A stretch of 54,956 bases of DNA, from the IMG/VR virus record IMGVR_UViG_3300006805_000037, positions 1 to 54,956 of that record, one strand, 5' to 3'. Below the pieces are notes generated by a model. That model saw only the letters and a list, made by a program, of their open reading frames with translations, was not told the DNA's origin and did not search any database. The position numbers and the translations under genes are program-made. Source of the DNA: a virus. Shown piece after piece: positions 1 through 54,956 of the stretch; positions within the stretch are counted from its first letter, which is position 1, and each line of letters begins with the position of its first letter.

Positions 1-552
1 AAACATGAGAACGTTCTGGTGTTCTCGCAAGGGACTACGGTTCACGAAAGCCAAAGCGCAATGCTGATGAACTTCTATCCGCAAGGAGTTCGCCAGCATG
101 AAGTCAATCTTCGCGCGAATAATAGCAGGCGGGCAAGCAATACCGTGATGGGCAAGCGGCCTTCGCATGAAGCCGACTTCAAGGTGAGCGCCGCCGGGTA
201 TCCTTCTTCAATGCTGAAGTTTGCGCGTGAGAAGAAGCTAGAGCATCCGACCCAGAAGCCGGTCGATATGTTCGCGTACCTCATTCGCTCCTATACGAAG
301 CCCGGCGATACTGTGATGGACTTTTGCATGGGCAGCGGAACGACTGCAGTCGCCGCACTCAGCACTGGCCGCTCATTCGTTGGCGTTGAAAAGGACCCCG
401 CGTATTTCGCGATAGCTGAGCGCCGGGTCCGTGAGGCGGCCGGGGGCTTCTTCGGCGGCGGCGTCAAGGTCAATACCGGGCTTGCCCCCATTTCGGCCGA
501 CCGGGTGTTCCGCCGGGCCGGTTCCAGCCGGGTCCCCCGGAACGGCCGCTAA
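1..552 (+). CDS. DNA methyltransferase, N6-adenine/N4-cytosine type (5' end outside window)
   Basis: The frame is open from the first base, so the N-terminus lies outside the window and 183 residues are visible. The C-terminal half carries TQKP, then KPGDTVMDFCMGSGTT, then FVGVEKDP, which is the S-adenosylmethionine-binding region (motif X, motif I FxGxG, motif II) of site-specific DNA methyltransferases. The catalytic (D/N)PPY motif is not visible and should lie upstream, so the order is catalytic motif before SAM site, as in the beta class that includes CcrM. It would methylate phage or host DNA, to protect against restriction or alter gene control. It is the only clear plus-strand gene and converges on the minus-strand genes to its right. 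The last 35 residues are glycine and arginine rich and run into a GC-rich non-coding element. Target sequence unknown. Confidence 0.87.
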   Translation, partial: KHENVLVFSQGTTVHESQSAMLMNFYPQGVRQHEVNLRANNSRRASNTVMGKRPSHEADFKVSAAGYPSSMLKFAREKKLEHPTQKPVDMFAYLIRSYTKPGDTVMDFCMGSGTTAVAALSTGRSFVGVEKDPAYFAIAERRVREAAGGFFGGGVKVNTGLAPISADRVFRRAGSSRVPRNGR

Positions 553-571
553 CCCGGCCCCGGAACCCCCG

Positions 572-630
572 CCCGGCGGCCCAGAAACCGGGTCTACGCT
601 CGTTCCCGGCCCCGGCCGGTATCTCTGCCG
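572..630. repeat. Conserved GC-rich intergenic element, copy A
   Basis: First of four copies of an element whose core on the plus strand reads GGCCCAGAAACCGGGTCT followed by (A/G)(C/T)G(C/T)NCGTT. The other copies are near 21325, 36616 and 50819. A strong hairpin lies just to its right, as in the other copies. It lies in the gap between the converging methyltransferase gene and the left-end minus-strand operon. Confidence 0.6.
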
Positions 631-674
631 CCCCGAAAGGCCGTAGGGCCTTCCCTGAGGCCCCGGAACGCGAA

Positions 675-698
675 AGGCCCCGGCGGGAACCGGGGCCT
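675..698. terminator. Hairpin between convergent genes, probable terminator
   Basis: A perfect 9-bp stem, AGGCCCCGG paired with CCGGGGCCT, closes a 6-base loop. On the minus strand it is followed by TTTCGCG, a short U tract. It sits after the last small minus-strand gene and after the plus-strand methyltransferase, so it could end transcription from both sides. Confidence 0.6.
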
Positions 699-723
699 CG
701 GGCTGCAACCAAAAGCGGCATTA

Positions 724-810
724 TCAGATAGCGCAACCTACAGCGAAGCCGACCGCCATGGCTAGGAAGCCGTTCACGGCCGCAAGGGTGAGCGCGCGTT
801 TGATGCTCAT
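724..810 (-). CDS. Tiny hydrophobic protein (28 aa)
   Basis: A 28-residue frame begins at ATG 810 with GGAAG seven bases upstream, and its start overlaps the stop of the preceding gene as ATGA. The product starts MSIKRALTL, continues as a hydrophobic stretch, and ends AVGCAI. It looks like a single membrane segment or a very short secreted or lipoprotein-like peptide. It is the last gene of the left-end operon. Function is unknown, and the short length makes it only moderately certain that it is translated. Confidence 0.5.
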   Translation of the reverse strand: MSIKRALTLAAVNGFLAMAVGFAVGCAI

Positions 811-1067
811 AGTTTTACTTCCTCACAATCGCCGGGGGCCAGTGACCAGATGCAAAAGTCGCCCCAGCTTGGACTCGCGTATCTGTAGTCGCGAACGTGA
901 TAGATGCGCCCGCCGCCGTTCGCCGGGCCGCCGTTGCGGTCAGTATGACTATCGACAATGAAGGTCATCCCTTCGCGGCCGTCCATGACGCGCCCAACAT
1001 GCTCGCCTTGAGCGGTCAGCTTAACGACCTTCACTTCAAATCTCAGTTCAGGTTCTTTTTCAGACAT
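807..1067 (-). CDS. Hypothetical protein (86 aa)
   Basis: I do not recognise this family. The protein begins MSEKEPELRFEVKVVKLT, then has a glycine- and asparagine-rich middle (NGGPANGGGR) and an aromatic C-terminal third containing SWGDFCIWSL. It has no membrane segment and looks like a small beta-rich domain. It overlaps the upstream 73-aa gene by 25 bases and is coupled to the 28-aa gene by ATGA. It belongs to the tightly packed left-end operon of tiny genes. Confidence 0.75.
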   Translation of the reverse strand: MSEKEPELRFEVKVVKLTAQGEHVGRVMDGREGMTFIVDSHTDRNGGPANGGGRIYHVRDYRYASPSWGDFCIWSLAPGDCEEVKL

Positions 1068-1264
1068 CGCAGTATGAACCCCTCAACGGTTTCGCCTATG
1101 AACATCCGCGTTTTCAAACGCGCTTCGAATTCGTCGTCCAACTCAACGGTGTACGTTCCATCTTCGTTGCGCTGGCTGTTCTCGCCTTCAAGCTTGTCGC
1201 CGCGCCCTTCGGTGAATTCCCTGAGCGCGGCCCATGCGTCGGCGGATATGCGATGCTCACCCAT
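1043..1264 (-). CDS. Hypothetical acidic protein (73 aa)
   Basis: The frame stays open to 1396, but ATG 1264 (MGEHRISADAW) is preferred because the upstream gene ends a few bases before it (8-base overlap) and a GGAAAGGCG ribosome site lies just upstream. The N-terminal half looks helical, the middle is acidic (NEDGTYTVELDDEFE), and the end is basic (RCLKKNLN). A DNA-binding or regulatory role is possible but is not shown by any motif. Function unknown. Confidence 0.7.
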   Translation of the reverse strand: MGEHRISADAWAALREFTEGRGDKLEGENSQRNEDGTYTVELDDEFEARLKTRMFIGETVEGFILRCLKKNLN

Positions 1265-1463
1265 AGGCTTCGCCTTTCCCCGGAATGCCTTCGGCCTTGT
1301 TCTCAATCGACGCCGCCAGAAGTTCGAACTCACCGGCCAAGCATCGAAGCTTGAAGCGGACTCGCCACTCGGGCGTGCCGTCAAGGCGCTCAGCATCCGT
1401 TTCGAATTCAGATGCCAAGCGCCTCAGCTTGCTAACCAGCGACCGCTTGCCGGTCATCTTCAT
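1257..1463 (-). CDS. Hypothetical basic helical protein (68 aa)
   Basis: The longest frame starts at 1571 but runs through the previous gene. ATG 1463 (MKMTGKRSLVSKLRRLASEF) follows AAAGG at a suitable distance and lies four bases after the upstream stop. The sequence is rich in Leu, Arg and Lys in a heptad-like pattern and is probably one or two amphipathic helices. No known domain is recognised. Confidence 0.65.
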   Translation of the reverse strand: MKMTGKRSLVSKLRRLASEFETDAERLDGTPEWRVRFKLRCLAGEFELLAASIENKAEGIPGKGEAYG

Positions 1464-1467
1464 GGGC

Positions 1468-1680
1468 TTAACCTTTCGCATCGTTCTTATGTTCGGCAAC
1501 GTAAGCGTCGGCAAGCTTCGCCATGCGGGTGAGTTCTTCAATGGCTGAACGCTGCCCTTGCGCGTTGCCATCGCGCAAGATGACCAGATAGGTAGGAAGG
1601 ATTTCTTCCCAAGTCGGCGTCATGTCAATGAAGCCGACCAGCTTCTTGACGTTCTCAATTGGTTTGCTTGGGGTCGTCAT
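1468..1680 (-). CDS. Hypothetical helical protein (70 aa)
   Basis: It begins MTTPSKPIENVKKLVGFIDM and continues as an amphipathic helical protein containing TWEEILPTYLVILRDG and a C-terminal ELTRMAKLADAYVAEH stretch. A clear GGAAAG ribosome site precedes ATG 1680, whose start overlaps the upstream stop as ATGA. Function unknown. Confidence 0.75.
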   Translation of the reverse strand: MTTPSKPIENVKKLVGFIDMTPTWEEILPTYLVILRDGNAQGQRSAIEELTRMAKLADAYVAEHKNDAKG

Positions 1681-1928
1681 GACTTTCCTTTCGTGAGTTC
1701 GAAGTCTTCAAGAACCATCTTGGCGGCGTTGAATGCGAGCGGGCCGACTCTGTAGCCGTACAAAGAACCGTCAGCCGTTCGGAAGTACCAGCGAACCGGC
1801 GGAACGCCATCTTCCGGTTCGTTGGTGAAACACCAAAGCGTACCGGCGGGCTTGCCGTCATTCTCAACGGCAACGCGGAACACCGGCGAACCTTTGACCT
1901 GAGGAATTGCGGTAAGCGTAAGCATCAT
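1677..1928 (-). CDS. Hypothetical protein (83 aa)
   Basis: ATG 1928 (MMLTLTAIPQVKG) is chosen over the longer frame to 1991 because it overlaps the upstream stop as ATGA. The protein looks beta-rich, with paired aromatic segments (GTLWCFTNE, VRWYFRTADGSLYGY), and ends in a helix, VLEDFELTKGKS. No family is recognised. A small soluble domain acting on a host target is possible but is inference from the context of tiny accessory genes. Confidence 0.7.
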   Translation of the reverse strand: MMLTLTAIPQVKGSPVFRVAVENDGKPAGTLWCFTNEPEDGVPPVRWYFRTADGSLYGYRVGPLAFNAAKMVLEDFELTKGKS

Positions 1929-2182
1929 TTTGTCTCTAGCGTTGCGGTCAGGCGACCAAACTCGCCTTCCCATGCTGGCGTATGGTCCCATAGCGCGAAC
2001 TTCGGCTGACCCAGATGCATGAAGCCGGTTGCTATCATGCTTTCCGGCGGAATGACATCAGCAACGTACCGGCGGCGCTTCTGGTAGGTGATACCGTTGA
2101 ACCGAATGAGATAGGTTGCGGTTCGCTTCCCCGCGCCGGGGCCGATACCGCCGCGCTTGCCGTAGCTGGTTTCCTTAGCCAT
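1925..2182 (-). CDS. Hypothetical protein (85 aa)
   Basis: It begins MAKETSYGKRGGIGPGAGKR with a flexible glycine-rich head, followed by a probable beta domain (TYLIRFNGITYQKRRRYVADV). GGAAAGAG lies upstream of ATG 2182, and the gene overlaps its upstream neighbour by 8 bases. No known motif. Function unknown. Confidence 0.75.
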   Translation of the reverse strand: MAKETSYGKRGGIGPGAGKRTATYLIRFNGITYQKRRRYVADVIPPESMIATGFMHLGQPKFALWDHTPAWEGEFGRLTATLETK

Positions 2183-2363
2183 CAGCCGACTCTTTCCAAA
2201 CTATGCAAGCAACTTCGATTGTGACCACTTCACCTAACGCTAGGCGACCCATGACGAAAGCAACAGCCTCAAGTTCGCTTCCGAACTCGTGCCTGACAAG
2301 CCGCGACCGCCAGTCACGGCGAACCCCTTCAAGTAAAGTCAGGCTTTCCAGCGTTCTAGGCAT
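2175..2363 (-). CDS. Hypothetical protein (62 aa)
   Basis: It begins MPRTLESLTLLEGVRRDW and has a hydrophobic C-terminal part (LGEVVTIEVACIVWKES). GGAAGG precedes the ATG, which shares a base with the upstream stop (TGATG). No recognisable domain. Confidence 0.72.
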   Translation of the reverse strand: MPRTLESLTLLEGVRRDWRSRLVRHEFGSELEAVAFVMGRLALGEVVTIEVACIVWKESADG

Positions 2364-2794
2364 CAGTGCGTTCCTTCCTTCACGTCACCGCAATGGCGGC
2401 AAGCAATGACCGGCCAAGTCTCGCCGGTAGGTTCGCCATCGTCATCTATTTCGTCTTCCTCATACAGCCGATAGTCATGCTCAGCGCATGACCAGCAACC
2501 GGAGTGGCCGTCGAACTTCTGCAAGTACGCCGGGCCGTTCTCGGGGTCGCCGTCCGGGTAGCGCATCTTCGTCACCGGCTTGCCGCGCTCAGCGAGAATG
2601 ATAGCGCGGATGCGCATCGCCTGTTCGGTTGAGTTGACCGCATCTTGGTCACAAAACAGGTCGGCCATGTTCGCAACGACTTCATAACCCAAGTCGCGCT
2701 CGCAGCGGGCGAGAACTTCCCGGCAAGCCATAACCTTGAGCGTGAAGCCTTTCGGGCGCTTCGACCTGCTTGGCGTTCCATAGGGGCGCGTCAT
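2363..2794 (-). CDS. Hypothetical protein with two CxxC pairs (143 aa)
   Basis: ATG 2794 (MTRPYGTPSR) follows AGGAA and is preferred; ATG 2821 would add nine residues but has no ribosome site. The first 70 residues look helical with several Cys. The C-terminal third has GCWSCAEHDY and then CRHCGDVKEGTH separated by an acidic insert, so two CxxC pairs could bind one zinc ion in a knuckle. A small zinc-binding adaptor is the best structural guess. Function unknown. Confidence 0.7.
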   Translation of the reverse strand: MTRPYGTPSRSKRPKGFTLKVMACREVLARCERDLGYEVVANMADLFCDQDAVNSTEQAMRIRAIILAERGKPVTKMRYPDGDPENGPAYLQKFDGHSGCWSCAEHDYRLYEEDEIDDDGEPTGETWPVIACRHCGDVKEGTH

Positions 2795-2818
2795 GGGCTG
2801 AGGTTCCTGTTTCGGATA

Positions 2819-2834
2819 CATACGATGGTCGTTT
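2819..2834 (-). promoter_or_regulatory. Recurrent CGATTGTC-type motif, site 1
   Basis: The plus strand reads CATACGATGGTCGTTT here, matching 15 of 16 bases at 47075-47090. It lies about 25 bases upstream of the chosen start at 2794. Related sites lie before three other minus-strand genes. It may be a promoter part or an operator; the role is inferred. Confidence 0.4.
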
Positions 2835-3028
2835 TACGCGGCAAGAGCGCGCGCGGCGAATACCATGTTCTTGATGACCGTGCTGCGGCGCTGAATGTAG
2901 CCGACTTCAGTGAGCGCGATGCACTCGTCGGCGGTGAAGCACTCTATCATTTCGCTGGCGGTATAGCGCGTCACGTATTCGCTACGGTTGCCTTCAGTGA
3001 CCAAGAGATAAATGATGCCTTCAACCAT
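2834..3028 (-). CDS. Hypothetical protein (64 aa)
   Basis: ATG 3028 (MVEGIIYLLVTEG) lies eight bases after a GGAG ribosome site, so it is preferred over the upstream ATG at 3052. The product has a short hydrophobic N-terminus, then TRYTASEMIECFTADECIAL, and an alanine-rich basic tail. It is the first of the run of tiny genes downstream of the HNH endonuclease gene. Function unknown. Confidence 0.68.
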   Translation of the reverse strand: MVEGIIYLLVTEGNRSEYVTRYTASEMIECFTADECIALTEVGYIQRRSTVIKNMVFAARALAA

Positions 3029-3051
3029 TGGAAAAACTCCGGGGGGTTTCA

Positions 3052-3064
3052 AGTGCGATTGTCC
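3052..3064 (-). promoter_or_regulatory. Recurrent CGATTGTC-type motif, site 2
   Basis: The plus strand reads AGTGCGATTGTC, identical over 12 bases to the site at 35505. It is about 25 bases upstream of the start at 3028, in the short gap after the HNH gene. Confidence 0.4.
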
Positions 3065-3081
3065 AAACCTACCGCCCAGAA

Positions 3082-3098
3082 GTTAACAAGTGGTTAAC
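3082..3098. promoter_or_regulatory. Paired GTTAAC sites downstream of HNH gene
   Basis: Two copies of the palindrome GTTAAC have centres 11 bp apart (GTTAAC-AAGTG-GTTAAC). The second copy contains the TAA stop of the HNH gene. An almost identical pair lies just upstream of that gene at 3588-3604, so the endonuclease gene is bracketed by a direct repeat of about 25 bp. This could be an operator pair or a footprint of insertion. Confidence 0.5.
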
Positions 3099-3564
3099 GC
3101 CATCTTTTGCCAGTCCGTATGTAACTGATGGTTGCCGTACTGACGCCAAGCTGGCGGGCGAGCGCGGCCCCTGACAGTTTTGAGCGCCTGACCATCGCGG
3201 CTTGCTTAGCCGTCAGCTTTGCCCACGGACTTCTCTCGCCCCTTGAATGCGTACCGTCTCTAACTCGGTCGGCTGAGTTTTGTTTCGGCGTTTTCCAGCT
3301 TAGATGCTTTGGGGCAATGCAACCTTTTGTAGCGTTACGGCAAGAGTGGCAAGCCATATGCTTAGAAGTCGGCGGCGGCCCGTTGATGGCTTCACAGACG
3401 ACGCGATGCACATTAACTGACTTGCCGCCGGTTCTTCTATTGGCGTAGCCCGGCCCGCTAAATGCGAAAGGCCACAATAGGCATTGCGTGCCTTTGTAGC
3501 TCAACGCCTTCTCAAAGAAGACCCGCGTCTCACCGTACTTAGCTTTTCTGCGCTTATGTTTCAT
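3094..3564 (-). CDS. HNH homing endonuclease with C-terminal helix-turn-helix
   Basis: This is a 156-residue protein. Residues 50-100 hold an HNH/zinc core: VNVHRVVCEAINGPP with H53, then C72xxC75, C82 and H87 (CIAPKHLSW), and N96 in the TPKQNSADR helix. The C-terminal 30 residues, including ALARQLGVSTATISYIR, form a helix-turn-helix like those of free-standing phage homing endonucleases. Such enzymes nick or cut DNA and spread their own gene. Unlike the other three HNH genes here, it stands alone between a probable terminator and the left-end operon. Its flanks are a duplicated GTTAAC repeat. Function is confident as HNH nuclease; target unknown. Confidence 0.88.
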   Translation of the reverse strand: MKHKRRKAKYGETRVFFEKALSYKGTQCLLWPFAFSGPGYANRRTGGKSVNVHRVVCEAINGPPPTSKHMACHSCRNATKGCIAPKHLSWKTPKQNSADRVRDGTHSRGERSPWAKLTAKQAAMVRRSKLSGAALARQLGVSTATISYIRTGKRWR

Positions 3565-3587
3565 CTGAACATCGTAACGCGCGAATA

Positions 3588-3628
3588 GTTAACAAAGTGT
3601 TAACGGCAAGATCTTAAATTTAGTTAAC
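3588..3628. promoter_or_regulatory. Three GTTAAC sites upstream of HNH gene
   Basis: GTTAAC occurs at 3588-3593, 3599-3604 and 3623-3628. The first two are 11 bp apart as in the downstream pair, and the sequence around them (AGTTAACAA...GTTAAC...ATCTT) matches that pair. The region is AT-richer than its surroundings and may hold the promoter and operator for the HNH gene and left-end operon. No clear -35/-10 pair could be fixed. Confidence 0.4.
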
Positions 3629-3639
3629 AGGACAAGGTA

Positions 3640-3672
3640 GGGGCCGGGATGGCATCACAACACCCCGGCCCC
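3640..3672 (-). terminator. Hairpin at end of the tail and lysis module
   Basis: GGGGCCGGG pairs with CCCGGCCCC across a 15-base loop. It follows the stop of the last tail gene (3727) in the direction of minus-strand transcription. The following sequence is only weakly U-rich (TACCTTGT), so efficiency is uncertain. Confidence 0.55.
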
Positions 3673-3726
3673 CGAACGCGCACGCAAACCCCCCAAGAAC
3701 AAGCCGCGTGCGCGAACTTGTTGCAG

Positions 3727-4131
3727 TCAGGTTCCGATAATGAAATTCAAGTCACCGGCAAGAAAGGCTACGTTCTGCCCGATGGCCACGCTGTACGGGC
3801 CGCCGGGCAGCGCCTTCGCTGCTAGCATGTTTCCAGACGTGCTTGCGTCAAACACAGCAGCATGGCTGAAGTCAACAGCGCCAGCGCTTGCGCCAAAGTC
3901 AGCATCGGCATCGGAAACAAGTTCGTTGTCCGTATCGTTTTCGGCCAGCGCCGCCCATGTGATAGCGAGTCGGCCACCGGCAGCAATGTCAGTCGTAACC
4001 TCAGTGCCAGCGCCACGCGGGTCGCCGTCAAACAAAGCGAGGTAGACGTCGGCCGGTGCGGTTGGCATATCGTTACCGGCAAGCCAGCGGGCGATTTTGT
4101 TTCCCAGATATTTGGTCAGGTCAGAAGCCAT
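3727..4131 (-). CDS. Tail-associated structural protein, Gp80-like
   Basis: This 134-residue protein begins MASDLTKYLGNKIARWLAGN, then has DVYLALFDGDPRGAGTEV and ends in a beta-rich part. The 'xYLALFxxDPxxxGTEV' signature is shared by small phage tail or capsid-fibre proteins of the Gp80 type. GGAG lies nine bases upstream of the ATG. It is the last gene of the late operon, after the lysis genes and before a hairpin. Its exact place in the particle is unknown. Confidence 0.6.
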   Translation of the reverse strand: MASDLTKYLGNKIARWLAGNDMPTAPADVYLALFDGDPRGAGTEVTTDIAAGGRLAITWAALAENDTDNELVSDADADFGASAGAVDFSHAAVFDASTSGNMLAAKALPGGPYSVAIGQNVAFLAGDLNFIIGT

Positions 4132-4143
4132 GTCTTGTTTCTC

Positions 4144-4599
4144 CTATTTGGAAGGCAGCGGGAACGGGGGCAGCAGGTCGGATAGAACAACAAAAGCGAA
4201 CGCGAAGCCGATTGAGCATAGCCAATACTTGTGGCCCCAGCTTGACGGCGTGAAAAGGTAAATGCATCTCACGAACGCTAAAATAAGCATCGCAGCCGCG
4301 ATAGAAAAAAGCGTGGCTATCCAGTCATTCAGATAGTCAGGTAGCATCTGCCTGTCATTCTGAACGCGGAACAAAACCCAGACATTGAACGAGCGCAGCG
4401 CCTCAGCAGAGAACAACCACCATAGCGCGCACGAAACCATCACCCCCGGCTCTTGCGTCCAGCCCTTGCCCACGTCCCACCAAACAAGCGTCAAGTGAAT
4501 GCTTATAGCGATGGCCAAGCATGCAGACAAAGGAAACAACGCGGCATTGAAGTGCTCGCGGGCAACCAAGTGGAAGTGCAAGAAGTCAATGCCCTGCAT
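4144..4599 (-). CDS. Membrane protein, four predicted transmembrane segments
   Basis: ATG 4599 (MQGIDFLHFHLVAREH) follows an AGGAAGG ribosome site and is preferred over the frame start at 4668, which runs inside the upstream gene. The 151-residue product has about four hydrophobic segments: FPLSACLAIAISIHLTLVWW, MVSCALWWLFSAEAL, IATLFSIAAAMLILAFV and WLCSIGFAFAFVVLSDLL. It lies at the end of the lysis cluster, so a holin or lysis-modulating role is possible, but the length and topology do not match a holin class I can name. Confidence 0.68.
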   Translation of the reverse strand: MQGIDFLHFHLVAREHFNAALFPLSACLAIAISIHLTLVWWDVGKGWTQEPGVMVSCALWWLFSAEALRSFNVWVLFRVQNDRQMLPDYLNDWIATLFSIAAAMLILAFVRCIYLFTPSSWGHKYWLCSIGFAFAFVVLSDLLPPFPLPSK

Positions 4600-4846
4600 G
4601 CGTTCGGTCCTTCCTGATTGACATTTCAAATTCTGAAAAGCTTTTAGTTCGCATCTTGGCTTGCTCAAGAGCGCCGCGCAAGCGTTGATTGCTGTGCCTT
4701 CGGTCGGCGACGGCGGTCGTCACTTCTTCAACGACCTTTCTGTGGTCTTGAAGTGCTTTCTCTATTGACGCGTCAATCAAGTCATCAACAGACGCGTCCC
4801 TTGCAATGCCCAAACTTTTCAAAAGAGTACGCATGAGAAAACCCAT
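4586..4846 (-). CDS. Small helical/coiled-coil protein (86 aa)
   Basis: ATG 4846 (MGFLMRTLLKSLGIARD) is chosen because the longer frame runs into the upstream gene and GGAAGG precedes this ATG. The protein is nearly all helix with heptad-like charge patterns (LIDASIEKALQDHRKVVEEV). The first 12 residues are amphipathic and could lie on a membrane. It overlaps the membrane-protein gene that follows by 14 bases. Function unknown; location suggests lysis or virion assembly. Confidence 0.62.
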   Translation of the reverse strand: MGFLMRTLLKSLGIARDASVDDLIDASIEKALQDHRKVVEEVTTAVADRRHSNQRLRGALEQAKMRTKSFSEFEMSIRKDRTHAGH

Positions 4847-4850
4847 TGTG

Positions 4851-5369
4851 TTAAGCCTTCCGGCGCTGCCTGTTGATTTTCGCTTTGAGTTCGCCAAGGG
4901 AGCGGTCAACATTGACTATTGTGTTTCTGGTGTCAGTCGAAACGCCAATCATGGCGCGCATGGCTTCGCTGATTGCGTTAACGACCAAATTCATTCTCGA
5001 ATTGTCGTCAATCAAACGCTCGTAGTGCATCCTTATGCGCTCGCTCAACGCGTCGAACGCAGACGCCTGCTTTGAAACAACGTCAGCTAGCTCTTCGGTT
5101 ATCTCGTTGCGTTCCTTCGTCTCGGCCAGCATGGCGTAAAGCGCCGTCTTGCTGTCATTCAATGCGGCATTGAGAACGTCACGCTCAGCCAATCTGTAGC
5201 CGTAGACCTTGTTTGAGTGCTTCCACAGCAAAGCTATGACAGCAGATAGAACCGTGATGACGCCCATTAGGACAATAATGATGGCACCAGCGACGCCCAT
5301 TCCTTTGAGGGTTTCCCCCACAAAAATGGTGTCGCCAGCGCCTAGCAGCGTGATCCCCAGCATTGCCAT
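4851..5369 (-). CDS. Membrane protein with two N-terminal membrane helices and a coiled coil
   Basis: The open frame reaches ATG 5462, but that ATG has no ribosome site and would overlap the GCW-type gene by 74 bases. ATG 5369 (MAMLGITLLGAGDTIF), after GGAAAGG, is preferred and gives 172 residues. Two hydrophobic helices (MAMLGITLLGAG; VAGAIIIVLMGVITVLSAVIALLW) are followed by about 120 residues of charged helix with many Asn, Glu and Arg. The layout resembles phage membrane proteins of lysis clusters. Whether it acts as holin, antiholin or a superinfection factor cannot be told from sequence. Confidence 0.6.
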   Translation of the reverse strand: MAMLGITLLGAGDTIFVGETLKGMGVAGAIIIVLMGVITVLSAVIALLWKHSNKVYGYRLAERDVLNAALNDSKTALYAMLAETKERNEITEELADVVSKQASAFDALSERIRMHYERLIDDNSRMNLVVNAISEAMRAMIGVSTDTRNTIVNVDRSLGELKAKINRQRRKA

Positions 5370-5388
5370 CACAGCTACACCTTTCCAG

Positions 5389-5568
5389 TTACTTCCAGCA
5401 GCCCTGCGCGCGGCCGAAATTGTTGTGCTTGAGCGCCTGAGCCTTGGTGCTTTCTGCGTCATGGCGTGACGGCTTGAATTTCTCCCAGCCGTCGCACCCC
5501 CAGCCTGCGCAGTCCGTCAGTAGCGTGAGCGCGAGAAGCGCCGCCAGTGTTGTGATTGCCCTAGTCAA
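5389..5568 (-). CDS. Short exported protein with GCW C-terminus, o-spanin-like candidate
   Basis: This 59-residue gene starts with TTG at 5568, after AGGGGA; no ATG exists in frame. The product begins MTRAITTLAALLALTLLTDC, a signal peptide followed by a cysteine, then AGWGCDGWEKFKPSRHDAES and ends FGRAQGCWK. Proteins with the 'xxGWxxxxPSRxD...HNxFGxxQGCW' pattern occur in lysis regions of alphaproteobacterial phages; that statement is from memory. An outer-membrane lipoprotein (o-spanin) is plausible, although Asp before the Cys is a poor lipobox. Its start overlaps the 111-aa membrane-protein gene by 8 bases. Confidence 0.6.
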   Translation of the reverse strand: MTRAITTLAALLALTLLTDCAGWGCDGWEKFKPSRHDAESTKAQALKHNNFGRAQGCWK

Positions 5569-5896
5569 TGAAGTCCCCTTTCTTATCGAGTTCGGCGTCG
5601 ACTTCTGAAGGCTTCATGTTGTCGACGCGCCGGTTGACATCAAGGCGGTTGCTGATTGCCTTGTCTCGCTTCTCTTTATCGGCAAGCCGCGCGTTCGCGG
5701 CTCCCCTGTTTCTGCCCGCAATGTACGCGGTGAATGCGGCGGCAATGGCGAGAATTGCCACCTTGACCGGCTTGGGCAGCAAGGCCCAGACCGGCGCAAG
5801 ATACGGGTACACGAACCCTAGGGCCACGGCCGCCGCTATGACGTAGCCCCACCACGGGATGTTATCGACCACGGCATTCCAGACTATCTGCAACAT
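5561..5896 (-). CDS. Membrane protein with helical tail, i-spanin or holin candidate
   Basis: This 111-residue protein has two hydrophobic segments (WWGYVIAAAVALGFVYPYLA and PVKVAILAIAAAFTAYIAG), then a charged helical part GRNRGAANARLADKEKRDK and a tail ending ELDKKGDFID. AGGAGG precedes the ATG. Directly downstream, overlapping by 8 bases, is the short GCW protein, an arrangement like inner and outer spanin pairs. The presence of two membrane segments also allows a holin. It follows the endolysin gene by nine bases. Confidence 0.62.
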   Translation of the reverse strand: MLQIVWNAVVDNIPWWGYVIAAAVALGFVYPYLAPVWALLPKPVKVAILAIAAAFTAYIAGRNRGAANARLADKEKRDKAISNRLDVNRRVDNMKPSEVDAELDKKGDFID

Positions 5897-5905
5897 GGCA
5901 GCCTC

Positions 5906-7006
5906 CTAGTTCAGCTTGCCGGTCTGATAGTCGGCAAGCGTTGCGTTGTCGGCCTTATTCGTCTGACGCCAGATGAAGAAACCGGCGATGGCGAAAAGCG
6001 CCAGCCATGCCCAGCCCGGCACAGTGTCGGTGTATTCCTTCACAATGCTGGCGTATGGCGAGATGCTGTTGTACGCGTCAGGTATCATGCTGACAGCGCC
6101 CCACACCATGCCGCCGATAGCGGAAGGGATGGCCATGATTTTGCCAATGAGCCGATTGCCCTTGTTTGCTTTGACCGACTCGACCTTCGGCGCAATGTCA
6201 GCGACAGTGGCGTATGCCCGCGCCGGGGCAATGGGGCGGATGAAGCCTGAAGCCTTGCGGCGCTTCGCGTAGTCGAGAAGTGTTTCGTAGGTCGTGTACT
6301 TCTCAAGGTGCGAGTCCGTGAGGAAGGCGGCGATGCCAGCCTGCGTCTTGCCGCCATCGTAGCCGTCAGCCTCGCCCGTTTCGAAGTACCCCATGTCAAG
6401 AAGAACTTTTTGCAGTTCTTCAAGGACTGGGTTCTTCTCTTTTTCCTGTGGAAGCGGGACGACATTGATGGCTGCCGTACCGGCTTTCGTCGGCGGCGGG
6501 TTCTTCGGCTTGCGGCCGCCATTGTCCATGCACTCGAAATGCATCAGGTCCTTGCGGCCGGAATAGAAACCGCCCCACATCATGCCCTGACGCACGAAAG
6601 CGTCAATGGCTTCTTGCGGCATCTGACCTTTGGTCGCGCCAAGCGGGTTCTTGCTGGCGTTCAGATCGATTGCCGCACCGAACGAATGGTTTGACCAGTT
6701 CGTATCGGACCCGCGAATGAGCCGATGCTCGTAGGCCCCGTTGTATTCGTTGAGACCTGACTTATCAATCAAGTCTTGGTTCTGATTGAAGGCTAGCCAG
6801 ATTTCCGCGAATGCAGCGTTGAACGCGGCGGCGCACTTCTTATGCACGCGAATGCGCGTCACCTGGACCCGGCCCTTCTGTGGGTCAGGATAGAACATCT
6901 TCCACGGCGGATAGATATAGACAAGCTGAGGCTCAACTTCCCCCCGCGCCGGGTCGCCGTAGAATGCCTTGAGTTCAGCCTGATTGTTTCTGGGCCATTT
7001 GGTCAT
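5906..7006 (-). CDS. Endolysin: M15 peptidase, peptidoglycan-binding domain and C-terminal membrane helix
   Basis: The 366-residue product has an N-terminal D-Ala-D-Ala carboxypeptidase-type (M15/VanY) domain. The zinc ligands are visible as SNHSFGAAID (H107, D114) and DLMHFE (H156). Residues about 190-255 resemble a peptidoglycan-binding repeat (LLDMGYFETGEADGYDGGKT). The last 90 residues hold hydrophobic stretches, including GWAWLALFAIAGFFIW near the end, so the enzyme may be membrane-anchored. There is no signal peptide, so access to the wall would depend on a holin or on the membrane segment. GGAAGG precedes ATG 7006. It opens the lysis cluster. Confidence 0.88.
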   Translation of the reverse strand: MTKWPRNNQAELKAFYGDPARGEVEPQLVYIYPPWKMFYPDPQKGRVQVTRIRVHKKCAAAFNAAFAEIWLAFNQNQDLIDKSGLNEYNGAYEHRLIRGSDTNWSNHSFGAAIDLNASKNPLGATKGQMPQEAIDAFVRQGMMWGGFYSGRKDLMHFECMDNGGRKPKNPPPTKAGTAAINVVPLPQEKEKNPVLEELQKVLLDMGYFETGEADGYDGGKTQAGIAAFLTDSHLEKYTTYETLLDYAKRRKASGFIRPIAPARAYATVADIAPKVESVKANKGNRLIGKIMAIPSAIGGMVWGAVSMIPDAYNSISPYASIVKEYTDTVPGWAWLALFAIAGFFIWRQTNKADNATLADYQTGKLN

Positions 7007-7010
7007 CTTG

Positions 7011-8258
7011 TTACCTTCCTGTTGCTATAATGAGAGTCTGCACGGTGGCCGGTAGCTCGTTTAGGTTGGCCGTAAATTCAGCTTCGTCCAAGAAGCTGGC
7101 CGTTGGATTGATTGGAGCACCAGCTAGCGTAACAAGTACAGCAAGCACGGACTCGTCGACGAAGCTTGCCGCCGGGTTGACATCGCCGCCAGTGATAGTC
7201 ACGGTAAGCCCGAATGCGGACTCGTCCAGAAAGCTTGCGGAAGGCGAAATCACAGGCAGGGTTATGGTTGGGCTAGCCGCAAAAACGCTTTCGTCAGCTA
7301 ATGAGGACGTAAGGTTCAAGTCAGGAACCCCGCCGCCGGTCGCTATGTTGAACATCACTTCCATGATGCGCTTATCGAAAATAGTCCCGCTTACGGCTAT
7401 CAATTGATAGAAGGTGTACGCGGTTGAATTCGTCAGCGCATGATATGAGCCGCCATCGTTGTCGTCCTGACGAACAGAACTCATATTGAAGCTGGACTTC
7501 AGCGTATCCCATGACAAGCCGTCAGCCGAACCCTGCCAGTCCCAGACCCCCATGGCCTGTGACGCCGCGTCGAGCCACTGCATGAACGCGTAGTCGATTG
7601 TGACCGGCTCGGGGAATTCGAACCTCAAATACTTTCCAGCGCTACTGCCTTCGAATGGGAAGCGCGGGGACGAGCCGTCAAGCGTCGACCCGTTTATCAT
7701 ATCGCTGGCAGTGCCGCTGAACGTCATGTTCGTGGTCAGAACAATCAATCCGTCGCGGTCGCCGCTTTCCAATTCGTTGCTGGTTATGCTGAAGTCGATA
7801 CGCCTCATCGGAGCGGTAGTCGTATCGCCGCCGCCGGTTCCTAGGAAGCGGTAAAATTCATACTCAATCGAATTGCTGAATGATGCTTCCAGATAGTAGT
7901 CGCCGCCACCAAGCGATACATGCGTGACGCCTGTATTCGTCGGGGCTTCAACGAATGAATGCAGCGTGTCCCAGCTTGAGCCGTCATGGGACCCTTCGAA
8001 GGACCACTGCCCGCTCGTGGTGCTCGTTCCACCGTTCCAGTACCAACGGAAGCCGTCGATTACGCGAGCACGGCCGCGCAACTCGAATGTAATGTCCGCA
8101 CCGCTGATAGCCTGACCGGCATTGAACGCGCAGGCTTCCGACCCTGCCCCGGCCGTGAGAACCTTGACCGACCCTGAGCCGAAGGTGAGCGAGGACGTGA
8201 CGTGAAACAGCCCGTCCTTCGTTCCTACGAAATTATAAGCAACGGTGTCCGTTGTCAT
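7011..8258 (-). CDS. Tail appendage protein with discoidin-like domains and C-terminal repeats
   Basis: This 415-residue protein has two similar beta domains. Each has the signature of carbohydrate-binding F5/8 (discoidin) folds: FEGSHDGSSWDTLHSF in the first half and WQGSADGLSWDTLKSSFN in the second. The C-terminal 110 residues hold about four tandem repeats built around 'xxASFxDESxFxxxVT'. Such domains commonly bind surface glycans, so a receptor- or capsule-binding fibre part is likely. It lies between the tail fibre and the endolysin and ends four bases before the endolysin ATG. Confidence 0.65.
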   Translation of the reverse strand: MTTDTVAYNFVGTKDGLFHVTSSLTFGSGSVKVLTAGAGSEACAFNAGQAISGADITFELRGRARVIDGFRWYWNGGTSTTSGQWSFEGSHDGSSWDTLHSFVEAPTNTGVTHVSLGGGDYYLEASFSNSIEYEFYRFLGTGGGDTTTAPMRRIDFSITSNELESGDRDGLIVLTTNMTFSGTASDMINGSTLDGSSPRFPFEGSSAGKYLRFEFPEPVTIDYAFMQWLDAASQAMGVWDWQGSADGLSWDTLKSSFNMSSVRQDDNDGGSYHALTNSTAYTFYQLIAVSGTIFDKRIMEVMFNIATGGGVPDLNLTSSLADESVFAASPTITLPVISPSASFLDESAFGLTVTITGGDVNPAASFVDESVLAVLVTLAGAPINPTASFLDEAEFTANLNELPATVQTLIIATGR

Positions 8259-8269
8259 TGCTCAGCGCC

Positions 8270-9067
8270 TCAGCTTTCTGCCGGAATGAGACCGCGATAG
8301 CCGTTGATGGTGACCATTAGGTTCTTAGCGGTAGCGTCCAGCGCCGACGCAGATGTCATATAGAACACGTCACCGGCATTGAATTGAACGGCGGCAGGAA
8401 TATCGAAATTTCCGTCAGCAACGGAACCAGTGAAGCTGAGCGTGCCTATTTCGGTCGCGTTCTTGTACATCGTGAACACGCGGTCCCCGTCGCTGGCGAC
8501 CTGAAGCCGTGCCAATGAAGCGCCAGCGTCGGCCGTCATATACACGTCATCAGCGAACAGATGCGCGAACATGGTTTCTTCAGCGGGGATGCCCGCTCCC
8601 GGAGTGCCGGGCGCGAAGAAGCCGAAGGTGTACTTGTAGGTATCTTCCCCGAAGACCTTGAGGTACAGCGGATGCCCGTCGCCGTCAGTGGCGTCAGGAT
8701 CGAAGGTTGCCGCGCTGTCGTGGTCGAGGCGAACAAGGAAAAGCCCGCGCCCGATCACGCTGACAACATCCAACTCAAAGTACGGGTAGCCATCAGGTTG
8801 CCACTCGTCCCTGAAAACGAATTGGGCAGTCGGCAGCGTGAACGGGCCGAACTCAGTCCCGTCATTCATAAAAACCTTTAGCTGCGAACCGATAACTTGA
8901 AAGCTGGCAATCTCAACCGGCGTCGGCGGATTGTCCTCAATAGCCTTCACCTTGTTAGCCAGCGTGTAGAAGTTCTCGTCGACTTCCAGTGCGCTGAGTG
9001 GCGAGCCTTTGCCAATGCCCCAGCGCAGCGTGTCGGTGATGCGAAACAGAAGTCCTTCGTATGCCAT
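8270..9067 (-). CDS. Tail fibre or baseplate protein (265 aa)
   Basis: The N-terminal SPLSALEVDENFYTLANKV matches the short motif (LtxxEvDxNF) that begins many phage fibres and neck/tail appendages. The middle is proline- and glycine-rich and beta-like, and the C-terminal part ends NLMVTINGYRGLIPAES. GAAGGGA precedes the ATG. Its position after the tail-tip genes supports a fibre role. Receptor unknown. Confidence 0.65.
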   Translation of the reverse strand: MAYEGLLFRITDTLRWGIGKGSPLSALEVDENFYTLANKVKAIEDNPPTPVEIASFQVIGSQLKVFMNDGTEFGPFTLPTAQFVFRDEWQPDGYPYFELDVVSVIGRGLFLVRLDHDSAATFDPDATDGDGHPLYLKVFGEDTYKYTFGFFAPGTPGAGIPAEETMFAHLFADDVYMTADAGASLARLQVASDGDRVFTMYKNATEIGTLSFTGSVADGNFDIPAAVQFNAGDVFYMTSASALDATAKNLMVTINGYRGLIPAES

Positions 9068-9095
9068 GGTTCAGTCCCTTCAGTGAATTTCAGAA

Positions 9096-9476
9096 CTACC
9101 CTTTGCGTATGGTGCCACGCTTGATGATTTCAGTATTGTCACCAGCTTCAGGCTGCTGAAAGCGCAAAGTAGTTCTGGACTTGTCAATCGTGTTGCGCGC
9201 TTGGTACGCCGTCATAACCTCAATATCGACATAGCTGTCAGGGTCATCCTTGGACTTGACGCGCACCGTATCGAATGTGCGCTGCGTTTCTTCCTCGTCG
9301 CCCGGTTTGATTTCAGACTTGCTGTTGGCCTGAAGCTGGAAGATGTCATTTCCTGACGTCCCCCACACTATCTCATTCGGGTCTGGGACCACCGGGACGC
9401 CATGGCCGTACGTCACGTACGCGGGACGAATTTCTGTGGTCTCAGATGGCCTGACTATTTGCTCAAGGCTAGGCAC
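9096..9476 (-). CDS. Hypothetical tail-region protein (126 aa), GTG start
   Basis: Translation starts at GTG 9476, overlapping the stop of the 620-aa tip protein by 8 bases. The protein is polar and beta-like (GTSGNDIFQLQANSKSEI, VKSKDDPDSYVDIEVM). No domain is recognised. The location between tip and fibre proteins suggests a small structural or assembly part. Confidence 0.62.
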   Translation of the reverse strand: MPSLEQIVRPSETTEIRPAYVTYGHGVPVVPDPNEIVWGTSGNDIFQLQANSKSEIKPGDEEETQRTFDTVRVKSKDDPDSYVDIEVMTAYQARNTIDKSRTTLRFQQPEAGDNTEIIKRGTIRKG

Positions 9477-11331
9477 TGGCGGCCTCCAAGTCTATCTGTT
9501 TGGGAACGATCAAGTCTGAAACAATCACTTCCTTGGTTGCAGCAAACGGGCCGCCTTCCATTGGCAGAAGCTTAAGATGCACTCTGGTCGGAATGTTCTG
9601 AATTACGGACTGAACCGCTGCCGCGTCCACAGGCTCCCTGTTAGCCAACGCTGCGCGCTGTACGTTAGGCCCGTTCTCGACGTACAGGGACTTGATGACC
9701 ACAGAGGGGAATAGCCCGCGCTCAAAATCAACTCCGTCGTCGAAATAAGCGATAGCTGGCGGCGTGTAGGTCACGTCCTCAGTCCCCATGAGGACGATTT
9801 CATTCTCGTATTCCTGATAGTCGCTGCCCACATAGTCATCTGAGCAATAGATAGGCTCACCGGGGCTGGCGGCGTACGAGCCGCCATACCCAACACACGA
9901 TGCCATCCTGAGCGTGGCAATTGCAGCGCCGCTGTCGCCGTCAACAGTCAGGCTGTACCCGACGCATTTGCCAACAGCTTCGCCACCGGGAATGCGCGGG
10001 TCGTTTATCTTCAAGCCCTTGCGCAGGGATACCTGAGCGCCAGAGAGAAAGTCGGTTTGAAACGAAGTGACAACCGTTCTGGACCTAGCCGCCAAATTGG
10101 CCCTGCCCAGCATTATAAGATGCTCTATAGACTGACGCCCTCTATCTGTATCCAAATACGACCGCTTCAAAGTGTTGCCCAGCGGTATGTCACCATTTGC
10201 ATCTAGGTTGGTCACTTCGTTGGCGTTCAGCTTGAGTATGATGGCTTCGTCGTCTCCGGGCGCAGTGATAATGGCCTGCTGGTCGGTCTTCAGGTTGATG
10301 ACGCACGTTTCAACAAACTTGACGTTGCGTGTGTATGTCACAACCACTTTCGGCACGCCCCAGCCTATTGGCGCAAAAACCATCTGAACCGTAATGTCAA
10401 AGCCAGCACCGTCTATGCCGCCCCAAGTTTTTGAGCCGGGCAAAACCCGCTGAGGATACGCGATTGACCCGGATGGCAGCGCCGGAATGTTGGTCTGATC
10501 GTAGTAGTACGGAATTGTTATCTCACGCTGGCCCGTAAAGCTTACGTCCTTCAGTTCTCCATGCTTCATAACCCAGCCGGAACCCATGCGAGCGCCCTGC
10601 TGCGGCCACGAACTCAGAAGTCCCTTGAAGGTGAAGCTTGAAATCTGACGAAGATTGTAGGCGAAGGACTCCGGCCAAACCATGCAGAACTGAATGGATA
10701 GGTCAACGTCTCCGGTTGCTGACTGCGTCCAAGGAATTTGCGCGACAATCTGAATTGACCGCGCCGGAACTTGGTTCAGCGTGATGCTCATGCTGTCATA
10801 GAAGAAGGCGTTTTCAGCGAACTCAACGACTCCGTCTTCGGCCGTGATAATATCCGAGACCGTAACCAGATGCGTGACCGGGTCGATATGCCATAACTGA
10901 GTCCGCGCTTCCAGAACCGCGTCGGGGTCGTCCCAGCGCTCTGGCGTAATAAACACGTCATCCCAGAAAGGCGCGACCTTCAGGCTTTCTGCTAGCGCCG
11001 TTTTCTGCGCGACGAAGTCGGCCGGGCGGGCCGTGAAAGTAACAGTAACCAGCGTATCAAACACGTTAGATGGAATGCCTAAAAGCCGACCGTAAAACAG
11101 CGGAACAGCAGCAGCATCATCAACGCTCATGCTGAACCATGCCCAAATCTTTCGATCTGGGTTCAAGAAGCCGATACGAGGGTTCTTGATGACCGCTTCC
11201 AGAGACGCAAAGTCGCCTTCGGACTGGCTAAAGTTGAACGAAAAGATGTTCTCGTCCTGAACGTTGTGGACGTCAGGGTCGAACGCCGTTCCCGCGTCAA
11301 CCCATGCGAAATAGAAAACAACCTTAGGCAT
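9469..11331 (-). CDS. Tail tip/baseplate protein (620 aa)
   Basis: ATG 11331 shares a base with the upstream stop (TGATG); the frame would also allow a TTG one codon earlier. The N-terminal 120 residues describe a beta domain (VFYFAWVDAGTAFDPDVH; EGDFASLEAVIKNPR). Phages with this gene order place such a protein after the tape measure, as the hub or tip. A segment near residues 245-290 (GELKDVSFTG...DQTNIPALPSG) resembles the 142-aa protein encoded just upstream (GELKDISFDG...DQNVPAVDG), so the two seem to share a domain. Host attachment or DNA exit are the likely roles, inferred from position. Confidence 0.68.
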   Translation of the reverse strand: MPKVVFYFAWVDAGTAFDPDVHNVQDENIFSFNFSQSEGDFASLEAVIKNPRIGFLNPDRKIWAWFSMSVDDAAAVPLFYGRLLGIPSNVFDTLVTVTFTARPADFVAQKTALAESLKVAPFWDDVFITPERWDDPDAVLEARTQLWHIDPVTHLVTVSDIITAEDGVVEFAENAFFYDSMSITLNQVPARSIQIVAQIPWTQSATGDVDLSIQFCMVWPESFAYNLRQISSFTFKGLLSSWPQQGARMGSGWVMKHGELKDVSFTGQREITIPYYYDQTNIPALPSGSIAYPQRVLPGSKTWGGIDGAGFDITVQMVFAPIGWGVPKVVVTYTRNVKFVETCVINLKTDQQAIITAPGDDEAIILKLNANEVTNLDANGDIPLGNTLKRSYLDTDRGRQSIEHLIMLGRANLAARSRTVVTSFQTDFLSGAQVSLRKGLKINDPRIPGGEAVGKCVGYSLTVDGDSGAAIATLRMASCVGYGGSYAASPGEPIYCSDDYVGSDYQEYENEIVLMGTEDVTYTPPAIAYFDDGVDFERGLFPSVVIKSLYVENGPNVQRAALANREPVDAAAVQSVIQNIPTRVHLKLLPMEGGPFAATKEVIVSDLIVPKQIDLEAASA

Positions 11332-11759
11332 CAAATTTCCTCAAGGTTCAGCGTGAAGCCGACTTTCGCGCCCCACTCGTCGGTGTTTACTTGGTACCCG
11401 ACCACTTTCATGACCAGCGATGGCCGATAAAAAGTATAGTCACCTTCAACGCGCGAAGACCCGGCAACGACCGCGCGCTCGGGAGAACCGCCAGAAGTCT
11501 TGTAGCAGAGTTCCTGAATGCATCCGACCGTGATCGTATCGCCGGGCCAAAGCCCATCCACGGCAGGAACGTTCTGGTCCGTGGCCGTGATAGAACTTTT
11601 GTACTTTTTGAAACCGTCGAAGCTGATGTCTTTTAGCTCACCGTTGACGGTTCTGCGCATGCTGAGCGCAGAGTCGATTGGCTCAAGCGTCTGACTGGCC
11701 CCGCGCGTTGAGTACGGCGGGACCCCGATGCCAGAAAGAGTTAGAACTGTATCAGCCAT
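11331..11759 (-). CDS. Minor tail protein related to part of the tail tip protein (142 aa)
   Basis: ATG 11759 (MADTVLTLSGIGVPP) is chosen over the longer frame to 11795, since it overlaps the tape-measure stop by 8 bases and follows the coupling pattern. The protein has a conserved-looking core: SMRRTVNGELKDISFDGF, TDQNVPAVDGLWPGDTITV, and a C-terminal beta part. The GELKD(I/V)SF...DQ(N/T) pattern recurs within the next gene. A tip-joining or distal tail role is likely from its place between tape measure and tip. Confidence 0.65.
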   Translation of the reverse strand: MADTVLTLSGIGVPPYSTRGASQTLEPIDSALSMRRTVNGELKDISFDGFKKYKSSITATDQNVPAVDGLWPGDTITVGCIQELCYKTSGGSPERAVVAGSSRVEGDYTFYRPSLVMKVVGYQVNTDEWGAKVGFTLNLEEI

Positions 11760-13809
11760 TGCGTCCCCCAACCCATCCCGGCTTGCGGCCAGCACTCAGC
11801 GCGCCGCGTGAAATTGCGAATTGCGTCATACGGTCGGCAACGTCATCAGGGGCTATGAGGCCTCGGAATGTGTTGCCGTCGATGTGCAGGTCGAACGACT
11901 TGGTCCCGGCGGTAGGCGCTTGCGCCGTGCTGACAGGGCCGCCGCTGGCGTAGGCAAAGCGAGGCGCTTGTGGCATCGTCACCAGCCCGCCCATGTTGAA
12001 CCCGCGACCTATTATGGCGCTCAAATCCAGCTTGCCGCTGTTCAGCGCATTCAGAAGCCCAAGGCCGTACTTCGCAACGGACTTCGCCTTTATCACGTAC
12101 TCACCATCGGATAGCCAAGCGCGGATGCTGTCAGACGTCGATGTGCCAGCACCACGAATGTACCCGCCGCCAGCCGCGCGCACAGAGCTATCGCTACCGG
12201 CCGCGCTGCTGGTTTCGTTTATCAGCTTCTTGACTGAGTTCAGCGCGTCAATGATCGGCTTGATGTACCTCATGATAGAAGCGGACCAGCTAGTAAACAG
12301 GTTCACAACGAAATTGAGCGCTGTATTGAACGCCTCTTGGATGGTGTTTCCGATGGACGAAAATACGCTTTGAACCTGACCGACCAACGTGCCGAAGAAC
12401 GTAACGACTTCAGACCACTTCTGAAGAACGTAGGAAACCACGGAGTCCCACAACGCCGCCGAACTGGTCATAATTTCCGCCCAGACAACCGCAAGATTGT
12501 CAGGGAACGTAGTGAAGAAGCTGAGAATAGCGGTACCAGCCGTGATGGCCCTCTGAGAAAACGCGGTCCAGTCTATAGATAGCGCGAGCGCGACCAGCGC
12601 AGCAGCTAGCAGTCCTATGGCGATGCCTAGCGGACCTATTGCTGCATTCAGGGCAATGAACGCGACGGTCGCCAGCCTGATAATTGTAATCATTGTGGTG
12701 AGCGAAGAACTCAGGGCGGCAACAGACGCTATAACAAGAAGGAAGGCCCCCGTCACATTGGTCCCGAAGATTGCGTTCAATGCGGTTGCAACCGTGTTCA
12801 AGAAAGTCATAAGCCCTTGGAAGGCCGGTATCACGGCTCCGCGTATGATGGCGACAACAGCCTGCGCGCCTTGCAGAATGCCTTGAGCAAACTGCTGAAG
12901 CTGCGGGCCATTGGCCTCAAGGAAGCTGGATAGAGACGCAGCGGCATCATCAATGAACTTTGCTATCGCCGCGCTGTTCTTTTCCAGAAGCGCAGAAAGC
13001 TTGTCCAGCAGCTTGGCAAGTACCGGACCAAAAGCATCGCGGGCCTTGTTCGCTACCGTGTCATAAGCGCCGCCTAGCGTAATGAGCGACTTCGTAAGTT
13101 CGACGCCGTAGGTGTTGTTTAGCTGAGCAAGAATGTTGCGGTCTGCGGCTTGCTTCTCAAGCCTCTGGTTTGCGGCTAGCGCATCGTCCTGCGCCTGTTG
13201 GACTTGCTGCTGAACATTCACGCTATCGCGGTAGCTATCATTCAATTCTTGAAGTGCTGCGCCGTAGTCGGCATAGCTGGTTTTGCCCTGAGCAACCGAC
13301 CTGTTTAGCTGGTTAAGCTGGCTCTGGTACTGTGCCGCCCCGGCAACCGACTGCGCGTTCTGCTGGTTATTCTTCTTCTGGGACTGAAGCCAGTTGTTAT
13401 TGGCATCAATAGCATCGTTGACGCCGCGCACTTGCGACGTTACTGCTGATGCAAACTTAGCCACGCCAGCAACAGCGCCAGCGCCAGCGGTGGCAACGCC
13501 AACAATGGATGTAGCGAAAGCAGCTATACCGGCCGCTCCGGTCTTAACGACCCCGGCAAGCGACCCCACTACGGTCGTCAGAGTCGCAAAGTTCTTGGGG
13601 GAAATTGCTAGTTGGTTGTTCAGCGATTGCAGCCCGCTAGCCATAGACCCGGTTGCTTTTTCAACCGTACCAGCCGACTTCGACGCAGCCGAAGCTACCT
13701 TATCGAATGCCGCAGCGCCATCGTCACCGAACTTCCTGATTTCGTCAGCGGAAGACGACGCGCCGGTCACTTTTATTTCGGAAACTAGGTCCTTGTCGTC
13801 GTTAGCCAT
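11752..13809 (-). CDS. Tail tape measure protein
   Basis: At 685 residues this is one of the longest genes in the tail module. It has a helical, Ala/Ser/Gly-rich N-terminus, long hydrophobic segments in the middle (VTGAFLLVIASVAALSSSLT, GPLGIAIGLLAAALVALAL), and Gln-rich coiled parts (NWLQSQKKNNQQNAQS). These are typical of tape measures, which set tail length and pass into the host envelope. At the usual 0.15 nm per residue it suggests a tail near 100 nm. It lies downstream of the chaperone frameshift pair and a 182-aa protein, as expected. Confidence 0.88.
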   Translation of the reverse strand: MANDDKDLVSEIKVTGASSSADEIRKFGDDGAAAFDKVASAASKSAGTVEKATGSMASGLQSLNNQLAISPKNFATLTTVVGSLAGVVKTGAAGIAAFATSIVGVATAGAGAVAGVAKFASAVTSQVRGVNDAIDANNNWLQSQKKNNQQNAQSVAGAAQYQSQLNQLNRSVAQGKTSYADYGAALQELNDSYRDSVNVQQQVQQAQDDALAANQRLEKQAADRNILAQLNNTYGVELTKSLITLGGAYDTVANKARDAFGPVLAKLLDKLSALLEKNSAAIAKFIDDAAASLSSFLEANGPQLQQFAQGILQGAQAVVAIIRGAVIPAFQGLMTFLNTVATALNAIFGTNVTGAFLLVIASVAALSSSLTTMITIIRLATVAFIALNAAIGPLGIAIGLLAAALVALALSIDWTAFSQRAITAGTAILSFFTTFPDNLAVVWAEIMTSSAALWDSVVSYVLQKWSEVVTFFGTLVGQVQSVFSSIGNTIQEAFNTALNFVVNLFTSWSASIMRYIKPIIDALNSVKKLINETSSAAGSDSSVRAAGGGYIRGAGTSTSDSIRAWLSDGEYVIKAKSVAKYGLGLLNALNSGKLDLSAIIGRGFNMGGLVTMPQAPRFAYASGGPVSTAQAPTAGTKSFDLHIDGNTFRGLIAPDDVADRMTQFAISRGALSAGRKPGWVGGRNG

Positions 13810-14350
13810 TGGCCATCGCTTTCCTGAAGAAGGTTCCCATTTTTCGCGAAACCTCAGCAGCTATCTGCCTAAGGTGGAACTTTTTCGGTATCGTCACTTG
13901 CTCTTTACCAAAATACTTAGGCCCGTCATCGCTAAATAGAAGCGGTGCCTTGCCTTGCCGATCAACTCGAAACAAAGGGCTTGGATAGTCCCTCGCCATC
14001 ACACCCTTAGCATCAGCGGCAAATTCCAACGGTATCCACAGCAGTGGCTTGCCCCTGATTACACGACCCTCTTCGAACACAACCCAATAAGGGACCGAAT
14101 GCGTCAAGCGGATGGTTATGTCAGAACGGCTCTGAAACGAAGTACGCGCCTGAAGCCCTTGCTGCCACCGATCAGAACGGAAGTTACCGGCTCTTGCGAT
14201 GTCAGCACGGCCGCGCGTGAGCAATTCGTTTGCTGCGTCACGCGCGGCTTGCTGCGCCGCCTTAATCTGACGTTCGCTAAAACGTCCGACCCGGTTCTTA
14301 AGCTTGCGCCCAAGTTGGTCCCCGTCTTGATATACGATGCGAAGAACCAT
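13802..14350 (-). CDS. Minor tail protein (182 aa), DUF6441-like
   Basis: The protein begins MVLRIVYQDGDQLGRKLKN, has a helical arginine-rich N-terminal half and a middle segment VPYWVVFEEGRVIRGKPLLW that resembles the 'FExGxxIxGxPxLWxP' core of a known family of phage tail proteins. It starts five bases after the chaperone extension ends and overlaps the tape-measure start by 8 bases. A tail-assembly role is inferred from this place. Confidence 0.65.
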   Translation of the reverse strand: MVLRIVYQDGDQLGRKLKNRVGRFSERQIKAAQQAARDAANELLTRGRADIARAGNFRSDRWQQGLQARTSFQSRSDITIRLTHSVPYWVVFEEGRVIRGKPLLWIPLEFAADAKGVMARDYPSPLFRVDRQGKAPLLFSDDGPKYFGKEQVTIPKKFHLRQIAAEVSRKMGTFFRKAMANG

Positions 14351-14355
14351 CGTTG

Positions 14356-14550
14356 TTACTCAGAGTTTTTGTGCATCTTATCCACAAGGGCTTTGTAGTC
14401 CTTGCGGTCAAGTCCGTAGGCCGAACGAAACAAATGCATCAGTTCTAGATTTCTGCCGATGCGTTCCCGGTCGATAAGGGCACCCCATCCTGCAAGCTGT
14501 CTGGGGGTGTACCGCCAGACTTCTGCTGGTCTGTGCCCGGCACTGATGCA
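14356..14550 (-). CDS. Tail assembly chaperone, -1 frame extension (T-like)
   Basis: This reading frame is offset by -1 relative to the 176-aa chaperone and overlaps its end. It holds a conserved-looking domain that has no start of its own: AEVWRYTPRQLAGWGALIDR, then LMHLFRSAYGLDRKDYKAL and KMHKNSE. The 'YTPRQLxxxxxxxxR' and 'YGLDxxDxxxL' patterns recall the second part of phage tail chaperone fusions. It is probably made only as a fusion by ribosomal slippage, like lambda gpGT. The start given is approximate: the frame is open to 14763 and the slip point is not proven. Confidence 0.65.
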   Translation of the reverse strand, partial: CISAGHRPAEVWRYTPRQLAGWGALIDRERIGRNLELMHLFRSAYGLDRKDYKALVDKMHKNSE

Positions 14551-14975
14551 TTTTTGGACGGCGCGGGCGAGTTCGTATCCTGAGCCCATCCACGGCCGCC
14601 TTTGGCTTGGTCGATGAGCCTTACCAAGCTGTTCATGAAAGACCGCACACCACGCGGGAATGTCATGTCGGCAATGGCTTCGAGAATTTCCATTTGCTCG
14701 CCAACAGCTAGCGATTGCGCGGAAGCAATGGAAGCTGCGTTGTCGGACTCTCCGCAGCCACAAGCAATGATACTGCCAATGGCCGCCGGTATTCCTTCAA
14801 CGATGGCCAGCGCGACGTCCCCGTTGACGGCGCGCTGGGAAATGACTTGCTTCAAAGCTGGAAACTGCTCAAGCAATCCGAATATGTCATGAACATTGAC
14901 GCCGCGAACGGTAAGCTGCACCCCGCGAATTGGAACAGTCTTACTGAGCGGTCCGATATCTGCTAGGCTAGGCAT
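14445..14975 (-). CDS. Tail assembly chaperone (G-like)
   Basis: This 176-residue protein begins MPSLADIGPLSKTVPIRGVQ and has a compact helical domain (FGLLEQFPALKQVIS; GEQMEILEAIADMTFPRG). Its C-terminal 45 residues are low-complexity and overlap the -1 frame extension. It sits between the tail tube and tape measure, where siphophages encode a chaperone that coats the tape measure. The frame relationship supports programmed -1 frameshifting. Confidence 0.8.
   Translation of the reverse strand: MPSLADIGPLSKTVPIRGVQLTVRGVNVHDIFGLLEQFPALKQVISQRAVNGDVALAIVEGIPAAIGSIIACGCGESDNAASIASAQSLAVGEQMEILEAIADMTFPRGVRSFMNSLVRLIDQAKGGRGWAQDTNSPAPSKNASVPGTDQQKSGGTPPDSLQDGVPLSTGNASAEI
14551..14557 (-). other. 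Candidate -1 frameshift site
   Basis: On the minus strand the zero frame reads TCC AAA AAT GCA, a run of five A within the overlap of the two chaperone frames. It is the best homopolymer in the overlap but not a canonical XXXYYYZ heptamer. A second run, ACA CCC CCA, lies near 14505. The shift direction (-1) follows from the frame offset; the exact site is inference. Confidence 0.35.
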
Positions 14976-15023
14976 AGTGATGCTTCCTTATTGGTTGGGG
15001 GGTTTAATGGTAACGACCCCTTG

Positions 15024-15581
15024 TCAGGAGTCGTCGCTCAGATTGGTCCACTTCATGAGGCCGAACTTGCCCGCGAGTTCGGGCGGGTCGATGTCAGCAG
15101 GGGCAACCAGAACGTCGCCTGTGATTTCGACTTCGTTCCACTCTTCAGAGATGAGACCGAACTCACCATTCGGCAGGAACGACACGTTATACAGGTCGAC
15201 CGTGATTTTAGGGCCGACTTCGTTGGTGCCTTCAAACTGAAGCCATCCCTCAACGGCGTTTTCGCTGAACAACTCCATTTCAGCGCCACCGGCCGCAGCT
15301 TCGTCGACCGTGCCGAGTAAGGCCATGGCGACGTTCTGCGGTGTGATTTCGTCGAAGGTCAGCACGACCGTGCATTTCTTCTCGATGATCACGACCTTGT
15401 CCTTCTTCTTCGTGCCTTCGCGCGAAGAGAAGTGCTCAAGTGTGGTCATATCCGGCGTTACGGTCAGCGCCGAAACGTTGCCCATATCGCGGAAGGTCAG
15501 TGAGCCTTTGCGCTTGAAGCGAACGATGCCCTTGCCGACTTGGTAGTTATCAGTGTTGGGGGACTGTAGAGTGGGTGCCAT
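15024..15581 (-). CDS. Major tail tube protein
   Basis: This 185-residue protein is beta-rich (YQVGKGIVRFKRKG, TVVLTFDEITPQNVAMALLG, GPKITVDLYNVSFLPNGEF) and acidic at both ends. It lies between the terminator-type protein and the chaperone pair, the usual place of the tube gene. AAAGGA precedes the ATG. The phrases 'ITPQNVAMALLGTV' and 'FLPNGEFGLISEEWNEVEITGDV' recall tube proteins of HK97-type siphophages. Confidence 0.8.
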   Translation of the reverse strand: MAPTLQSPNTDNYQVGKGIVRFKRKGSLTFRDMGNVSALTVTPDMTTLEHFSSREGTKKKDKVVIIEKKCTVVLTFDEITPQNVAMALLGTVDEAAAGGAEMELFSENAVEGWLQFEGTNEVGPKITVDLYNVSFLPNGEFGLISEEWNEVEITGDVLVAPADIDPPELAGKFGLMKWTNLSDDS

Positions 15582-15603
15582 AACTCAGGTTCCTTTCTGG
15601 TGG

Positions 15604-16074
15604 TCAATTGTTCGGGTCGAAAACGTAACTGAATGAGAAGTCAAGCCTCATTTCGCCTGCTAGCGCGCTACCCGATTTCAGGTCCGTAACGCACCCCGTA
15701 TATTGCATCTTTCCGTTAGGCCCTAAGATACTGAGCAAGGCCGTGTCCGTTGCAATCTTCTTCACTATCTCCATTCGAAACGCGCTGAGCAGTGTTCCCA
15801 CGTTTACAGCGGAGTCGTTCTGGTTTTTCGGCCGGTACTCTTTTAGCAACAGGTATATTTCCGGCTTGGCCGTATTTATGGTTTTGCTCATGCCCGGCTG
15901 GTTTGAACGCGGCGGCGTCATGAGGGCGACGGTCTCGTCGCCATCTAGAATGACAATCGCAGGCCGCTCGGAGTCTGGTACGCCGCCCTTGTTGCGTTTG
16001 ACCGTAACCACGCCAGTTACGGTCGCCGCAATGGCCGCAAGCCTGACTAGCAGTTCTTCGCGCTTGTCAGCCAT
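15604..16074 (-). CDS. Tail terminator/completion protein candidate (156 aa)
   Basis: The N-terminus is helical (MADKREELLVRLAAIAATV) and is followed by beta-like parts: ERPAIVILDGDETVAL, PEIYLLLKEYRP and LDFSFSYVFDPN. This arrangement resembles small tail terminator proteins that cap the tube and join it to the head. The gene lies immediately upstream of the tube gene in transcription order. GGAGAGG precedes the ATG. Confidence 0.65.
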   Translation of the reverse strand: MADKREELLVRLAAIAATVTGVVTVKRNKGGVPDSERPAIVILDGDETVALMTPPRSNQPGMSKTINTAKPEIYLLLKEYRPKNQNDSAVNVGTLLSAFRMEIVKKIATDTALLSILGPNGKMQYTGCVTDLKSGSALAGEMRLDFSFSYVFDPNN

Positions 16075-16076
16075 CG

Positions 16077-16895
16077 CTATACCCTCTCCAATGTGATGCT
16101 CAAGTCTGAGAACTTTACGGCCAAAGTCACTGTGTATGCTGGCAGCGGAGCGCCGCCTATCTGGTCATTGGCGCTTGCCACTGGCGTGTAGTTAAAGTCC
16201 GGCGCGCCGTTATGGCTGGGGAAATCCCGATGCCCTTTGTAGGTGTTGGAAAAAGCCATCCATTCAATTCGATCCGGTTCAGGGGTCCCCGGCACCGTTT
16301 CAGTTTCAACATGATGTGATACACCGGCATTCAGGAAGGCAGCACGGGCTTCCGCTTCTGCCAGCGTTCCCCATACGGAGTCGTAAGAAAAACTGGCCGC
16401 GTGGTCATCTGGCGGCACGCCGGGAAATGGCTCACCGAAATTGTACCAGACCCAATATGACGTGATCGGCATGCCGGGGTGGTCACTTCCGGTCGCTGGC
16501 GTGCTTATCTCGATAATAGCTTGAGTGGCGTTCGGCCCAAGCGCGCTCTTGATTTTTCTCAGGTTGAAGAACAGCAGCGCATCGCTGGTCATGCCCGGCC
16601 TATCGCCGCCAGTGACTACAGCCTCGTGCGGCGAGCCTAAGGCGCTCCAATAGTACAACCTTTCAAGCATCGCGTTTGATATTGGGTTCACAACCGTGGC
16701 AGAGCCTATCTCAGCATCAAACTCTTTAACCACAGAGTACGGGTTAGATGGACCGACGTCCAAACCTTGCACACGCACCGAATAGGACCGCTGCGTATTG
16801 TCGTTGTGGTACGCGTTCAGCCACAGCGCAAGAAGCTTGGTGCCTCCTAGCGCGTACTTGATTGGGTTCTGGAATGGTCCGATAGGAACGGCCAT
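16077..16895 (-). CDS. Unknown structural-module protein (272 aa)
   Basis: The frame extends to 16904, but ATG 16895 (MAVPIGPFQNPIK) overlaps the fibre stop as TAATG and is preferred. The protein is aromatic- and proline-rich and beta-like (LALWLNAYHNDNTQRSYSVR; WVWYNFGEPFPGVPPDDH). No family is recognised. It lies between the collagen-like fibre and the tail terminator, so it may be a fibre-associated or head-tail decoration protein. Confidence that it is a gene is high; function is open. Confidence 0.72.
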   Translation of the reverse strand: MAVPIGPFQNPIKYALGGTKLLALWLNAYHNDNTQRSYSVRVQGLDVGPSNPYSVVKEFDAEIGSATVVNPISNAMLERLYYWSALGSPHEAVVTGGDRPGMTSDALLFFNLRKIKSALGPNATQAIIEISTPATGSDHPGMPITSYWVWYNFGEPFPGVPPDDHAASFSYDSVWGTLAEAEARAAFLNAGVSHHVETETVPGTPEPDRIEWMAFSNTYKGHRDFPSHNGAPDFNYTPVASANDQIGGAPLPAYTVTLAVKFSDLSITLERV

Positions 16896-19800
16896 TACAA
16901 ACACACCCCCGTGAAGAAGTTAGCCGCCGTGTTGGTCGTTGAAGTGAAGCCGTTGTTCGTCTGACTCCATACCTCATAATAATCAGTGCCGTTGGCCTTA
17001 TCCACGACAGAAATGGATTGCCCGTGCTCATACGAAGCTGATGCTGCCGCTGCATTCATAGAGATGGCTAGCGGACTGCCGTTTTTATAGATTAAGATGC
17101 GAATGTACTGCAAGCCAGACGCAGCGGTTTTGCTGAACGCGGCTGATATTGACACAATACCAGCGGGGGGAGTCCATCTGGAATTTGATGCATCATAGTG
17201 CCCGCCGTCGTCGAACAGTTCTCCCGCGTAATTCATTTTTGCGAGCACGTTTCCAGTCCCAACCGTTTGCTGGACGCCGTTATTATGCGCACTGAAAGCG
17301 GCCTTCACGCCGCCTGCTGGCAAATCCTTCCATGACGTATCGAAGTCCAAACCCGAGTCCTTGGTGAGCACCTGATTGGTCGTGCCTCCAGTGGGAACTC
17401 CCTGACCATCAGCGCCATCCGCACCGTCAGCACCCGGAGCGCCGGTATCACCTTTTGCGCCGTTCAGCATGCCGCCGCAGAAGTAGGTGCGCTGGTCGTT
17501 GTCAAACGCAGTGATTGCGCTGATGCCTGATGGTATCTGAACGAACAACTCATAGTAGTCCGTTCCGTTCGCTATGTCCGTGATAGCCACAGGCGCGGGG
17601 CTGCCGCTAGCGCTAGCCAGTACCGCAGTCGAAGACGCGAAAATCGAACCGTTCTTGTACAGGTTGAGCGCGACAGTTCCGCTTCCAGTAACCGATGCAA
17701 AATTTGCAAAACCAGCGATAAACACCTGACCGGCTGGCGGCGTCCACCTGTAGGCGGACGTATCGTAGTGGTTTCCGTTGTCATAAGCTTCAACGCTGAA
17801 CGCAAGCTGGACGGCCGCAGCGCCGCTGCCTAGCGCTTGATTTGACGCCAAGGTTGCGCGGAAGCCTATTTCCGCGCCGACAGTCGCTTCGCCCGGTGGA
17901 CCTACAAGATTGGCAACAGAAGCGCCCCAAGCGCCGCCGACCTTTGGGCCGTACAAGTCACCATTCGCCACATCGACGTACACGTCGCCGTCATTGCCTA
18001 AGGCGTCAGAAGGCGCTCCGCTGCCAACATGGATGCTGGTGCCATCAGCGCCATTTGAACCGTCAGCACCATCAGCACCGGCCGGACCTTCGTCCCCCGC
18101 CGGGCCTCGAATGTTGCCAGTCGCGGACCCCCAAGCGCCAGCAGTTTTCGGACCGAACACAGCGCCATTTGTGATGTTTACCCAAAAGTCACCGTCAACG
18201 CCGTCACCGCTAGTTGGGTTGCCTGCGCCACCCAAGAACGACACACCCTGCAAGCCGCTGCTGCCTGCTGGCCCTTTCAGATTTCCTATTGGCACTGACG
18301 TCGACCACGCGCCAGCCGCTTTAGGTCCGTATACGTTGCCAGTGGTCGAATTTACCCAGAAATCACCGTCAACACCATCGCCACTGGAAGGATTGCCAGC
18401 GCCGGAAAGAAAGCTTGCGCCATTAGCACCGTCAGCACCGTCTACCCCGTTAGAGCCATCCGCTCCCGGTGCGCCGGGCGCGCCGTCAGCGCCATCAGTG
18501 CCGTCAGCACCGGCCGGGCCTTTTATGTTTCCAGAAACGCTGCCCCAAGAACCGGCGGCCTTCGGGCCGTACAGGTCGCCATTCGTAAGATTGACGTACA
18601 CGTCGCCGTCATTGCCTAAGGCGTCAGAAGGTACACCGTCTCCGGCACGAATGCTGGTACCGTCAGCACCATCCGCACCAGCAGCGCCGTCAGCCCCAGC
18701 AGCACCATCAGCGCCCTGCGGTCCGGGTTCGCCTTGGATACCCTGCGGACCGGGTTCGCCCTGAACGCCTTGTGGTCCGGGTTCCCCCTGAATGCCCTGT
18801 GGACCGGGTTCCCCCTGAATGCCCTGTGGACCGGGTTCGCCCTGAGCGCCCTGTGGGCCATCAGCACCATCCGCGCCGTCAGCGCCTTGCGCGCCAGCCG
18901 GGCCAGTCAGATTGGCAACAGCAACGCCCCAAGCGCCGCCGACCTTTGGGCCGTACAAGTCGCCGTTGCTGAGGTTGAAGTACAGGTCGCCATTGTTGCC
19001 CAAGCCGCTTGCGGGAGCGCCAGCACCGACCCGAACCATGGCACCGGCAACTCCCGGCAAGCCGTTACTTCCGGGTTCGCCGTCAGCACCGGCAGGTCCA
19101 CGAATATCAACCGCGTCGGCAATGACGGCAGTAAAGCCGGTAATCGCCACATACTGACCAATATTGCCGGGCTTCGCGCCAGCGCCGCCGATCCAGTCGT
19201 CGAGCGTGAGAACGCGGCGCGCGCCGTCATTCGTGATGCTGAATACAGGCGACCATCCAGCAGTGCCCTGCAAGCCTTGCTCGCCGTCAACGCCTTGCTC
19301 GCCGTCAGCACCTTGCGGACCGGCCGGGCCTTTGATGTTAGCGACCAAGGTCCAGCCAGAGTCCCCGCCTGACCATGTTACAACTTTTGTAGCGCCCTCC
19401 GTCCACAGGTCGGTGATTTCGCCTGTGAACATCGTGACGATGCCGTAAGCAAACTCCCAAGTGCCGGAAACAGGAACACCATCGACAACGGGGGTGTATG
19501 GGTTTATATCCGCCGTTATGTCGCCGTCGAAATAGATGACAAGCGTGTTCACGCCCAAAGTTTGCGTCGTGAACATGCCCAGCAGGTCGGCAGCCATCGG
19601 CTCGCGCGTTATCGAGCCGAAATCGAAACCAGTAACGGCGGCCGTGCCGTACCCTATAATTGTGCCAAACCCGCCAGCGTTCCCGCATGTGATGTCAAAA
19701 GAAAGCGGACCACCTGAAGCTAGTTTCTTCCAAATATCGCCGCTCAGTTCGTCGAGGTAAAGCTGATTGACAGCGCCAAGCCCGGAGTCCGGCGGGCCCT

Positions 19801-20167
19801 CCCCGGTGAGAATATCAGCACCCTCACCGATGATAACAGCGCCGGGGTCGCCGGGTACGCCCTGCGTACCTTGCGCGCCTTGCGTGCCCCTGATGTTGAC
19901 AGCGTCCTCAATGTTATCGACCAGCCCGCCGCCGCCTACATACTTCCCAACCGCTGGCGGCGTGCCGGTGCCGCCCTGCCAGTTGACGACGCGCTGAACC
20001 CTGCGCTCGCCGTCAGCAACGATGGCGAACACGGGCGACCAGCCGTCATTGCCCTGTTCGCCGGGGTCGCCGGGAATTCCTTGCGGGTCGACTACAATCG
20101 GAACAGCGGCCGGAACTTCAACTTCAACGACGACCGCGTTATCGTAGTTTACGTCAATGTCTGTCAT
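16895..20167 (-). CDS. Collagen-like fibre protein (1090 aa)
   Basis: This is the longest gene in the window. It alternates Gly-X-Y triplet segments with globular modules of about 40-50 residues. Collagen parts include GPAGPQGADGEQGVDGEQG and a 9-residue repeat GEPGPQGIQ present about five times. The modules repeat the pattern 'GDGxPSxALGNDGDxYVNxTNGDLYGPKxxGxWG'. The last 300 residues hold two similar beta domains that each end with 'NGTDYYE', likely trimeric receptor-binding heads. It should form a trimeric fibre. Its location between head-tail connector and tail-terminator genes, away from the tip genes, suggests attachment to head, neck or tail side rather than the tip. Confidence 0.85.
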   Translation of the reverse strand: MTDIDVNYDNAVVVEVEVPAAVPIVVDPQGIPGDPGEQGNDGWSPVFAIVADGERRVQRVVNWQGGTGTPPAVGKYVGGGGLVDNIEDAVNIRGTQGAQGTQGVPGDPGAVIIGEGADILTGEGPPDSGLGAVNQLYLDELSGDIWKKLASGGPLSFDITCGNAGGFGTIIGYGTAAVTGFDFGSITREPMAADLLGMFTTQTLGVNTLVIYFDGDITADINPYTPVVDGVPVSGTWEFAYGIVTMFTGEITDLWTEGATKVVTWSGGDSGWTLVANIKGPAGPQGADGEQGVDGEQGLQGTAGWSPVFSITNDGARRVLTLDDWIGGAGAKPGNIGQYVAITGFTAVIADAVDIRGPAGADGEPGSNGLPGVAGAMVRVGAGAPASGLGNNGDLYFNLSNGDLYGPKVGGAWGVAVANLTGPAGAQGADGADGADGPQGAQGEPGPQGIQGEPGPQGIQGEPGPQGVQGEPGPQGIQGEPGPQGADGAAGADGAAGADGADGTSIRAGDGVPSDALGNDGDVYVNLTNGDLYGPKAAGSWGSVSGNIKGPAGADGTDGADGAPGAPGADGSNGVDGADGANGASFLSGAGNPSSGDGVDGDFWVNSTTGNVYGPKAAGAWSTSVPIGNLKGPAGSSGLQGVSFLGGAGNPTSGDGVDGDFWVNITNGAVFGPKTAGAWGSATGNIRGPAGDEGPAGADGADGSNGADGTSIHVGSGAPSDALGNDGDVYVDVANGDLYGPKVGGAWGASVANLVGPPGEATVGAEIGFRATLASNQALGSGAAAVQLAFSVEAYDNGNHYDTSAYRWTPPAGQVFIAGFANFASVTGSGTVALNLYKNGSIFASSTAVLASASGSPAPVAITDIANGTDYYELFVQIPSGISAITAFDNDQRTYFCGGMLNGAKGDTGAPGADGADGADGQGVPTGGTTNQVLTKDSGLDFDTSWKDLPAGGVKAAFSAHNNGVQQTVGTGNVLAKMNYAGELFDDGGHYDASNSRWTPPAGIVSISAAFSKTAASGLQYIRILIYKNGSPLAISMNAAAASASYEHGQSISVVDKANGTDYYEVWSQTNNGFTSTTNTAANFFTGVCL
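18711..18858 (-). repeat. 27-bp tandem repeat inside the fibre gene
   Basis: About five copies of a 27-bp unit containing CCCTG(C/T)GGACCGGGTTC encode the GEPGPQGIQ peptide repeat on the minus strand. Copies differ by a few bases. Unequal recombination between copies could change fibre length. Confidence 0.8.
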
Positions 20168-20544
20168 GACGCGTCGTCCTCATCGTCATTGATACCGCCA
20201 ACCGCAAGAACAGTGCCCATCAAATACACTTCCTGCGAACCAGAGTCCCAATACTCAAGTTCATAGATGTTCTGCGGCGTGACGCCATCCTTGCTTTTGA
20301 CCAGCGCTCTGGTCTGCTCGGGGGTTGGCTGAAACTTCATGAGGCCGGTCGCCGGGTTCACGACCGTGATGCCGCCGCTATCCGAGTACGTGGCGCGGAA
20401 CACCAGAGTTTTGCCGTCCTTCTTGAAAACGCTCAACCTGACATCGTCGAAAGGCACCGGCACGCCGCTGCGCCTGATGGCGAACACAAGCGGGGTCGTG
20501 GTACCCCTGACCCACTCCAAAGGATATTCAGTCGGCTTGGTCAT
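20164..20544 (-). CDS. Small phage structural protein (126 aa), BppU N-terminus-like
   Basis: The protein begins EYPLEWVRGTTTPLVFAIRR, followed by VRLSVFKKDGKTLVF and PATGLMKFQPTPEQTRAL. The order 'W xRGxTxPLxF...GGIT...TGxxxxxxTPEQT' matches small beta-sandwich proteins found next to fibre genes, comparable to the N-terminal domain of baseplate upper proteins. The last residues are acidic (GGINDDEDDAS). It overlaps the fibre gene start and may anchor the fibre. Confidence 0.6.
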   Translation of the reverse strand: MTKPTEYPLEWVRGTTTPLVFAIRRSGVPVPFDDVRLSVFKKDGKTLVFRATYSDSGGITVVNPATGLMKFQPTPEQTRALVKSKDGVTPQNIYELEYWDSGSQEVYLMGTVLAVGGINDDEDDAS

Positions 20545-20553
20545 AACGGCCCC

Positions 20554-20886
20554 TCAGCTATATTCAATGACGTTCAGGTCGTAAAAGATGATCGTTCCGT
20601 TCGGGCGTGGGCCAAGCACCGGAGTGAGGATACGGTACTTCACCCCGCCGTACTCAACGTCATCTTTCTGATATTCTGGCGGAATGGAAATCCCTTCGGT
20701 CGACACGTACAGGCGGCACGCGCCGTCCAAGTACAGCCCGCGTTCTGACGGCTTGTACTCAAGCCGCGCCATCCAAGCGTTGCGCGACGTGCCTTCGCGC
20801 ACAAGCTTGCCGGGCAGAGGACCGCCCCACCGCTTTATGATGCGGGTTGCCGACCTTTGCGAGCGCGCAAATGGAAACGTTGCCAT
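20554..20886 (-). CDS. Head-closure or head-tail connector protein candidate (110 aa)
   Basis: The protein has a basic N-terminus (FARSQRSATRIIKRWGG) and a beta-rich remainder (RLYVSTEGISIPPEYQ; GGVKYRILTPVLGPRPNGT; IFYDLNVIEYS). Small proteins with a '...Y.I..V....P.G....Y.L.V' pattern beside the head-tail adaptor often close the head. It lies directly after the DUF4054-like adaptor gene, one base apart. Assigned from position and general shape. Confidence 0.6.
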   Translation of the reverse strand: MATFPFARSQRSATRIIKRWGGPLPGKLVREGTSRNAWMARLEYKPSERGLYLDGACRLYVSTEGISIPPEYQKDDVEYGGVKYRILTPVLGPRPNGTIIFYDLNVIEYS

Positions 20887-20887
20887 G

Positions 20888-21271
20888 TCAGATGCTCACC
20901 ACGCCGGGCTTGTTCATCCTCAGCAGTTTCAGGAAGCGGCGGCCGTAGCTGGTCGTCGAGTATTCGGAATTGAAGGCCGACGAGTTTCCGGCATTGGCGC
21001 GAACGTAGCTCACGCTCATGCCGCCGAACGACTCTGAGGCAATGATACCTTCGCCGCCTGAGCCTACGTCATCGCCTTCTTGGCTGGAGTCCGACGCGAG
21101 CAAATGCGCCGTCAGATACAAGATGGCGGGCTGGTAGTCAGCTTCCTGCCATGACTGGTCAACCATGCCGCTGGCTTCGGCCAGCAGCAGCGTGACTAGC
21201 TCGGGGTCGGCGTCCCCGAATATCGGGAACCGGGTAGCGAAGTCTTCGGCCGTAGGCAGGGTGAATGGCAT
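20888..21271 (-). CDS. Head-tail adaptor, DUF4054 family
   Basis: The 127-residue protein has the family pattern: FATRFPIFGDADPELVTLLL, EASGMVDQSWQEADYQPAI and LYLTAHLLASDSS, followed by a beta part (SFGGMSVSYVRAN) and SYGRRFLKLLR. DUF4054 proteins are small helical adaptors that bind under the portal. GAGGAA precedes the ATG. A copy of the conserved GC-rich element lies upstream of it. Confidence 0.85.
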   Translation of the reverse strand: MPFTLPTAEDFATRFPIFGDADPELVTLLLAEASGMVDQSWQEADYQPAILYLTAHLLASDSSQEGDDVGSGGEGIIASESFGGMSVSYVRANAGNSSAFNSEYSTTSYGRRFLKLLRMNKPGVVSI

Positions 21272-21324
21272 ACCGGGGGTTCCTCAGCCTGAAAGGGGTC
21301 GTTAACCACGAATTAGAAGGCCGC

Positions 21325-21360
21325 TGTCGGCCCAGAAACCGGGTCTGTGTGCGTTTTTCG
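21325..21360. repeat. Conserved GC-rich intergenic element, copy B
   Basis: The core CGGCCCAGAAACCGGGTCT followed by GTGTGCGTTT is nearly identical to copy C. It lies in the 158-bp gap between the 277-aa gene and the head-tail adaptor. A hairpin follows to the right (21365-21391). Confidence 0.65.
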
Positions 21361-21364
21361 AGGA

Positions 21365-21391
21365 CCCCGGCTACCCTCGTAGCGGCCGGGG
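21365..21391. terminator. GC-rich hairpin beside element copy B
   Basis: CCCCGGC pairs with GCCGGGG, with an inner TAC/GTA pair around CCTC. It is downstream of the 277-aa gene on the minus strand. No U tract follows, so it could be a terminator that needs help or a structural part of the repeated element. Confidence 0.4.
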
Positions 21392-21429
21392 GCCTCAAGC
21401 CCCTCTATGGGGCGGTTGTACTTCCGGCT

Positions 21430-22263
21430 TTATTCGCCTTTCACGGGACGCCTGACGCGCTCGGCCGAAGCCGGGCTTGCCGGGGTTTCAGCCGTCACTG
21501 GCCGAATGCGGCGGCCCCCATGGGCTTCAGCTTCGCCATGACTTTCGCTTCCGCCCAGCGCTTCACCATGAGCGCCGTCAACGTGCTGGGGAATGTCAGC
21601 GCCGTTTGGCTGGTCGTTACCATCAGGCTCCGCTTCAGAATGGCGCTGGTCAGCGGAGTCCGCGTCCTCGCTCTCGATACCGCTTCCGTCAGCGTCATCT
21701 TGGGTTTTGGCAGTGCTTCCATTGGCGTCATCCTCTTCTGGGTCGCCGGTTACAATGTCACTTTGAACCAAGCCCAGACCATCAGCGGCCTGAGCAAGTG
21801 GTTTGACTTCGCGGCCAAGGCCAAGAAGTTGGTCGGCAGTTTCGTGCGCGCCTTTCTGAATGTAGTACGCGGCGTCCTTCGCGCGGCGCGCAAGCGCCAC
21901 GCGCATTTCGTTCTTGTTCGGGCGCGGCGTGTCAAACGCGCTTTCTCCCAGAACAGAAACGCATACGGCGAGTGCTTCGTCGTAGCTGAGGTTGTTAAAG
22001 TTCTTCAAAGCTTCAAGAACGCGCCGCATGAGTGGCGAGGTTGAGCGGTCAGCAATGTCGACCGGAAGAATGACAAGCGCCGGGTCCCGGCCCTTGATGC
22101 GCTCAATGCTGCGCGCACTCAACTCGATGCGTTCGGCAGCACCAACCTGAATGTTGCGCGGCTTGCCCTTGGCATTGTGCACGACGCGTTCGCCGTCGCC
22201 AAAGTTCAAAAGCAGCACAGTCTCCGATACAAGTTCGGTCTTGGGGGCTTCTGCGGTTTTCAT
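21430..22263 (-). CDS. Unknown head-module protein with acidic low-complexity tail (277 aa)
   Basis: The first 160 residues form an ordinary domain: TVLLLNFGDGERVVHNAKGK, then a helical part (MRRVLEALKNFNNLSYDEAL). The rest is disordered: rich in Asp, Glu, Gly, Ser and His (EDDANGSTAKTQDDADGSG; HGEALGGSESHGEAEAHGG), then ends with a basic tail ERVRRPVKGE. It follows the major capsid gene and a terminator. No family is recognised; a capsid-associated or connector role is only suggested by position. Confidence 0.65.
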   Translation of the reverse strand: MKTAEAPKTELVSETVLLLNFGDGERVVHNAKGKPRNIQVGAAERIELSARSIERIKGRDPALVILPVDIADRSTSPLMRRVLEALKNFNNLSYDEALAVCVSVLGESAFDTPRPNKNEMRVALARRAKDAAYYIQKGAHETADQLLGLGREVKPLAQAADGLGLVQSDIVTGDPEEDDANGSTAKTQDDADGSGIESEDADSADQRHSEAEPDGNDQPNGADIPQHVDGAHGEALGGSESHGEAEAHGGRRIRPVTAETPASPASAERVRRPVKGE

Positions 22264-22308
22264 ATTTGTGGTCCCTGAGTGTGATGCGGTTCAGCTTTTA
22301 GGCAAAAG

Positions 22309-22336
22309 ACCCGGATGACTGTTACGCCATCCGGGT
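22309..22336 (-). terminator. Rho-independent terminator after the major capsid gene
   Basis: ACCCGGATG pairs perfectly with CATCCGGGT over a 10-base loop, and on the minus strand the stem is followed by CTTTTGCC. The stem lies 30 bases after the capsid stop. It would lower transcription of the downstream connector and tail genes relative to capsid. Confidence 0.8.
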
Positions 22337-22365
22337 TTCTATCATGCGTTCAACCCGGCGCTGTG

Positions 22366-23334
22366 TTAGCTCGGATTGTCTCCGGTGATGCCGTCGACGT
22401 AGCGCACCGCACCGGGGCGGCGAACTTCGACACCGGCAACGCGGAAGATGCCGGGAATGTCGAAAATCATCGGGCCGGTCTGCCACACGGGCAGGAAGCG
22501 ATGCGGCATCGGAATGTGCATCTTGATAACCGCCGGGTCGCGGCGGTACACCACCATGCGGCCGACGCCGCCAACGCCTGCCGTTTCCAGACCGCGAACG
22601 CCGCGCAAGGTGAGCGGGCGGCCGGTCGTGAACGTGTAGACGTTGTTCTTCAGCAGAAACTCAATGATGGTCATTGAGGTATCGGGGATGCGCTTGGACG
22701 CCAGCAGATTGAGCGCACTGATTGGCATCAAAATGGTATCCGCCATTTCAACGGTCAGGGACGCGGTGTAAACGCCGGTCAGGGCGTCGTTCACGTCCTT
22801 GAGGATTTCGTCCGCATCCTTGTCGTCCCAGTCGGTGTTGCCGCCGGTAACTTCGGCGGCGTTCACGACCGTTACGCCGGGGTAGTTGATGATGCCATTG
22901 AGGTTCTTCGTGGCATCCCCCCGGAAGGCGAGGCTGTCAACGAATTCCTCGTACGCGCGCCGGGCCGCCGACGCGCGGTCGGTGGTCAGGTTGGTGCCGG
23001 GGATCATCGACGCAACACCGAGTTCTTCCAGCGTGTAGCGGTAGCCGATGTCAGCCATTTCGATGGCAACTTCGTGGCGGGCGCGCTCAACGTCCGCAAC
23101 GTGCAGGTCCTTGCCGTAGTGGTTGAACCATCCGGCTTTGCCGGTCTTATCGGACGAGTAGTAGGTAACCGACTTGGCCCACTCGTTTGCCGAAGTATCG
23201 ACCGGGATGAGGTTCGGGTACTGAATATCCGGGTATTGGATTTCGTACACCTGAGCCTCGATGTAGGCGGTTTGCGATACCAGAAAGCCAAGGGCCTGCT
23301 GGGCATCGACCATGTGGTGGCGACGTGGTGACAT
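22366..23334 (-). CDS. Major capsid protein, DUF2184-type
   Basis: The protein of 322 residues starts MSPRRHHMVDAQQALGFL and matches DUF2184-type HK97-fold capsids: VYEIQYPDIQYPNLIPVD, VERARHEVAIEMADIGYRYT, LAFRGDATKNLNGIINYPGV, a LTVEMADTILMPISALNLL spine helix region, and a C-terminal PMIFDIPGIFRVAGVEVRRPG. It follows the protease/scaffold and decoration genes and is followed by a strong terminator, fitting high expression. AAGGAAG precedes the ATG. Confidence 0.88.
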   Translation of the reverse strand: MSPRRHHMVDAQQALGFLVSQTAYIEAQVYEIQYPDIQYPNLIPVDTSANEWAKSVTYYSSDKTGKAGWFNHYGKDLHVADVERARHEVAIEMADIGYRYTLEELGVASMIPGTNLTTDRASAARRAYEEFVDSLAFRGDATKNLNGIINYPGVTVVNAAEVTGGNTDWDDKDADEILKDVNDALTGVYTASLTVEMADTILMPISALNLLASKRIPDTSMTIIEFLLKNNVYTFTTGRPLTLRGVRGLETAGVGGVGRMVVYRRDPAVIKMHIPMPHRFLPVWQTGPMIFDIPGIFRVAGVEVRRPGAVRYVDGITGDNPS

Positions 23335-23413
23335 TGAAGGGCTTCCTTTCCTAGAAGCTGAAGCGATGGTTGGTAGAAAGGTGAGGCGGCGGACTTACGC
23401 AGCCTCAGCCCGG

Positions 23414-23905
23414 TTAAACGTCGGCCGCGTTGGCGAGGCCCGGAACGTAGACTTCGGCCCGCCCGTCAGCGTCCGCCGAAGAAATCCAGCGTGCGCCTTT
23501 GATGGGGCCAAGCTTGCCGCTTGCGTTGGTGTTGCCGAAACGGCCGGTTGCGCCGTCGAAGAACACCGGGTCGTCAGCGACCACTGCCTGAACAGGCGAT
23601 ACCCAGACCGTGCCACGGCGAACAATCGCCATGTTCGCGTACTGAGCATACTTGTCGGGGTCGGCCTGCGTATTCAGCGCAGCGATGTCGCGAACGCTGA
23701 TGCCCTTGAACTTGTCAAGGGTGCCGCCGAGAACGGTGGCCTTGTCGCCGAAGGTGGCAACGGTGCCGACCGAAACGGCAAGGCCAAAGCCGATGCCCGC
23801 TTCAGTTTCGACGTTGCCCGTGGTGGTATCGTAGTCCGACGAAGAAATCACGCCCGGCGGCGGCGCTTGGATGTTCTCGGAATAAGTGCTCTGAACGGGT
23901 GACAT
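23414..23905 (-). CDS. Capsid decoration/structural cement protein
   Basis: This 163-residue beta-rich protein is placed between scaffold and capsid genes. It contains AGIGFGLAVSVGTVATFGDK, GISVRDIAALNT and RRGTVWVSPVQAVVADDPVF, resembling the 'structural cement' family (Gp24-like) in which surface-bound subunits stabilise the shell. GGAG precedes ATG 23905. Family assignment is from pattern memory. Confidence 0.72.
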   Translation of the reverse strand: MSPVQSTYSENIQAPPPGVISSSDYDTTTGNVETEAGIGFGLAVSVGTVATFGDKATVLGGTLDKFKGISVRDIAALNTQADPDKYAQYANMAIVRRGTVWVSPVQAVVADDPVFFDGATGRFGNTNASGKLGPIKGARWISSADADGRAEVYVPGLANAADV

Positions 23906-23999
23906 ATTGCATTCTCCGCAAGTTTGTCAGTTGAGGCAATTCACGGCGCTTTAAGGGCCTGCCGATTGCCGGGAACGTATACGCGTCTTGTAGTCCAAG

Positions 24000-24021
24000 C
24001 CTGAGGGCCGTAGCCCTCAGG
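24000..24021. other. Stem-loop between scaffold and decoration genes
   Basis: CCTGAGGGC pairs perfectly with GCCCTCAGG over a CGTA loop. No U tract follows on the minus strand, so it is more likely an mRNA-processing or stabilising element ahead of the highly expressed decoration and capsid genes than a terminator. Confidence 0.5.
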
Positions 24022-24039
24022 CAAATGCAATCGCCGGCT

Positions 24040-24666
24040 TCAGTGGGTCGCCACGGCTCCCGCAGTCTTCCACGCCTCAGTCAGCGCGCTATCGCGCTTT
24101 TCGAGAGCGGCGTCACGCTTGTCGACAATCGAGTCGCCCTGCACAAAGCCCGGCGCTGCGAACGAGCGGCGTGCGTCAAGCACGGCGCTGGAGTCGGTTG
24201 CCTTGACATCGGCCGTCAGGGTGGCGAACGAGATGCTGACCTGTTCGTCAGTCCAGCCCTTCGCGGCCTCGCCCAGCTTCTTGTCGACGACCTGCCGCTT
24301 GATTTCGGCATCGGTCTTGCCGTCCACGACCAGCGCGTCCCCGAGAATGGCGCGCGCCTTGCCGGAAACCACAGCCCGGTCAGCGACCAGCGCGTCGAGT
24401 TTGGCCGGGGTCAGCTTGGCGTCTTCAACCGCCTTCTTCAGCGTTGCCACTTCAGCGGTGAGGCCGTCGCGTGCGGTGGTCAGTGTGGTGATGGTCGCCG
24501 CGTCTTCGGCTTCCTTCTTCGCGTGGTCGGCCTTCAGTGTGTCCGCAAGGGCCTTCGCGTCCTTCAACGCTTGGGCCGCCGCGTCGAGCGCGCGCTGAAC
24601 GATCTGAGCGTTCTGGTCGGTCGTGAATTCGACGCTGACGCCATCCACAATAATGGTCTTCGGCAT
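24040..24666 (-). CDS. Nested in-frame scaffolding protein
   Basis: ATG 24666 (MPKTIIVDGVSVEFTTDQNA) is preceded at eight bases by AAAGGA, a better ribosome site than most starts in the window. It would produce the 208-residue C-terminal part of the protease gene as a separate protein. That part is helical with long coiled segments (AQALKDAKALADTLKADHAK). The arrangement copies lambda C/Nu3 and other phages where scaffold is made in excess from within the protease frame. Seen directly: start and ribosome site. Function: inference. Confidence 0.7.
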   Translation of the reverse strand: MPKTIIVDGVSVEFTTDQNAQIVQRALDAAAQALKDAKALADTLKADHAKKEAEDAATITTLTTARDGLTAEVATLKKAVEDAKLTPAKLDALVADRAVVSGKARAILGDALVVDGKTDAEIKRQVVDKKLGEAAKGWTDEQVSISFATLTADVKATDSSAVLDARRSFAAPGFVQGDSIVDKRDAALEKRDSALTEAWKTAGAVATH

Positions 24667-25473
24667 TGGTGTAGTCCTTTCTTCGGTTTTGAAATCAGAA
24701 ACTAACTTCAGAAGAGAGTCTATAGCGTACGCGACCGCTTCGTCTCCGCTGTCAAAGGCTTCCTTGCCAGATTGCTCAAGCAAGGAAACGTAGACCTTTT
24801 CGCCATCGCCAATCGGATAACCGGGGGCGATATACGAATTCTCTTTTTCCGGCTTGCCGGTCTTTTCGAACTTGCCGTCCGAAATCAGTTTGACTGCTGC
24901 GGCAAAACTATTGCCGTCCAGCATCGTGAGCGGTGCCTTGTCGCCAACAGCAAGCCGGTAGCCGCCGCGTGCGAACTTCACGAGGGCGATGTGATTGCCT
25001 CTAATTTGGGTTTGAATGGCGTCGTACTGCTCGCCTGACGGAGTCTTGCCGTCCTGAAAAACGATGTCACAAGAATAGCCGACGCTCAGTTGCTTCTTGC
25101 CCGCCTGAATGTCCTTGATGGCGTTGGCGTCCATGAATGACATGGGAACGCGCAGGCAATCGCCGTCACGCGCAACCTCGTCGCCTGACTGGCCGATTGC
25201 ATAGTCCTTCCAGTTATCGGCAGTGACCGGCACAGGCGGATGGTCGTTTGTGAGCGGACGGTGCGCGAGTGACGCCATGGCGTCCTTGTTGAAGACTTCG
25301 TCTTCCGGCCGGTACACCCTGACAATCGCTTTATCCTTCATGCCCACTTCGCTGCCCCGGTAAAGTTGGATACCAGTGCGGGCAACACGCGGGTTTGCAA
25401 CAAGGTATCCATCTTTCGTAATGCGGATACCGGCGTCGTCGAAGGAAATGCGGTCAACGAGTTCCAGCTTCAT
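24040..25473 (-). CDS. Prohead protease (DUF2213) fused to scaffold domain
   Basis: The 477-residue protein has an N-terminal DUF2213 region of about 190 residues: DRISFDDAGIRITKDGYLVA, RPEDEVFNKDAMASLAHRPL followed by TNDHPP, and NAIKDIQAGKKQLSVGYSCD, then GNHIALVKFARGGYRL. DUF2213 proteins are capsid maturation proteases related to other phage prohead proteases. After a linker, residues 270-477 are a long alanine-rich helix typical of scaffolds. An internal ATG with its own ribosome site would make the scaffold alone. GGAGATAGG precedes ATG 25473. Confidence 0.85.
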   Translation of the reverse strand: MKLELVDRISFDDAGIRITKDGYLVANPRVARTGIQLYRGSEVGMKDKAIVRVYRPEDEVFNKDAMASLAHRPLTNDHPPVPVTADNWKDYAIGQSGDEVARDGDCLRVPMSFMDANAIKDIQAGKKQLSVGYSCDIVFQDGKTPSGEQYDAIQTQIRGNHIALVKFARGGYRLAVGDKAPLTMLDGNSFAAAVKLISDGKFEKTGKPEKENSYIAPGYPIGDGEKVYVSLLEQSGKEAFDSGDEAVAYAIDSLLKLVSDFKTEERTTPMPKTIIVDGVSVEFTTDQNAQIVQRALDAAAQALKDAKALADTLKADHAKKEAEDAATITTLTTARDGLTAEVATLKKAVEDAKLTPAKLDALVADRAVVSGKARAILGDALVVDGKTDAEIKRQVVDKKLGEAAKGWTDEQVSISFATLTADVKATDSSAVLDARRSFAAPGFVQGDSIVDKRDAALEKRDSALTEAWKTAGAVATH

Positions 25474-25477
25474 GTGC

Positions 25478-26212
25478 CTATCTCCAATACCGGCGTATCC
25501 ACGGCGACTCCATCAGGGACTCGCGGTGCCACGGCTTGCGTGAGCCATGGAAGAAAATGATGCGGCTGTTCTTGTCCAGAACGGCAAGCTTCCGAATGTG
25601 GCGCGGGTAGCTCACCACGGCAGGATAGCCGAAGCCGTCGCAGTTCTCGCGATGGACCAAGTTCATGCTCAGCCAAGACTGGTCCGAGCCAAGCCAGCCT
25701 GCCCTGAAAGCCTGACGCGGGGAAACTTCCGCGTTGAAGTCCGTCCATATCTCGGAAAGGTCCCCGGCCGTGAACATCTGAAGAGAGCCGTTGAACACCT
25801 TCGGGTGATGCTGACCGGGCAGCGCCCAGCCCATGAAGCGGTAGCTCTTCGCTGCCTCGATAAGCGGGCGAAGCTGGCCGGTTATGAGCGCATCCAGATC
25901 GATGCTCATAATTCGCTCGCCCGCCTTCATGCCCATGGCAGTTTGCGTCGGCGGGTCGTACAGCTTCAGCCGCCGATAGCATGACGGAAGATGATGCTTT
26001 GTTGCGTTGGCAAGGTCGTCGTGATCGGACCAAAGCGGGAAGGTTTCGCATTCCACGCCGCGCGGTTCGTCCGTCACACAGACGATGCGATACCTCAAGC
26101 CCGCAAGATTGCGGTGTAGCATCGCAGTCATGACGTTGACGTGTTCCGCTCTGTAGACTTCGCGGGCGTTGGGCTGAACCCATTTCCAGAGTACCACATG
26201 GAGAAGCGTCAT
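25478..26212 (-). CDS. Glycosyltransferase-like protein (244 aa)
   Basis: ATG 26212 (MTLLHVVLWKWVQ) overlaps the upstream stop as ATGA and follows GGAGAGGG, so it is preferred over the start at 26227. The fold resembles GT-A enzymes: RIVCVTDEPRG, then RIMSIDLDALITG with a DxD pair (D105, D107) that would bind metal and nucleotide sugar. A later KVFNGSLQMFTAGDLSEIW and NSRIIFFHGSRKPWH complete the pattern. It is the last gene of the modification cassette and ends four bases before the protease gene. Sugar and acceptor are unknown. Confidence 0.78.
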   Translation of the reverse strand: MTLLHVVLWKWVQPNAREVYRAEHVNVMTAMLHRNLAGLRYRIVCVTDEPRGVECETFPLWSDHDDLANATKHHLPSCYRRLKLYDPPTQTAMGMKAGERIMSIDLDALITGQLRPLIEAAKSYRFMGWALPGQHHPKVFNGSLQMFTAGDLSEIWTDFNAEVSPRQAFRAGWLGSDQSWLSMNLVHRENCDGFGYPAVVSYPRHIRKLAVLDKNSRIIFFHGSRKPWHRESLMESPWIRRYWR

Positions 26213-26940
26213 ATGACCCTCTCCCAAGCAAACCGTATCGGATTGATTGCTTTGTAAGGCGGCAGCGACTTCTTTCGCATCAGCGCCTTATTGAACGCTA
26301 CATGATGAACTGAACCCTTGCGGCCCCAGTCTTTCGTGTTCGCGTCGAAGCAATCGTGCGTACGATATACGGTTGTCGAGAAAGCGTCGGTCTGCTTCTC
26401 AAGTAGCCCCGCGCCTTGAGCGCAGCGGCGGAAATTCCCGTCCGAGCCATAGAAGCCAGCGAAGTCTTCGTCATACCCGCCCATTGCCCAGAAGTCCGCC
26501 ACCTTCATGAGGTAGCTGTTGGGGTGAGGCCGGTCCAGCGACTCGCCAGTTACTAGCTTCTGGTTCGGCATGTAGTACGCTTTTGGCTCCGGGTCAATCA
26601 TGAGCATGGCGGCGGCTTCTTCGGCGGGCAGAATGTGGTCCGCATCCGTCATGAAAACCCAGCGTGTTTCCGCATGTTTCATAGCCAGATTGCGCGCCCC
26701 GTCTTGGTTCCAAGGGATATTGGGGACAACCCGGAAAAGGCTGAACCGAAGCGTCGAGGGCAGGCCGCCGTAGTCCCGGTAAGCCGCCTTGGCCGGGCGC
26801 TTCGGTGACCCGTCGTCGACCACGATAAAGCGCATGCGCGCCCTGAGGGCTTGGGGGTAGCGCTCCCATTCCTGAAAGTGGCGCATCAGCATATCGGCGT
26901 TTTCATAGTACGCCATGACAAAAGTACACACAGGTATCAT
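26209..26940 (-). CDS. Family 2-type glycosyltransferase (243 aa)
   Basis: The protein has typical GT2 motifs: RFIVVDDGSPKRP (DDGS at residues 42-45) for nucleotide binding, NQDGARNLAMKHAETRWVF, and MTDADHILP with the DxD metal site at 99-101. Later GGYDEDFAGFYGSDGNFRR resembles the acceptor-side GGxDExF/(G/E)D loop. It is soluble, with no membrane segment. It is coupled by ATGA to the genes on each side. Together with its neighbours it could glycosylate virion proteins, DNA or a host surface polymer. Confidence 0.85.
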   Translation of the reverse strand: MIPVCTFVMAYYENADMLMRHFQEWERYPQALRARMRFIVVDDGSPKRPAKAAYRDYGGLPSTLRFSLFRVVPNIPWNQDGARNLAMKHAETRWVFMTDADHILPAEEAAAMLMIDPEPKAYYMPNQKLVTGESLDRPHPNSYLMKVADFWAMGGYDEDFAGFYGSDGNFRRCAQGAGLLEKQTDAFSTTVYRTHDCFDANTKDWGRKGSVHHVAFNKALMRKKSLPPYKAINPIRFAWERVI

Positions 26941-27662
26941 GATGCAATCTCTGCGAAGTAGCGGGTTTTGAGTGCAGGGCGGTCGTCCTTGTAGCCCAAC
27001 GAGGAATTGCCCTCACCGAACTCATGGTCGACCAAGCATGGAATGCGGTAGCCGATGGCTAAGCCGCGCGAGCGTATCGACTCCGCGACAATGGCGTCGA
27101 CGTTCTTGTTGTACTTTCCGTTTCTCAAGAAAGCATCGAAGGTTCGGCATGCCAACAATCGCTCAGCCTGCGCTCGTGAGAAAACCAAGCACTGCGCCCC
27201 CCACGTTTTCATCCCATGGTTTGCCGGATACCAGCCGGGCATAAGCGATGCATTGCCGCGCATTCGTTCGATGTCATTAGTGACGCGCACCGGGGCATAG
27301 AGCGATAGCGCCCCTGTGCTGGCAAACTTCTTCGATTGCGTGAACGCAGAAAGGTCGTTCATGAGGACTTCGAAGGACCGGCTTGCCCAGCTTATGTCGT
27401 CCTCGCAAATCATAAGCCAGTCGGCGTCACGGCAGTACGCGAATATGGTACGCAGCGCGCGGTGCCAGTTTCGCAGATTGCCGTAGGTCTTTCCGTCATG
27501 CACGACGCCAGCGGTTGCAACGCCCAAAGTTGGGCGTGCCGGTCCATCTGCGAAAACGGTCGTGCTCACCGAAACGAACCCAGCGTCGCGATAGCTGAGG
27601 AGCGAGTCGGTGAGCGTTGGCCGTGGGCGTGGGGCAGTGATTATGCCAGTTGCTATCTTCAC
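26937..27662 (-). CDS. Glycosyltransferase-like protein (241 aa), GTG start
   Basis: The GTG at 27662 overlaps the methyltransferase stop as GTGA and gives MKIATGIITAPRPRPTLTDS; the longer frame to 27842 lies inside the upstream gene and is ignored. The protein has a GT-A look: RPTLTDSLLSYRDAGF, RTIFAYCRDADWLMICEDDI with an acidic cluster at E87-D89, HGMKTWGAQCLVFSRAQAE and a late DAIVAESIRSRGLAIGY part resembling GT25 and similar families. Substrate unknown. It is the first glycosyltransferase of the cassette. Confidence 0.75.
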   Translation of the reverse strand: MKIATGIITAPRPRPTLTDSLLSYRDAGFVSVSTTVFADGPARPTLGVATAGVVHDGKTYGNLRNWHRALRTIFAYCRDADWLMICEDDISWASRSFEVLMNDLSAFTQSKKFASTGALSLYAPVRVTNDIERMRGNASLMPGWYPANHGMKTWGAQCLVFSRAQAERLLACRTFDAFLRNGKYNKNVDAIVAESIRSRGLAIGYRIPCLVDHEFGEGNSSLGYKDDRPALKTRYFAEIAS

Positions 27663-28261
27663 AGCGTTACCCACCAGTATGACGCGCTCTTGAGATAGCC
27701 GTCCTTGACGCCCTTGGGCGGAAACTTCTTGACGTGATGCTCGGCTTGGATGCCGAACTCTTCCTTCACCGCATCCATGACGCCCGGCCACAGGTAGTCG
27801 TCGCCGCTCATGACGCCGCCGGGCTTCATCTTCGGAAACCACGCCTTGATGTCAGCCTTGACCGCTTCGTAGGAATGGTCGCCGTCAAGCATCAGGAAGT
27901 CAACGCTGTGGTCAGCGAAATGTTCGGAAGCCTCGACACTGCTCATGCGCATCGGCTTGATTAGATGCTGAACCGGAAGCGTGTTCTTCAGGAACGCCTC
28001 GTACGGCTGCACGGTCAGGTCCTTGTAGTGCTTGGTGTGGCGCAAGTCAGGCCCGCCGTCAGTCCATGGGTCAACGCAGGCGAAGCTGATTGGCTTCTTG
28101 CTGTTGAAGATTTCAACGCACATGAGCGCCGCCGACCGGCCCAGCCACGAGCCTACTTCGACGAATTGCGATGGCGTATCGCTGGGAGCGCGCTTAACCG
28201 CGTCGATGTATAACTGCGAGAACGCGGCCCAGCCGGGGATGCTGGCATAAAAATGGTCCAT
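27659..28261 (-). CDS. SAM-dependent methyltransferase (200 aa)
   Basis: ATG 28261 (MDHFYASIPGWAAF) follows GAGGAG at six bases and is preferred. The frame is open to ATG 28357 with a 32-residue, four-cysteine extension that lacks a ribosome site. Motif I is FVEVGSWLGRSA (residues 33-44); SVDFLMLDGDHSYEAVKAD (about 119-137) and MKPGGVMSGDDY (about 145-156) are the other class I landmarks, close to the Methyltransf_24 group that acts on sugars or small molecules. Its place ahead of three glycosyltransferases suggests O-methylation of the sugar or its precursor. Confidence 0.83.
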   Translation of the reverse strand: MDHFYASIPGWAAFSQLYIDAVKRAPSDTPSQFVEVGSWLGRSAALMCVEIFNSKKPISFACVDPWTDGGPDLRHTKHYKDLTVQPYEAFLKNTLPVQHLIKPMRMSSVEASEHFADHSVDFLMLDGDHSYEAVKADIKAWFPKMKPGGVMSGDDYLWPGVMDAVKEEFGIQAEHHVKKFPPKGVKDGYLKSASYWWVTL

Positions 28262-28365
28262 GGGGTACTCCTCAAGTGTTGGGCAAAGCGAATGCTTGCC
28301 TACGCAGATAGGAAAGATGCAGTCATCAAAGGCGCAAGGTTCAGGTCCGTGCGGCATGGCATTGA

Positions 28366-28566
28366 CTAGCGCCAGTCGTCAGCGCTGCCGAAGGCAAGCA
28401 AGTAGCCTTGTGAGACCACAGTCAGCCACAGGAAGGCAGACGCGACCGTTAGGCCAAGAATTGCGCCGACGATTGCAATAGCTGCGGCGGCGTACATGCG
28501 GTTCTTTTTGTTGGCCCAGTCCTGAGCGGCTAACCAAGCACGAACCCGATTTAGGAAGTCAGCCAT
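28366..28566 (-). CDS. Small single- or double-span membrane protein (66 aa)
   Basis: The product begins MADFLNRVRAWLAAQDWANKK and continues with a 30-residue hydrophobic part (AAAAIAIVGAILGLTVASAF, then LWLTVVSQGYLLAF). One long or two short membrane helices are likely. It lies between the ATP-grasp-like and methyltransferase genes, so it may tether the modification enzymes to the membrane, but nothing in the sequence proves this. Confidence 0.68.
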   Translation of the reverse strand: MADFLNRVRAWLAAQDWANKKNRMYAAAAIAIVGAILGLTVASAFLWLTVVSQGYLLAFGSADDWR

Positions 28567-28613
28567 TTCGGCCCCCTGTTGTTTGCTACGGAAAGAACGT
28601 TACGCAAAAGCTG

Positions 28614-29504
28614 TTACGCGGCGGCCTCGTGCAGTTCGCCCATGCGGCCTAGCTCGATTTCCTTGAGCAAGACCTTCCACACGTCAACGCCGGTCTGGTC
28701 GGTGACAACATCGCAGTCGATGAAATTGCACGCGGCGAAGGCTTCCATGGCCCAATGCGCTGAGCATTCGAGAACGTACCAGCGGCCGTTCTCCCGGTCG
28801 CGCACCAAGTCCGCAACCGCCCAAGGAAGCGACTCGCGCTCGAAGAAGCGGCCGGAAAAAGCCAGCGCTGATGCTATCTCGTCGTCGACATAGTTGATCG
28901 GCTCGGCGCGCCTGCGTTCGTCATTGTACCGGCGAAGCACCATGCGCTTTCGGCCGATAGAAACGACGCGCAGGTCGTACTCGTTATTCGGGATAACTTC
29001 CTGCCACAACAGGTACCCGATTTGCTTCTGGCCGTACCGGGCCTTCAGGCCACGGTCGCTGAACGCAAACTTGATTTCAAGCTTGGCCGCGTCGTACGTC
29101 TCAACGAGCCTGACGTTGTGCGAATTCGTGCCTTCGACCGCCTTGGAATAGAACGGAAAGCAGTTTCCGCTTTCAATGAACGAGCGCGCCGAATGCGGTG
29201 TGTGAAAAACGTGCGTGCGCGGCATCCACCGGCTCAAGTGGCGCGCTTGCGCCATCTTGTCGTCGAACAGTTCGGCCGACCGCATGCCCGGTATCAGCAG
29301 CAATTCGCCGCGCAGGGATAGCTTCTGCATCATGCGTTTGTGGGCGGTTCGCACGCCGGGGTGGTGGTGCATGTGCACGAATGCCACGCCTTCGTCAGGC
29401 ATGCCGGGGTCGTCGAACATGATGGGGTCGTGCCCGCCATCCTTGGCCGCAAGGTACAAGCCCTGCCCCCAATAATGCGCGTCGTCGAAACACCAAATTT
29501 TCAT
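28614..29504 (-). CDS. ATP-grasp-like enzyme (296 aa)
   Basis: ATG 29504 (MKIWCFDDAHYWGQGLYLAA) starts the protein; the longer frame runs into the upstream gene. After an N-terminal domain it shows ATP-grasp-like features: FYSKAVEGTNSHNVRLVE (lysine and glycine-rich loop), LLWQEVIPNNEYDLRVVSIG (hinge plus the EYDLRV strand) and WAVADLVRDRENGRWYVLEC (metal-binding D...E strands). ATP-grasp enzymes join a carboxylate to an amine or thiol through an acyl phosphate. It opens the modification cassette. Substrate unknown; the fold call is moderately sure. Confidence 0.65.
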   Translation of the reverse strand: MKIWCFDDAHYWGQGLYLAAKDGGHDPIMFDDPGMPDEGVAFVHMHHHPGVRTAHKRMMQKLSLRGELLLIPGMRSAELFDDKMAQARHLSRWMPRTHVFHTPHSARSFIESGNCFPFYSKAVEGTNSHNVRLVETYDAAKLEIKFAFSDRGLKARYGQKQIGYLLWQEVIPNNEYDLRVVSIGRKRMVLRRYNDERRRAEPINYVDDEIASALAFSGRFFERESLPWAVADLVRDRENGRWYVLECSAHWAMEAFAACNFIDCDVVTDQTGVDVWKVLLKEIELGRMGELHEAAA

Positions 29505-29508
29505 AGCC

Positions 29509-30594
29509 CTATCTTTCTTCCAAGGTTGTGATGCTGTCAGTGGTGGTCTTCGTATCTGGGGCAAAGCGCGCGTCCCTTGCCGGAACGATAGTACAGCGGC
29601 AACGCGGGTGCGCCGGAATGAGTGACCGCGCTTCGTTGATGGTGTACGGCCCTTCGTCGGCTATATCCTCGCAGATAGGGCACACGTTGTCGTCACCAGC
29701 GGTTCTGACGCGGACCAGCTTCAGGCGGTTCAGCCGGGCCTCTTGCTGTTCGATGCGCCAAATGGTCGAAGCGCTTGGCGTTCGCGTCCTGCTGATGCGC
29801 GAGCCGAAGCCGCCGCCTGTTCTGCCGGTGATGCGGCGCTGCTTTCTGGCGTCGGCGGTCAAACCGGGGCTTGGCCGGGTTTCGGGTATCAGGTTGACGC
29901 GCGATATGCCCGCAAGTTCGTATACGTCCATCGCGGCTTCGTTGAACGAACGCACCACCATGAACTCGGAAATAGCCTTCACGCGCGCAATGCCGATTGC
30001 CTCAATGCGCCCGAATATGGCGCGAAGTATTACGCCGGGCTGCTGATCTGACAGCAGCCCATTCGCGACCACGCGCACTACCTGTTGCGATAACGCTTCA
30101 GCCACGCCCTGAAGTTCGACGTAGGTGAATTTGTGAAGCGTATTGATGCGCTCTTGCCCGGCCAGCGGGTGGAATGCCCCGGCCAGTTCTTGCGGGACTT
30201 GCGAGCGGCCGAAGGCTTCCCCCTTGGCGTACGCCGCTGCGATAAACGGCTTGAGGTATTCGCCGGAGTTTTCAAGCACGGTGTTTTGCAGCAGATTGTC
30301 GAACATGCGTTGAAACATATCGACTTTGCTAGCGCCGCCGGTCGCTATTTGCGCGGCCATCATTGACGACATAACGCTCTTGACGTTCAGACCAAGAAAG
30401 TCATTGCCGATAAGCTGCGCCCTGAGTATCGGGCGCAGGCCGTTGAGTTTGATGACCATGGCCGAAAGCATGGCCCTGCGCAGCGTTCTGGTCCCGGTCG
30501 GGTCTAGGCTACTCAGCGCCGCGTCCGAATAGACCTTTGAGCAGCATGAGCATCCAGCGTCATGCAGCATGCGCCCTTTATAAGCTAGGCTCAC
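29509..30594 (-). CDS. Minor head (head morphogenesis) protein, SPP1 gp7/Mu F type, GTG start
   Basis: The GTG start at 30594 overlaps the portal stop as GTGA. The 361-residue protein is helical up to about residue 270 and ends with the family hallmark: VRVRTAGDDNVCPICEDIAD, then YTINEARSLIPAHPRCRCTI. Cys and His residues of this part probably bind zinc. Proteins of this type are minor head components bound to the portal and protect or eject DNA. Portal-then-minor-head gene order is as expected. Confidence 0.85.
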   Translation of the reverse strand: MSLAYKGRMLHDAGCSCCSKVYSDAALSSLDPTGTRTLRRAMLSAMVIKLNGLRPILRAQLIGNDFLGLNVKSVMSSMMAAQIATGGASKVDMFQRMFDNLLQNTVLENSGEYLKPFIAAAYAKGEAFGRSQVPQELAGAFHPLAGQERINTLHKFTYVELQGVAEALSQQVVRVVANGLLSDQQPGVILRAIFGRIEAIGIARVKAISEFMVVRSFNEAAMDVYELAGISRVNLIPETRPSPGLTADARKQRRITGRTGGGFGSRISRTRTPSASTIWRIEQQEARLNRLKLVRVRTAGDDNVCPICEDIADEGPYTINEARSLIPAHPRCRCTIVPARDARFAPDTKTTTDSITTLEER

Positions 30595-32675
30595 AACTTG
30601 GTTTCCTTTGCGTCGGTCTCGCCGTTGAAGCCATCAGGCTTAAGTTCTTCGAATATCTCGGGACCGAACATCAGCACCCCTTGATAAGGCTTCACCTTGC
30701 TAAGCTTGTCCGGGCCAATGCCAGCGTAGCTGATTGTAACGTGCGGGTTGTAGTCTTCGAAGTCGAACGAGCACCCCATTTCCCGCAAACGCATATTGCG
30801 GTAGGTGAGCGCATCGCTTCCGAACACCAAGGCTTCGGCCTTGCCTAGTTGCTCCATGACGCGCGGGCCGCCCGGCTTCACGGTCAGGTTGCCCTTGTCG
30901 TCCTCGCCCCAAGATGCATCCGACATTTTGATCCAATCAACTTCAACTTTGGAAGCTATGAGCGTGACGTGCAGGTCTTCAAGAATGGACGTGAAGCCCT
31001 GCGACTTTGCCCATGCCTTCAGGTCGTCGATGTTCAGAAGCTTGCGGCTGACGTACAGCGTGCGCGGCGTGGCGTCGTCAAGCCGCTTCTTCATGGTCCT
31101 GAACATGCCCGGCTTGAAGCCGCTGTCTCCAACGGCGCGCTTGCCCGGCGTGCGCGTCATCCGCTTTGGCGTGGCCTTCGTTGCCGGGTCATTGCCGCCG
31201 CCTTCCGGGTTCATCTGATCCGGGTTGGCGTTCGGGTCGTTTTCGGAGCGCGCGGCGTTCGGGTCGTTATTGGCCGCAGCGGCAGCAGCGGCAGCAGCAG
31301 CTTCTTCTTGGGCCGCAGCGCCCATGCCATCGTACTCTTCAAGTATCTGCTCAAAGCCGGGGTACGTGCCGTCCTCGATAAGCTGGGCCTCACGCGCGTG
31401 CTTGAGCACGACCGGGTCAACAATGTTGGCGTCAACGTCAATCTTGAACGTATCGGCTTTCGACTTGTCCGTTTCCGCTTTTTCCTTTGCGGTCATCTGC
31501 CAAAGGCTGTTCCACAGATAGAACAGTTCTTCTGGATGCTCTCCCATCGCGGAAGGAATGAGCACGTTGTCCAACCGGGCCAGCGCCGGACTGATGTGCA
31601 CCTTCTGGATAGTGCCCACGTTGTCGTAGTAATTGCGCAGGTCGGACTCGCCTGTTGCAGAAAGCCCGGCCGGTGACTGGCCTAGAAAGCGGGTTGCCGG
31701 AATGTCACCGGCACCAGACGCAATGAGCAAGGCCATTTGCATCATGTCAGGCAAGCCTTGAAATGTGACGTTCTCCCGCTGCCATTCTTCTTCCTTGTCA
31801 AGCAAGAGGATTGAGTAGACGCCTTTTATCATGTTGGCGACCGCGAACCGCTTCGTCAGCTTGTCCTCGTACGCCTTGGTTGACATCTGTTCGCTGAGGC
31901 CGGGAATGCGGATGATGTCAACCTTGGCTTCCGCAACAAGCTGCGCCGAAGAATTGGTGACGATACCGGCGCTCTTGATGGCGTCCATGGTCGACTGAAG
32001 GATGCTGTCACCCCAGACTTCGCCATTCGTCATTGCGTCCTGCCGCTCTTCGCCAATGAAGCGCACGACACGCGAAGGATGGAAGCGCGTACCCTGAATG
32101 CCGCCACCGGCTTCAGTGGACGTGTAGGCGCGCTCGTAGTATTCAGGCTCGCCGAAATAGGGCGAACCAATATCCCTGACCATCGGGCCTGTGCTGACAT
32201 CGTAGCGGCTGACGGCGTGCACGAACTGAAGGTCGCCAACCTTCAGTTTGTTGTAGTCCAGTTCGTCGGCGTTCTTGCCCTGATTGACACCAAGAATAAG
32301 CGCGCCGCCGCCGTACAGCCGGGCCTTCTGTATCGCCAGCATGGTCTTGCGCAGAATGCTCAGGCTTTTTTCAAGGTCTTCAATTGCAGTGATAGCATCT
32401 GGGTCACCCTGCCAAGTTCGCCATTCGCGCGTGGCGTCGTACGGCGGGATGTTCACAAGCTTGCGGGCAACCCAGTCGGCGCGATAGGCCGCGTCGGCTT
32501 CAGCTTGCGAGAATACTGGCAAGGTGAAGACGGTTTGCATCATCTTGTCTTTTTCGGTGCCAAGCCCGCTCAGCAGGCCGGTGAGCGTATCGACCATGCG
32601 GCCCATGAAGCCAGTGCCGTCGCCGGATTGCTTCTTGCCTGCGTTGATAGGAGTCGCGCTGTTAGTCTTCGGCAT
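30591..32675 (-). CDS. Portal protein (DUF1073) fused to an Acb1-like two-histidine phosphoesterase
   Basis: The 694-residue protein has a portal region of the DUF1073 type (about residues 40-440): YRADWVARKLVNIPPYDATR, LYGGGALILGVNQG, FHPSRVVRFIGEE, WGDSILQSTMDAIKSAG. An alanine/asparagine-rich linker follows (AAAAAAAAAANNDPNAARSE). The C-terminal 190 residues carry two HxT motifs, LHVTLIAS (H569, T571) and NPHVTISYAG (H645, T647), the signature of 2H phosphoesterases and of Acb1, which destroys cyclic nucleotide signals of CBASS immunity. The fusion is seen directly; anti-CBASS activity is inference. AAAGGA precedes ATG 32675. Confidence 0.85.
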   Translation of the reverse strand: MPKTNSATPINAGKKQSGDGTGFMGRMVDTLTGLLSGLGTEKDKMMQTVFTLPVFSQAEADAAYRADWVARKLVNIPPYDATREWRTWQGDPDAITAIEDLEKSLSILRKTMLAIQKARLYGGGALILGVNQGKNADELDYNKLKVGDLQFVHAVSRYDVSTGPMVRDIGSPYFGEPEYYERAYTSTEAGGGIQGTRFHPSRVVRFIGEERQDAMTNGEVWGDSILQSTMDAIKSAGIVTNSSAQLVAEAKVDIIRIPGLSEQMSTKAYEDKLTKRFAVANMIKGVYSILLLDKEEEWQRENVTFQGLPDMMQMALLIASGAGDIPATRFLGQSPAGLSATGESDLRNYYDNVGTIQKVHISPALARLDNVLIPSAMGEHPEELFYLWNSLWQMTAKEKAETDKSKADTFKIDVDANIVDPVVLKHAREAQLIEDGTYPGFEQILEEYDGMGAAAQEEAAAAAAAAAANNDPNAARSENDPNANPDQMNPEGGGNDPATKATPKRMTRTPGKRAVGDSGFKPGMFRTMKKRLDDATPRTLYVSRKLLNIDDLKAWAKSQGFTSILEDLHVTLIASKVEVDWIKMSDASWGEDDKGNLTVKPGGPRVMEQLGKAEALVFGSDALTYRNMRLREMGCSFDFEDYNPHVTISYAGIGPDKLSKVKPYQGVLMFGPEIFEELKPDGFNGETDAKETKL

Positions 32676-32690
32676 TGTGTTGGTCCTTTC

Positions 32691-34166
32691 CTAGACCCAG
32701 CTTAAGGAAGTGTCATAGTTGTATTTCTTCGTAATCAGCTTGGCGAATGCGCCAGCAGCGGCGTCGACTTGGTCCTTGTACTTGCCCGTAGGGAACGTCT
32801 CGTGCTCGTTGATGAAGTCCCTATTCCAAGGCTTACGCAATAACTGGATGTTGCCGCCCTGCTGTTGCGCGGCGTACGGCTCTGCTCTGGTTTCCTTGTC
32901 GCCTGTAACCTTATCCTTGAATGCAAGCAAGCCGCTGAGGTTCTGAATGGAGCGTTCGGCCGACTCCAGTCCACCGCTGCCCGGCTCTTGCTCAAGCCAT
33001 TGTTCGGTGCGCCCATTGGCAGCATCCATTTCAGCGGTTTGCCGAATGCGGCTTTCGCGCGTGTACGCGTCCCACTGGCCGCGCACCACGTCCTCGACAA
33101 TATACATTCCGTCATTCATTAAGTGCATCAGCACGCCAGCGGTGTACGCGCCGCCGTCCATGGTGCCTGCCTTATCCCAATAGCGCACAGAGCGCTTGAT
33201 GTCCTTGCGGCTGAAGCTGGCAACTATCTTGAACTGAGCAATCGGGAAGAAGCCGCCGCCAGCGATAATCGGGTCCTGCTGGTACAGCGACTCCCACGAC
33301 GCCGCCGTGTACGCGCCCTTGCGCTCAAGTATGAATTCCTTCGACTTGAATTCGGGAAACAGAACATCGCCTATCTGGCGCGGCTCATTGTTTTCCTTGA
33401 TGCTCCTAGCCGTAGCCAAGGCCGGATAGCGCAGTACCTTAGTGTTTGGGAAATGCTGGATGAAGCGACCGGCCGGGTCGTCCATATGCCAACGCGTCAT
33501 GATCATCAGCATTCCGGCGTTATCGTCAAAGCGGCTGAAGAAGTCGTCCATCAGCCACGCCCACACCTTATCGCGGTTCTGCGGGCTTTGCGCTTCCTGA
33601 CGGCCTTTGATCGGGTCGTCGATCACGCCTAGGTCGAGCGACTTGCCGTTGATCTGGCCTTCAACGGTGGTGTTGCGGAACGAACCAACAGCATCAATGA
33701 ACTCAAGCAAGTTGCTGTTGCGTATGTAGCGGCCTGAGCGCTCACCGCCTTGCAGCGGGCTAAGCTGGGTCAGCGGAAACGTCAGGCGGTACTTTTCGTC
33801 ATCCATGGTTCTCTGAATGACGTTGTTCGTATTGACGCCAAGGTCAGCGGAGAACGAAGCGAAGATGGACCGCAATGAATTGTTCTTGCCGGATACCCAA
33901 CTCAGGAAGTCCTGAACGGCGCGGCTCTTGCCATGCTGCGGTGGTGCCATCAGCAGCATTTTCGGCCGGTGCCCATTGACCAGCCTGACATAGAACTGCT
34001 GTAGCTCGTGGCTGACTTGCTTTGCCCACCACCCACGCTTCAGCCTGTGGTCCATGAACTGCCGGAACGCCCAGAAGTTCTCGCGCGACTGCATCGCGTA
34101 GTAACGCGCGATAAGGTCGGCGTCTTCCAGCGTGTATGTACCCTTGGGCTGAAATGCGATGTTCAT
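32691..34166 (-). CDS. terL: Terminase large subunit
   Basis: The 491-residue protein has an ATPase part with Walker A LMAPPQHGKS (about residues 74-81; the first glycine is replaced by Ala, as in many phage terminases) and Walker B LDLGVIDDPI. TRWHMDDPAG is a coupling-type motif. The C-terminal nuclease shows RYWDKAGTMDGG, LEQEPGSGG and KDQVDAAAGAFAKL, each giving an acidic metal ligand. It cuts concatemers and pumps DNA through the portal encoded just downstream. A zinc/HTH GcrA-type gene lies one base upstream. Confidence 0.92.
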   Translation of the reverse strand: MNIAFQPKGTYTLEDADLIARYYAMQSRENFWAFRQFMDHRLKRGWWAKQVSHELQQFYVRLVNGHRPKMLLMAPPQHGKSRAVQDFLSWVSGKNNSLRSIFASFSADLGVNTNNVIQRTMDDEKYRLTFPLTQLSPLQGGERSGRYIRNSNLLEFIDAVGSFRNTTVEGQINGKSLDLGVIDDPIKGRQEAQSPQNRDKVWAWLMDDFFSRFDDNAGMLMIMTRWHMDDPAGRFIQHFPNTKVLRYPALATARSIKENNEPRQIGDVLFPEFKSKEFILERKGAYTAASWESLYQQDPIIAGGGFFPIAQFKIVASFSRKDIKRSVRYWDKAGTMDGGAYTAGVLMHLMNDGMYIVEDVVRGQWDAYTRESRIRQTAEMDAANGRTEQWLEQEPGSGGLESAERSIQNLSGLLAFKDKVTGDKETRAEPYAAQQQGGNIQLLRKPWNRDFINEHETFPTGKYKDQVDAAAGAFAKLITKKYNYDTSLSWV

Positions 34167-34167
34167 T

Positions 34168-34752
34168 TTAGCTGAACCTAGGGGCAGGGCGGCGGCGGTA
34201 TTCCTTCTTGTTCGACCGCAAGACCTGATTTCCGCCGAATGACATAGTGGCGTGGTGCGCGCAGTAAGGCGAAGGCCGCGAGTATCCGCCCTTGCTGCAT
34301 CTCTGGTTTCCGCAAACGATAGTCACGCGTCCTTCGGCCATGCCGACCGGCCACATGCACTGATGGTCACAAGCGTCCAGATACGGAACGTTATTGGCGG
34401 TTGGCTCGTACGGTGGCTCAGGCTTGGGCTGCTGACTGGCGACTGCCTTCGCCTTGCGTTCGATTGACTGAGCCTTCTGCGCCGGTCCACGCGGGCGCAC
34501 CATGCGCATTTTAGGGCCGTTGTGCCCGAACTGCATCACCGACGCGCGCGGGTACTTCTTGTTCAGCCCCATGCGTGTTGCTTTCGCTACCACTGCGTTT
34601 CTGGTGACCCCGGCGTTGGGATACGTGCGGTTCAACTCCATGGCTATTTCTGAAATCCTCAGATAGTTGGGCGTGCCGGGCATTGGCGCATACAATCGCA
34701 CAAGGTCCTTTTCCATTTGCTCAGGCCAGACGTACCGCTTGGGCGCGCTCAT
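34168..34752 (-). CDS. GcrA-like transcription regulator
   Basis: The 194-residue protein begins with a helix-turn-helix region, RISEIAMELNRT (about 32-43) and VTRNAVVAKATRMGLNKKYP (49-68), which closely follows the GcrA pattern '(I)A..L...TRNAVIGK..RLGL'. After a linker, the C-terminus holds CDHQCMWPVGMAEGRVTIVC and then SPYCAHHATMSFGG, matching the GcrA tail 'C.WP.G.....F.C......PYC..H'. GcrA binds RNA polymerase sigma70 and methylated GANTC promoters in alphaproteobacteria. Position between small-terminase candidate and TerL suggests control of late genes or takeover of host cell-cycle transcription. Confidence 0.85.
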   Translation of the reverse strand: MSAPKRYVWPEQMEKDLVRLYAPMPGTPNYLRISEIAMELNRTYPNAGVTRNAVVAKATRMGLNKKYPRASVMQFGHNGPKMRMVRPRGPAQKAQSIERKAKAVASQQPKPEPPYEPTANNVPYLDACDHQCMWPVGMAEGRVTIVCGNQRCSKGGYSRPSPYCAHHATMSFGGNQVLRSNKKEYRRRPAPRFS

Positions 34753-34997
34753 GACTTTGCGCTCCCGGTCTTGGCGGCATAGAGCGCAAGGCGGCTTTCA
34801 ATGCCGGGGATCAATCCTTCATTGAGCATCGCCGACGCTTTGCGCGGGTCACGGTCCATGCAAGCTATCAGAACCGCAGCGAAGGCATGTTCCGCCGTTA
34901 CTAGGATTGAGGCACGGTCACTGGAAGGGTCGCGGCCATCTAATATCGCTTTGGCTGCAATGATAGCGCGCTCGGTGTCTTTCTTGCTCTCGCTCAT
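34749..34997 (-). CDS. Hypothetical helical protein (82 aa)
   Basis: It begins MSESKKDTERAIIAAKAILD and appears wholly helical (ILVTAEHAFAAVLIACMDRD). GAAGGAAG precedes the ATG. It is coupled by ATGA to both neighbours in the packaging operon. No domain is recognised; it might take part in packaging with the terminase. Confidence 0.7.
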   Translation of the reverse strand: MSESKKDTERAIIAAKAILDGRDPSSDRASILVTAEHAFAAVLIACMDRDPRKASAMLNEGLIPGIESRLALYAAKTGSAKS

Positions 34998-35467
34998 GAT
35001 TTGCTTCCTTCGATAGTTTTCTGCGGCGTGCGCACCGGCAACGGCGTGACGTCGATGAGGCTAGGCACGCGAATGCCACGTTCAGCCAGAACCTTCTCGA
35101 ATTCCTTCAGGCCCATCTCTTGCTGCCCGCTATTGGGTTGGTTCGTATTATTGATGTTCAAGTTGCCTTGTAGCTGAAGAGGAATAACCGACTTGATGAG
35201 CGTCGTAAAAGCAACGGGTTCGGCGCGCGATAGCCAAGTGAGATAGCCGACCATGCCGTCCTTGCCCTTGCCGTCATAACCGCTTTTGTCCATCGCAAGG
35301 GTGAGGGCTTCCTTGACGGTGGTCGTTATTTTGTTTTGAACGCCCTTCTCACGGCCTCCCCCGTTTCGGCTTCCTTTGGGGGTTCTGTACAGGTTTGTGC
35401 CGGGAATTCGTTCGCGTTTCTCGCTTTCTTGGCCTGTGATGGGGCGTTGTTTACGTTGCGCTTGCAT
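34994..35467 (-). CDS. Small terminase subunit candidate (157 aa)
   Basis: The N-terminus is basic (RTPKGSRNGGGREKGVQNKI) followed by helices: TVKEALTLAMDKSGYD, MVGYLTWLSRAEPVAFTTLI and KSVIPLQLQG. The pattern 'KGSRN...K.A...A.......GYL..LA...P..F..LL.K..PLQ' is common in small phage proteins encoded just ahead of TerL and is often taken as the DNA-recognition subunit. The C-terminal 50 residues are polar and probably bind TerL or the portal. GGAAG precedes the ATG. Confidence 0.6.
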   Translation of the reverse strand: MQAQRKQRPITGQESEKRERIPGTNLYRTPKGSRNGGGREKGVQNKITTTVKEALTLAMDKSGYDGKGKDGMVGYLTWLSRAEPVAFTTLIKSVIPLQLQGNLNINNTNQPNSGQQEMGLKEFEKVLAERGIRVPSLIDVTPLPVRTPQKTIEGSKS

Positions 35468-35504
35468 GGGTATTCTTCCGGGTTTTCTTTACTAAAATAG
35501 CCTG

Positions 35505-35517
35505 AGTGCGATTGTCT
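35505..35517 (-). promoter_or_regulatory. Recurrent CGATTGTC-type motif, site 3
   Basis: AGTGCGATTGTC on the plus strand is identical to site 2. It is about 40 bases upstream of the small-terminase candidate start, in a 76-bp AT-rich gap that also holds another GATTGTC at 35555-35561. It may mark the promoter of the packaging operon. Confidence 0.42.
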
Positions 35518-35543
35518 CAAATGGGGCTATGCCAAATGAGAAT

Positions 35544-35783
35544 TCAACGGGTTTGATTGTCTATTGCTGGCCTGTAGTTCTTGAACGGTGGGCGGTTGGT
35601 ATTGGGCAGAATGCGGCCCCGATAATAGGTGCCGGGGTATGGGTTATTCGGTACTAGTTTCTCGGATTGAAGGGTACGGGTGTCGGGGGCATGATGCTCT
35701 GAGGAATTGGCGCGTGCGCGGGTTGCCCAAAGGGCTAGGGCTACAATCGCGATTGCCAGAATATAGCGTTCGGCCGTGGTCAT
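35544..35783 (-). CDS. Small protein with N-terminal signal or membrane anchor (79 aa)
   Basis: The protein begins MTTAERYILAIAIVALALWA and then TRARANSSEHHAPDT; the hydrophobic stretch ends with a possible signal-peptidase site (ARA). The rest is polar with many Pro, Asn, Tyr and Arg. It starts two bases after the upstream gene stop. It could be exported to the periplasm or anchored in the inner membrane. Function unknown. Confidence 0.68.
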   Translation of the reverse strand: MTTAERYILAIAIVALALWATRARANSSEHHAPDTRTLQSEKLVPNNPYPGTYYRGRILPNTNRPPFKNYRPAIDNQTR

Positions 35784-35785
35784 GC

Positions 35786-36289
35786 TTACGCCCCGTTTTC
35801 GGGCGTGCGATATTGGCCGGTTTCTGTTACCGGGCCTTTGAACGGTTTGGTGCCTTCGCGGGGTTGGCTCATGAGCGAACCGTCGCCGGGTTCTGGCTTG
35901 GGATTGTATGCGTTCAGCGCCAGTACGATGGTCGCTATGTTATCGGTGACCTTGTCGAAAAACTTGCCTTCGGTGCTGGCGGCGCAAAGGCGGCTGAGTT
36001 CATCGGCTAGTTTCTGGGCGTAGCCCTCGGGGACCGGCTGGGCAACCTGAGCGGGCTTTGCGAACAAGTCCCTGATGGCCGCTTCGCTGAGTTCTGGCGC
36101 TTCCGCTATAACTAACTCGGGGCGGCCTTGCTCAGCTATCTCAGCGATGTTCTGAAGGAATGTTTCCAGAAGGTTGAGGCCAGCTTGTGAAGCCTTGAGT
36201 ACATCAGCCGGTTGCGGTTCGGGTACGGCTATGGCCCGTATCAGGTTTATGTTGGCGGCAATGCTGGCGCGCGTGCGTTCGTTGCTCAT
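35786..36289 (-). CDS. Hypothetical helical protein (167 aa)
   Basis: ATG 36289 (MSNERTRASIAANINLIRAI) after GAGAGGG is preferred; the frame is open to 36352. The first 130 residues are helical and acidic (LKASQAGLNLLETFLQNIAE; AIRDLFAKPAQ). The last 35 are proline- and glycine-rich and disordered. No known family. It forms a two-gene unit with the 79-aa gene, upstream of the packaging operon. Confidence 0.68.
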   Translation of the reverse strand: MSNERTRASIAANINLIRAIAVPEPQPADVLKASQAGLNLLETFLQNIAEIAEQGRPELVIAEAPELSEAAIRDLFAKPAQVAQPVPEGYAQKLADELSRLCAASTEGKFFDKVTDNIATIVLALNAYNPKPEPGDGSLMSQPREGTKPFKGPVTETGQYRTPENGA

Positions 36290-36513
36290 GGTTTGGCCCT
36301 CTCGTTCCTTGCCGTCCCCTAAGCCCCCGCCGGAACGCTGGGCGGAAGTCATTGCATGAATTTTTTCAGTTGCAAAGCTTGTCGAGTCGGATGGCTGGCG
36401 TTGCTCACAGGCTGAGCGAATGCGCTGCCATCGGCCTGATGTTCAAGAAGCTGAGTCTTTGCGGGGGTTTCTCGGGGGCCATATACCGTGCGCCTTGGCG
36501 GGTAATTCCGGGG

Positions 36514-36527
36514 CGGTATATATACCG
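36514..36527. promoter_or_regulatory. 14-bp palindrome CGGTATATATACCG
   Basis: A perfect AT-cored palindrome in otherwise very GC-rich sequence, about 225 bases upstream of the 167-aa gene. A related half, ATATACCG, lies at 36481. It resembles a protein-binding operator; TATATA could also serve as a -10 box, but no -35 box was found at the right distance. Confidence 0.4.
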
Positions 36528-36615
36528 GCGGCCGGGGGTGGCCGGGAAAGCCGGGCTTGCCGGGATTTCGGCCGGGGCGGCCGGGGCCGGAACTTAGGGG
36601 GTTTCAGGGCCTCCC

Positions 36616-36680
36616 AGAACCATGCCCAGCGGCCCAGAAACCGGGTCTGTGTGCGTTTCCGGCCCCGGCCCGGTACCTGA
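36616..36680. repeat. Conserved GC-rich intergenic element, copy C
   Basis: AGAACCATGCCCAGCGGCCC followed by AGAAACCGGGTCT and GTGTGCGTTT. The first 18 bases are identical to copy D. The shared part continues to AGGCCGCCCCTGAGGG near 36711-36726, also present in copy D, so the C/D homology spans about 110 bp. Confidence 0.7.
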
Positions 36681-36702
36681 CCCCAGCCGGGGGCCGGTCA
36701 GG
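36676..36702. terminator. Hairpin downstream of SbcC
   Basis: CCTGACC pairs with GGTCAGG around a GC-rich loop that can itself fold. It follows the SbcC stop on the minus strand by about 60 bases. No U tract follows, so termination is uncertain. Confidence 0.4.
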
Positions 36703-36759
36703 GCCTCCCTAGGCCGCCCCTGAGGGTTCCGGGTTCAAGTGACTTTCGGGTATCCCGCC

Positions 36760-38622
36760 TTATCGGCTGAGGCTGACCCGCGCGCCGTTTTCGTCACGCG
36801 TGACCTTGAGAACGCCCGCCATGCGGTTCGTGTCAACGGCCTGATGATCGATATAAAAAACCTGTTGGCGCGTTGCGCGGTCAATGAGGAAGTCGGCCGT
36901 GTCACGCACGCCTTCGGGTGATAGGTGGCGCGTCGGTTCGTCAAGGACCAGCAGTTCGCATTTCACCCCGGCGCGCCTGAGCAAGACTTCGCTCAGGGCA
37001 ACAGCACCAATGAGCCTGAGGCGCTGCGCCTCTCCTCCGCTGAACAATTCCCATTTGACCGCACGGTCGAATTCCGGCTGAAAGATGCTGACATTGAGGC
37101 CGGGCTTGACAGTGCCGGTTTTAGTTTCCTTGTCGATGTCATAGCGTACGCGCCAGCTATCCAGCCCGACCGAACTCAGCAATGTTTGCGTCACGCCTTC
37201 CAGTTCAGCAAGAACCTCATCAATGAGGTACAGGCGGACCTGCTTAAACCCATCGATCCAGTACCGTGTCAGCCCGATGCGCTTGTCCAGCTTGCTCAGT
37301 TTCTTGCTGAGCGCTGCCTTATCGGCTTTCGCGTTATTCAAATCCAGCCTAGCTGTTGCCACGAGCGCGGCATACGGGTTTAACTTCTCCTCGTTTTCGG
37401 TGCGCACTTTCTTGTAGGCGTCAAGTTCGGCCTTCACGCGATTGACGTTGCCCTGAGCGCGCGTGCGCGCGTCAACAGCATCGTTGCTGGCGTTCCTGAA
37501 CTTCCTGATGTCAGTGGCGTGCTGGTCTTCACGCGCGCGGGCTTCGTTATCCAGCTTCTTGGCGGCTTCGACCTTATCGCGGGCCGCATCGGTTCTGGCC
37601 TTGGCTTCGTCCAGTTCGTCAAGGATAGAATTAAGGTGAGCCTTCATGGCCTTGGCGTTGAGTTTCGTTCCGCAGTATGAGCAAGCATCGCCGTCCTGAT
37701 GCTTCTCACGCTTCACAATCAGGTCGTTCTCAGCGCGAACGGCCGCGTCAAGTCTGGCCTTGGCGTTCGCAAGCGCATTGATATGCACGCGCGCGTCGGC
37801 TTGGGCTTGGTCAAGCGATGCTTGCGAATGCCTCAGTTCGGTTTCGGCGCTATCGAAGGCAAGGTCTGCATCACCAAGGTTGCGTTGGTGCTTTTCCAAC
37901 TGTTTTTCCAGATCTAAAATTGTCCGACGCTTCACTTCGTCGGCGTCAGCGCGTTCGTTTTCCCACGCACGCGACTTTACCTTCAGGTCCTCTATTGCAT
38001 CTTCGGCCTTTTCTATCGAGCGCAGGCATGACTGGTAGTCTGCGTCGACCCGAGTCCGATCGGACTCCAGCGTAGTGGCCTTCTTGCGAGCGCGGCCAAT
38101 ACGATCGTCCCACTTGTTCAGGTTTAGTGTTTCGGATAGCACGTCCATCTTTTCAGTGGCGGTCAGGTCGAAAAACAACGCCTTGCCCTGCCCAAGGACG
38201 ATTGTGTGCAGGAAGTTTGCAAAGCTTAAGCCAATAAGCCTGTCAATGGTTTCCTGAGATACGACTTTGCCATCAAGCCATAGACCGTTACTGACCCCTT
38301 TGCGCCTGATAACGTACCTGTCAAGTTCCGACATAGTAGGTCCGGCCGAAATAGTCAGGCTGGCTTCAGGCGGTTTGGCCCCCTCATGCCATCCCTTCAT
38401 ATCCGGGGTTCTGTGCCCGCCGATGCTGCGGCCGTATAGAACCCAGCTAAGGCAATCGAATATAGTGGACTTCGCAGCGCCATTGCTGCCTAGGCGTGGG
38501 CTTACTAGGTTCGTGCCTTTGACGAACCAAAGCCCCAAGCCCATCCGTTCAAGCGGAATGCGCGCCGGGTCCCGATAAGCTTTGAATGATACAATTTCCA
38601 GCGCGTCGAAGAACAGATGCAT
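36760..38622 (-). CDS. SbcC/Rad50-type recombination ATPase (T4 gp46-like)
   Basis: ATG 38622 (MHLFFDALEIVSFKAYRDP) gives 620 residues; a longer frame overlaps the 82-aa gene. The Walker A is LGSNGAAKSTIFDCLSWVLY, with Ala in place of the usual Gly before Lys. Two coiled-coil arms flank a zinc-hook, DACSYCGTKL (C314, C317). The C-terminal half has the ABC signature LFSGGEAQRLRL, Walker B ELLVLDEPTRHLSPEG and YIDHQ. It pairs with the Mre11-like nuclease two genes upstream to process DNA ends during replication and recombination. Confidence 0.9.
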   Translation of the reverse strand: MHLFFDALEIVSFKAYRDPARIPLERMGLGLWFVKGTNLVSPRLGSNGAAKSTIFDCLSWVLYGRSIGGHRTPDMKGWHEGAKPPEASLTISAGPTMSELDRYVIRRKGVSNGLWLDGKVVSQETIDRLIGLSFANFLHTIVLGQGKALFFDLTATEKMDVLSETLNLNKWDDRIGRARKKATTLESDRTRVDADYQSCLRSIEKAEDAIEDLKVKSRAWENERADADEVKRRTILDLEKQLEKHQRNLGDADLAFDSAETELRHSQASLDQAQADARVHINALANAKARLDAAVRAENDLIVKREKHQDGDACSYCGTKLNAKAMKAHLNSILDELDEAKARTDAARDKVEAAKKLDNEARAREDQHATDIRKFRNASNDAVDARTRAQGNVNRVKAELDAYKKVRTENEEKLNPYAALVATARLDLNNAKADKAALSKKLSKLDKRIGLTRYWIDGFKQVRLYLIDEVLAELEGVTQTLLSSVGLDSWRVRYDIDKETKTGTVKPGLNVSIFQPEFDRAVKWELFSGGEAQRLRLIGAVALSEVLLRRAGVKCELLVLDEPTRHLSPEGVRDTADFLIDRATRQQVFYIDHQAVDTNRMAGVLKVTRDENGARVSLSR

Positions 38623-38623
38623 T

Positions 38624-38872
38624 TCATATCCCCAAAGCTTTCTCAATTGCGTAGCGTTCGCATCGCTTGAATAAGCGCCATTGTGCGCGGTCGTCGCTGG
38701 CAAGCCCGCTTCGCTTCCAAATGCGCCGCCTGCGCTGATACGCCTTCCGCATTTTAGATGGCACGGCAACCCAATGCTTATGGCAAACGAAGTTGGTGTA
38801 CTCAGCTACAGGGTCGCCTTTGCGGTCCCCTCGCGAGCATCGGCAATACGGAACGCTACACATCAGCCGCAT
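38624..38872 (-). CDS. Cys-rich basic protein (82 aa)
   Basis: ATG 38872 (MRLMCSVPYCRCSRGDRKG) follows GGGG at eight bases; a GTG three codons earlier is less likely. Cys residues (CSVPYCRC and VCHKHW) could form a small zinc site at the N-terminus. The C-terminal half is very basic and aromatic (RKAYQRRRRIWKRSGLA). It may bind nucleic acid. It lies between the SbcD and SbcC genes with a one-base gap to SbcC. Confidence 0.7.
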   Translation of the reverse strand: MRLMCSVPYCRCSRGDRKGDPVAEYTNFVCHKHWVAVPSKMRKAYQRRRRIWKRSGLASDDRAQWRLFKRCERYAIEKALGI

Positions 38873-38885
38873 GCCGCGCACCCCG

Positions 38886-39188
38886 TTAGGCTGTGCCTAC
38901 GTCTGGAACCGTAGGCGACGGAATGACAGGCGGCTCGCCGCCATACAGCGAGTGCGTAGCATCGTGTAGGTAGTTTCCCAAATGAGTAGAAACCTTGCAG
39001 GCAGTGTGCTGGTCATGGGATTTGGAAACTATGAGAACTGCGAATGCCAGCCCCACTGTTGCAACAAACTCTTCCGGCGTGATGCCCTTGCTAAACGCTT
39101 TCAGCAAGTCGACCATGGCATCAGCTTCGCGCTCGCGCGCTAAATCATTCATAACGTTGAACGCGTACGGCTCTGAGAAAATGCTCAT
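38886..39188 (-). CDS. Hypothetical helical protein (100 aa)
   Basis: It begins MSIFSEPYAFNVMNDLAR and is largely helical (ADAMVDLLKAFSKGITPEEF), with one hydrophobic segment VATVGLAFAVLIVSKSH and a proline-rich end. It is coupled to the SbcD gene by ATGA. Function unknown. Confidence 0.7.
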   Translation of the reverse strand: MSIFSEPYAFNVMNDLAREREADAMVDLLKAFSKGITPEEFVATVGLAFAVLIVSKSHDQHTACKVSTHLGNYLHDATHSLYGGEPPVIPSPTVPDVGTA

Positions 39189-40225
39189 TTGCCCGAGTCC
39201 TTATCTTCAAGCAGGTCTAAGCCCTCATCTAGCGTATCGTCGTCCAGCCTATGCCTATCCGCGAACTGCATCAATATCTCTTTATCGCTTATCGCGCTTT
39301 CCCCACTTTGAACTTTGGTACTGGCGCGCTTTGTGCGATTGGCTATTACAGGCTCAACACGTTCGGCGCGCGCGCCTAGCTTCTTGGCCTGAGCGTGCAC
39401 GATATTGACGATAGCGTTCCACGCCGTCATGTCATCAACGTCAACGCGAACCTTTAGAATATCGCCGCTGCCTATCTTGGACTTATAGTCCATCAAGTCC
39501 TTGCCGGGATGAACGTGAATTAGCGTCTTCTGCGGAAGGTGGCCGACCGAACGCCATCGGACTTGGTCTTCCTTCAGCAACAGCAGGCGCGGGTCGTAGT
39601 CGTCGCCGAAGTCAACGGTGTACGGCGCACCGATATATTCAACCGGCCCAACCTTCTGCGGGTTGTGAACGTCACCGGCAATAACCTGATGCCCTTTGAA
39701 TATCTCAACGGGTATGCCCTCAAGCTTGCGGCCGTACCCGGTGTCCGCGCCGTCAAACGTGTTGTGAGCGAATATGCAATCGTAGTCGCCCCATCCGTTC
39801 TTGATATAAGAAGCCCATTCCGCTTTGTAGTTTCGCGTGTGCGGCAAGAAAAGATAATGCCCGAACGCCTTGCTGAACGGCGCGCCCAGCTTCCGGCCTT
39901 CGGTGACACTATCGATGAACCTGAGATTTTCGATATGGCTGACGAAGCCGAAGAACGGATGCCCTTCGTCGTGGTAGTCGTGGTTGCCCATGAGAATGAG
40001 AGTCGGGGCAAGCCGGGATATGGCGTCCAGCGCGTTGACAACGCGGTTGACCAGCCGGGCGCTATGCCGGTCTTTTTCTTCGGTCAGGTCACCTAGAATG
40101 ACGACTCCGTCGACCGCAGCCTTGCTGTTCCGTATCTCATCAATGAAATGCTTTTCAATGAATTCAAAGCGGTAGTCGTCAAGCTTCAGGTCGGTCAGGT
40201 GCAGGTCGGTTGTCCCGATTATCAT
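39185..40225 (-). CDS. SbcD/Mre11-type nuclease (T4 gp47-like)
   Basis: The 346-residue protein shows metallophosphoesterase motifs in order: TTDLHL (D7, H9), GVVILGDLTEEKDRHSA (D46), LILMGNHDYHDEGHP (N81, H82), CIFAHNTFDG and VIAGDVHNPQKVG. The C-terminal 120 residues are a capping and partner-binding part. With the SbcC-like ATPase encoded downstream it forms the end-processing complex of replication-linked recombination. The start ATG has only a weak ribosome site. Confidence 0.92.
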   Translation of the reverse strand: MIIGTTDLHLTDLKLDDYRFEFIEKHFIDEIRNSKAAVDGVVILGDLTEEKDRHSARLVNRVVNALDAISRLAPTLILMGNHDYHDEGHPFFGFVSHIENLRFIDSVTEGRKLGAPFSKAFGHYLFLPHTRNYKAEWASYIKNGWGDYDCIFAHNTFDGADTGYGRKLEGIPVEIFKGHQVIAGDVHNPQKVGPVEYIGAPYTVDFGDDYDPRLLLLKEDQVRWRSVGHLPQKTLIHVHPGKDLMDYKSKIGSGDILKVRVDVDDMTAWNAIVNIVHAQAKKLGARAERVEPVIANRTKRASTKVQSGESAISDKEILMQFADRHRLDDDTLDEGLDLLEDKDSGK

Positions 40226-40228
40226 AAC

Positions 40229-40453
40229 TCAGTGCTTCTTTCCCATGTCAGGACCGGGTGCGAAGCCGAACCGTTGGTTAGCGCCAGAGCCAACGCCGCC
40301 AATCATTTCTGCGAGCGTCATGCTCATGTCGATAATTTCGCCACTTTCGAACCTCACGCGAAGGAAGGGTTTGTTCGCAAGCGACCCGACACGCTGTATT
40401 TCCTTCGCGTCGTCAATGATTTCGATATTTGCCATTCCGTTGAACTTGGTCAT
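40229..40453 (-). CDS. Hypothetical protein (74 aa)
   Basis: ATG 40453 (MTKFNGMANIEIIDDAKEIQ) overlaps the nuclease stop as ATGA and follows GGGAG; the longer frame is rejected. The protein is beta-like (KPFLRVRFESGEIIDMSMTL) and ends in a glycine-rich, lysine-ended tail (GPDMGKKH). No family recognised. It may be a small accessory factor of the nuclease genes on either side. Confidence 0.65.
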   Translation of the reverse strand: MTKFNGMANIEIIDDAKEIQRVGSLANKPFLRVRFESGEIIDMSMTLAEMIGGVGSGANQRFGFAPGPDMGKKH

Positions 40454-41136
40454 TGCTTGCTCCCTTTTATCGGCCTGATGATACGCTTCGGTTTCTGAGT
40501 TCTGAACACGCGCGGGGCGCTCATTGGCGGCGGCGCAGCGTATGAAGTCGAGAACGGGTCTTCTCCGGGCATGAGCCACCGCGCGCCTTGCGGAAGTGAT
40601 ATTTTGATGAACGGCATCTTCAGGACGGCTTCAAAGTCGTGTATGTCAACGTTCATGCTTCTGACACTGGCAATCTGTGTGGACCAGTGCAGAAGAAAAA
40701 CGTCACTGCGCATGTGCATCGGCATATGCTTGACAGCATGCGCGACAATGACAGTGGTTGCCCCCCGGTCCTCCCGAGCTATTAACATCGGAAGTTTGTC
40801 AAAAGATGCGGCATGCTCGCATGTTTCACGCCAGAAAGTCGCCAGCGGTCCTGCGTTCTTCAGCATGAACCCGGCATAGTTCAGGTCAGCGTAGCGCTTG
40901 CACTCGATGTACCATGTATTTGTCAGCGCGTGCCCGTCCTCGTGAGTAGCGCTGATGTCACCAGCATGCGCGGCAAGGTCCGCTCCCTTCCGCTTGCCAA
41001 CGGTTGCCCGGCCGCCGCTCATAGCTGCTCTCCAAAAAAGGTCCTCCCTAGCCCCGGCCGAAACCCATTTAGAAAGCAATACACAAATTTCACGCTCAAA
41101 CTGAGAACCCTTTTGCTTTCCACCACCGGCGCGCAT
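40450..41136 (-). CDS. PD-(D/E)XK nuclease (Holliday junction resolvase-like)
   Basis: The first 80 residues have KGSQFEREICVLLSKWVS (E14), DLFWRAAMSGGRA, KRKGADLAAHAGDISA (D60) and TWYIECKRYADL (E78, K80). The order E...GD...(E)xK is that of PD-(D/E)XK nucleases such as resolvases and restriction-type enzymes. The C-terminal 90 residues are less conserved and end in a basic tail. It likely resolves branched DNA before packaging. GGAGG precedes the ATG. An HNH gene is inserted directly upstream. Confidence 0.78.
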   Translation of the reverse strand: MRAGGGKQKGSQFEREICVLLSKWVSAGAREDLFWRAAMSGGRATVGKRKGADLAAHAGDISATHEDGHALTNTWYIECKRYADLNYAGFMLKNAGPLATFWRETCEHAASFDKLPMLIAREDRGATTVIVAHAVKHMPMHMRSDVFLLHWSTQIASVRSMNVDIHDFEAVLKMPFIKISLPQGARWLMPGEDPFSTSYAAPPPMSAPRVFRTQKPKRIIRPIKGSKQ

Positions 41137-41621
41137 CAGTAATTCCTCCCCGTAAAGCGGCCATCTGTGCCGTTGATACCATAGCTTTGCCGCTCAGGGT
41201 GCGTTCGTTTTGTTTTGCTTATCTTCTTTCTAACCGCAAACGGACGTGGCCGACCGCGCAAGGCTTCCGCGTAGCGCGCCGCGCCAGCCGTTCCAGCTTT
41301 ATGATGCTTTCCATTTCTAACTCCGTCCTCGTGATTGTCCTTGTGATCCCCCCACGCCAAATTAGAAAGAACGGTTCGACTCGTATTGTCATCTAAGTGA
41401 CGAACTAGATACTTCCCTTCAGGCGGCGGTCCTACATACGTGAGCAAAACTAAATACCCACGCTTGAACCAATTATTTGCGCCATCTTTTCTTAGGCAAA
41501 CATTGGTGCTTGTGCCGCGTAGGGTATAGGTTTTTCCGTTGCGAACAGACCGCACCACGCCTTCCGTACTAATCGAGTAGTTCGCGAAGCCGGGTATTTT
41601 ACGCCATCGTTCCGCCCTCAT
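41136..41621 (-). CDS. HNH homing endonuclease with NUMOD4-type N-terminus
   Basis: Residues 5-30 (RWRKIPGFANYSISTEGVVR) form the NUMOD4 pattern of homing endonucleases. The HNH core follows: LVRHLDDNTSRTVLSNLAWG (H75, N87) and DHKDNHEDG (N96), then a basic tail for DNA contact. It overlaps both neighbours by a few bases (ATGA upstream, shared TGATG-type overlap downstream), so it was inserted without breaking the operon. AAAGGA precedes the ATG. Its codons are less GC-rich than those of the genes beside it, as expected for a recent arrival. Confidence 0.85.
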   Translation of the reverse strand: MRAERWRKIPGFANYSISTEGVVRSVRNGKTYTLRGTSTNVCLRKDGANNWFKRGYLVLLTYVGPPPEGKYLVRHLDDNTSRTVLSNLAWGDHKDNHEDGVRNGKHHKAGTAGAARYAEALRGRPRPFAVRKKISKTKRTHPERQSYGINGTDGRFTGRNY

Positions 41622-41851
41622 GTTGGGTCCTTTGTCAGTTCGATGTAACAGTTCACTAGCTGGCGGTTATGGGCCGCGCCGTCGCCCATGAAGATGCGGC
41701 CTATGACCTTGTACGGCTTCAGGGCTTCCTTGCCAGCCTCGGGGCTGAGCATCACAAGTTCCTGAGCATTCGGGACGGCGTGCCACGCGCGCTTGGTGAA
41801 TAGCTTGCCGTCAAGATAGAACCGAACGTCTATAGCGCCCTTGCTGGTCAT
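41618..41851 (-). CDS. Hypothetical protein (77 aa)
   Basis: ATG 41851 (MTSKGAIDVRFYLDGKLFTK) overlaps the upstream stop as ATGA and is preferred over the start at 41902. The protein seems a beta-rich domain (PYKVIGRIFMGDGAAHNRQL). No recognised family. It is followed by the HNH gene. Confidence 0.68.
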   Translation of the reverse strand: MTSKGAIDVRFYLDGKLFTKRAWHAVPNAQELVMLSPEAGKEALKPYKVIGRIFMGDGAAHNRQLVNCYIELTKDPT

Positions 41852-42036
41852 TTTTTCCACCGCGCTTTCTTCGTTCCGTTGTTCACGCGGCCGGTCTTCC
41901 ATTGCCGTTCCATGACCGCGCGTAGCTCAGGCCCAGAAAGATGAGCGCGCGGGGGCGCGTTTATCTCAGGCCCGTTTTCTGGATTGAGCGGGCGCTGAAT
42001 GCGTTTCGGTTCTTTCGGTCGCTTCCCCCGCGCCAT
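41848..42036 (-). CDS. Small basic protein (62 aa)
   Basis: The protein is about one third Lys, Arg and Pro (MARGKRPKEPKRIQRPL; TGRVNNGTKKARWKK). It is likely disordered and could bind nucleic acid. It starts three bases after the 206-aa gene and is coupled by ATGA to the next gene. Function unknown. Confidence 0.62.
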   Translation of the reverse strand: MARGKRPKEPKRIQRPLNPENGPEINAPPRAHLSGPELRAVMERQWKTGRVNNGTKKARWKK

Positions 42037-42039
42037 GGC

Positions 42040-42660
42040 TTAGCCGTACATGCCGGGAAATTCGACTTCGATGTTCTCATGTTCACTGAGTTCGTCCGCA
42101 AGGTCCTTTGCGGCTTGCATCACATCGACCCCCGCGTCCTTGGCGTTTTCAAGTTCGTTCAGAAACTCAATAACGTCTTTGACGATGCTAGTCGCATTGC
42201 CCAAGCGCATTGACCGGCCGACGCCGCGCCCCTTGCGGGTCGAAACCATTTTGGTGAGCGTCGAAATGGTTTTGTTCTTGAGAACTTCAGGAACATCCGG
42301 GCATTCGGTGTGCGAGTCGAGTTCTTGCTGAGCGGTATCCGCCGTCTCATACTTCGGCAGATGTTCCATGCCGCTCATGTTATCGACAATCTCTTGCATT
42401 TCGTCGCGCAAGCTTTCGATCTCGGAAAACGCGTCCTGAAGGGCTTGCTCAATGGTGCACTCAGGGATGGCTTGCGACTTATACGCCGGGCGGTACTTGC
42501 CCTTCTTGGGCGGTTGGCTGACGGCCGGGCGCGCGCTGGGCGTGCGGCCGGTTTGCGCGCCCTTACGCACCTTGACGCGCATAACAGCGCCCTTCGGCAT
42601 TTTCTTTTTGCTGAAGGGGCGAGTGGTCGACTTCTTGGGCTTCTTGCCTTTTCTAGCCAT
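42040..42660 (-). CDS. Hypothetical protein with basic N-terminal tail (206 aa)
   Basis: ATG 42660 (MARKGKKPKKSTTRPFSKKK) follows GAAAGGAAG. The first 65 residues are extremely basic, resembling nucleic-acid-binding tails. The rest is helical and acidic (ALQDAFSEIESLRDEMQEIV; VIEFLNELENAKDAGV). It lies directly after the RecA-like gene. A DNA-associated recombination or replication accessory role fits, but no family is recognised. Confidence 0.68.
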   Translation of the reverse strand: MARKGKKPKKSTTRPFSKKKMPKGAVMRVKVRKGAQTGRTPSARPAVSQPPKKGKYRPAYKSQAIPECTIEQALQDAFSEIESLRDEMQEIVDNMSGMEHLPKYETADTAQQELDSHTECPDVPEVLKNKTISTLTKMVSTRKGRGVGRSMRLGNATSIVKDVIEFLNELENAKDAGVDVMQAAKDLADELSEHENIEVEFPGMYG

Positions 42661-42686
42661 AGTTCTTCCTTTCAATGCTGCCAGCG

Positions 42687-43712
42687 TTAGCCGTACTTCG
42701 ACCTTGATGTTAGCGACTTGCGTTCGATTTCATACCAAACCGAAGTGCAGGCCGCCTTCAACGCGCTCATTTCTTTAGCCATGACATCGCTCGGCTGCTC
42801 AAGCAGATAGTTGAGGAAGCCCTTCACTTCGTCGGCGCGAATGTCGACCATCTTCAGCCGTTTGGTTTCGTTAAGAAAGTCAACCATGGATTGTGCGTCG
42901 TCGAGGCCGTAGCCAAAGCGGATTTGGTACAGGGCTTCGCGGTACGGAAGCCCAACCTTGTTCTTGTCAATGCTGGCCTTGATTTTGATGCCGGTAGCTC
43001 GCTTCTGCCCCAAGAACGTTTGCGTCAAGCGCCCAACATTCGCCAGCACGGCAACTTGCGATGCGTAGAAGTCGAGTGCCCGGCCGCCTGAGCGCGTCCA
43101 CTTGCGCGCAGGCCCGAACGCGCCGATGTTGTCTCTCACTTGAGAAACAATAATGAGCGTAACGCGCTTCTTCTCCATCTGCGATATGAGGCGTCTGAAC
43201 AGTTGGCTGAGAAGCTTCGCTTTTGCAGCGCCGTATGTTCCTTCGTCCATCGCGCGTGCCAATTCGGCGCGGTCACTCAGCGCGTCCAAGCTATCGCACA
43301 CGACCAGTTCATCCTGTTTTGCGCCAGCTACGATGCGCTCAAGGTCCTCAAACAAATCTTCAACCGTATCCAGCGGGTCCCCGAAATCGATGCGCTCAAG
43401 CGGGAAGCCAAGAGCTTGCGCGTATGCATTATCAAACGCGCTTTCGCTTTCCCTGTACCGTATCTTTCCCTTGGGGTACTTGATGGCGAAGTTCGCGCAA
43501 GCTTCAATGCACTGAAGGGTCTTGCCGGTCGACTTGTCGCCTATGATGTTCACAACACGGCCTTCCACCCAGCCACCACCTAGGGCTAGGTCAAACATCG
43601 TGGACCCCGTATGGATGAACCTAAGGTCCGTTTTCGGGCTAGCGAAATAGTTTCCCCCGCCATCGGACTTCCTGACTACACGCTGAACCCTAGCAATTTT
43701 CTTGGCCGCCAT
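42687..43712 (-). CDS. RecA/UvsX-like recombinase
   Basis: The 341-residue protein has Walker A VVNIIGDKSTGKTLQCIEA (G58-T65), the catalytic-Glu region GKIRYRESESAFDNAYA, Walker B QDELVVCDSLDAL (D140), and the loop segment IISQ-type VTLIIVSQVRDNIGAFGPAR. It is close to RecA but lacks the long C-terminal domain, as with phage recombinases. It forms filaments on single-stranded DNA for strand exchange, working with the ssDNA-binding protein encoded upstream. AAGGG precedes the ATG. Confidence 0.9.
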   Translation of the reverse strand: MAAKKIARVQRVVRKSDGGGNYFASPKTDLRFIHTGSTMFDLALGGGWVEGRVVNIIGDKSTGKTLQCIEACANFAIKYPKGKIRYRESESAFDNAYAQALGFPLERIDFGDPLDTVEDLFEDLERIVAGAKQDELVVCDSLDALSDRAELARAMDEGTYGAAKAKLLSQLFRRLISQMEKKRVTLIIVSQVRDNIGAFGPARKWTRSGGRALDFYASQVAVLANVGRLTQTFLGQKRATGIKIKASIDKNKVGLPYREALYQIRFGYGLDDAQSMVDFLNETKRLKMVDIRADEVKGFLNYLLEQPSDVMAKEMSALKAACTSVWYEIERKSLTSRSKYG

Positions 43713-43737
43713 GTTCTGCCCTTGCTTCTGAGGTTAT

Positions 43738-43761
43738 GGGGACCGCTCTAGAGCGGTCCCC
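43738..43761. terminator. 24-bp perfect palindrome between ssb and recombinase genes
   Basis: GGGGACCGCTCTAGAGCGGTCCCC is fully self-complementary. As RNA it folds into a 9-bp or longer stem after the ssDNA-binding protein gene. It has no U tract, so it may be an attenuating or mRNA-stabilising hairpin, or a dimer-binding site in DNA. Confidence 0.5.
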
Positions 43762-43801
43762 GATTGCCTATCCCTTAAGGAACGTTCGAAATGAGCGCGC
43801 C

Positions 43802-45076
43802 TTAACGTCGCCGGGGGCGGTCGTCATCTTCGTCACGCCTTGACCGGCGCGGCGGTTCGTCATCTTCTTCGTCCCTTCCACGGCGGCGGGAGCGCGGCTC
43901 TTCTTCTTCGTCCCTTCCCCGGCTGTAACGTGCAGGCGGTTCGTCATCTTCTTCGTCCCTTCCCCGGCGTGCCGGGCGTTCCTCATCGCGGCCACGGCTC
44001 AGCCGGTCGCCACGCGTTGAGCGCGTATCCTCCTCGTCGCCGTCATCTTCACGGCCACGGCGGGAACGCGCGGGCGGTTCGTCATCTTCCTCGTCCTCGC
44101 GGTCACGGCCCCGGCGAACCGGCCGGTCATCATCTTCTTCTTCGTCCCGGTATCTGTCACGGCCGCGTGGTTCGTCACGGTCATGGCCGCCGCGTCCGCC
44201 GCGCCGGTCATCATCTTCCAAGTCCCGGTCACGCTCACGCGTGCCGCCGTCAAGCGCCTTGGCAATCGTTTCGTTATCAACGTAGCGAAGCAAGTCGGGA
44301 ATTGGGTTCTCATCGATATAGGCGAGAATTTCGTCCTGAACATCCGGGTCCGCGTCAATGGGCGACTCGTCCCGGTCAACGACATAGGTATAGCGGGTGT
44401 TCAGGCCCTTGCCGGTGCGCTTGACGAACAAGTCCCATCCGGCGTTTTCGTCATCGATGTACAGCGTCGTATTTGTTTTCTTGATAGTCGACGCGTCAGC
44501 GATTTCCTTGTCTTGGTTCCATGAGATAACCCAAACCTTCGGCGTTGGCTTGCGGTCGTCACGGTCCAAGATATACATGATGGACTTCTTCTTGACGGCC
44601 ATCTTCTTGGAGTCTTCGTCCTCACCGGCCGCCTTGAGTTCCTTGGCTTCGTCGCAAGCCGCGCATGGCTTGCCGTAAGTTTTGTTCGGGCAGATGTACG
44701 TCGACCCGCTTGAGCCGATGAACGAATGCACGAAAACGTCATAGCCATAATGCTCAGCATCAGGCCATGTCGGCGGAAGAACGCGCACGCAATTCTCGCC
44801 CGGCTTTGGAAACCATTGTTCAACGCCTGACTTGAAAATGGTGTCGAAGTTGCCCGCCGTTTGTTCGGCGCGCTTGCGGACGTTATCGGCCGAACGATGG
44901 CCGCCCCGGCGTGAGCTACCGCCGCCCTTGGGTCCCCGGCGTGGTTCGTCACGGTCACGCCCCCGGTCCCTATCGCGGCCCCGGTCGGAGTCGCGCTCAC
45001 GGCCGCGCGGTTCATCCCGGTCGCGGCCCCTTGGTTCGTCCCGGTCACGGGACCGGCTTCGTTCTTCTCTTGCCAT
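43802..45076 (-). CDS. Single-stranded DNA-binding protein with long charged-repeat tails
   Basis: The central part (about residues 60-280) resembles gp32-type ssDNA-binding proteins: GENCVRVLPPTWPDAEHYGY, HSFIGSSGSTYICPNKTYGK and PCAACDEAKEL, with cysteines that could bind zinc, then VWVISWNQDKEI. The N-terminal 60 residues are RD/DEPRG repeats. The C-terminal 140 are alternating acidic and arginine blocks, with units such as DEEDDEPPARSRRGR. Typical ssDNA-binding proteins have a short acidic tail; this one has a very long mixed-charge tail at both ends. The same unit recurs in the 270-aa protein at 50988. AAAGG precedes the ATG. Confidence 0.78.
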   Translation of the reverse strand: MAREERSRSRDRDEPRGRDRDEPRGRERDSDRGRDRDRGRDRDEPRRGPKGGGSSRRGGHRSADNVRKRAEQTAGNFDTIFKSGVEQWFPKPGENCVRVLPPTWPDAEHYGYDVFVHSFIGSSGSTYICPNKTYGKPCAACDEAKELKAAGEDEDSKKMAVKKKSIMYILDRDDRKPTPKVWVISWNQDKEIADASTIKKTNTTLYIDDENAGWDLFVKRTGKGLNTRYTYVVDRDESPIDADPDVQDEILAYIDENPIPDLLRYVDNETIAKALDGGTRERDRDLEDDDRRGGRGGHDRDEPRGRDRYRDEEEDDDRPVRRGRDREDEEDDEPPARSRRGREDDGDEEDTRSTRGDRLSRGRDEERPARRGRDEEDDEPPARYSRGRDEEEEPRSRRRGRDEEDDEPPRRSRRDEDDDRPRRR

Positions 45077-45105
45077 CTTGGTAGTACCTTTCTTCAGTTG
45101 AACGT

Positions 45106-45714
45106 TTATCGTTTTTCGTCGCGGCTACGGAGTCGGTGGTCGGTTTGTTCCCTTCTGATGTTCATATGGCGGGCTTCGCTGCCCGCTTGGTCAACGTCAC
45201 GCCGGATGGTCTTTCCGGTTGTTCCGAAGTATGCGGCTAGGTGAAGCGATACCAAGTCCTTGATGGCATAGCTTCGCTGCCCATAGCTTTCCTTGAGCGC
45301 GATCAAGCGCCCAAGTTCTTCCTCACGGTTACGCAAGCGAAGGCGCGCGGCAATGACGTCCTTATGAATGGTTATCATGCGCCTGATAGCATCTTCGCTT
45401 GGCTTCTTGCCGCCTTCTTCCTTGAGCGCGCCGACGCGGATGCTATCGTCGACTTGCGCCTCAACTTCCTTCAGTTCGTCAGCGGCGGCGTCCCGGCGTG
45501 AAGTGCCAAGCGCAACCGCGTCGGCAATCTTGTGAAACTTCACGCCATTCTCAATCAGGGCTTCGTCAAGGGCGTGCTGATCTAGCTGAAGCCCGTCAGC
45601 TAGGTCAGCTAGTTCCTTCTGGCGGCGTTCGGAGTCCCGGCTTGCCGGTACTCGTTCGGCTTCTGGTTCTGCGTCGCGGCTTGCTCTTGGGGTAGTTCGC
45701 TGAATGCGTGTCAT
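45106..45714 (-). CDS. Helical DNA-metabolism protein (202 aa), possible recombination mediator
   Basis: ATG 45714 (MTRIQRTTPRASRDAEPEAE) overlaps the HNH stop as ATGA. The protein is helical (ELADLADGLQLDQHALDEAL; TSRRDAAADELKEVEAQVDD; RLRLRNREEELGRLIALKES). It lies directly upstream of the ssDNA-binding protein and recombinase genes, so a loader role like T4 UvsY is possible. No diagnostic motif supports it, and an anti-nuclease role is also possible. Confidence 0.62.
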   Translation of the reverse strand: MTRIQRTTPRASRDAEPEAERVPASRDSERRQKELADLADGLQLDQHALDEALIENGVKFHKIADAVALGTSRRDAAADELKEVEAQVDDSIRVGALKEEGGKKPSEDAIRRMITIHKDVIAARLRLRNREEELGRLIALKESYGQRSYAIKDLVSLHLAAYFGTTGKTIRRDVDQAGSEARHMNIRREQTDHRLRSRDEKR

Positions 45715-46136
45715 GCTACATGACTCCATGATTTTCTGGTGACGATGGCGTGAACGTGCTGGAATGGAATGCCGAACCTATCCGCTAACGCCTTTAAGTT
45801 AGCATCGCGTGAGCGCGGAACGTAAGCGGCGCGTATCCTGCGAACTCTAGCGGCTGTCAATCTGGCGCGCCAGTTACCTTCGCCGCGCATGAAGTCATGG
45901 CTTCGACTCTTAGCGTTGCTTTCCCACTTCACAATGCGAACATTGCCTACCGCGTAAGGGCCAACATCACCAATTCGCGACATGACATAGAAACCGAGTC
46001 CACGGCCGCGAAGATGCAACCGGCGTGACTTGGTCCATATAACTAACCACTCAGCAAAACTCAGCTTGAACGCAATCTTGCGCCGTAAGGCTGAGTTCTT
46101 TTGGTCGTGATAAGCTTTCATGAGCGGTTTAGCCAT
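45711..46136 (-). CDS. HNH-like homing endonuclease (141 aa)
   Basis: The protein has the pattern FYVMSRIGDVGPYAVGNVRI followed by VKWESNAKSRSHDF, matching a group of phage HNH-type proteins with 'MxRxxDxGPYxxxNVxxxxxxxN'. The first histidine motif is unclear. A C-terminal helix-turn-helix part (ALADRFGIPFQHVHAIVTRK) would bind DNA. It is inserted between the clamp loader and the 202-aa gene and overlaps both start and stop (TGATG and ATGA). Activity is inferred. Confidence 0.72.
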   Translation of the reverse strand: MAKPLMKAYHDQKNSALRRKIAFKLSFAEWLVIWTKSRRLHLRGRGLGFYVMSRIGDVGPYAVGNVRIVKWESNAKSRSHDFMRGEGNWRARLTAARVRRIRAAYVPRSRDANLKALADRFGIPFQHVHAIVTRKSWSHVA

Positions 46137-47050
46137 CAGAACATCGCCTTTGAAATGCTCAGCATAAGAGGACCCATGCCTTCGCTTCCGTTATACGTTT
46201 GACTGAATGCTTCAAGGACAAAGGTCGCGTCCTTGAATGCATCCTCAGTCTTGGCGCTCATAGCAACTTTACCGAAGTAATTGCAAACCTGAATGCGAAC
46301 GCCTTCCGGGTTCTCATCCTTCAGGTCAGCAATGATGCCGCCCAGCGTTGCCATGCTGCCCGGCTTGTTCAGGAACCGGCATAGCTCAAGCACCGGAACG
46401 CTTTCGGCCGCTTGCTGAATGAGAAGGTTGGCTTCCTTGCGGTCCTTCGCATCGGCGCATACGACCAGATGGCTAAGGGCTTGGCGCGGCGAACCGTCAG
46501 AAGCGGCAATGATGGCGTCAATAGCGCCGTCGCCTATCTTCAGCTTTTCGTCATCGGCCACTTGCTCAATGAGTTTCCTGAGCGCGGCGTCGGGCACCGG
46601 CTTCAAGTCAATTCGCATCCCGCGCGTGAGCATGGTCTTGGGTATCTTGCCGATGTTCGTCGTACAAAAGAACCAAAGCGCACCCTTCGGTTCTTCGGTT
46701 GACTTCAGCAAGGAGTCCCAAGCCTGTTTAGAAAGCCCATGGGCTTCGTCAATGATACCGACCCGCTTGCCGCCGCCGACCGGGCGGTAGCGCATCATAT
46801 CCTGAATTTCGCGCATCTTATCGATGCCCGAATTCGTTGCGGCGTCGGCCTCAATAATATCGCCGGGCTTGCAACCGACAACGCTGGCGGCGATGCGGGC
46901 CAAGGTGGTCTTGCCCGTTCCGCTAGGCCCGCTCAGAATGAAAACGGAAGCCCGCTTATTCGTCAGCGCGCCGTCCAGCGCCTTCACGGCCGCGCCTTGC
47001 CCGATAACTTCGGAGAACGTTCCCGGCCGGTATTTTGTAATGAAGTCCAT
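46136..47050 (-). CDS. DNA polymerase clamp loader subunit, AAA+
   Basis: The 304-residue protein begins MDFITKYRPGTFSEVIGQ, as clamp loader ATPases do. It has Walker A FILSGPSGTGKTTLARI (G41-T48), Walker B RVGIIDEAHGLSKQAWDSLL (D101, E102), a sensor FFCTTN, and MLTRGMRIDL in the place of the usual SRC arginine-finger motif (TRG here). Sensor 2 is in DGSPRQALSHL. It loads the sliding clamp encoded two genes upstream. No second loader subunit gene was seen in the window, so this may act as a homo-oligomer or with a partner encoded elsewhere. Confidence 0.9.
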   Translation of the reverse strand: MDFITKYRPGTFSEVIGQGAAVKALDGALTNKRASVFILSGPSGTGKTTLARIAASVVGCKPGDIIEADAATNSGIDKMREIQDMMRYRPVGGGKRVGIIDEAHGLSKQAWDSLLKSTEEPKGALWFFCTTNIGKIPKTMLTRGMRIDLKPVPDAALRKLIEQVADDEKLKIGDGAIDAIIAASDGSPRQALSHLVVCADAKDRKEANLLIQQAAESVPVLELCRFLNKPGSMATLGGIIADLKDENPEGVRIQVCNYFGKVAMSAKTEDAFKDATFVLEAFSQTYNGSEGMGPLMLSISKAMF

Positions 47051-47074
47051 AGCCTACCCCTGCTTTCCTGTAAC

Positions 47075-47090
47075 CATACGATTGTCGTTT
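47075..47090 (-). promoter_or_regulatory. Recurrent CGATTGTC-type motif, site 4
   Basis: CATACGATTGTCGTTT on the plus strand is about 25 bases upstream of the clamp loader start and touches the DNA polymerase stop. It matches site 1 at 15 of 16 bases. Confidence 0.42.
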
Positions 47091-49707
47091 ATAGCTGAAC
47101 GAACCCTTCGCCTTTCGGGTTGTTCTTGAACTTGGCGACTTCCTTCGTTGAAAACCAATCGTCCCCGATGCTCATTTCAATTTCGAGCGGAAGCGGGTTG
47201 ACCCAGTCGAAGCGGACTTTCGTCATCTCACGGCAAACAATTTCCGCATACTTGTCGATGTCACGCGAATGCCAAAGGAAGGTCAGGTCGTCGTGAATTT
47301 CCATCGCGGGCTGATACTTCGTATAGTCTAGTTCGCTCAGCGCGTTCATGGCGCTGAGAACTATGATGGCTTCGTCGGCCTGAATGGGCGCATTGATAAT
47401 CTGGTTATGAGCAACCGGGGCGTGGCGGCGGTGACCTGAGCATCCGGTGACGTAGCCGTTCGCCTCATAGAACGCATGAAGGTCCTTGTGCCAGCCCGCG
47501 ATGTCAGGGAATTCCTCATAGAACCATTCCTGAAGTTCGCCTATCGCCTTCACGCTGGGAACGCAACGTCCGAACACCGCCAAGCCTTCGGCCATCTTTT
47601 CCTTGGCCGCAGCGCCGAAGAACGAAGGAAAGACGAACTGATTTTTGATACCGTTACGCGCGGCCTTCCATATCTTCGCGTCCTTGTGAGCGTTCAGCGG
47701 GGTCCAGTCCGGCGCAAGCTTGTCCATCTTGGTCAGCCAATCCGAATGGATGTCGTACCCGTCAATGAAGTATTGCGTTAGGCGGCGGTCCTTGGACTCC
47801 ATCGCGACGTTGCGGCCCTGAATGCCCGCGTAGTCGAACGATACGACCTTCTTCGTTTCATGCTTCACGCATTTTCTGATTTTGGCAGCGACCGAACGCT
47901 TGGGCCAATTTTGGATGTTCGGGTCTTCGGATGAGGTACGCCAAGTCGTGACCTTGGTCGTTGAGATAATCGGATGCGCAAGGCCGTCCTCAAATAGATA
48001 TTCGCTGCCCGGCGTCACGGCGTCGATGTAGGTAGCAAGCAACTTAGCCGCCTTGCGGTGGCGGATGGTATATTCAACCACCTTGTCCTTGTACTTGCCG
48101 ATTGCCTTCGCGTCGGTCTTATCGCCGCCCTTCTCAGTCTTGCTCAGCTTATGCCCAAGCTGGCGTAGTATCTTCGCCATGTGATGCGTGTTCGATGGCG
48201 AATAGGCTTCGCCGTTTATCTCAGCGAACTTTTTCACGCTGGGCAGCTTGGCTAGTTCGGCTTCGCATAGGGCGATTTCTTCGTCGTACTCACGCCGGAA
48301 TTCCTTGACTTCCTCTTGGTCAATCGGAATGCCTTGCATCTGGGTGAGAACAAGCGAAGGAATGCGCGCAAGCTGATGCGCGTACTGTTCCTCAAGGTCC
48401 TGTTCCCGAATGATGGGCATTTGCTCAAGGGCGAGTTCCTTGTGATACTTCGCGTCCAGCCCGTTATAGAGAAGCAATCGGCTGAGCGGTTCGTTCTCAA
48501 GGTTGCGCCGGTCAACCGGGTTCAGGTTCTTGATGTTAAAACCGAAGTGCTGAACGGTCAGGTTTTCCAGCGCAAGCAAGCCTTGCGTTTCGTTGATGAT
48601 ATAGGCTTGCGAAATCGTATCGACCCAGCCCCCGGCGCGAATGACTTCAGCGCCATAGAACACGCCCGCCCATTCCATTTCAAACGCAAGCTGATGAACA
48701 GCCTTGCGCGGAAGCCTGAGCATCAGCCACTTGTAATGCAGCTTGTGAAGCCGCCGCAATTGCTGCGGCGTCCACTTCGCGTCCTTATGCTCAACTGCGA
48801 TGCTGTAGGTCTGGTCGAAGCGTGAAACCGCAAACGAAAGAAGCTTCGCATCCGAGTTGTACGGGCGAAGCTTATTCGTTTCGATGTCGTAGCCCTGAAC
48901 GTCGTCGTCCTCAGCTAGAAGGAAGTCTTCAATTGCATCAAGGTCACGGTCACCGCCTGAGCCATCGAAGGTTTCCAGCCCCGCCATGATTTCCTTGAGG
49001 GAATGGATACGCGGGGCAGGAAGGTCGCCGCTGAGTATTTCGTCGCACGCCTTCCGCATGTAGAACTTGAAGGCGAATTCGTCATCCGACTCCATGCCTT
49101 CCCACTTGCGTTGCTTGAGAATATCGACCGGCGCTTGGAACGGGTACAGCCAACATTCGTGCGTCCCGATGCGAACCGGCATACGGCGGCCTTGCCAGAG
49201 GTTCGCGTGCGTTTCACCGTTGACCCATTTCAGCGCCGGGCCGCCAAACGTAAAGATGGCGTCGGGCCGGGCTTCCTCAATATCGCGGATGATACTAGGG
49301 CGGCAACACTCGGTCTCAACGAACGTAGGCAAGCGAACTTGGAACAGCGGGTCCGCGTCCTTGTTCAGATGCTCAACCTCTTTCGGGTCCATACCCGGAT
49401 GCGTTCGGATTGTATTGTTCAGCCGCGTGACGGCGAAAGCTTCGCGGGGCATGGCTTGCTTTATCAGCCGTAGCTCAGGCCCGGCGAACGGAACGTCCAT
49501 GCGGTCGGCCGAGTCGTTCGGCGCGGTGCCCAGCAAGTATATGAGCGGTTCGCGAACGCCTTCCGGTTGCATCTTCGGTGACCGGCAGTCCGCGCGGTTC
49601 AGCGGGCAGGACTTGCACTCGGTCTTGTGAAGCATCTGAACGTTTTGCGCCCCCGGCGTTCGGGCCGGGGACTTGGGCGCGCGGTTGTCAATTCCAAAGA
49701 ACCCCAT
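47089..49707 (-). CDS. Uracil-DNA glycosylase/3'-5' exonuclease/family A DNA polymerase fusion
   Basis: The 872-residue protein has three domains. Residues 25-215 resemble a family 4 uracil-DNA glycosylase: cysteines C31, C34, C41 for an iron-sulfur cluster, IYLLGTAPNDSADRMDVPF in place of GEAPG..., and IFTFGGPALKWV. Residues 265-440 are a proofreading exonuclease with GYDIET (D274, E276), LAFEMEW and YNGLDAKYH. The rest is polymerase: motif A SFDYAGIQGR (D625, with Gln630 where Pol I has the steric-gate Glu), motif B AARNGIKNQFVFPSFFG, motif C MEIHDDL (H805, D806). Glycosylase activity is uncertain because its key residues differ. Confidence 0.88.
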   Translation of the reverse strand: MGFFGIDNRAPKSPARTPGAQNVQMLHKTECKSCPLNRADCRSPKMQPEGVREPLIYLLGTAPNDSADRMDVPFAGPELRLIKQAMPREAFAVTRLNNTIRTHPGMDPKEVEHLNKDADPLFQVRLPTFVETECCRPSIIRDIEEARPDAIFTFGGPALKWVNGETHANLWQGRRMPVRIGTHECWLYPFQAPVDILKQRKWEGMESDDEFAFKFYMRKACDEILSGDLPAPRIHSLKEIMAGLETFDGSGGDRDLDAIEDFLLAEDDDVQGYDIETNKLRPYNSDAKLLSFAVSRFDQTYSIAVEHKDAKWTPQQLRRLHKLHYKWLMLRLPRKAVHQLAFEMEWAGVFYGAEVIRAGGWVDTISQAYIINETQGLLALENLTVQHFGFNIKNLNPVDRRNLENEPLSRLLLYNGLDAKYHKELALEQMPIIREQDLEEQYAHQLARIPSLVLTQMQGIPIDQEEVKEFRREYDEEIALCEAELAKLPSVKKFAEINGEAYSPSNTHHMAKILRQLGHKLSKTEKGGDKTDAKAIGKYKDKVVEYTIRHRKAAKLLATYIDAVTPGSEYLFEDGLAHPIISTTKVTTWRTSSEDPNIQNWPKRSVAAKIRKCVKHETKKVVSFDYAGIQGRNVAMESKDRRLTQYFIDGYDIHSDWLTKMDKLAPDWTPLNAHKDAKIWKAARNGIKNQFVFPSFFGAAAKEKMAEGLAVFGRCVPSVKAIGELQEWFYEEFPDIAGWHKDLHAFYEANGYVTGCSGHRRHAPVAHNQIINAPIQADEAIIVLSAMNALSELDYTKYQPAMEIHDDLTFLWHSRDIDKYAEIVCREMTKVRFDWVNPLPLEIEMSIGDDWFSTKEVAKFKNNPKGEGFVQL

Positions 49708-49710
49708 AGC

Positions 49711-50760
49711 TTAGTTATCCATCAGGCTAATGAAGTACATCAGGCGGCCGCTTTCCTTGCTCATGACAAGCGCGCGCTCAGTGACAAGGATTTCCTCAAG
49801 GTCAGCGCCTTCCTGAACCCGCGAAGCATCGACCGTCACGTCAACGCCGCCATGCCCCTTGAGAATGCACTGGTCGGTAACATCGCCCGCTTCTGACTTT
49901 GTGAACATGGTGACCATGCCGCCGTCCTCGACAGTGAGGCGGGTCTTGGTTCGCGCGATGCCTGACTTGCCGATGATAGCCGCACGCTGAATGGCGGCCG
50001 GAAACTTCTCAGGTATCGGGTACAGGTCGCCGGGGTTGGCCTCAAGGACTTCGCCAATGAAGTCTAGTTCGCCGTCATCTGGCATGAGCGTTTGCGCCCA
50101 AAGCTTCGTCCCGCCGGGTACGCCCATCAGGCAATCGTTATCGGTTATCTCAACCATGACGTCGTCGCCGTCATCCTTGAACAAGCTGACGGCTTGCTTG
50201 CACCATTCGACCGGAATGATAGCGCGCTTCGCGTCCATCTGCCCGGTGACGCTACCATAAGAAACCGTTACGCGGTCATGGCCGAATAGCATCAGCTTCT
50301 TCTTGGTTCGAATGGCGGTCACGCCCATCATATCGGCGCGAACCTTTTCATTCCCGATTGAGCGCATACACATATTGAGCGCATCGGTGAATTGCTGAAG
50401 GTCAACCTCATACGGTTCTTTCGGAAGCGGCGGCGATGTTTCCAGATATTCCGCGAAGTCCTCAAGCGGCATGATTGCAAGCTTGAACTTTGCCGACGCC
50501 GCCTTGACGTGAAGCGCGCCCTTGTCATCAAACAGTTCAATTTCCTTCGCGGCCGAAGTCTCAAGCAATTGCTTCAGCGTTTTAGGAACGCCGCCCTTGA
50601 AGTCGGTCACGCAAGGAACGCTGATGCCAATGATGCCATTGAAGGCAACTAGCCGCTTGCCGGTAAACCAGAACTGGCAAAGGACCGGGATAGCGGTCGA
50701 GTCGCTGACGGCCGACTCGACCTTGCTCAGGTTGCTCAGTAGCGCGGCGCGGGAAGTCAT
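49711..50760 (-). CDS. DNA polymerase sliding clamp (DnaN-like)
   Basis: ATG 50760 (MTSRAALLSNLSKVESAVSD) after AAAGGTGAG gives 349 residues; the upstream extension runs into the conserved element and is rejected. The order LSNLSKVESAVSDSTAIPVL, FTGKRLVAFNGIIGISVP and the final segment ALVMSKESGRLMYFISLM match beta-clamp layout. The clamp holds the polymerase on DNA. Polymerase lies three bases downstream, and the clamp loader after it. Copy D of the element precedes the gene. Confidence 0.85.
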   Translation of the reverse strand: MTSRAALLSNLSKVESAVSDSTAIPVLCQFWFTGKRLVAFNGIIGISVPCVTDFKGGVPKTLKQLLETSAAKEIELFDDKGALHVKAASAKFKLAIMPLEDFAEYLETSPPLPKEPYEVDLQQFTDALNMCMRSIGNEKVRADMMGVTAIRTKKKLMLFGHDRVTVSYGSVTGQMDAKRAIIPVEWCKQAVSLFKDDGDDVMVEITDNDCLMGVPGGTKLWAQTLMPDDGELDFIGEVLEANPGDLYPIPEKFPAAIQRAAIIGKSGIARTKTRLTVEDGGMVTMFTKSEAGDVTDQCILKGHGGVDVTVDASRVQEGADLEEILVTERALVMSKESGRLMYFISLMDN

Positions 50761-50818
50761 GGGGTTCTCACCTTTTGGTTGTACCGGGGCCGCTATCGGC
50801 CGGGGGAAGTCGCCGCCT

Positions 50819-50880
50819 AGAACCATGCCCAGCGGCCGGGAAACGGGGTCTACGTTCGTTCCGGGGGCTTGGCCGGTATC
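50819..50880. repeat. Conserved GC-rich intergenic element, copy D
   Basis: AGAACCATGCCCAGCGGCC followed by GGGAAACGGGGTCTACGTTC and GTT. It is the most diverged in the core but shares its left flank with copy C and a right flank AGGCCGCCCCTGAGGG near 50903-50917. It lies about 60 bases upstream of the clamp start on the minus strand. Confidence 0.65.
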
Positions 50881-50931
50881 CCTGCCGCCCACCGGGGCCT
50901 CAGGCCGCCCCTGAGGGCCGCCGAATGAAGA

Positions 50932-50960
50932 ACCGGGGGCGGTTACTGGCCGCCCCCGGT
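50932..50960 (-). terminator. Terminator after the charged-repeat protein gene
   Basis: ACCGGGGGCGG pairs perfectly with CCGCCCCCGGT (11 bp) over a 7-base loop. On the minus strand TTCTTCATTC follows. It lies 28 bases after the stop of the 270-aa gene and just before the clamp unit. Confidence 0.65.
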
Positions 50961-50987
50961 AGGCGCATTCTGTAGGGCTGGGGGGTC

Positions 50988-51800
50988 TTACAGAATGGCT
51001 TTCTTCAGTTGCTTGTTATCCTGAAGGAACTTGATGCTATGCCGGAACTCGGTGCGAATGCCGGATACCGTTGTTTTCGAAACGGTGACCTTCGCGCCCA
51101 GCTTCTTGATAATCGCGTCGACCGAGGCCGCCGGGGTTTCAAGAATGATGGCCTTGATTTTGTTCTTCAGGGCCGCCGGAACAGTTTCTTCAGCTTCAGG
51201 TTCGTCGGCTTCTTCTTCCTTGCCCCGGCGTGAACCGCGCGCCGGTGGTTCATCTTCTTCTTCGTCCTTGCCGCGCCGCGAACGGGCGGGCGGTTCATCT
51301 TCTTCTTCGTCCTTCGCGCGGCGTGACCGCGCTGGGGGTTCGTCATCTTCTTCGTCCTTGGCCCGGCGGCTTCTTGCCGGGGGTTCGTCATCTTCTTCGT
51401 CACGGCCGCGACCGCGACCGCGCGCTGGCGGTTCATCTTCTTCTTCGTCCTTGCGCGAACCCCGGCCGCGTGCTGGGGGTTCGTCATCTTCTTCGTCCTT
51501 CCGGCCGCGCGAACGCGCCGGTGGTTCGTCGTCTTCAGCCGCCGCGCGGCGGCTACGCGCGGGCGGTTCATCTTCTTCCTGCCCGGCGTCTTCGAAGTCC
51601 TCAATATCTTCCTTGTCTTCGACCGCCTGATTGGCAGCGTTCGCCCACTTCTGGGCATCGGCGCTCAGCTTGTTCCACTTCGCATCCGGCAACTTCGACG
51701 CCGCTTCAGCGAGTCGGTCGAGAAAATTCTGACGGCCTTCCTTGCGGCCCTCATCTTCCTCCCCGGTAACCTTGAGAAGTTCGGCTTCAATTTTTGACAT
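50988..51800 (-). CDS. Protein with eight DEPPAR charged repeats and flanking folded domains (270 aa)
   Basis: ATG 51800 (MSKIEAELLKVTGEEDEGRK) follows AGAAAGG. The N-terminal 70 residues are helical and include KLSADAQKWANAANQAVE. Residues about 80-200 hold eight units of the type 'KDEEDDEPPARSRR'. The C-terminal 65 residues look like a winged-helix domain (ALKNKIKAIILETPAASVDA; KLGAKVTVSKTTVSGIRTEF). The repeat resembles that in the ssDNA-binding protein tail. It may bind DNA through the end domain while the repeat gathers partners; this is inference. A strong hairpin follows. Confidence 0.75.
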   Translation of the reverse strand: MSKIEAELLKVTGEEDEGRKEGRQNFLDRLAEAASKLPDAKWNKLSADAQKWANAANQAVEDKEDIEDFEDAGQEEDEPPARSRRAAAEDDEPPARSRGRKDEEDDEPPARGRGSRKDEEEDEPPARGRGRGRDEEDDEPPARSRRAKDEEDDEPPARSRRAKDEEEDEPPARSRRGKDEEEDEPPARGSRRGKEEEADEPEAEETVPAALKNKIKAIILETPAASVDAIIKKLGAKVTVSKTTVSGIRTEFRHSIKFLQDNKQLKKAIL

Positions 51801-51865
51801 CGGTATTACCTTTCTTGCCTTCCTCACAATCGCCTAGCGCCTCATGCGACTAGGCAAACTTTCGC

Positions 51866-52357
51866 TTACCGGTTCAGGACATGCTCACGGACCAATAAGT
51901 GAAATTCATCGGGCAGCGTGACGCCGCCCATAATTCTCGAAAGCCATTCGGTGGTGGTTTCGCGCGTGCCGTTGGCCTTGCGCTTCTGTTTCCAGTTGGC
52001 GCGGTTCGGATGCGCTGCAACGGTGTCGAACAATTGCTGAATGAGCGGCGGGGCGTTTTCCCAAAGGAAGCCTTCGTGCTGGTTCAGCGGAAGGTCGATG
52101 TTCTCACCCTCAAGCGATGCGCTCAGCATATGTTTGCGGCGCTTGTTCGCAAGGTCATGAATATGGTTTGTGAAAGTCGTCTTGAACAAGGACATCAAAT
52201 GCGCCTTGTTCTTGGCTTTGCCCTTGTAGTTTTCCGCCACCTTCAGGTAACAGGCATAGCCATCTTGAACCAAGTCCGAACGGGTCATGTAGCCTTCGAC
52301 CCGCCAAAAGTTTTTGTCGGCTGTTTTTATCAGCCAACCGACCGCTCCGCTATCCAT
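51866..52357 (-). CDS. Sigma factor region 2-like protein (163 aa)
   Basis: ATG 52357 (MDSGAVGWLIKTADKNFWRV) follows GGGG; a TTG at 52375 is less likely. Residues about 25-80 (MTRSDLVQDGYACYLKVAEN; LMSLFKTTFTNHIHDLANKR) follow the sigma70 region 2 pattern 'xxDLxQEGxxxLxxAxxxY...F..y....irn.i.d..RK'. The C-terminal half, with PNRANWKQKRKANGT and TEWLSRIMGG, does not clearly match region 4. It could be a phage sigma factor or a remote relative with another role. It lies between primase and the 270-aa gene. Confidence 0.6.
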   Translation of the reverse strand: MDSGAVGWLIKTADKNFWRVEGYMTRSDLVQDGYACYLKVAENYKGKAKNKAHLMSLFKTTFTNHIHDLANKRRKHMLSASLEGENIDLPLNQHEGFLWENAPPLIQQLFDTVAAHPNRANWKQKRKANGTRETTTEWLSRIMGGVTLPDEFHLLVREHVLNR

Positions 52358-52657
52358 AGTGATGCCCCAGTCCAAGAGATGCTATTTCAATTCCAATTCG
52401 GCCGGGCTGCATGAGCGGGACCCGGCCAAGCTCCGTCCCTCATAGCGAACGACCCCGTGGCAACAGGAGTCCGCTTTCGCCCCATGCTGGCGAAGTCGCA
52501 ACTAGTCAGATTTTGGAAGCTTGCCACGTAGAAGTTTAGAAAGTCAGGACGCGAACCATGCCTAACGCCGGGGGACCTTGCAAGCGAAAAATTGCGCCTT
52601 GGCGGAAGCCAATGTTTCCCTTGTTTTGCGGGCCTTGGCGGGCATGACCCCCAAGCC
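52358..52657. other. 300-bp gap between primase and sigma-like gene
   Basis: No convincing gene is seen. A 93-codon frame covers it on the minus strand but has no ribosome site and begins with TTG inside the primase gene end. A weak hairpin, TTGGC-GGAA-GCCAA (52599-52612), is followed on the minus strand by GGCGCAA and five T (52591-52587), so it might end the primase transcript. The AT-richer part near 52500-52540 could hold the next promoter. Confidence 0.45.
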
Positions 52658-53647
52658 CTAGGCGTCAAGTACGTCTAGCAAGTCGTCAACCGTTTTCAGT
52701 TCGCCGGGGTCCTTGAAGCGCCGGGGCAAGCTGAGGGCTTCGAACCTGAGCGCCGCGAGTTCGGCCGCTACTTTCAGCGTTGCCGCCAGCGTGCCCCGGT
52801 CCAGAAGGATAACCCGGCGCTTGAACAGCGGCGCAACGTCATGAAGCATTTCAATTTGGCCTTCGCTGGGCGATGCGGTGAAACAGCAAGTCGCGTAAAC
52901 GCTTTGTCCGCGCCCCAGCGTTCTCACCTTGAGCGCATCAAGCGGCCCTTCGCAAAGTACCAGAACATCGCCGCCGTCAAGAAGGTTGTCGTACCATAGC
53001 AAGTAGTCGCTGATAGGCCCGGCGGCCGGGTTATCTTCGTCCTCAGGGCTTAGCGTTTTGTACCTGAGTTCTTGGTCCGGGTAGATCGAACGCGCGGTCC
53101 AGCTTATCAGCTTGCCGCTGTAGTAAACCGGCAGAATGATGCGGCCCCGGTATTCGCCTTGCGTTGCGTAAGCCATCCCATGATAGCGGTTCATGCGGTT
53201 GACTTGCTGGCGGCTGTAGCCGCGTTCTTCCATCATGTAGCGAACGAACAGCCGCGACGAATGTAGCTCATCGCTCAGCGGCTTGAATTCTCGCGGCCAC
53301 CGAACTTCCGGCAAAGCCGTCTTTGCGGCCGGGCGAAGCTTTGCCATAACCGCGCCTATGAAGTCCTCAGGTATGAAAACGCTTTGGCCGACTATCGCCA
53401 TGGCCTGAGGAAGCGGGATGTTCAGAAGTTGCTGAACCAAGCGCGCGGGCCTCACGCCCCGGTGGGCGTCGTTGCGGTAACAGCGCCAGCCTTTGCCCGC
53501 CAAGTTGATGGTCATATGAGTGCTTGGGTCTTCAGACCCGCACATGGGACAATGAACTGATACGTGGCCCTTGGCTACGTTCGCGCCTTTCGTGACGTAG
53601 TGAATATGGTACGAGTCTAAGAAGCTCATCCAGTCAAACAAAGCCAT
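52658..53647 (-). CDS. DNA primase (CHC2 zinc finger and TOPRIM)
   Basis: The 329-residue protein has a zinc-binding part, HVSVHCPMCGSEDPSTHMTI (C33, C36, H44) and GKGWRCYRNDAHRG (C56, H62), then the catalytic TOPRIM region DVLVLCEGPLDALKVRTLG (E233) and RVILLDRGTLAAT (D283, with Gly at the second acidic position). There is no C-terminal helicase domain; a separate helicase must be encoded elsewhere. ATG 53647 is used; ATG 53629 (MSFLDSYHIHYV) overlaps the HNH stop as ATGA and is an equal or better choice. It makes RNA primers for lagging-strand synthesis. Confidence 0.87.
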   Translation of the reverse strand: MALFDWMSFLDSYHIHYVTKGANVAKGHVSVHCPMCGSEDPSTHMTINLAGKGWRCYRNDAHRGVRPARLVQQLLNIPLPQAMAIVGQSVFIPEDFIGAVMAKLRPAAKTALPEVRWPREFKPLSDELHSSRLFVRYMMEERGYSRQQVNRMNRYHGMAYATQGEYRGRIILPVYYSGKLISWTARSIYPDQELRYKTLSPEDEDNPAAGPISDYLLWYDNLLDGGDVLVLCEGPLDALKVRTLGRGQSVYATCCFTASPSEGQIEMLHDVAPLFKRRVILLDRGTLAATLKVAAELAALRFEALSLPRRFKDPGELKTVDDLLDVLDA

Positions 53648-54102
53648 CCCCCACCATTTATAACCCTAAGTATTTGCGATTTAGAACATCCTAGGATTTT
53701 CTCAGCTTCCCGTATCGTGTATTTTTTTCCGCGATGCTTGCCAACATTCGCGCGCAGCCATCTAACCTTGACTTCAGTTAGAACCGCGTTCCCGTTTTTC
53801 GCTCCGCTTAGCCTAGCCCTTCGCCAGCGCTTCACGGACTCGTCAACGTTCTGTTGGTGCGTGCCCCTGAACAAATGCGCCGGGTTGCAGCATGGTGGAT
53901 TATCGCATCTGTGCCTAATGCGCCAGCGCCCAGCTTTCATTTTATGATGCAATTCCCAAGCATGGCGGTGCGCGTTTATTTGCGTACCGTCAACCCTAAG
54001 CTGGCCGTAACCACCAGCAACGGTCGCGCCAAGCCAAGGCCAGCACTCGTCGGGCTTACCCTTCTTGACGCGACTCCAGAACGGTTTAACTTTTGGTGCC
54101 AT
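53626..54102 (-). CDS. HNH homing endonuclease (158 aa)
   Basis: The core is QINAHRHAWELHHKMKAGRW (H45, H47), RIRHRCDNPPCCNPAHLFRG (H64, C66, C71/C72, H76) and THQQNVDESVKRW (N85), the HNH_3-type pattern. A basic C-terminal part with helix-turn-helix likeness (YTIREAEKILGCSKSQILRV) would bind DNA. It is inserted between the 131-aa and primase genes and overlaps both. Like the other HNH genes it probably spreads by cutting phages lacking it. Confidence 0.87.
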   Translation of the reverse strand: MAPKVKPFWSRVKKGKPDECWPWLGATVAGGYGQLRVDGTQINAHRHAWELHHKMKAGRWRIRHRCDNPPCCNPAHLFRGTHQQNVDESVKRWRRARLSGAKNGNAVLTEVKVRWLRANVGKHRGKKYTIREAEKILGCSKSQILRVINGGGWLCLTG

Positions 54103-54481
54103 CTTTCACCAAATGAATGTAGCTCATGTTAGAAAGCGAATGCTGTTCCGAGGTTTCCGGCCACGCTTCGTTCGTCATCGTTATCAGGGTCTTGCTGTAG
54201 AGTCGGTTCGTTTCCTTATCGATGCTCAGAACCGAACCCTTGCTAGAAACGTTTTCCCAGTGGCCGGGCTTCCACTCGCGGCTTCCGTGAACCTCAATGA
54301 CATCGCCAACCTCAAGGCATTCCGCGTAAGTGAACAGCGGCCGGTCGTTCTTGACGGGGCGCTGGGGCCGCGCGGTACGCGGCCCCTGCCCTCGTTTCTT
54401 CAGCATCCGCTCAAGCGCGGCGTCTTGCTTCTTCTGCGAAACGCCTAGGCTGATGCGCTTCTTTGTATCCGGCCGCTTCAT
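54086..54481 (-). CDS. Hypothetical protein with basic N-terminus (131 aa)
   Basis: The first 45 residues are basic and disordered (MKRPDTKKRISLGVSQKKQD). The rest is beta-rich with a turn pattern CLEVGDVIEVHGSREWKPGH and KGSVLSIDKETNRL. No family is recognised. It is coupled by ATGA to the upstream gene. Confidence 0.68.
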   Translation of the reverse strand: MKRPDTKKRISLGVSQKKQDAALERMLKKRGQGPRTARPQRPVKNDRPLFTYAECLEVGDVIEVHGSREWKPGHWENVSSKGSVLSIDKETNRLYSKTLITMTNEAWPETSEQHSLSNMSYIHLVKDGTKS

Positions 54482-54900
54482 TGCCCAGCCTCAAGAACGC
54501 GCTTCTCAAGGCGCGCGGTGTTTTCTTCCTTGGAGTCTTCAATCAGCCGTTCGGCGCGCTCAGCCGTCACCTTGAACCGGCTGACCATCTTGGCGACTGC
54601 AGTCTCTGGCTTGAACGTTGAACCGCCGCTTGTAACCTTGGCGGTGACTGAGAACTTGCCCGCTTCGTTGACGATATGCTGGCCTTCGCCAAGTTCGCGC
54701 ATCTTGTCATCGTCATCGACTACGCCTTCGGCTTGGGCCGTAGCCCACGCCGCCTTCAGTTGTTTGTCAGCGTATGCCTTCGCTTCCTGCCACTTTCGGA
54801 TTTCGAAAAGCATGGCTTCCGAATTCCGCCGGGACTTGCCGGTCATGGTGATTTCATCAAGGGCGATGCGTACACGCTCAGATACGGTTAGTTTTGCCAC
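54478..54900 (-). CDS. Hypothetical helical protein (140 aa), GTG start
   Basis: The GTG start at 54900 follows GAAAGGAACG. The protein begins MAKLTVSERVRIALDEITM, has helical parts (AMLFEIRKWQEAKAYADKQL) and a central beta-like part VNEAGKFSVTAKVTSGGSTF. It may be a DNA-metabolism accessory protein, judged only from its neighbours. Function unknown. Confidence 0.7.
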   Translation of the reverse strand: MAKLTVSERVRIALDEITMTGKSRRNSEAMLFEIRKWQEAKAYADKQLKAAWATAQAEGVVDDDDKMRELGEGQHIVNEAGKFSVTAKVTSGGSTFKPETAVAKMVSRFKVTAERAERLIEDSKEENTARLEKRVLEAGQ

Positions 54901-54914
54901 GGGGTCGTTCCTTT

Positions 54915-54956
54915 CTATTCTTCGAGGTCTTGGGACTCTAGATATTCCTCAACGCC
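54915..54956 (-). CDS. C-terminal end of an upstream gene (truncated by window edge)
   Basis: The minus strand at the edge is open and reads VEEYLESQDLEE before a TAG stop at 54915-54917, 14 bases before the next GTG start. Its acidic end is all that can be seen. The product is unknown. Confidence 0.6.
   Translation of the reverse strand, partial: GVEEYLESQDLEE

Follow-up and report, generated by a model that had tools for sequence, protein, structure and literature searches.

A Glycosyltransferase, Methyltransferase and ATP-Grasp Cassette in a Phage Head Gene Block Is Predicted to Modify Capsid and Tail-Tube C-Termini

Results

A cassette of three predicted glycosyltransferase genes (GT1, GT2 and GT3), a methyltransferase gene and an ATP-grasp ligase gene lies in the head gene block of an uncultivated virus, IMG/VR record IMGVR_UViG_3300006805_000037, as seen in Table 1. 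The window is the whole 54,956-nucleotide stretch that was analyzed. We consider it likely that the cassette is a late virion-protein modification unit that would O-glycosylate and methylate the C-termini of the capsid and tail-tube proteins, and an aminoacyl mark made by the ATP-grasp enzyme is possible in addition. We infer the enzyme activities, the acceptor, the order of steps and any benefit, which might be shielding or particle stability. The initial annotation had proposed a glycan on the virion, on fibre or capsid, or an aminoacyl-sugar mark. A virion glycan is well supported by the conserved place of the cassette within head modules of several unrelated types, by the precedent of the cluster O phages, and by proteins that end in Ser or Glu (capsid) or in Ser (tail tube). 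The favored targets can be refined to the capsid and tail-tube C-termini, but the fibre link was not supported, as the association with collagen-like proteins was not significant.

Table 1. Features of the window discussed in the text
Feature	Coordinates	Strand	Basis or remark
ATP-grasp ligase, 296 aa	28614..29504	-	predicted RimK/ArgX-like fold
66-aa ORF with hydrophobic stretch	28366..28566	-	membership doubtful
Class I SAM methyltransferase (Methyltransf_24), sugar O-methyltransferase-like	27659..28262	-	start moved from 28357; PF13578 1.1e-18; TylF 4e-4
GT1, GT-A-fold glycosyltransferase, EDD motif	26937..27662	-	predicted fold
GT2, family-2 glycosyltransferase, DDGS and DAD motifs	26209..26940	-	PF00535 7e-8, over cut-off
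GT3, DLD-motif glycosyltransferase, weakly glycogenin/GT8-like	25478..26212	-	phrog_1962 4e-12; glycogenin E 0.002
DUF2213 prohead protease, right-hand flank	24040..25473	-	PF09979 7e-56; phrog_530
Mu gpF-like minor head protein, left-hand flank	29509..30594	-	phrog_758 4.5e-13
Major capsid protein, predicted acceptor	22366..23334	-	phrog_264 2.7e-94; C-terminal comparison
Major tail (tube) protein, predicted second acceptor	15024..15581	-	tblastn to annotated major tail proteins; C-terminal comparison
Collagen-like protein, 1090 aa	16895-20167		

Layout and enzymes of the cassette

The initial annotation placed the genes between those for the minor head protein and the protease (DUF2213), and each was found on the minus strand where it had been described. 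The overlaps between neighboring genes are exact (GTGA for methyltransferase and GT1, ATGA for GT1 and GT2, ATGA for GT2 and GT3), and GT3 ends 4 bases from the protease gene, as claimed. Some details had to be amended. The methyltransferase most likely starts at an internal ATG at 28262 rather than at 28357, because its relatives begin there in the alignment and GAGGAG precedes this codon. The gene content of the supposed six-gene unit was correct, but the 66-aa ORF, for which there was no Pfam match over the cut-off, had no detectable relative in 95 related loci and, therefore, may lie outside the functional unit. Its product may be a membrane protein.

The solved relatives of the methyltransferase are O-methyltransferases. 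The three glycosyltransferases appear to be GT-A enzymes, but GT1 has no Pfam match and was recognized by its EDD motif and predicted GT-A fold only. Its AF2 model (pLDDT 82.8) matched GnT-I, POMGnT1, COLGALT1 and others in Foldseek with a probability of 1.0, and no relative of GT1 was found in cultured phages.

The ATP-grasp product is predicted to have a fold of the RimK/ArgX type, a prediction that is weak by sequence and strong by predicted fold. The best Foldseek match of its AF2 model (pLDDT 84.9) was the ArgX/LysW complex (E 9e-14, TM 0.71, probability 1.0), with RimK next. The similarity to the RimK/ArgX/LysX ligases thus spans the predicted fold of the whole chain at a TM of about 0.7, whereas the sequence match is very weak. 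The protein also stays under the Pfam cut-off for the R2K clade (R2K_3, E=0.063, 13.9 bits against 26.3), whose members are predicted to be peptide ligases and have been found in phages (PMC4431377). The family profile matched RimK with E=0.004 and aligned at the Q, DxR, D and E motifs, differing in a Ser or Thr in place of the Asn of the RimK EVN motif. K83, K121, Q168, D177, R179, D232 and E246 are invariant among five relatives. A tblastn search found no relatives in cultured phages, and a cellular source was rejected. The sole genome match, a 75,335-base contig in a Myxococcaceae MAG, is evidently the contig of an IMG/VR record and, therefore, not a host gene.

Distribution of the cassette

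GT3, the most constant cassette gene, is carried by 61 non-redundant contigs and lies directly before the protease in 27 of the 28 that have DUF2213. The initial annotation suggested searching related phages at the same point. In cultured relatives the slot is empty, the gpF-DUF2213 or portal-DUF2213 junction being without such enzymes, and in uncultivated relatives the cassette is conserved and modular, with synteny kept at about 50% identity. The description of the cassette as inserted is therefore valid relative to cultured relatives. There was no sign of a recent foreign insertion, since the cassette genes have the same G+C content as the head genes (0.58-0.60). GT3 divergence also tracks capsid divergence (Mantel r 0.74, n=21).

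Similar cassettes were found beside unrelated head genes, namely in Tetraselmis viridis virus S20 (PF05065 capsid and Hc1) and in the L160, L148, L103 and L156 types. The presence of these enzymes among capsid genes is less unusual than first claimed. The content varies but is nearly always a glycosyltransferase with a methyltransferase or an ATP-grasp gene; the minimal form is ATP-grasp and GT3 alone (L012, L097, L103, L150). Other relatives have a papain-like peptidase (L026, L028) or different inserts in the same slot.

C-terminal signature on capsid and tail tube

The window capsid ends in YVDGITGDNPS (C-terminal peptide RYVDGITGDNPS; terminal Ser codon 22369-22371), and the tail-tube protein ends in KWTNLSDDS (terminal Ser codon 15027-15029). 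Both proteins thus end in a potential O-linked acceptor, like those of Che8 (capsid NKTGS, tail tube SDGS) and Firecracker, which has a terminal Ser on both. A short extra C-terminal tail was seen in 20/20 distinct termini of cassette-positive capsids, 14 ending in Ser and 6 in Glu, compared to a Ser or Glu end in 0/30 cassette-negative capsids. One cassette-negative contig whose capsid has a terminal Ser (L020) was left out of the capsid counts because it begins inside the protease and the slot is not visible. On the tree of the capsid family, about 3 changes suffice to explain the cassette label, so the capsid counts represent few independent events. Tail-tube proteins had a terminal Ser in 17/18 cases, compared to 11/242 control proteins of the same phages.

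The Ser signature is not universal among cassette carriers. It is missing from the capsid and tail tube of S20, from L103-type capsids and from L160-type tail tubes. Myrna was considered as further support, but its annotated capsid and tube proteins have no terminal Ser. Two possible links to the ATP-grasp gene were also rejected. The gene is present with 3/6 of the Glu-ending capsids and about half of the Ser-ending ones, so it is not linked to the Glu end, and a small disordered upstream protein (cl7), a candidate acceptor, is also found without ATP-grasp.

Comparison with known virion glycosylation systems

Cluster O phages carry an O-methyltransferase gene and three glycosyltransferase genes between portal and protease (PMC4351075). 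Like the window, Corndog (gp35-gp38) and Firecracker (gp33-gp36) encode a Methyltransf_24-type O-methyltransferase and three glycosyltransferase-type products within the head block, with the capsid protease gene following immediately, and the terminal Ser on capsid and tail tube is shared with Firecracker. In hhalign comparisons, in which unmatched glycosyltransferase pairs score about 1% or less, GT1 remotely matched Firecracker gp36 (probability 79, E 1.7e-5) and GT2 remotely matched gp35 (probability 81). Corndog gp38, the glycosyltransferase shown to be needed, was equated with Firecracker gp36 by gene order, and any relation to GT1 would run through this remote match. The methyltransferases match at the Pfam-family level only. 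In contrast to the window, cluster O has a Peptidase_S78 rather than a DUF2213/DUF2184 head, no ATP-grasp gene and no match to GT3. Its host is Mycobacterium, whereas ours is probably a proteobacterium.

Glycans on the capsid and tail-tube C-termini of mycobacteriophages have been reported, as relayed in PMC12619734 and PMC12363180. For the Che8 type (cluster F1), PMC11256854 and PMC12363180 report capsid glycans made by phage glycosyltransferases. Capsid and tail tube end in Ser as in the window, but the glycosyltransferase genes lie near the other genome end in the related Maravista (PMC11256854) and not in the head block. S20 and SI1 share relatives of GT2 and GT3 with a methyltransferase, between the capsid and head closure genes. 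They differ in their HK97-type capsid, in extra GT-D and sialyltransferase-annotated genes, in having no annotated ATP-grasp gene and in the lack of a terminal Ser on capsid and tail tube. The new element compared to known virion glycosylation cassettes is the ATP-grasp gene.

Discussion

In the proposed pathway, cytoplasmic GT-A glycosyltransferases would build a short O-linked glycan, probably from host nucleotide sugars because the cassette has no sugar-nucleotide, lipid-carrier or flippase gene. The acceptor would be the last residue, Ser, of the tail-tube protein; on the capsid it would likewise be the terminal Ser, or a C-terminal Tyr-Glu region in some relatives. The methyltransferase would O-methylate a sugar, and the ATP-grasp enzyme could attach an amino acid or a similar moiety, either at the carboxylate of that same C-terminus or on the glycan. 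It is conceivable, though doubtful, that a single C-terminal residue is modified twice, with the Ser hydroxyl O-glycosylated by the glycosyltransferases and the carboxylate amide-extended by the RimK/ArgX-like enzyme.

Other targets were considered. The cassette could glycosylate a fibre, notably the 1090-aa collagen-like protein, as in the collagen-like surface glycoproteins of Bacillus spores. Such a protein lies between connector and tail genes in the window and several relatives, and in the L170/L171/L192 group collagen-like ORFs immediately precede the cassette. This explanation is unlikely, as among contigs of at least 12 kb collagen-like stretches were present in 15/41 with the cassette and 6/22 without it, which is not a significant difference, and many full cassettes have no collagen-like ORF nearby. 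Surface-polymer loci often hold glycosyltransferases and ATP-grasp enzymes, and together with the possible membrane protein of 66 aa this would fit modification of host lipopolysaccharide or capsule, leading to a superinfection block or serotype change. We find that very unlikely: no GtrA-type flippase was detected in the record (controls positive in 7 genomes), the cassette keeps a fixed place in the head block in several types of head that are unrelated, and it is structural proteins that bear the C-terminal signature.

The variable cassette content and the papain-like peptidase or other inserts in the same slot could also reflect a hot spot for loose cargo, in which a tolerant late-operon site collects unrelated metabolic genes with no common function. 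The near-constant pairing of a glycosyltransferase with a methyltransferase or ATP-grasp gene, the co-divergence of cassette and capsid, and the tracking of the capsid C-terminal signature make a hot spot slightly more improbable still. The least probable explanation is that the glycosyltransferases hypermodify phage DNA against restriction. Phage glycosyltransferases are known to add sugars to modified bases (work cited in PMC12619734), and a partial N6/N4 DNA methylase lies at one record end. However, no thymidylate-synthase-like or C5-cytosine methylase gene was detected in the record, which may be incomplete (controls positive), and the cassette sits in the head block rather than among replication genes.

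So far, glycosylated particles have been demonstrated for a small number of cultured phages, most of them mycobacterial. The spread of the cassette over unrelated head types, together with the Ser/Glu signature, suggests that uncultivated phages commonly modify their capsid and tail-tube proteins at the C-terminus. A terminal Ser on both proteins plus a head-block glycosyltransferase cassette provides a sequence rule that predicts which phages glycosylate and at which residue. The ATP-grasp gene points to a possible second chemistry, of a kind not described for virions in the literature we found. Dual C-terminal modification, if true, would form a new class among the modifications of virion proteins, one found across environmental phages.

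Results

The window is a complete IMG/VR virus record (54,956 bases); it perhaps holds less than the full genome, since an N6/N4 DNA methylase gene (PF01555, 1e-20) is cut off at its end. Six minus-strand ORFs lie between a Mu gpF-like minor head gene and a DUF2213 prohead protease gene. The GTGA, ATGA and ATGA overlaps and the four-base gap between the last glycosyltransferase (GT) gene and the protease gene were found exactly as noted in the initial annotation. The methyltransferase start was moved because the equivalent Met is the start in seven close relatives in the alignment and GAGGAG precedes this ATG. Elsewhere in the record, the portal is fused to an Acb1-like (anti-CBASS, 2H phosphoesterase) domain (PF23474, 4e-30) with two HVT motifs, a fusion also seen in the portals of the cultured relatives Pam3, RHph_TM26 and psageB2, and a long low-complexity protein contains repeated DEEDDEPPARSRR units.

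Features of the window and of related loci or contigs (L-numbers)
Feature	Position	Strand	Remark
DNA methylase fragment	1-552		record's end
Collagen-like protein, 1090 aa	16895-20167		contains repeated segments; connector genes on one side, tail genes on the other
DUF2213 prohead protease	25473-24040	-	flank of cassette
GT3	26212-25478	-	
GT2	26940-26209	-	
GT1	27662-26937	-	
Methyltransferase	28262-27659	-	start revised
66-aa hydrophobic ORF	28566-28366	-	
ATP-grasp enzyme	29504-28614	-	
Mu gpF-like minor head gene	30594-29509	-	flank of cassette
Portal	30591-32675		C-terminal Acb1-like domain
GcrA homologue	34168-34752		adjoins terminase
Acidic/arginine low-complexity protein	50988-51827		replication region
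Papain-family peptidase	L026:7331-8107; L028:5359-6129		in gpF-DUF2213 slot
1593-aa ORF	L025:1726-6507		start matches gpF minor head protein
Small proteins	L012:5826-6194; L013:3667-4134; L016:579-989; L017:5016-5360		upstream of cassette
Cassette	L160		beside portal and capsid of another type
Cassette	L148		beside different capsid and protease
Cassette	L103		beside another capsid and head closure gene
Cassette	L156		head-tail adaptor upstream

In Pfam, the methyltransferase matched Methyltransf_24 (1.1e-18) and TylF (4e-4) and GT2 matched PF00535 (7e-8), while GT3 matched phrog_1962 in PHROGs (4e-12); GT1 and the ATP-grasp enzyme had no match above the cut-off in either database. These two were modelled with AlphaFold2 from small alignments of relatives, and the pLDDT values (82.8 and 84.9, respectively) were adequate for structure comparison. 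The GT1 model resembled GT-A glycosyltransferases such as GnT-I, POMGnT1 and COLGALT1 (probability 1.0), and the ATP-grasp model matched ArgX bound to LysW (E 9e-14, TM 0.71) as well as RimK and LysX; RimK was also the top PDB match of its sequence profile (E 0.004). RimK, ArgX and LysX attach amino acids, either at the C-terminus of a protein or at the terminal Glu of a carrier protein. The top PDB matches were glycogenins for GT3 (E 0.002) and O-methyltransferases for the methyltransferase, among them 6g7d, a mycobacterial sugar O-methyltransferase.

The same point was then surveyed in related phages, a check proposed in the initial annotation. Cultured phages sharing the head module had no such genes in the slot, whereas uncultivated relatives, collected via the capsid protein, GT2, ATP-grasp, GT1 and GT3, carried the cassette there at about 50% identity. 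After overlapping copies were taken out, GT3 was found on 61 contigs; the DUF2213 protease was also visible in 28 of them, and in 27 of these 28 GT3 lay immediately before its gene. The cassette occurs as ATP-grasp-methyltransferase-GT1-GT2-GT3, methyltransferase-GT1-GT2-GT3, ATP-grasp-methyltransferase-GT2-GT3 or ATP-grasp-GT3 alone, and a second type has FkbM and other methyltransferases plus an additional GT. In pairwise comparisons, GT3 diverges in step with the capsid (Mantel r 0.74, n=21) and with the portal (0.65), and ATP-grasp divergence tracks GT3 (r 0.62). Methyltransferase divergence does not track the capsid (r 0.14) and, therefore, single cassette genes are exchanged. The slot peptidase of two cassette-negative relatives belongs to PF00112 (5.6e-15), and the slot of contig L025 seems to be filled by a large C-terminal extension of its gpF-like ORF. 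The small proteins upstream of the cassette in four contigs share the C-terminal motif NTPxIDxxGxKxW and are probably disordered.

Contigs without DUF2213 also bear the cassette, next to other head genes. A search of 50,697 phage records gave just four matches to GT3, which come from two sources: Tetraselmis viridis virus S20/SI1 and EBPR siphovirus 3. In S20/SI1, GT2, GT3 and the methyltransferase are flanked by an HK97-type capsid gene and the head closure gene Hc1. That these enzymes repeatedly accompany head genes of different origin is our chief reason for placing their substrate in the virion. S20 (L200) is listed with an algal host, yet it has a full tailed-phage head and tail module besides its GT/methyltransferase cassette, and its real host is probably a bacterium.

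In cluster O mycobacteriophages, the portal and capsid protease genes flank an O-methyltransferase gene and three GT-type genes, for which a role in capsid modification had already been proposed (PMC4351075). The same arrangement was seen directly in the Firecracker genome. Its methyltransferase is, like that of the window, a Methyltransf_24 protein, and hhalign gave remote similarity of the window's GT1 family to Firecracker gp36 (prob 79) and of GT2 to gp35 (prob 81), where unmatched pairs score about 1% or less. Papers citing Freeman et al. 2023 report that Che8, Corndog and Myrna bear glycans on capsid and tail tube and that GTs, Corndog gp38 among them, are required for this (PMC11256854, PMC12363180); they place the sites at the C-termini of the capsid and tail-tube subunits (PMC12619734).

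Because of this precedent, C-termini were compared. Cassette-negative capsids in the window's family usually terminate with RYxDGI or DGV, whereas cassette-positive capsids add a few variable residues and then Ser (14 of 20 distinct sequences; TGDNPS in the window) or Glu (6 of 20; for example, TPEYE). Ser ended only 1 of 31 distinct cassette-negative capsids (L020), or 0 of 30 with that contig set aside because it starts within the protease and its slot is not visible. Tail-tube proteins also end in Ser after variable residues: 13 of 14 distinct window-type relatives do so, as do 4/4 of a second type. For ten control proteins encoded by these phages the figure is 11/242. Fisher tests gave p ~4e-8 for capsid Ser and p ~3e-25 for capsid and tail tube against these controls, but related sequences are not independent observations, and about three changes on the capsid tree account for the cassette label. 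Independent support comes from Che8, Fruitloop and Firecracker, with terminal Ser in capsid and tail-tube proteins and in none of the further head and connector proteins examined, from TM4, whose capsid and tail-tube proteins lack it, and from the unrelated L148/L144 capsid (PEAS) and tail tube (LGS, QFS), which have it. S20, L103-type capsids, L160-type tail tubes and Myrna are counter-examples.

Discussion

ALTERNATIVES

The observation of the initial annotation is confirmed, and its interpretation is partly supported. It had suggested that the cassette may build a glycan on the fibre or the capsid, or an aminoacyl-sugar mark. The link to the capsid is supported by the recurrent head-gene association and the C-termini. 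The collagen-like protein, which to judge by its place may be a fibre of the neck, head or tail, found no support as a target when tested, and is an unlikely one. Modification of the host surface is less likely still, as it leaves the head-block position and the structural-protein C-termini unexplained. Slightly less probable again is a loose cargo site for unrelated genes. This is partly true, since the slot accepts a papain-like peptidase in other phages, but the recurrent enzyme set is not explained by it. The least credible reading is hypermodification of phage DNA by the GTs, as a search of the possibly incomplete record for partner genes found neither a thymidylate-synthase-like gene nor a C5-cytosine methylase.

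On the C-terminal signature and the precedent, we propose that the C-terminal Ser of capsid and tail tube would carry a short O-glycan made by the GTs; on Glu-ending capsids, it may sit on a neighbouring Tyr or Ser. The methyltransferase would cap a sugar of the glycan, and the ATP-grasp enzyme would join an amino acid or similar group. The cassette has no lipid-carrier or flippase gene and the whole record no GtrA, as would suit direct cytoplasmic transfer, with nucleotide sugars supplied by the host.

GcrA is typical of Alphaproteobacteria, and its homologue (PF07750, 1.8e-15) hints at an alphaproteobacterial host for the window. Contig L199 (RPRB01000006.1), filed under a Myxococcaceae MAG, is a phage that shares its length (75,335) and coordinates with IMG/VR contig 3300009168_000004, and its bin is no sure guide to host. 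The host group of window-type phages is probably proteobacterial. From sequence comparison, we propose that the window holds a mycobacteriophage-type virion glycosylation cassette in a group of uncultivated phages, a variant that also includes an ATP-grasp ligase and for which an acceptor residue is predicted.
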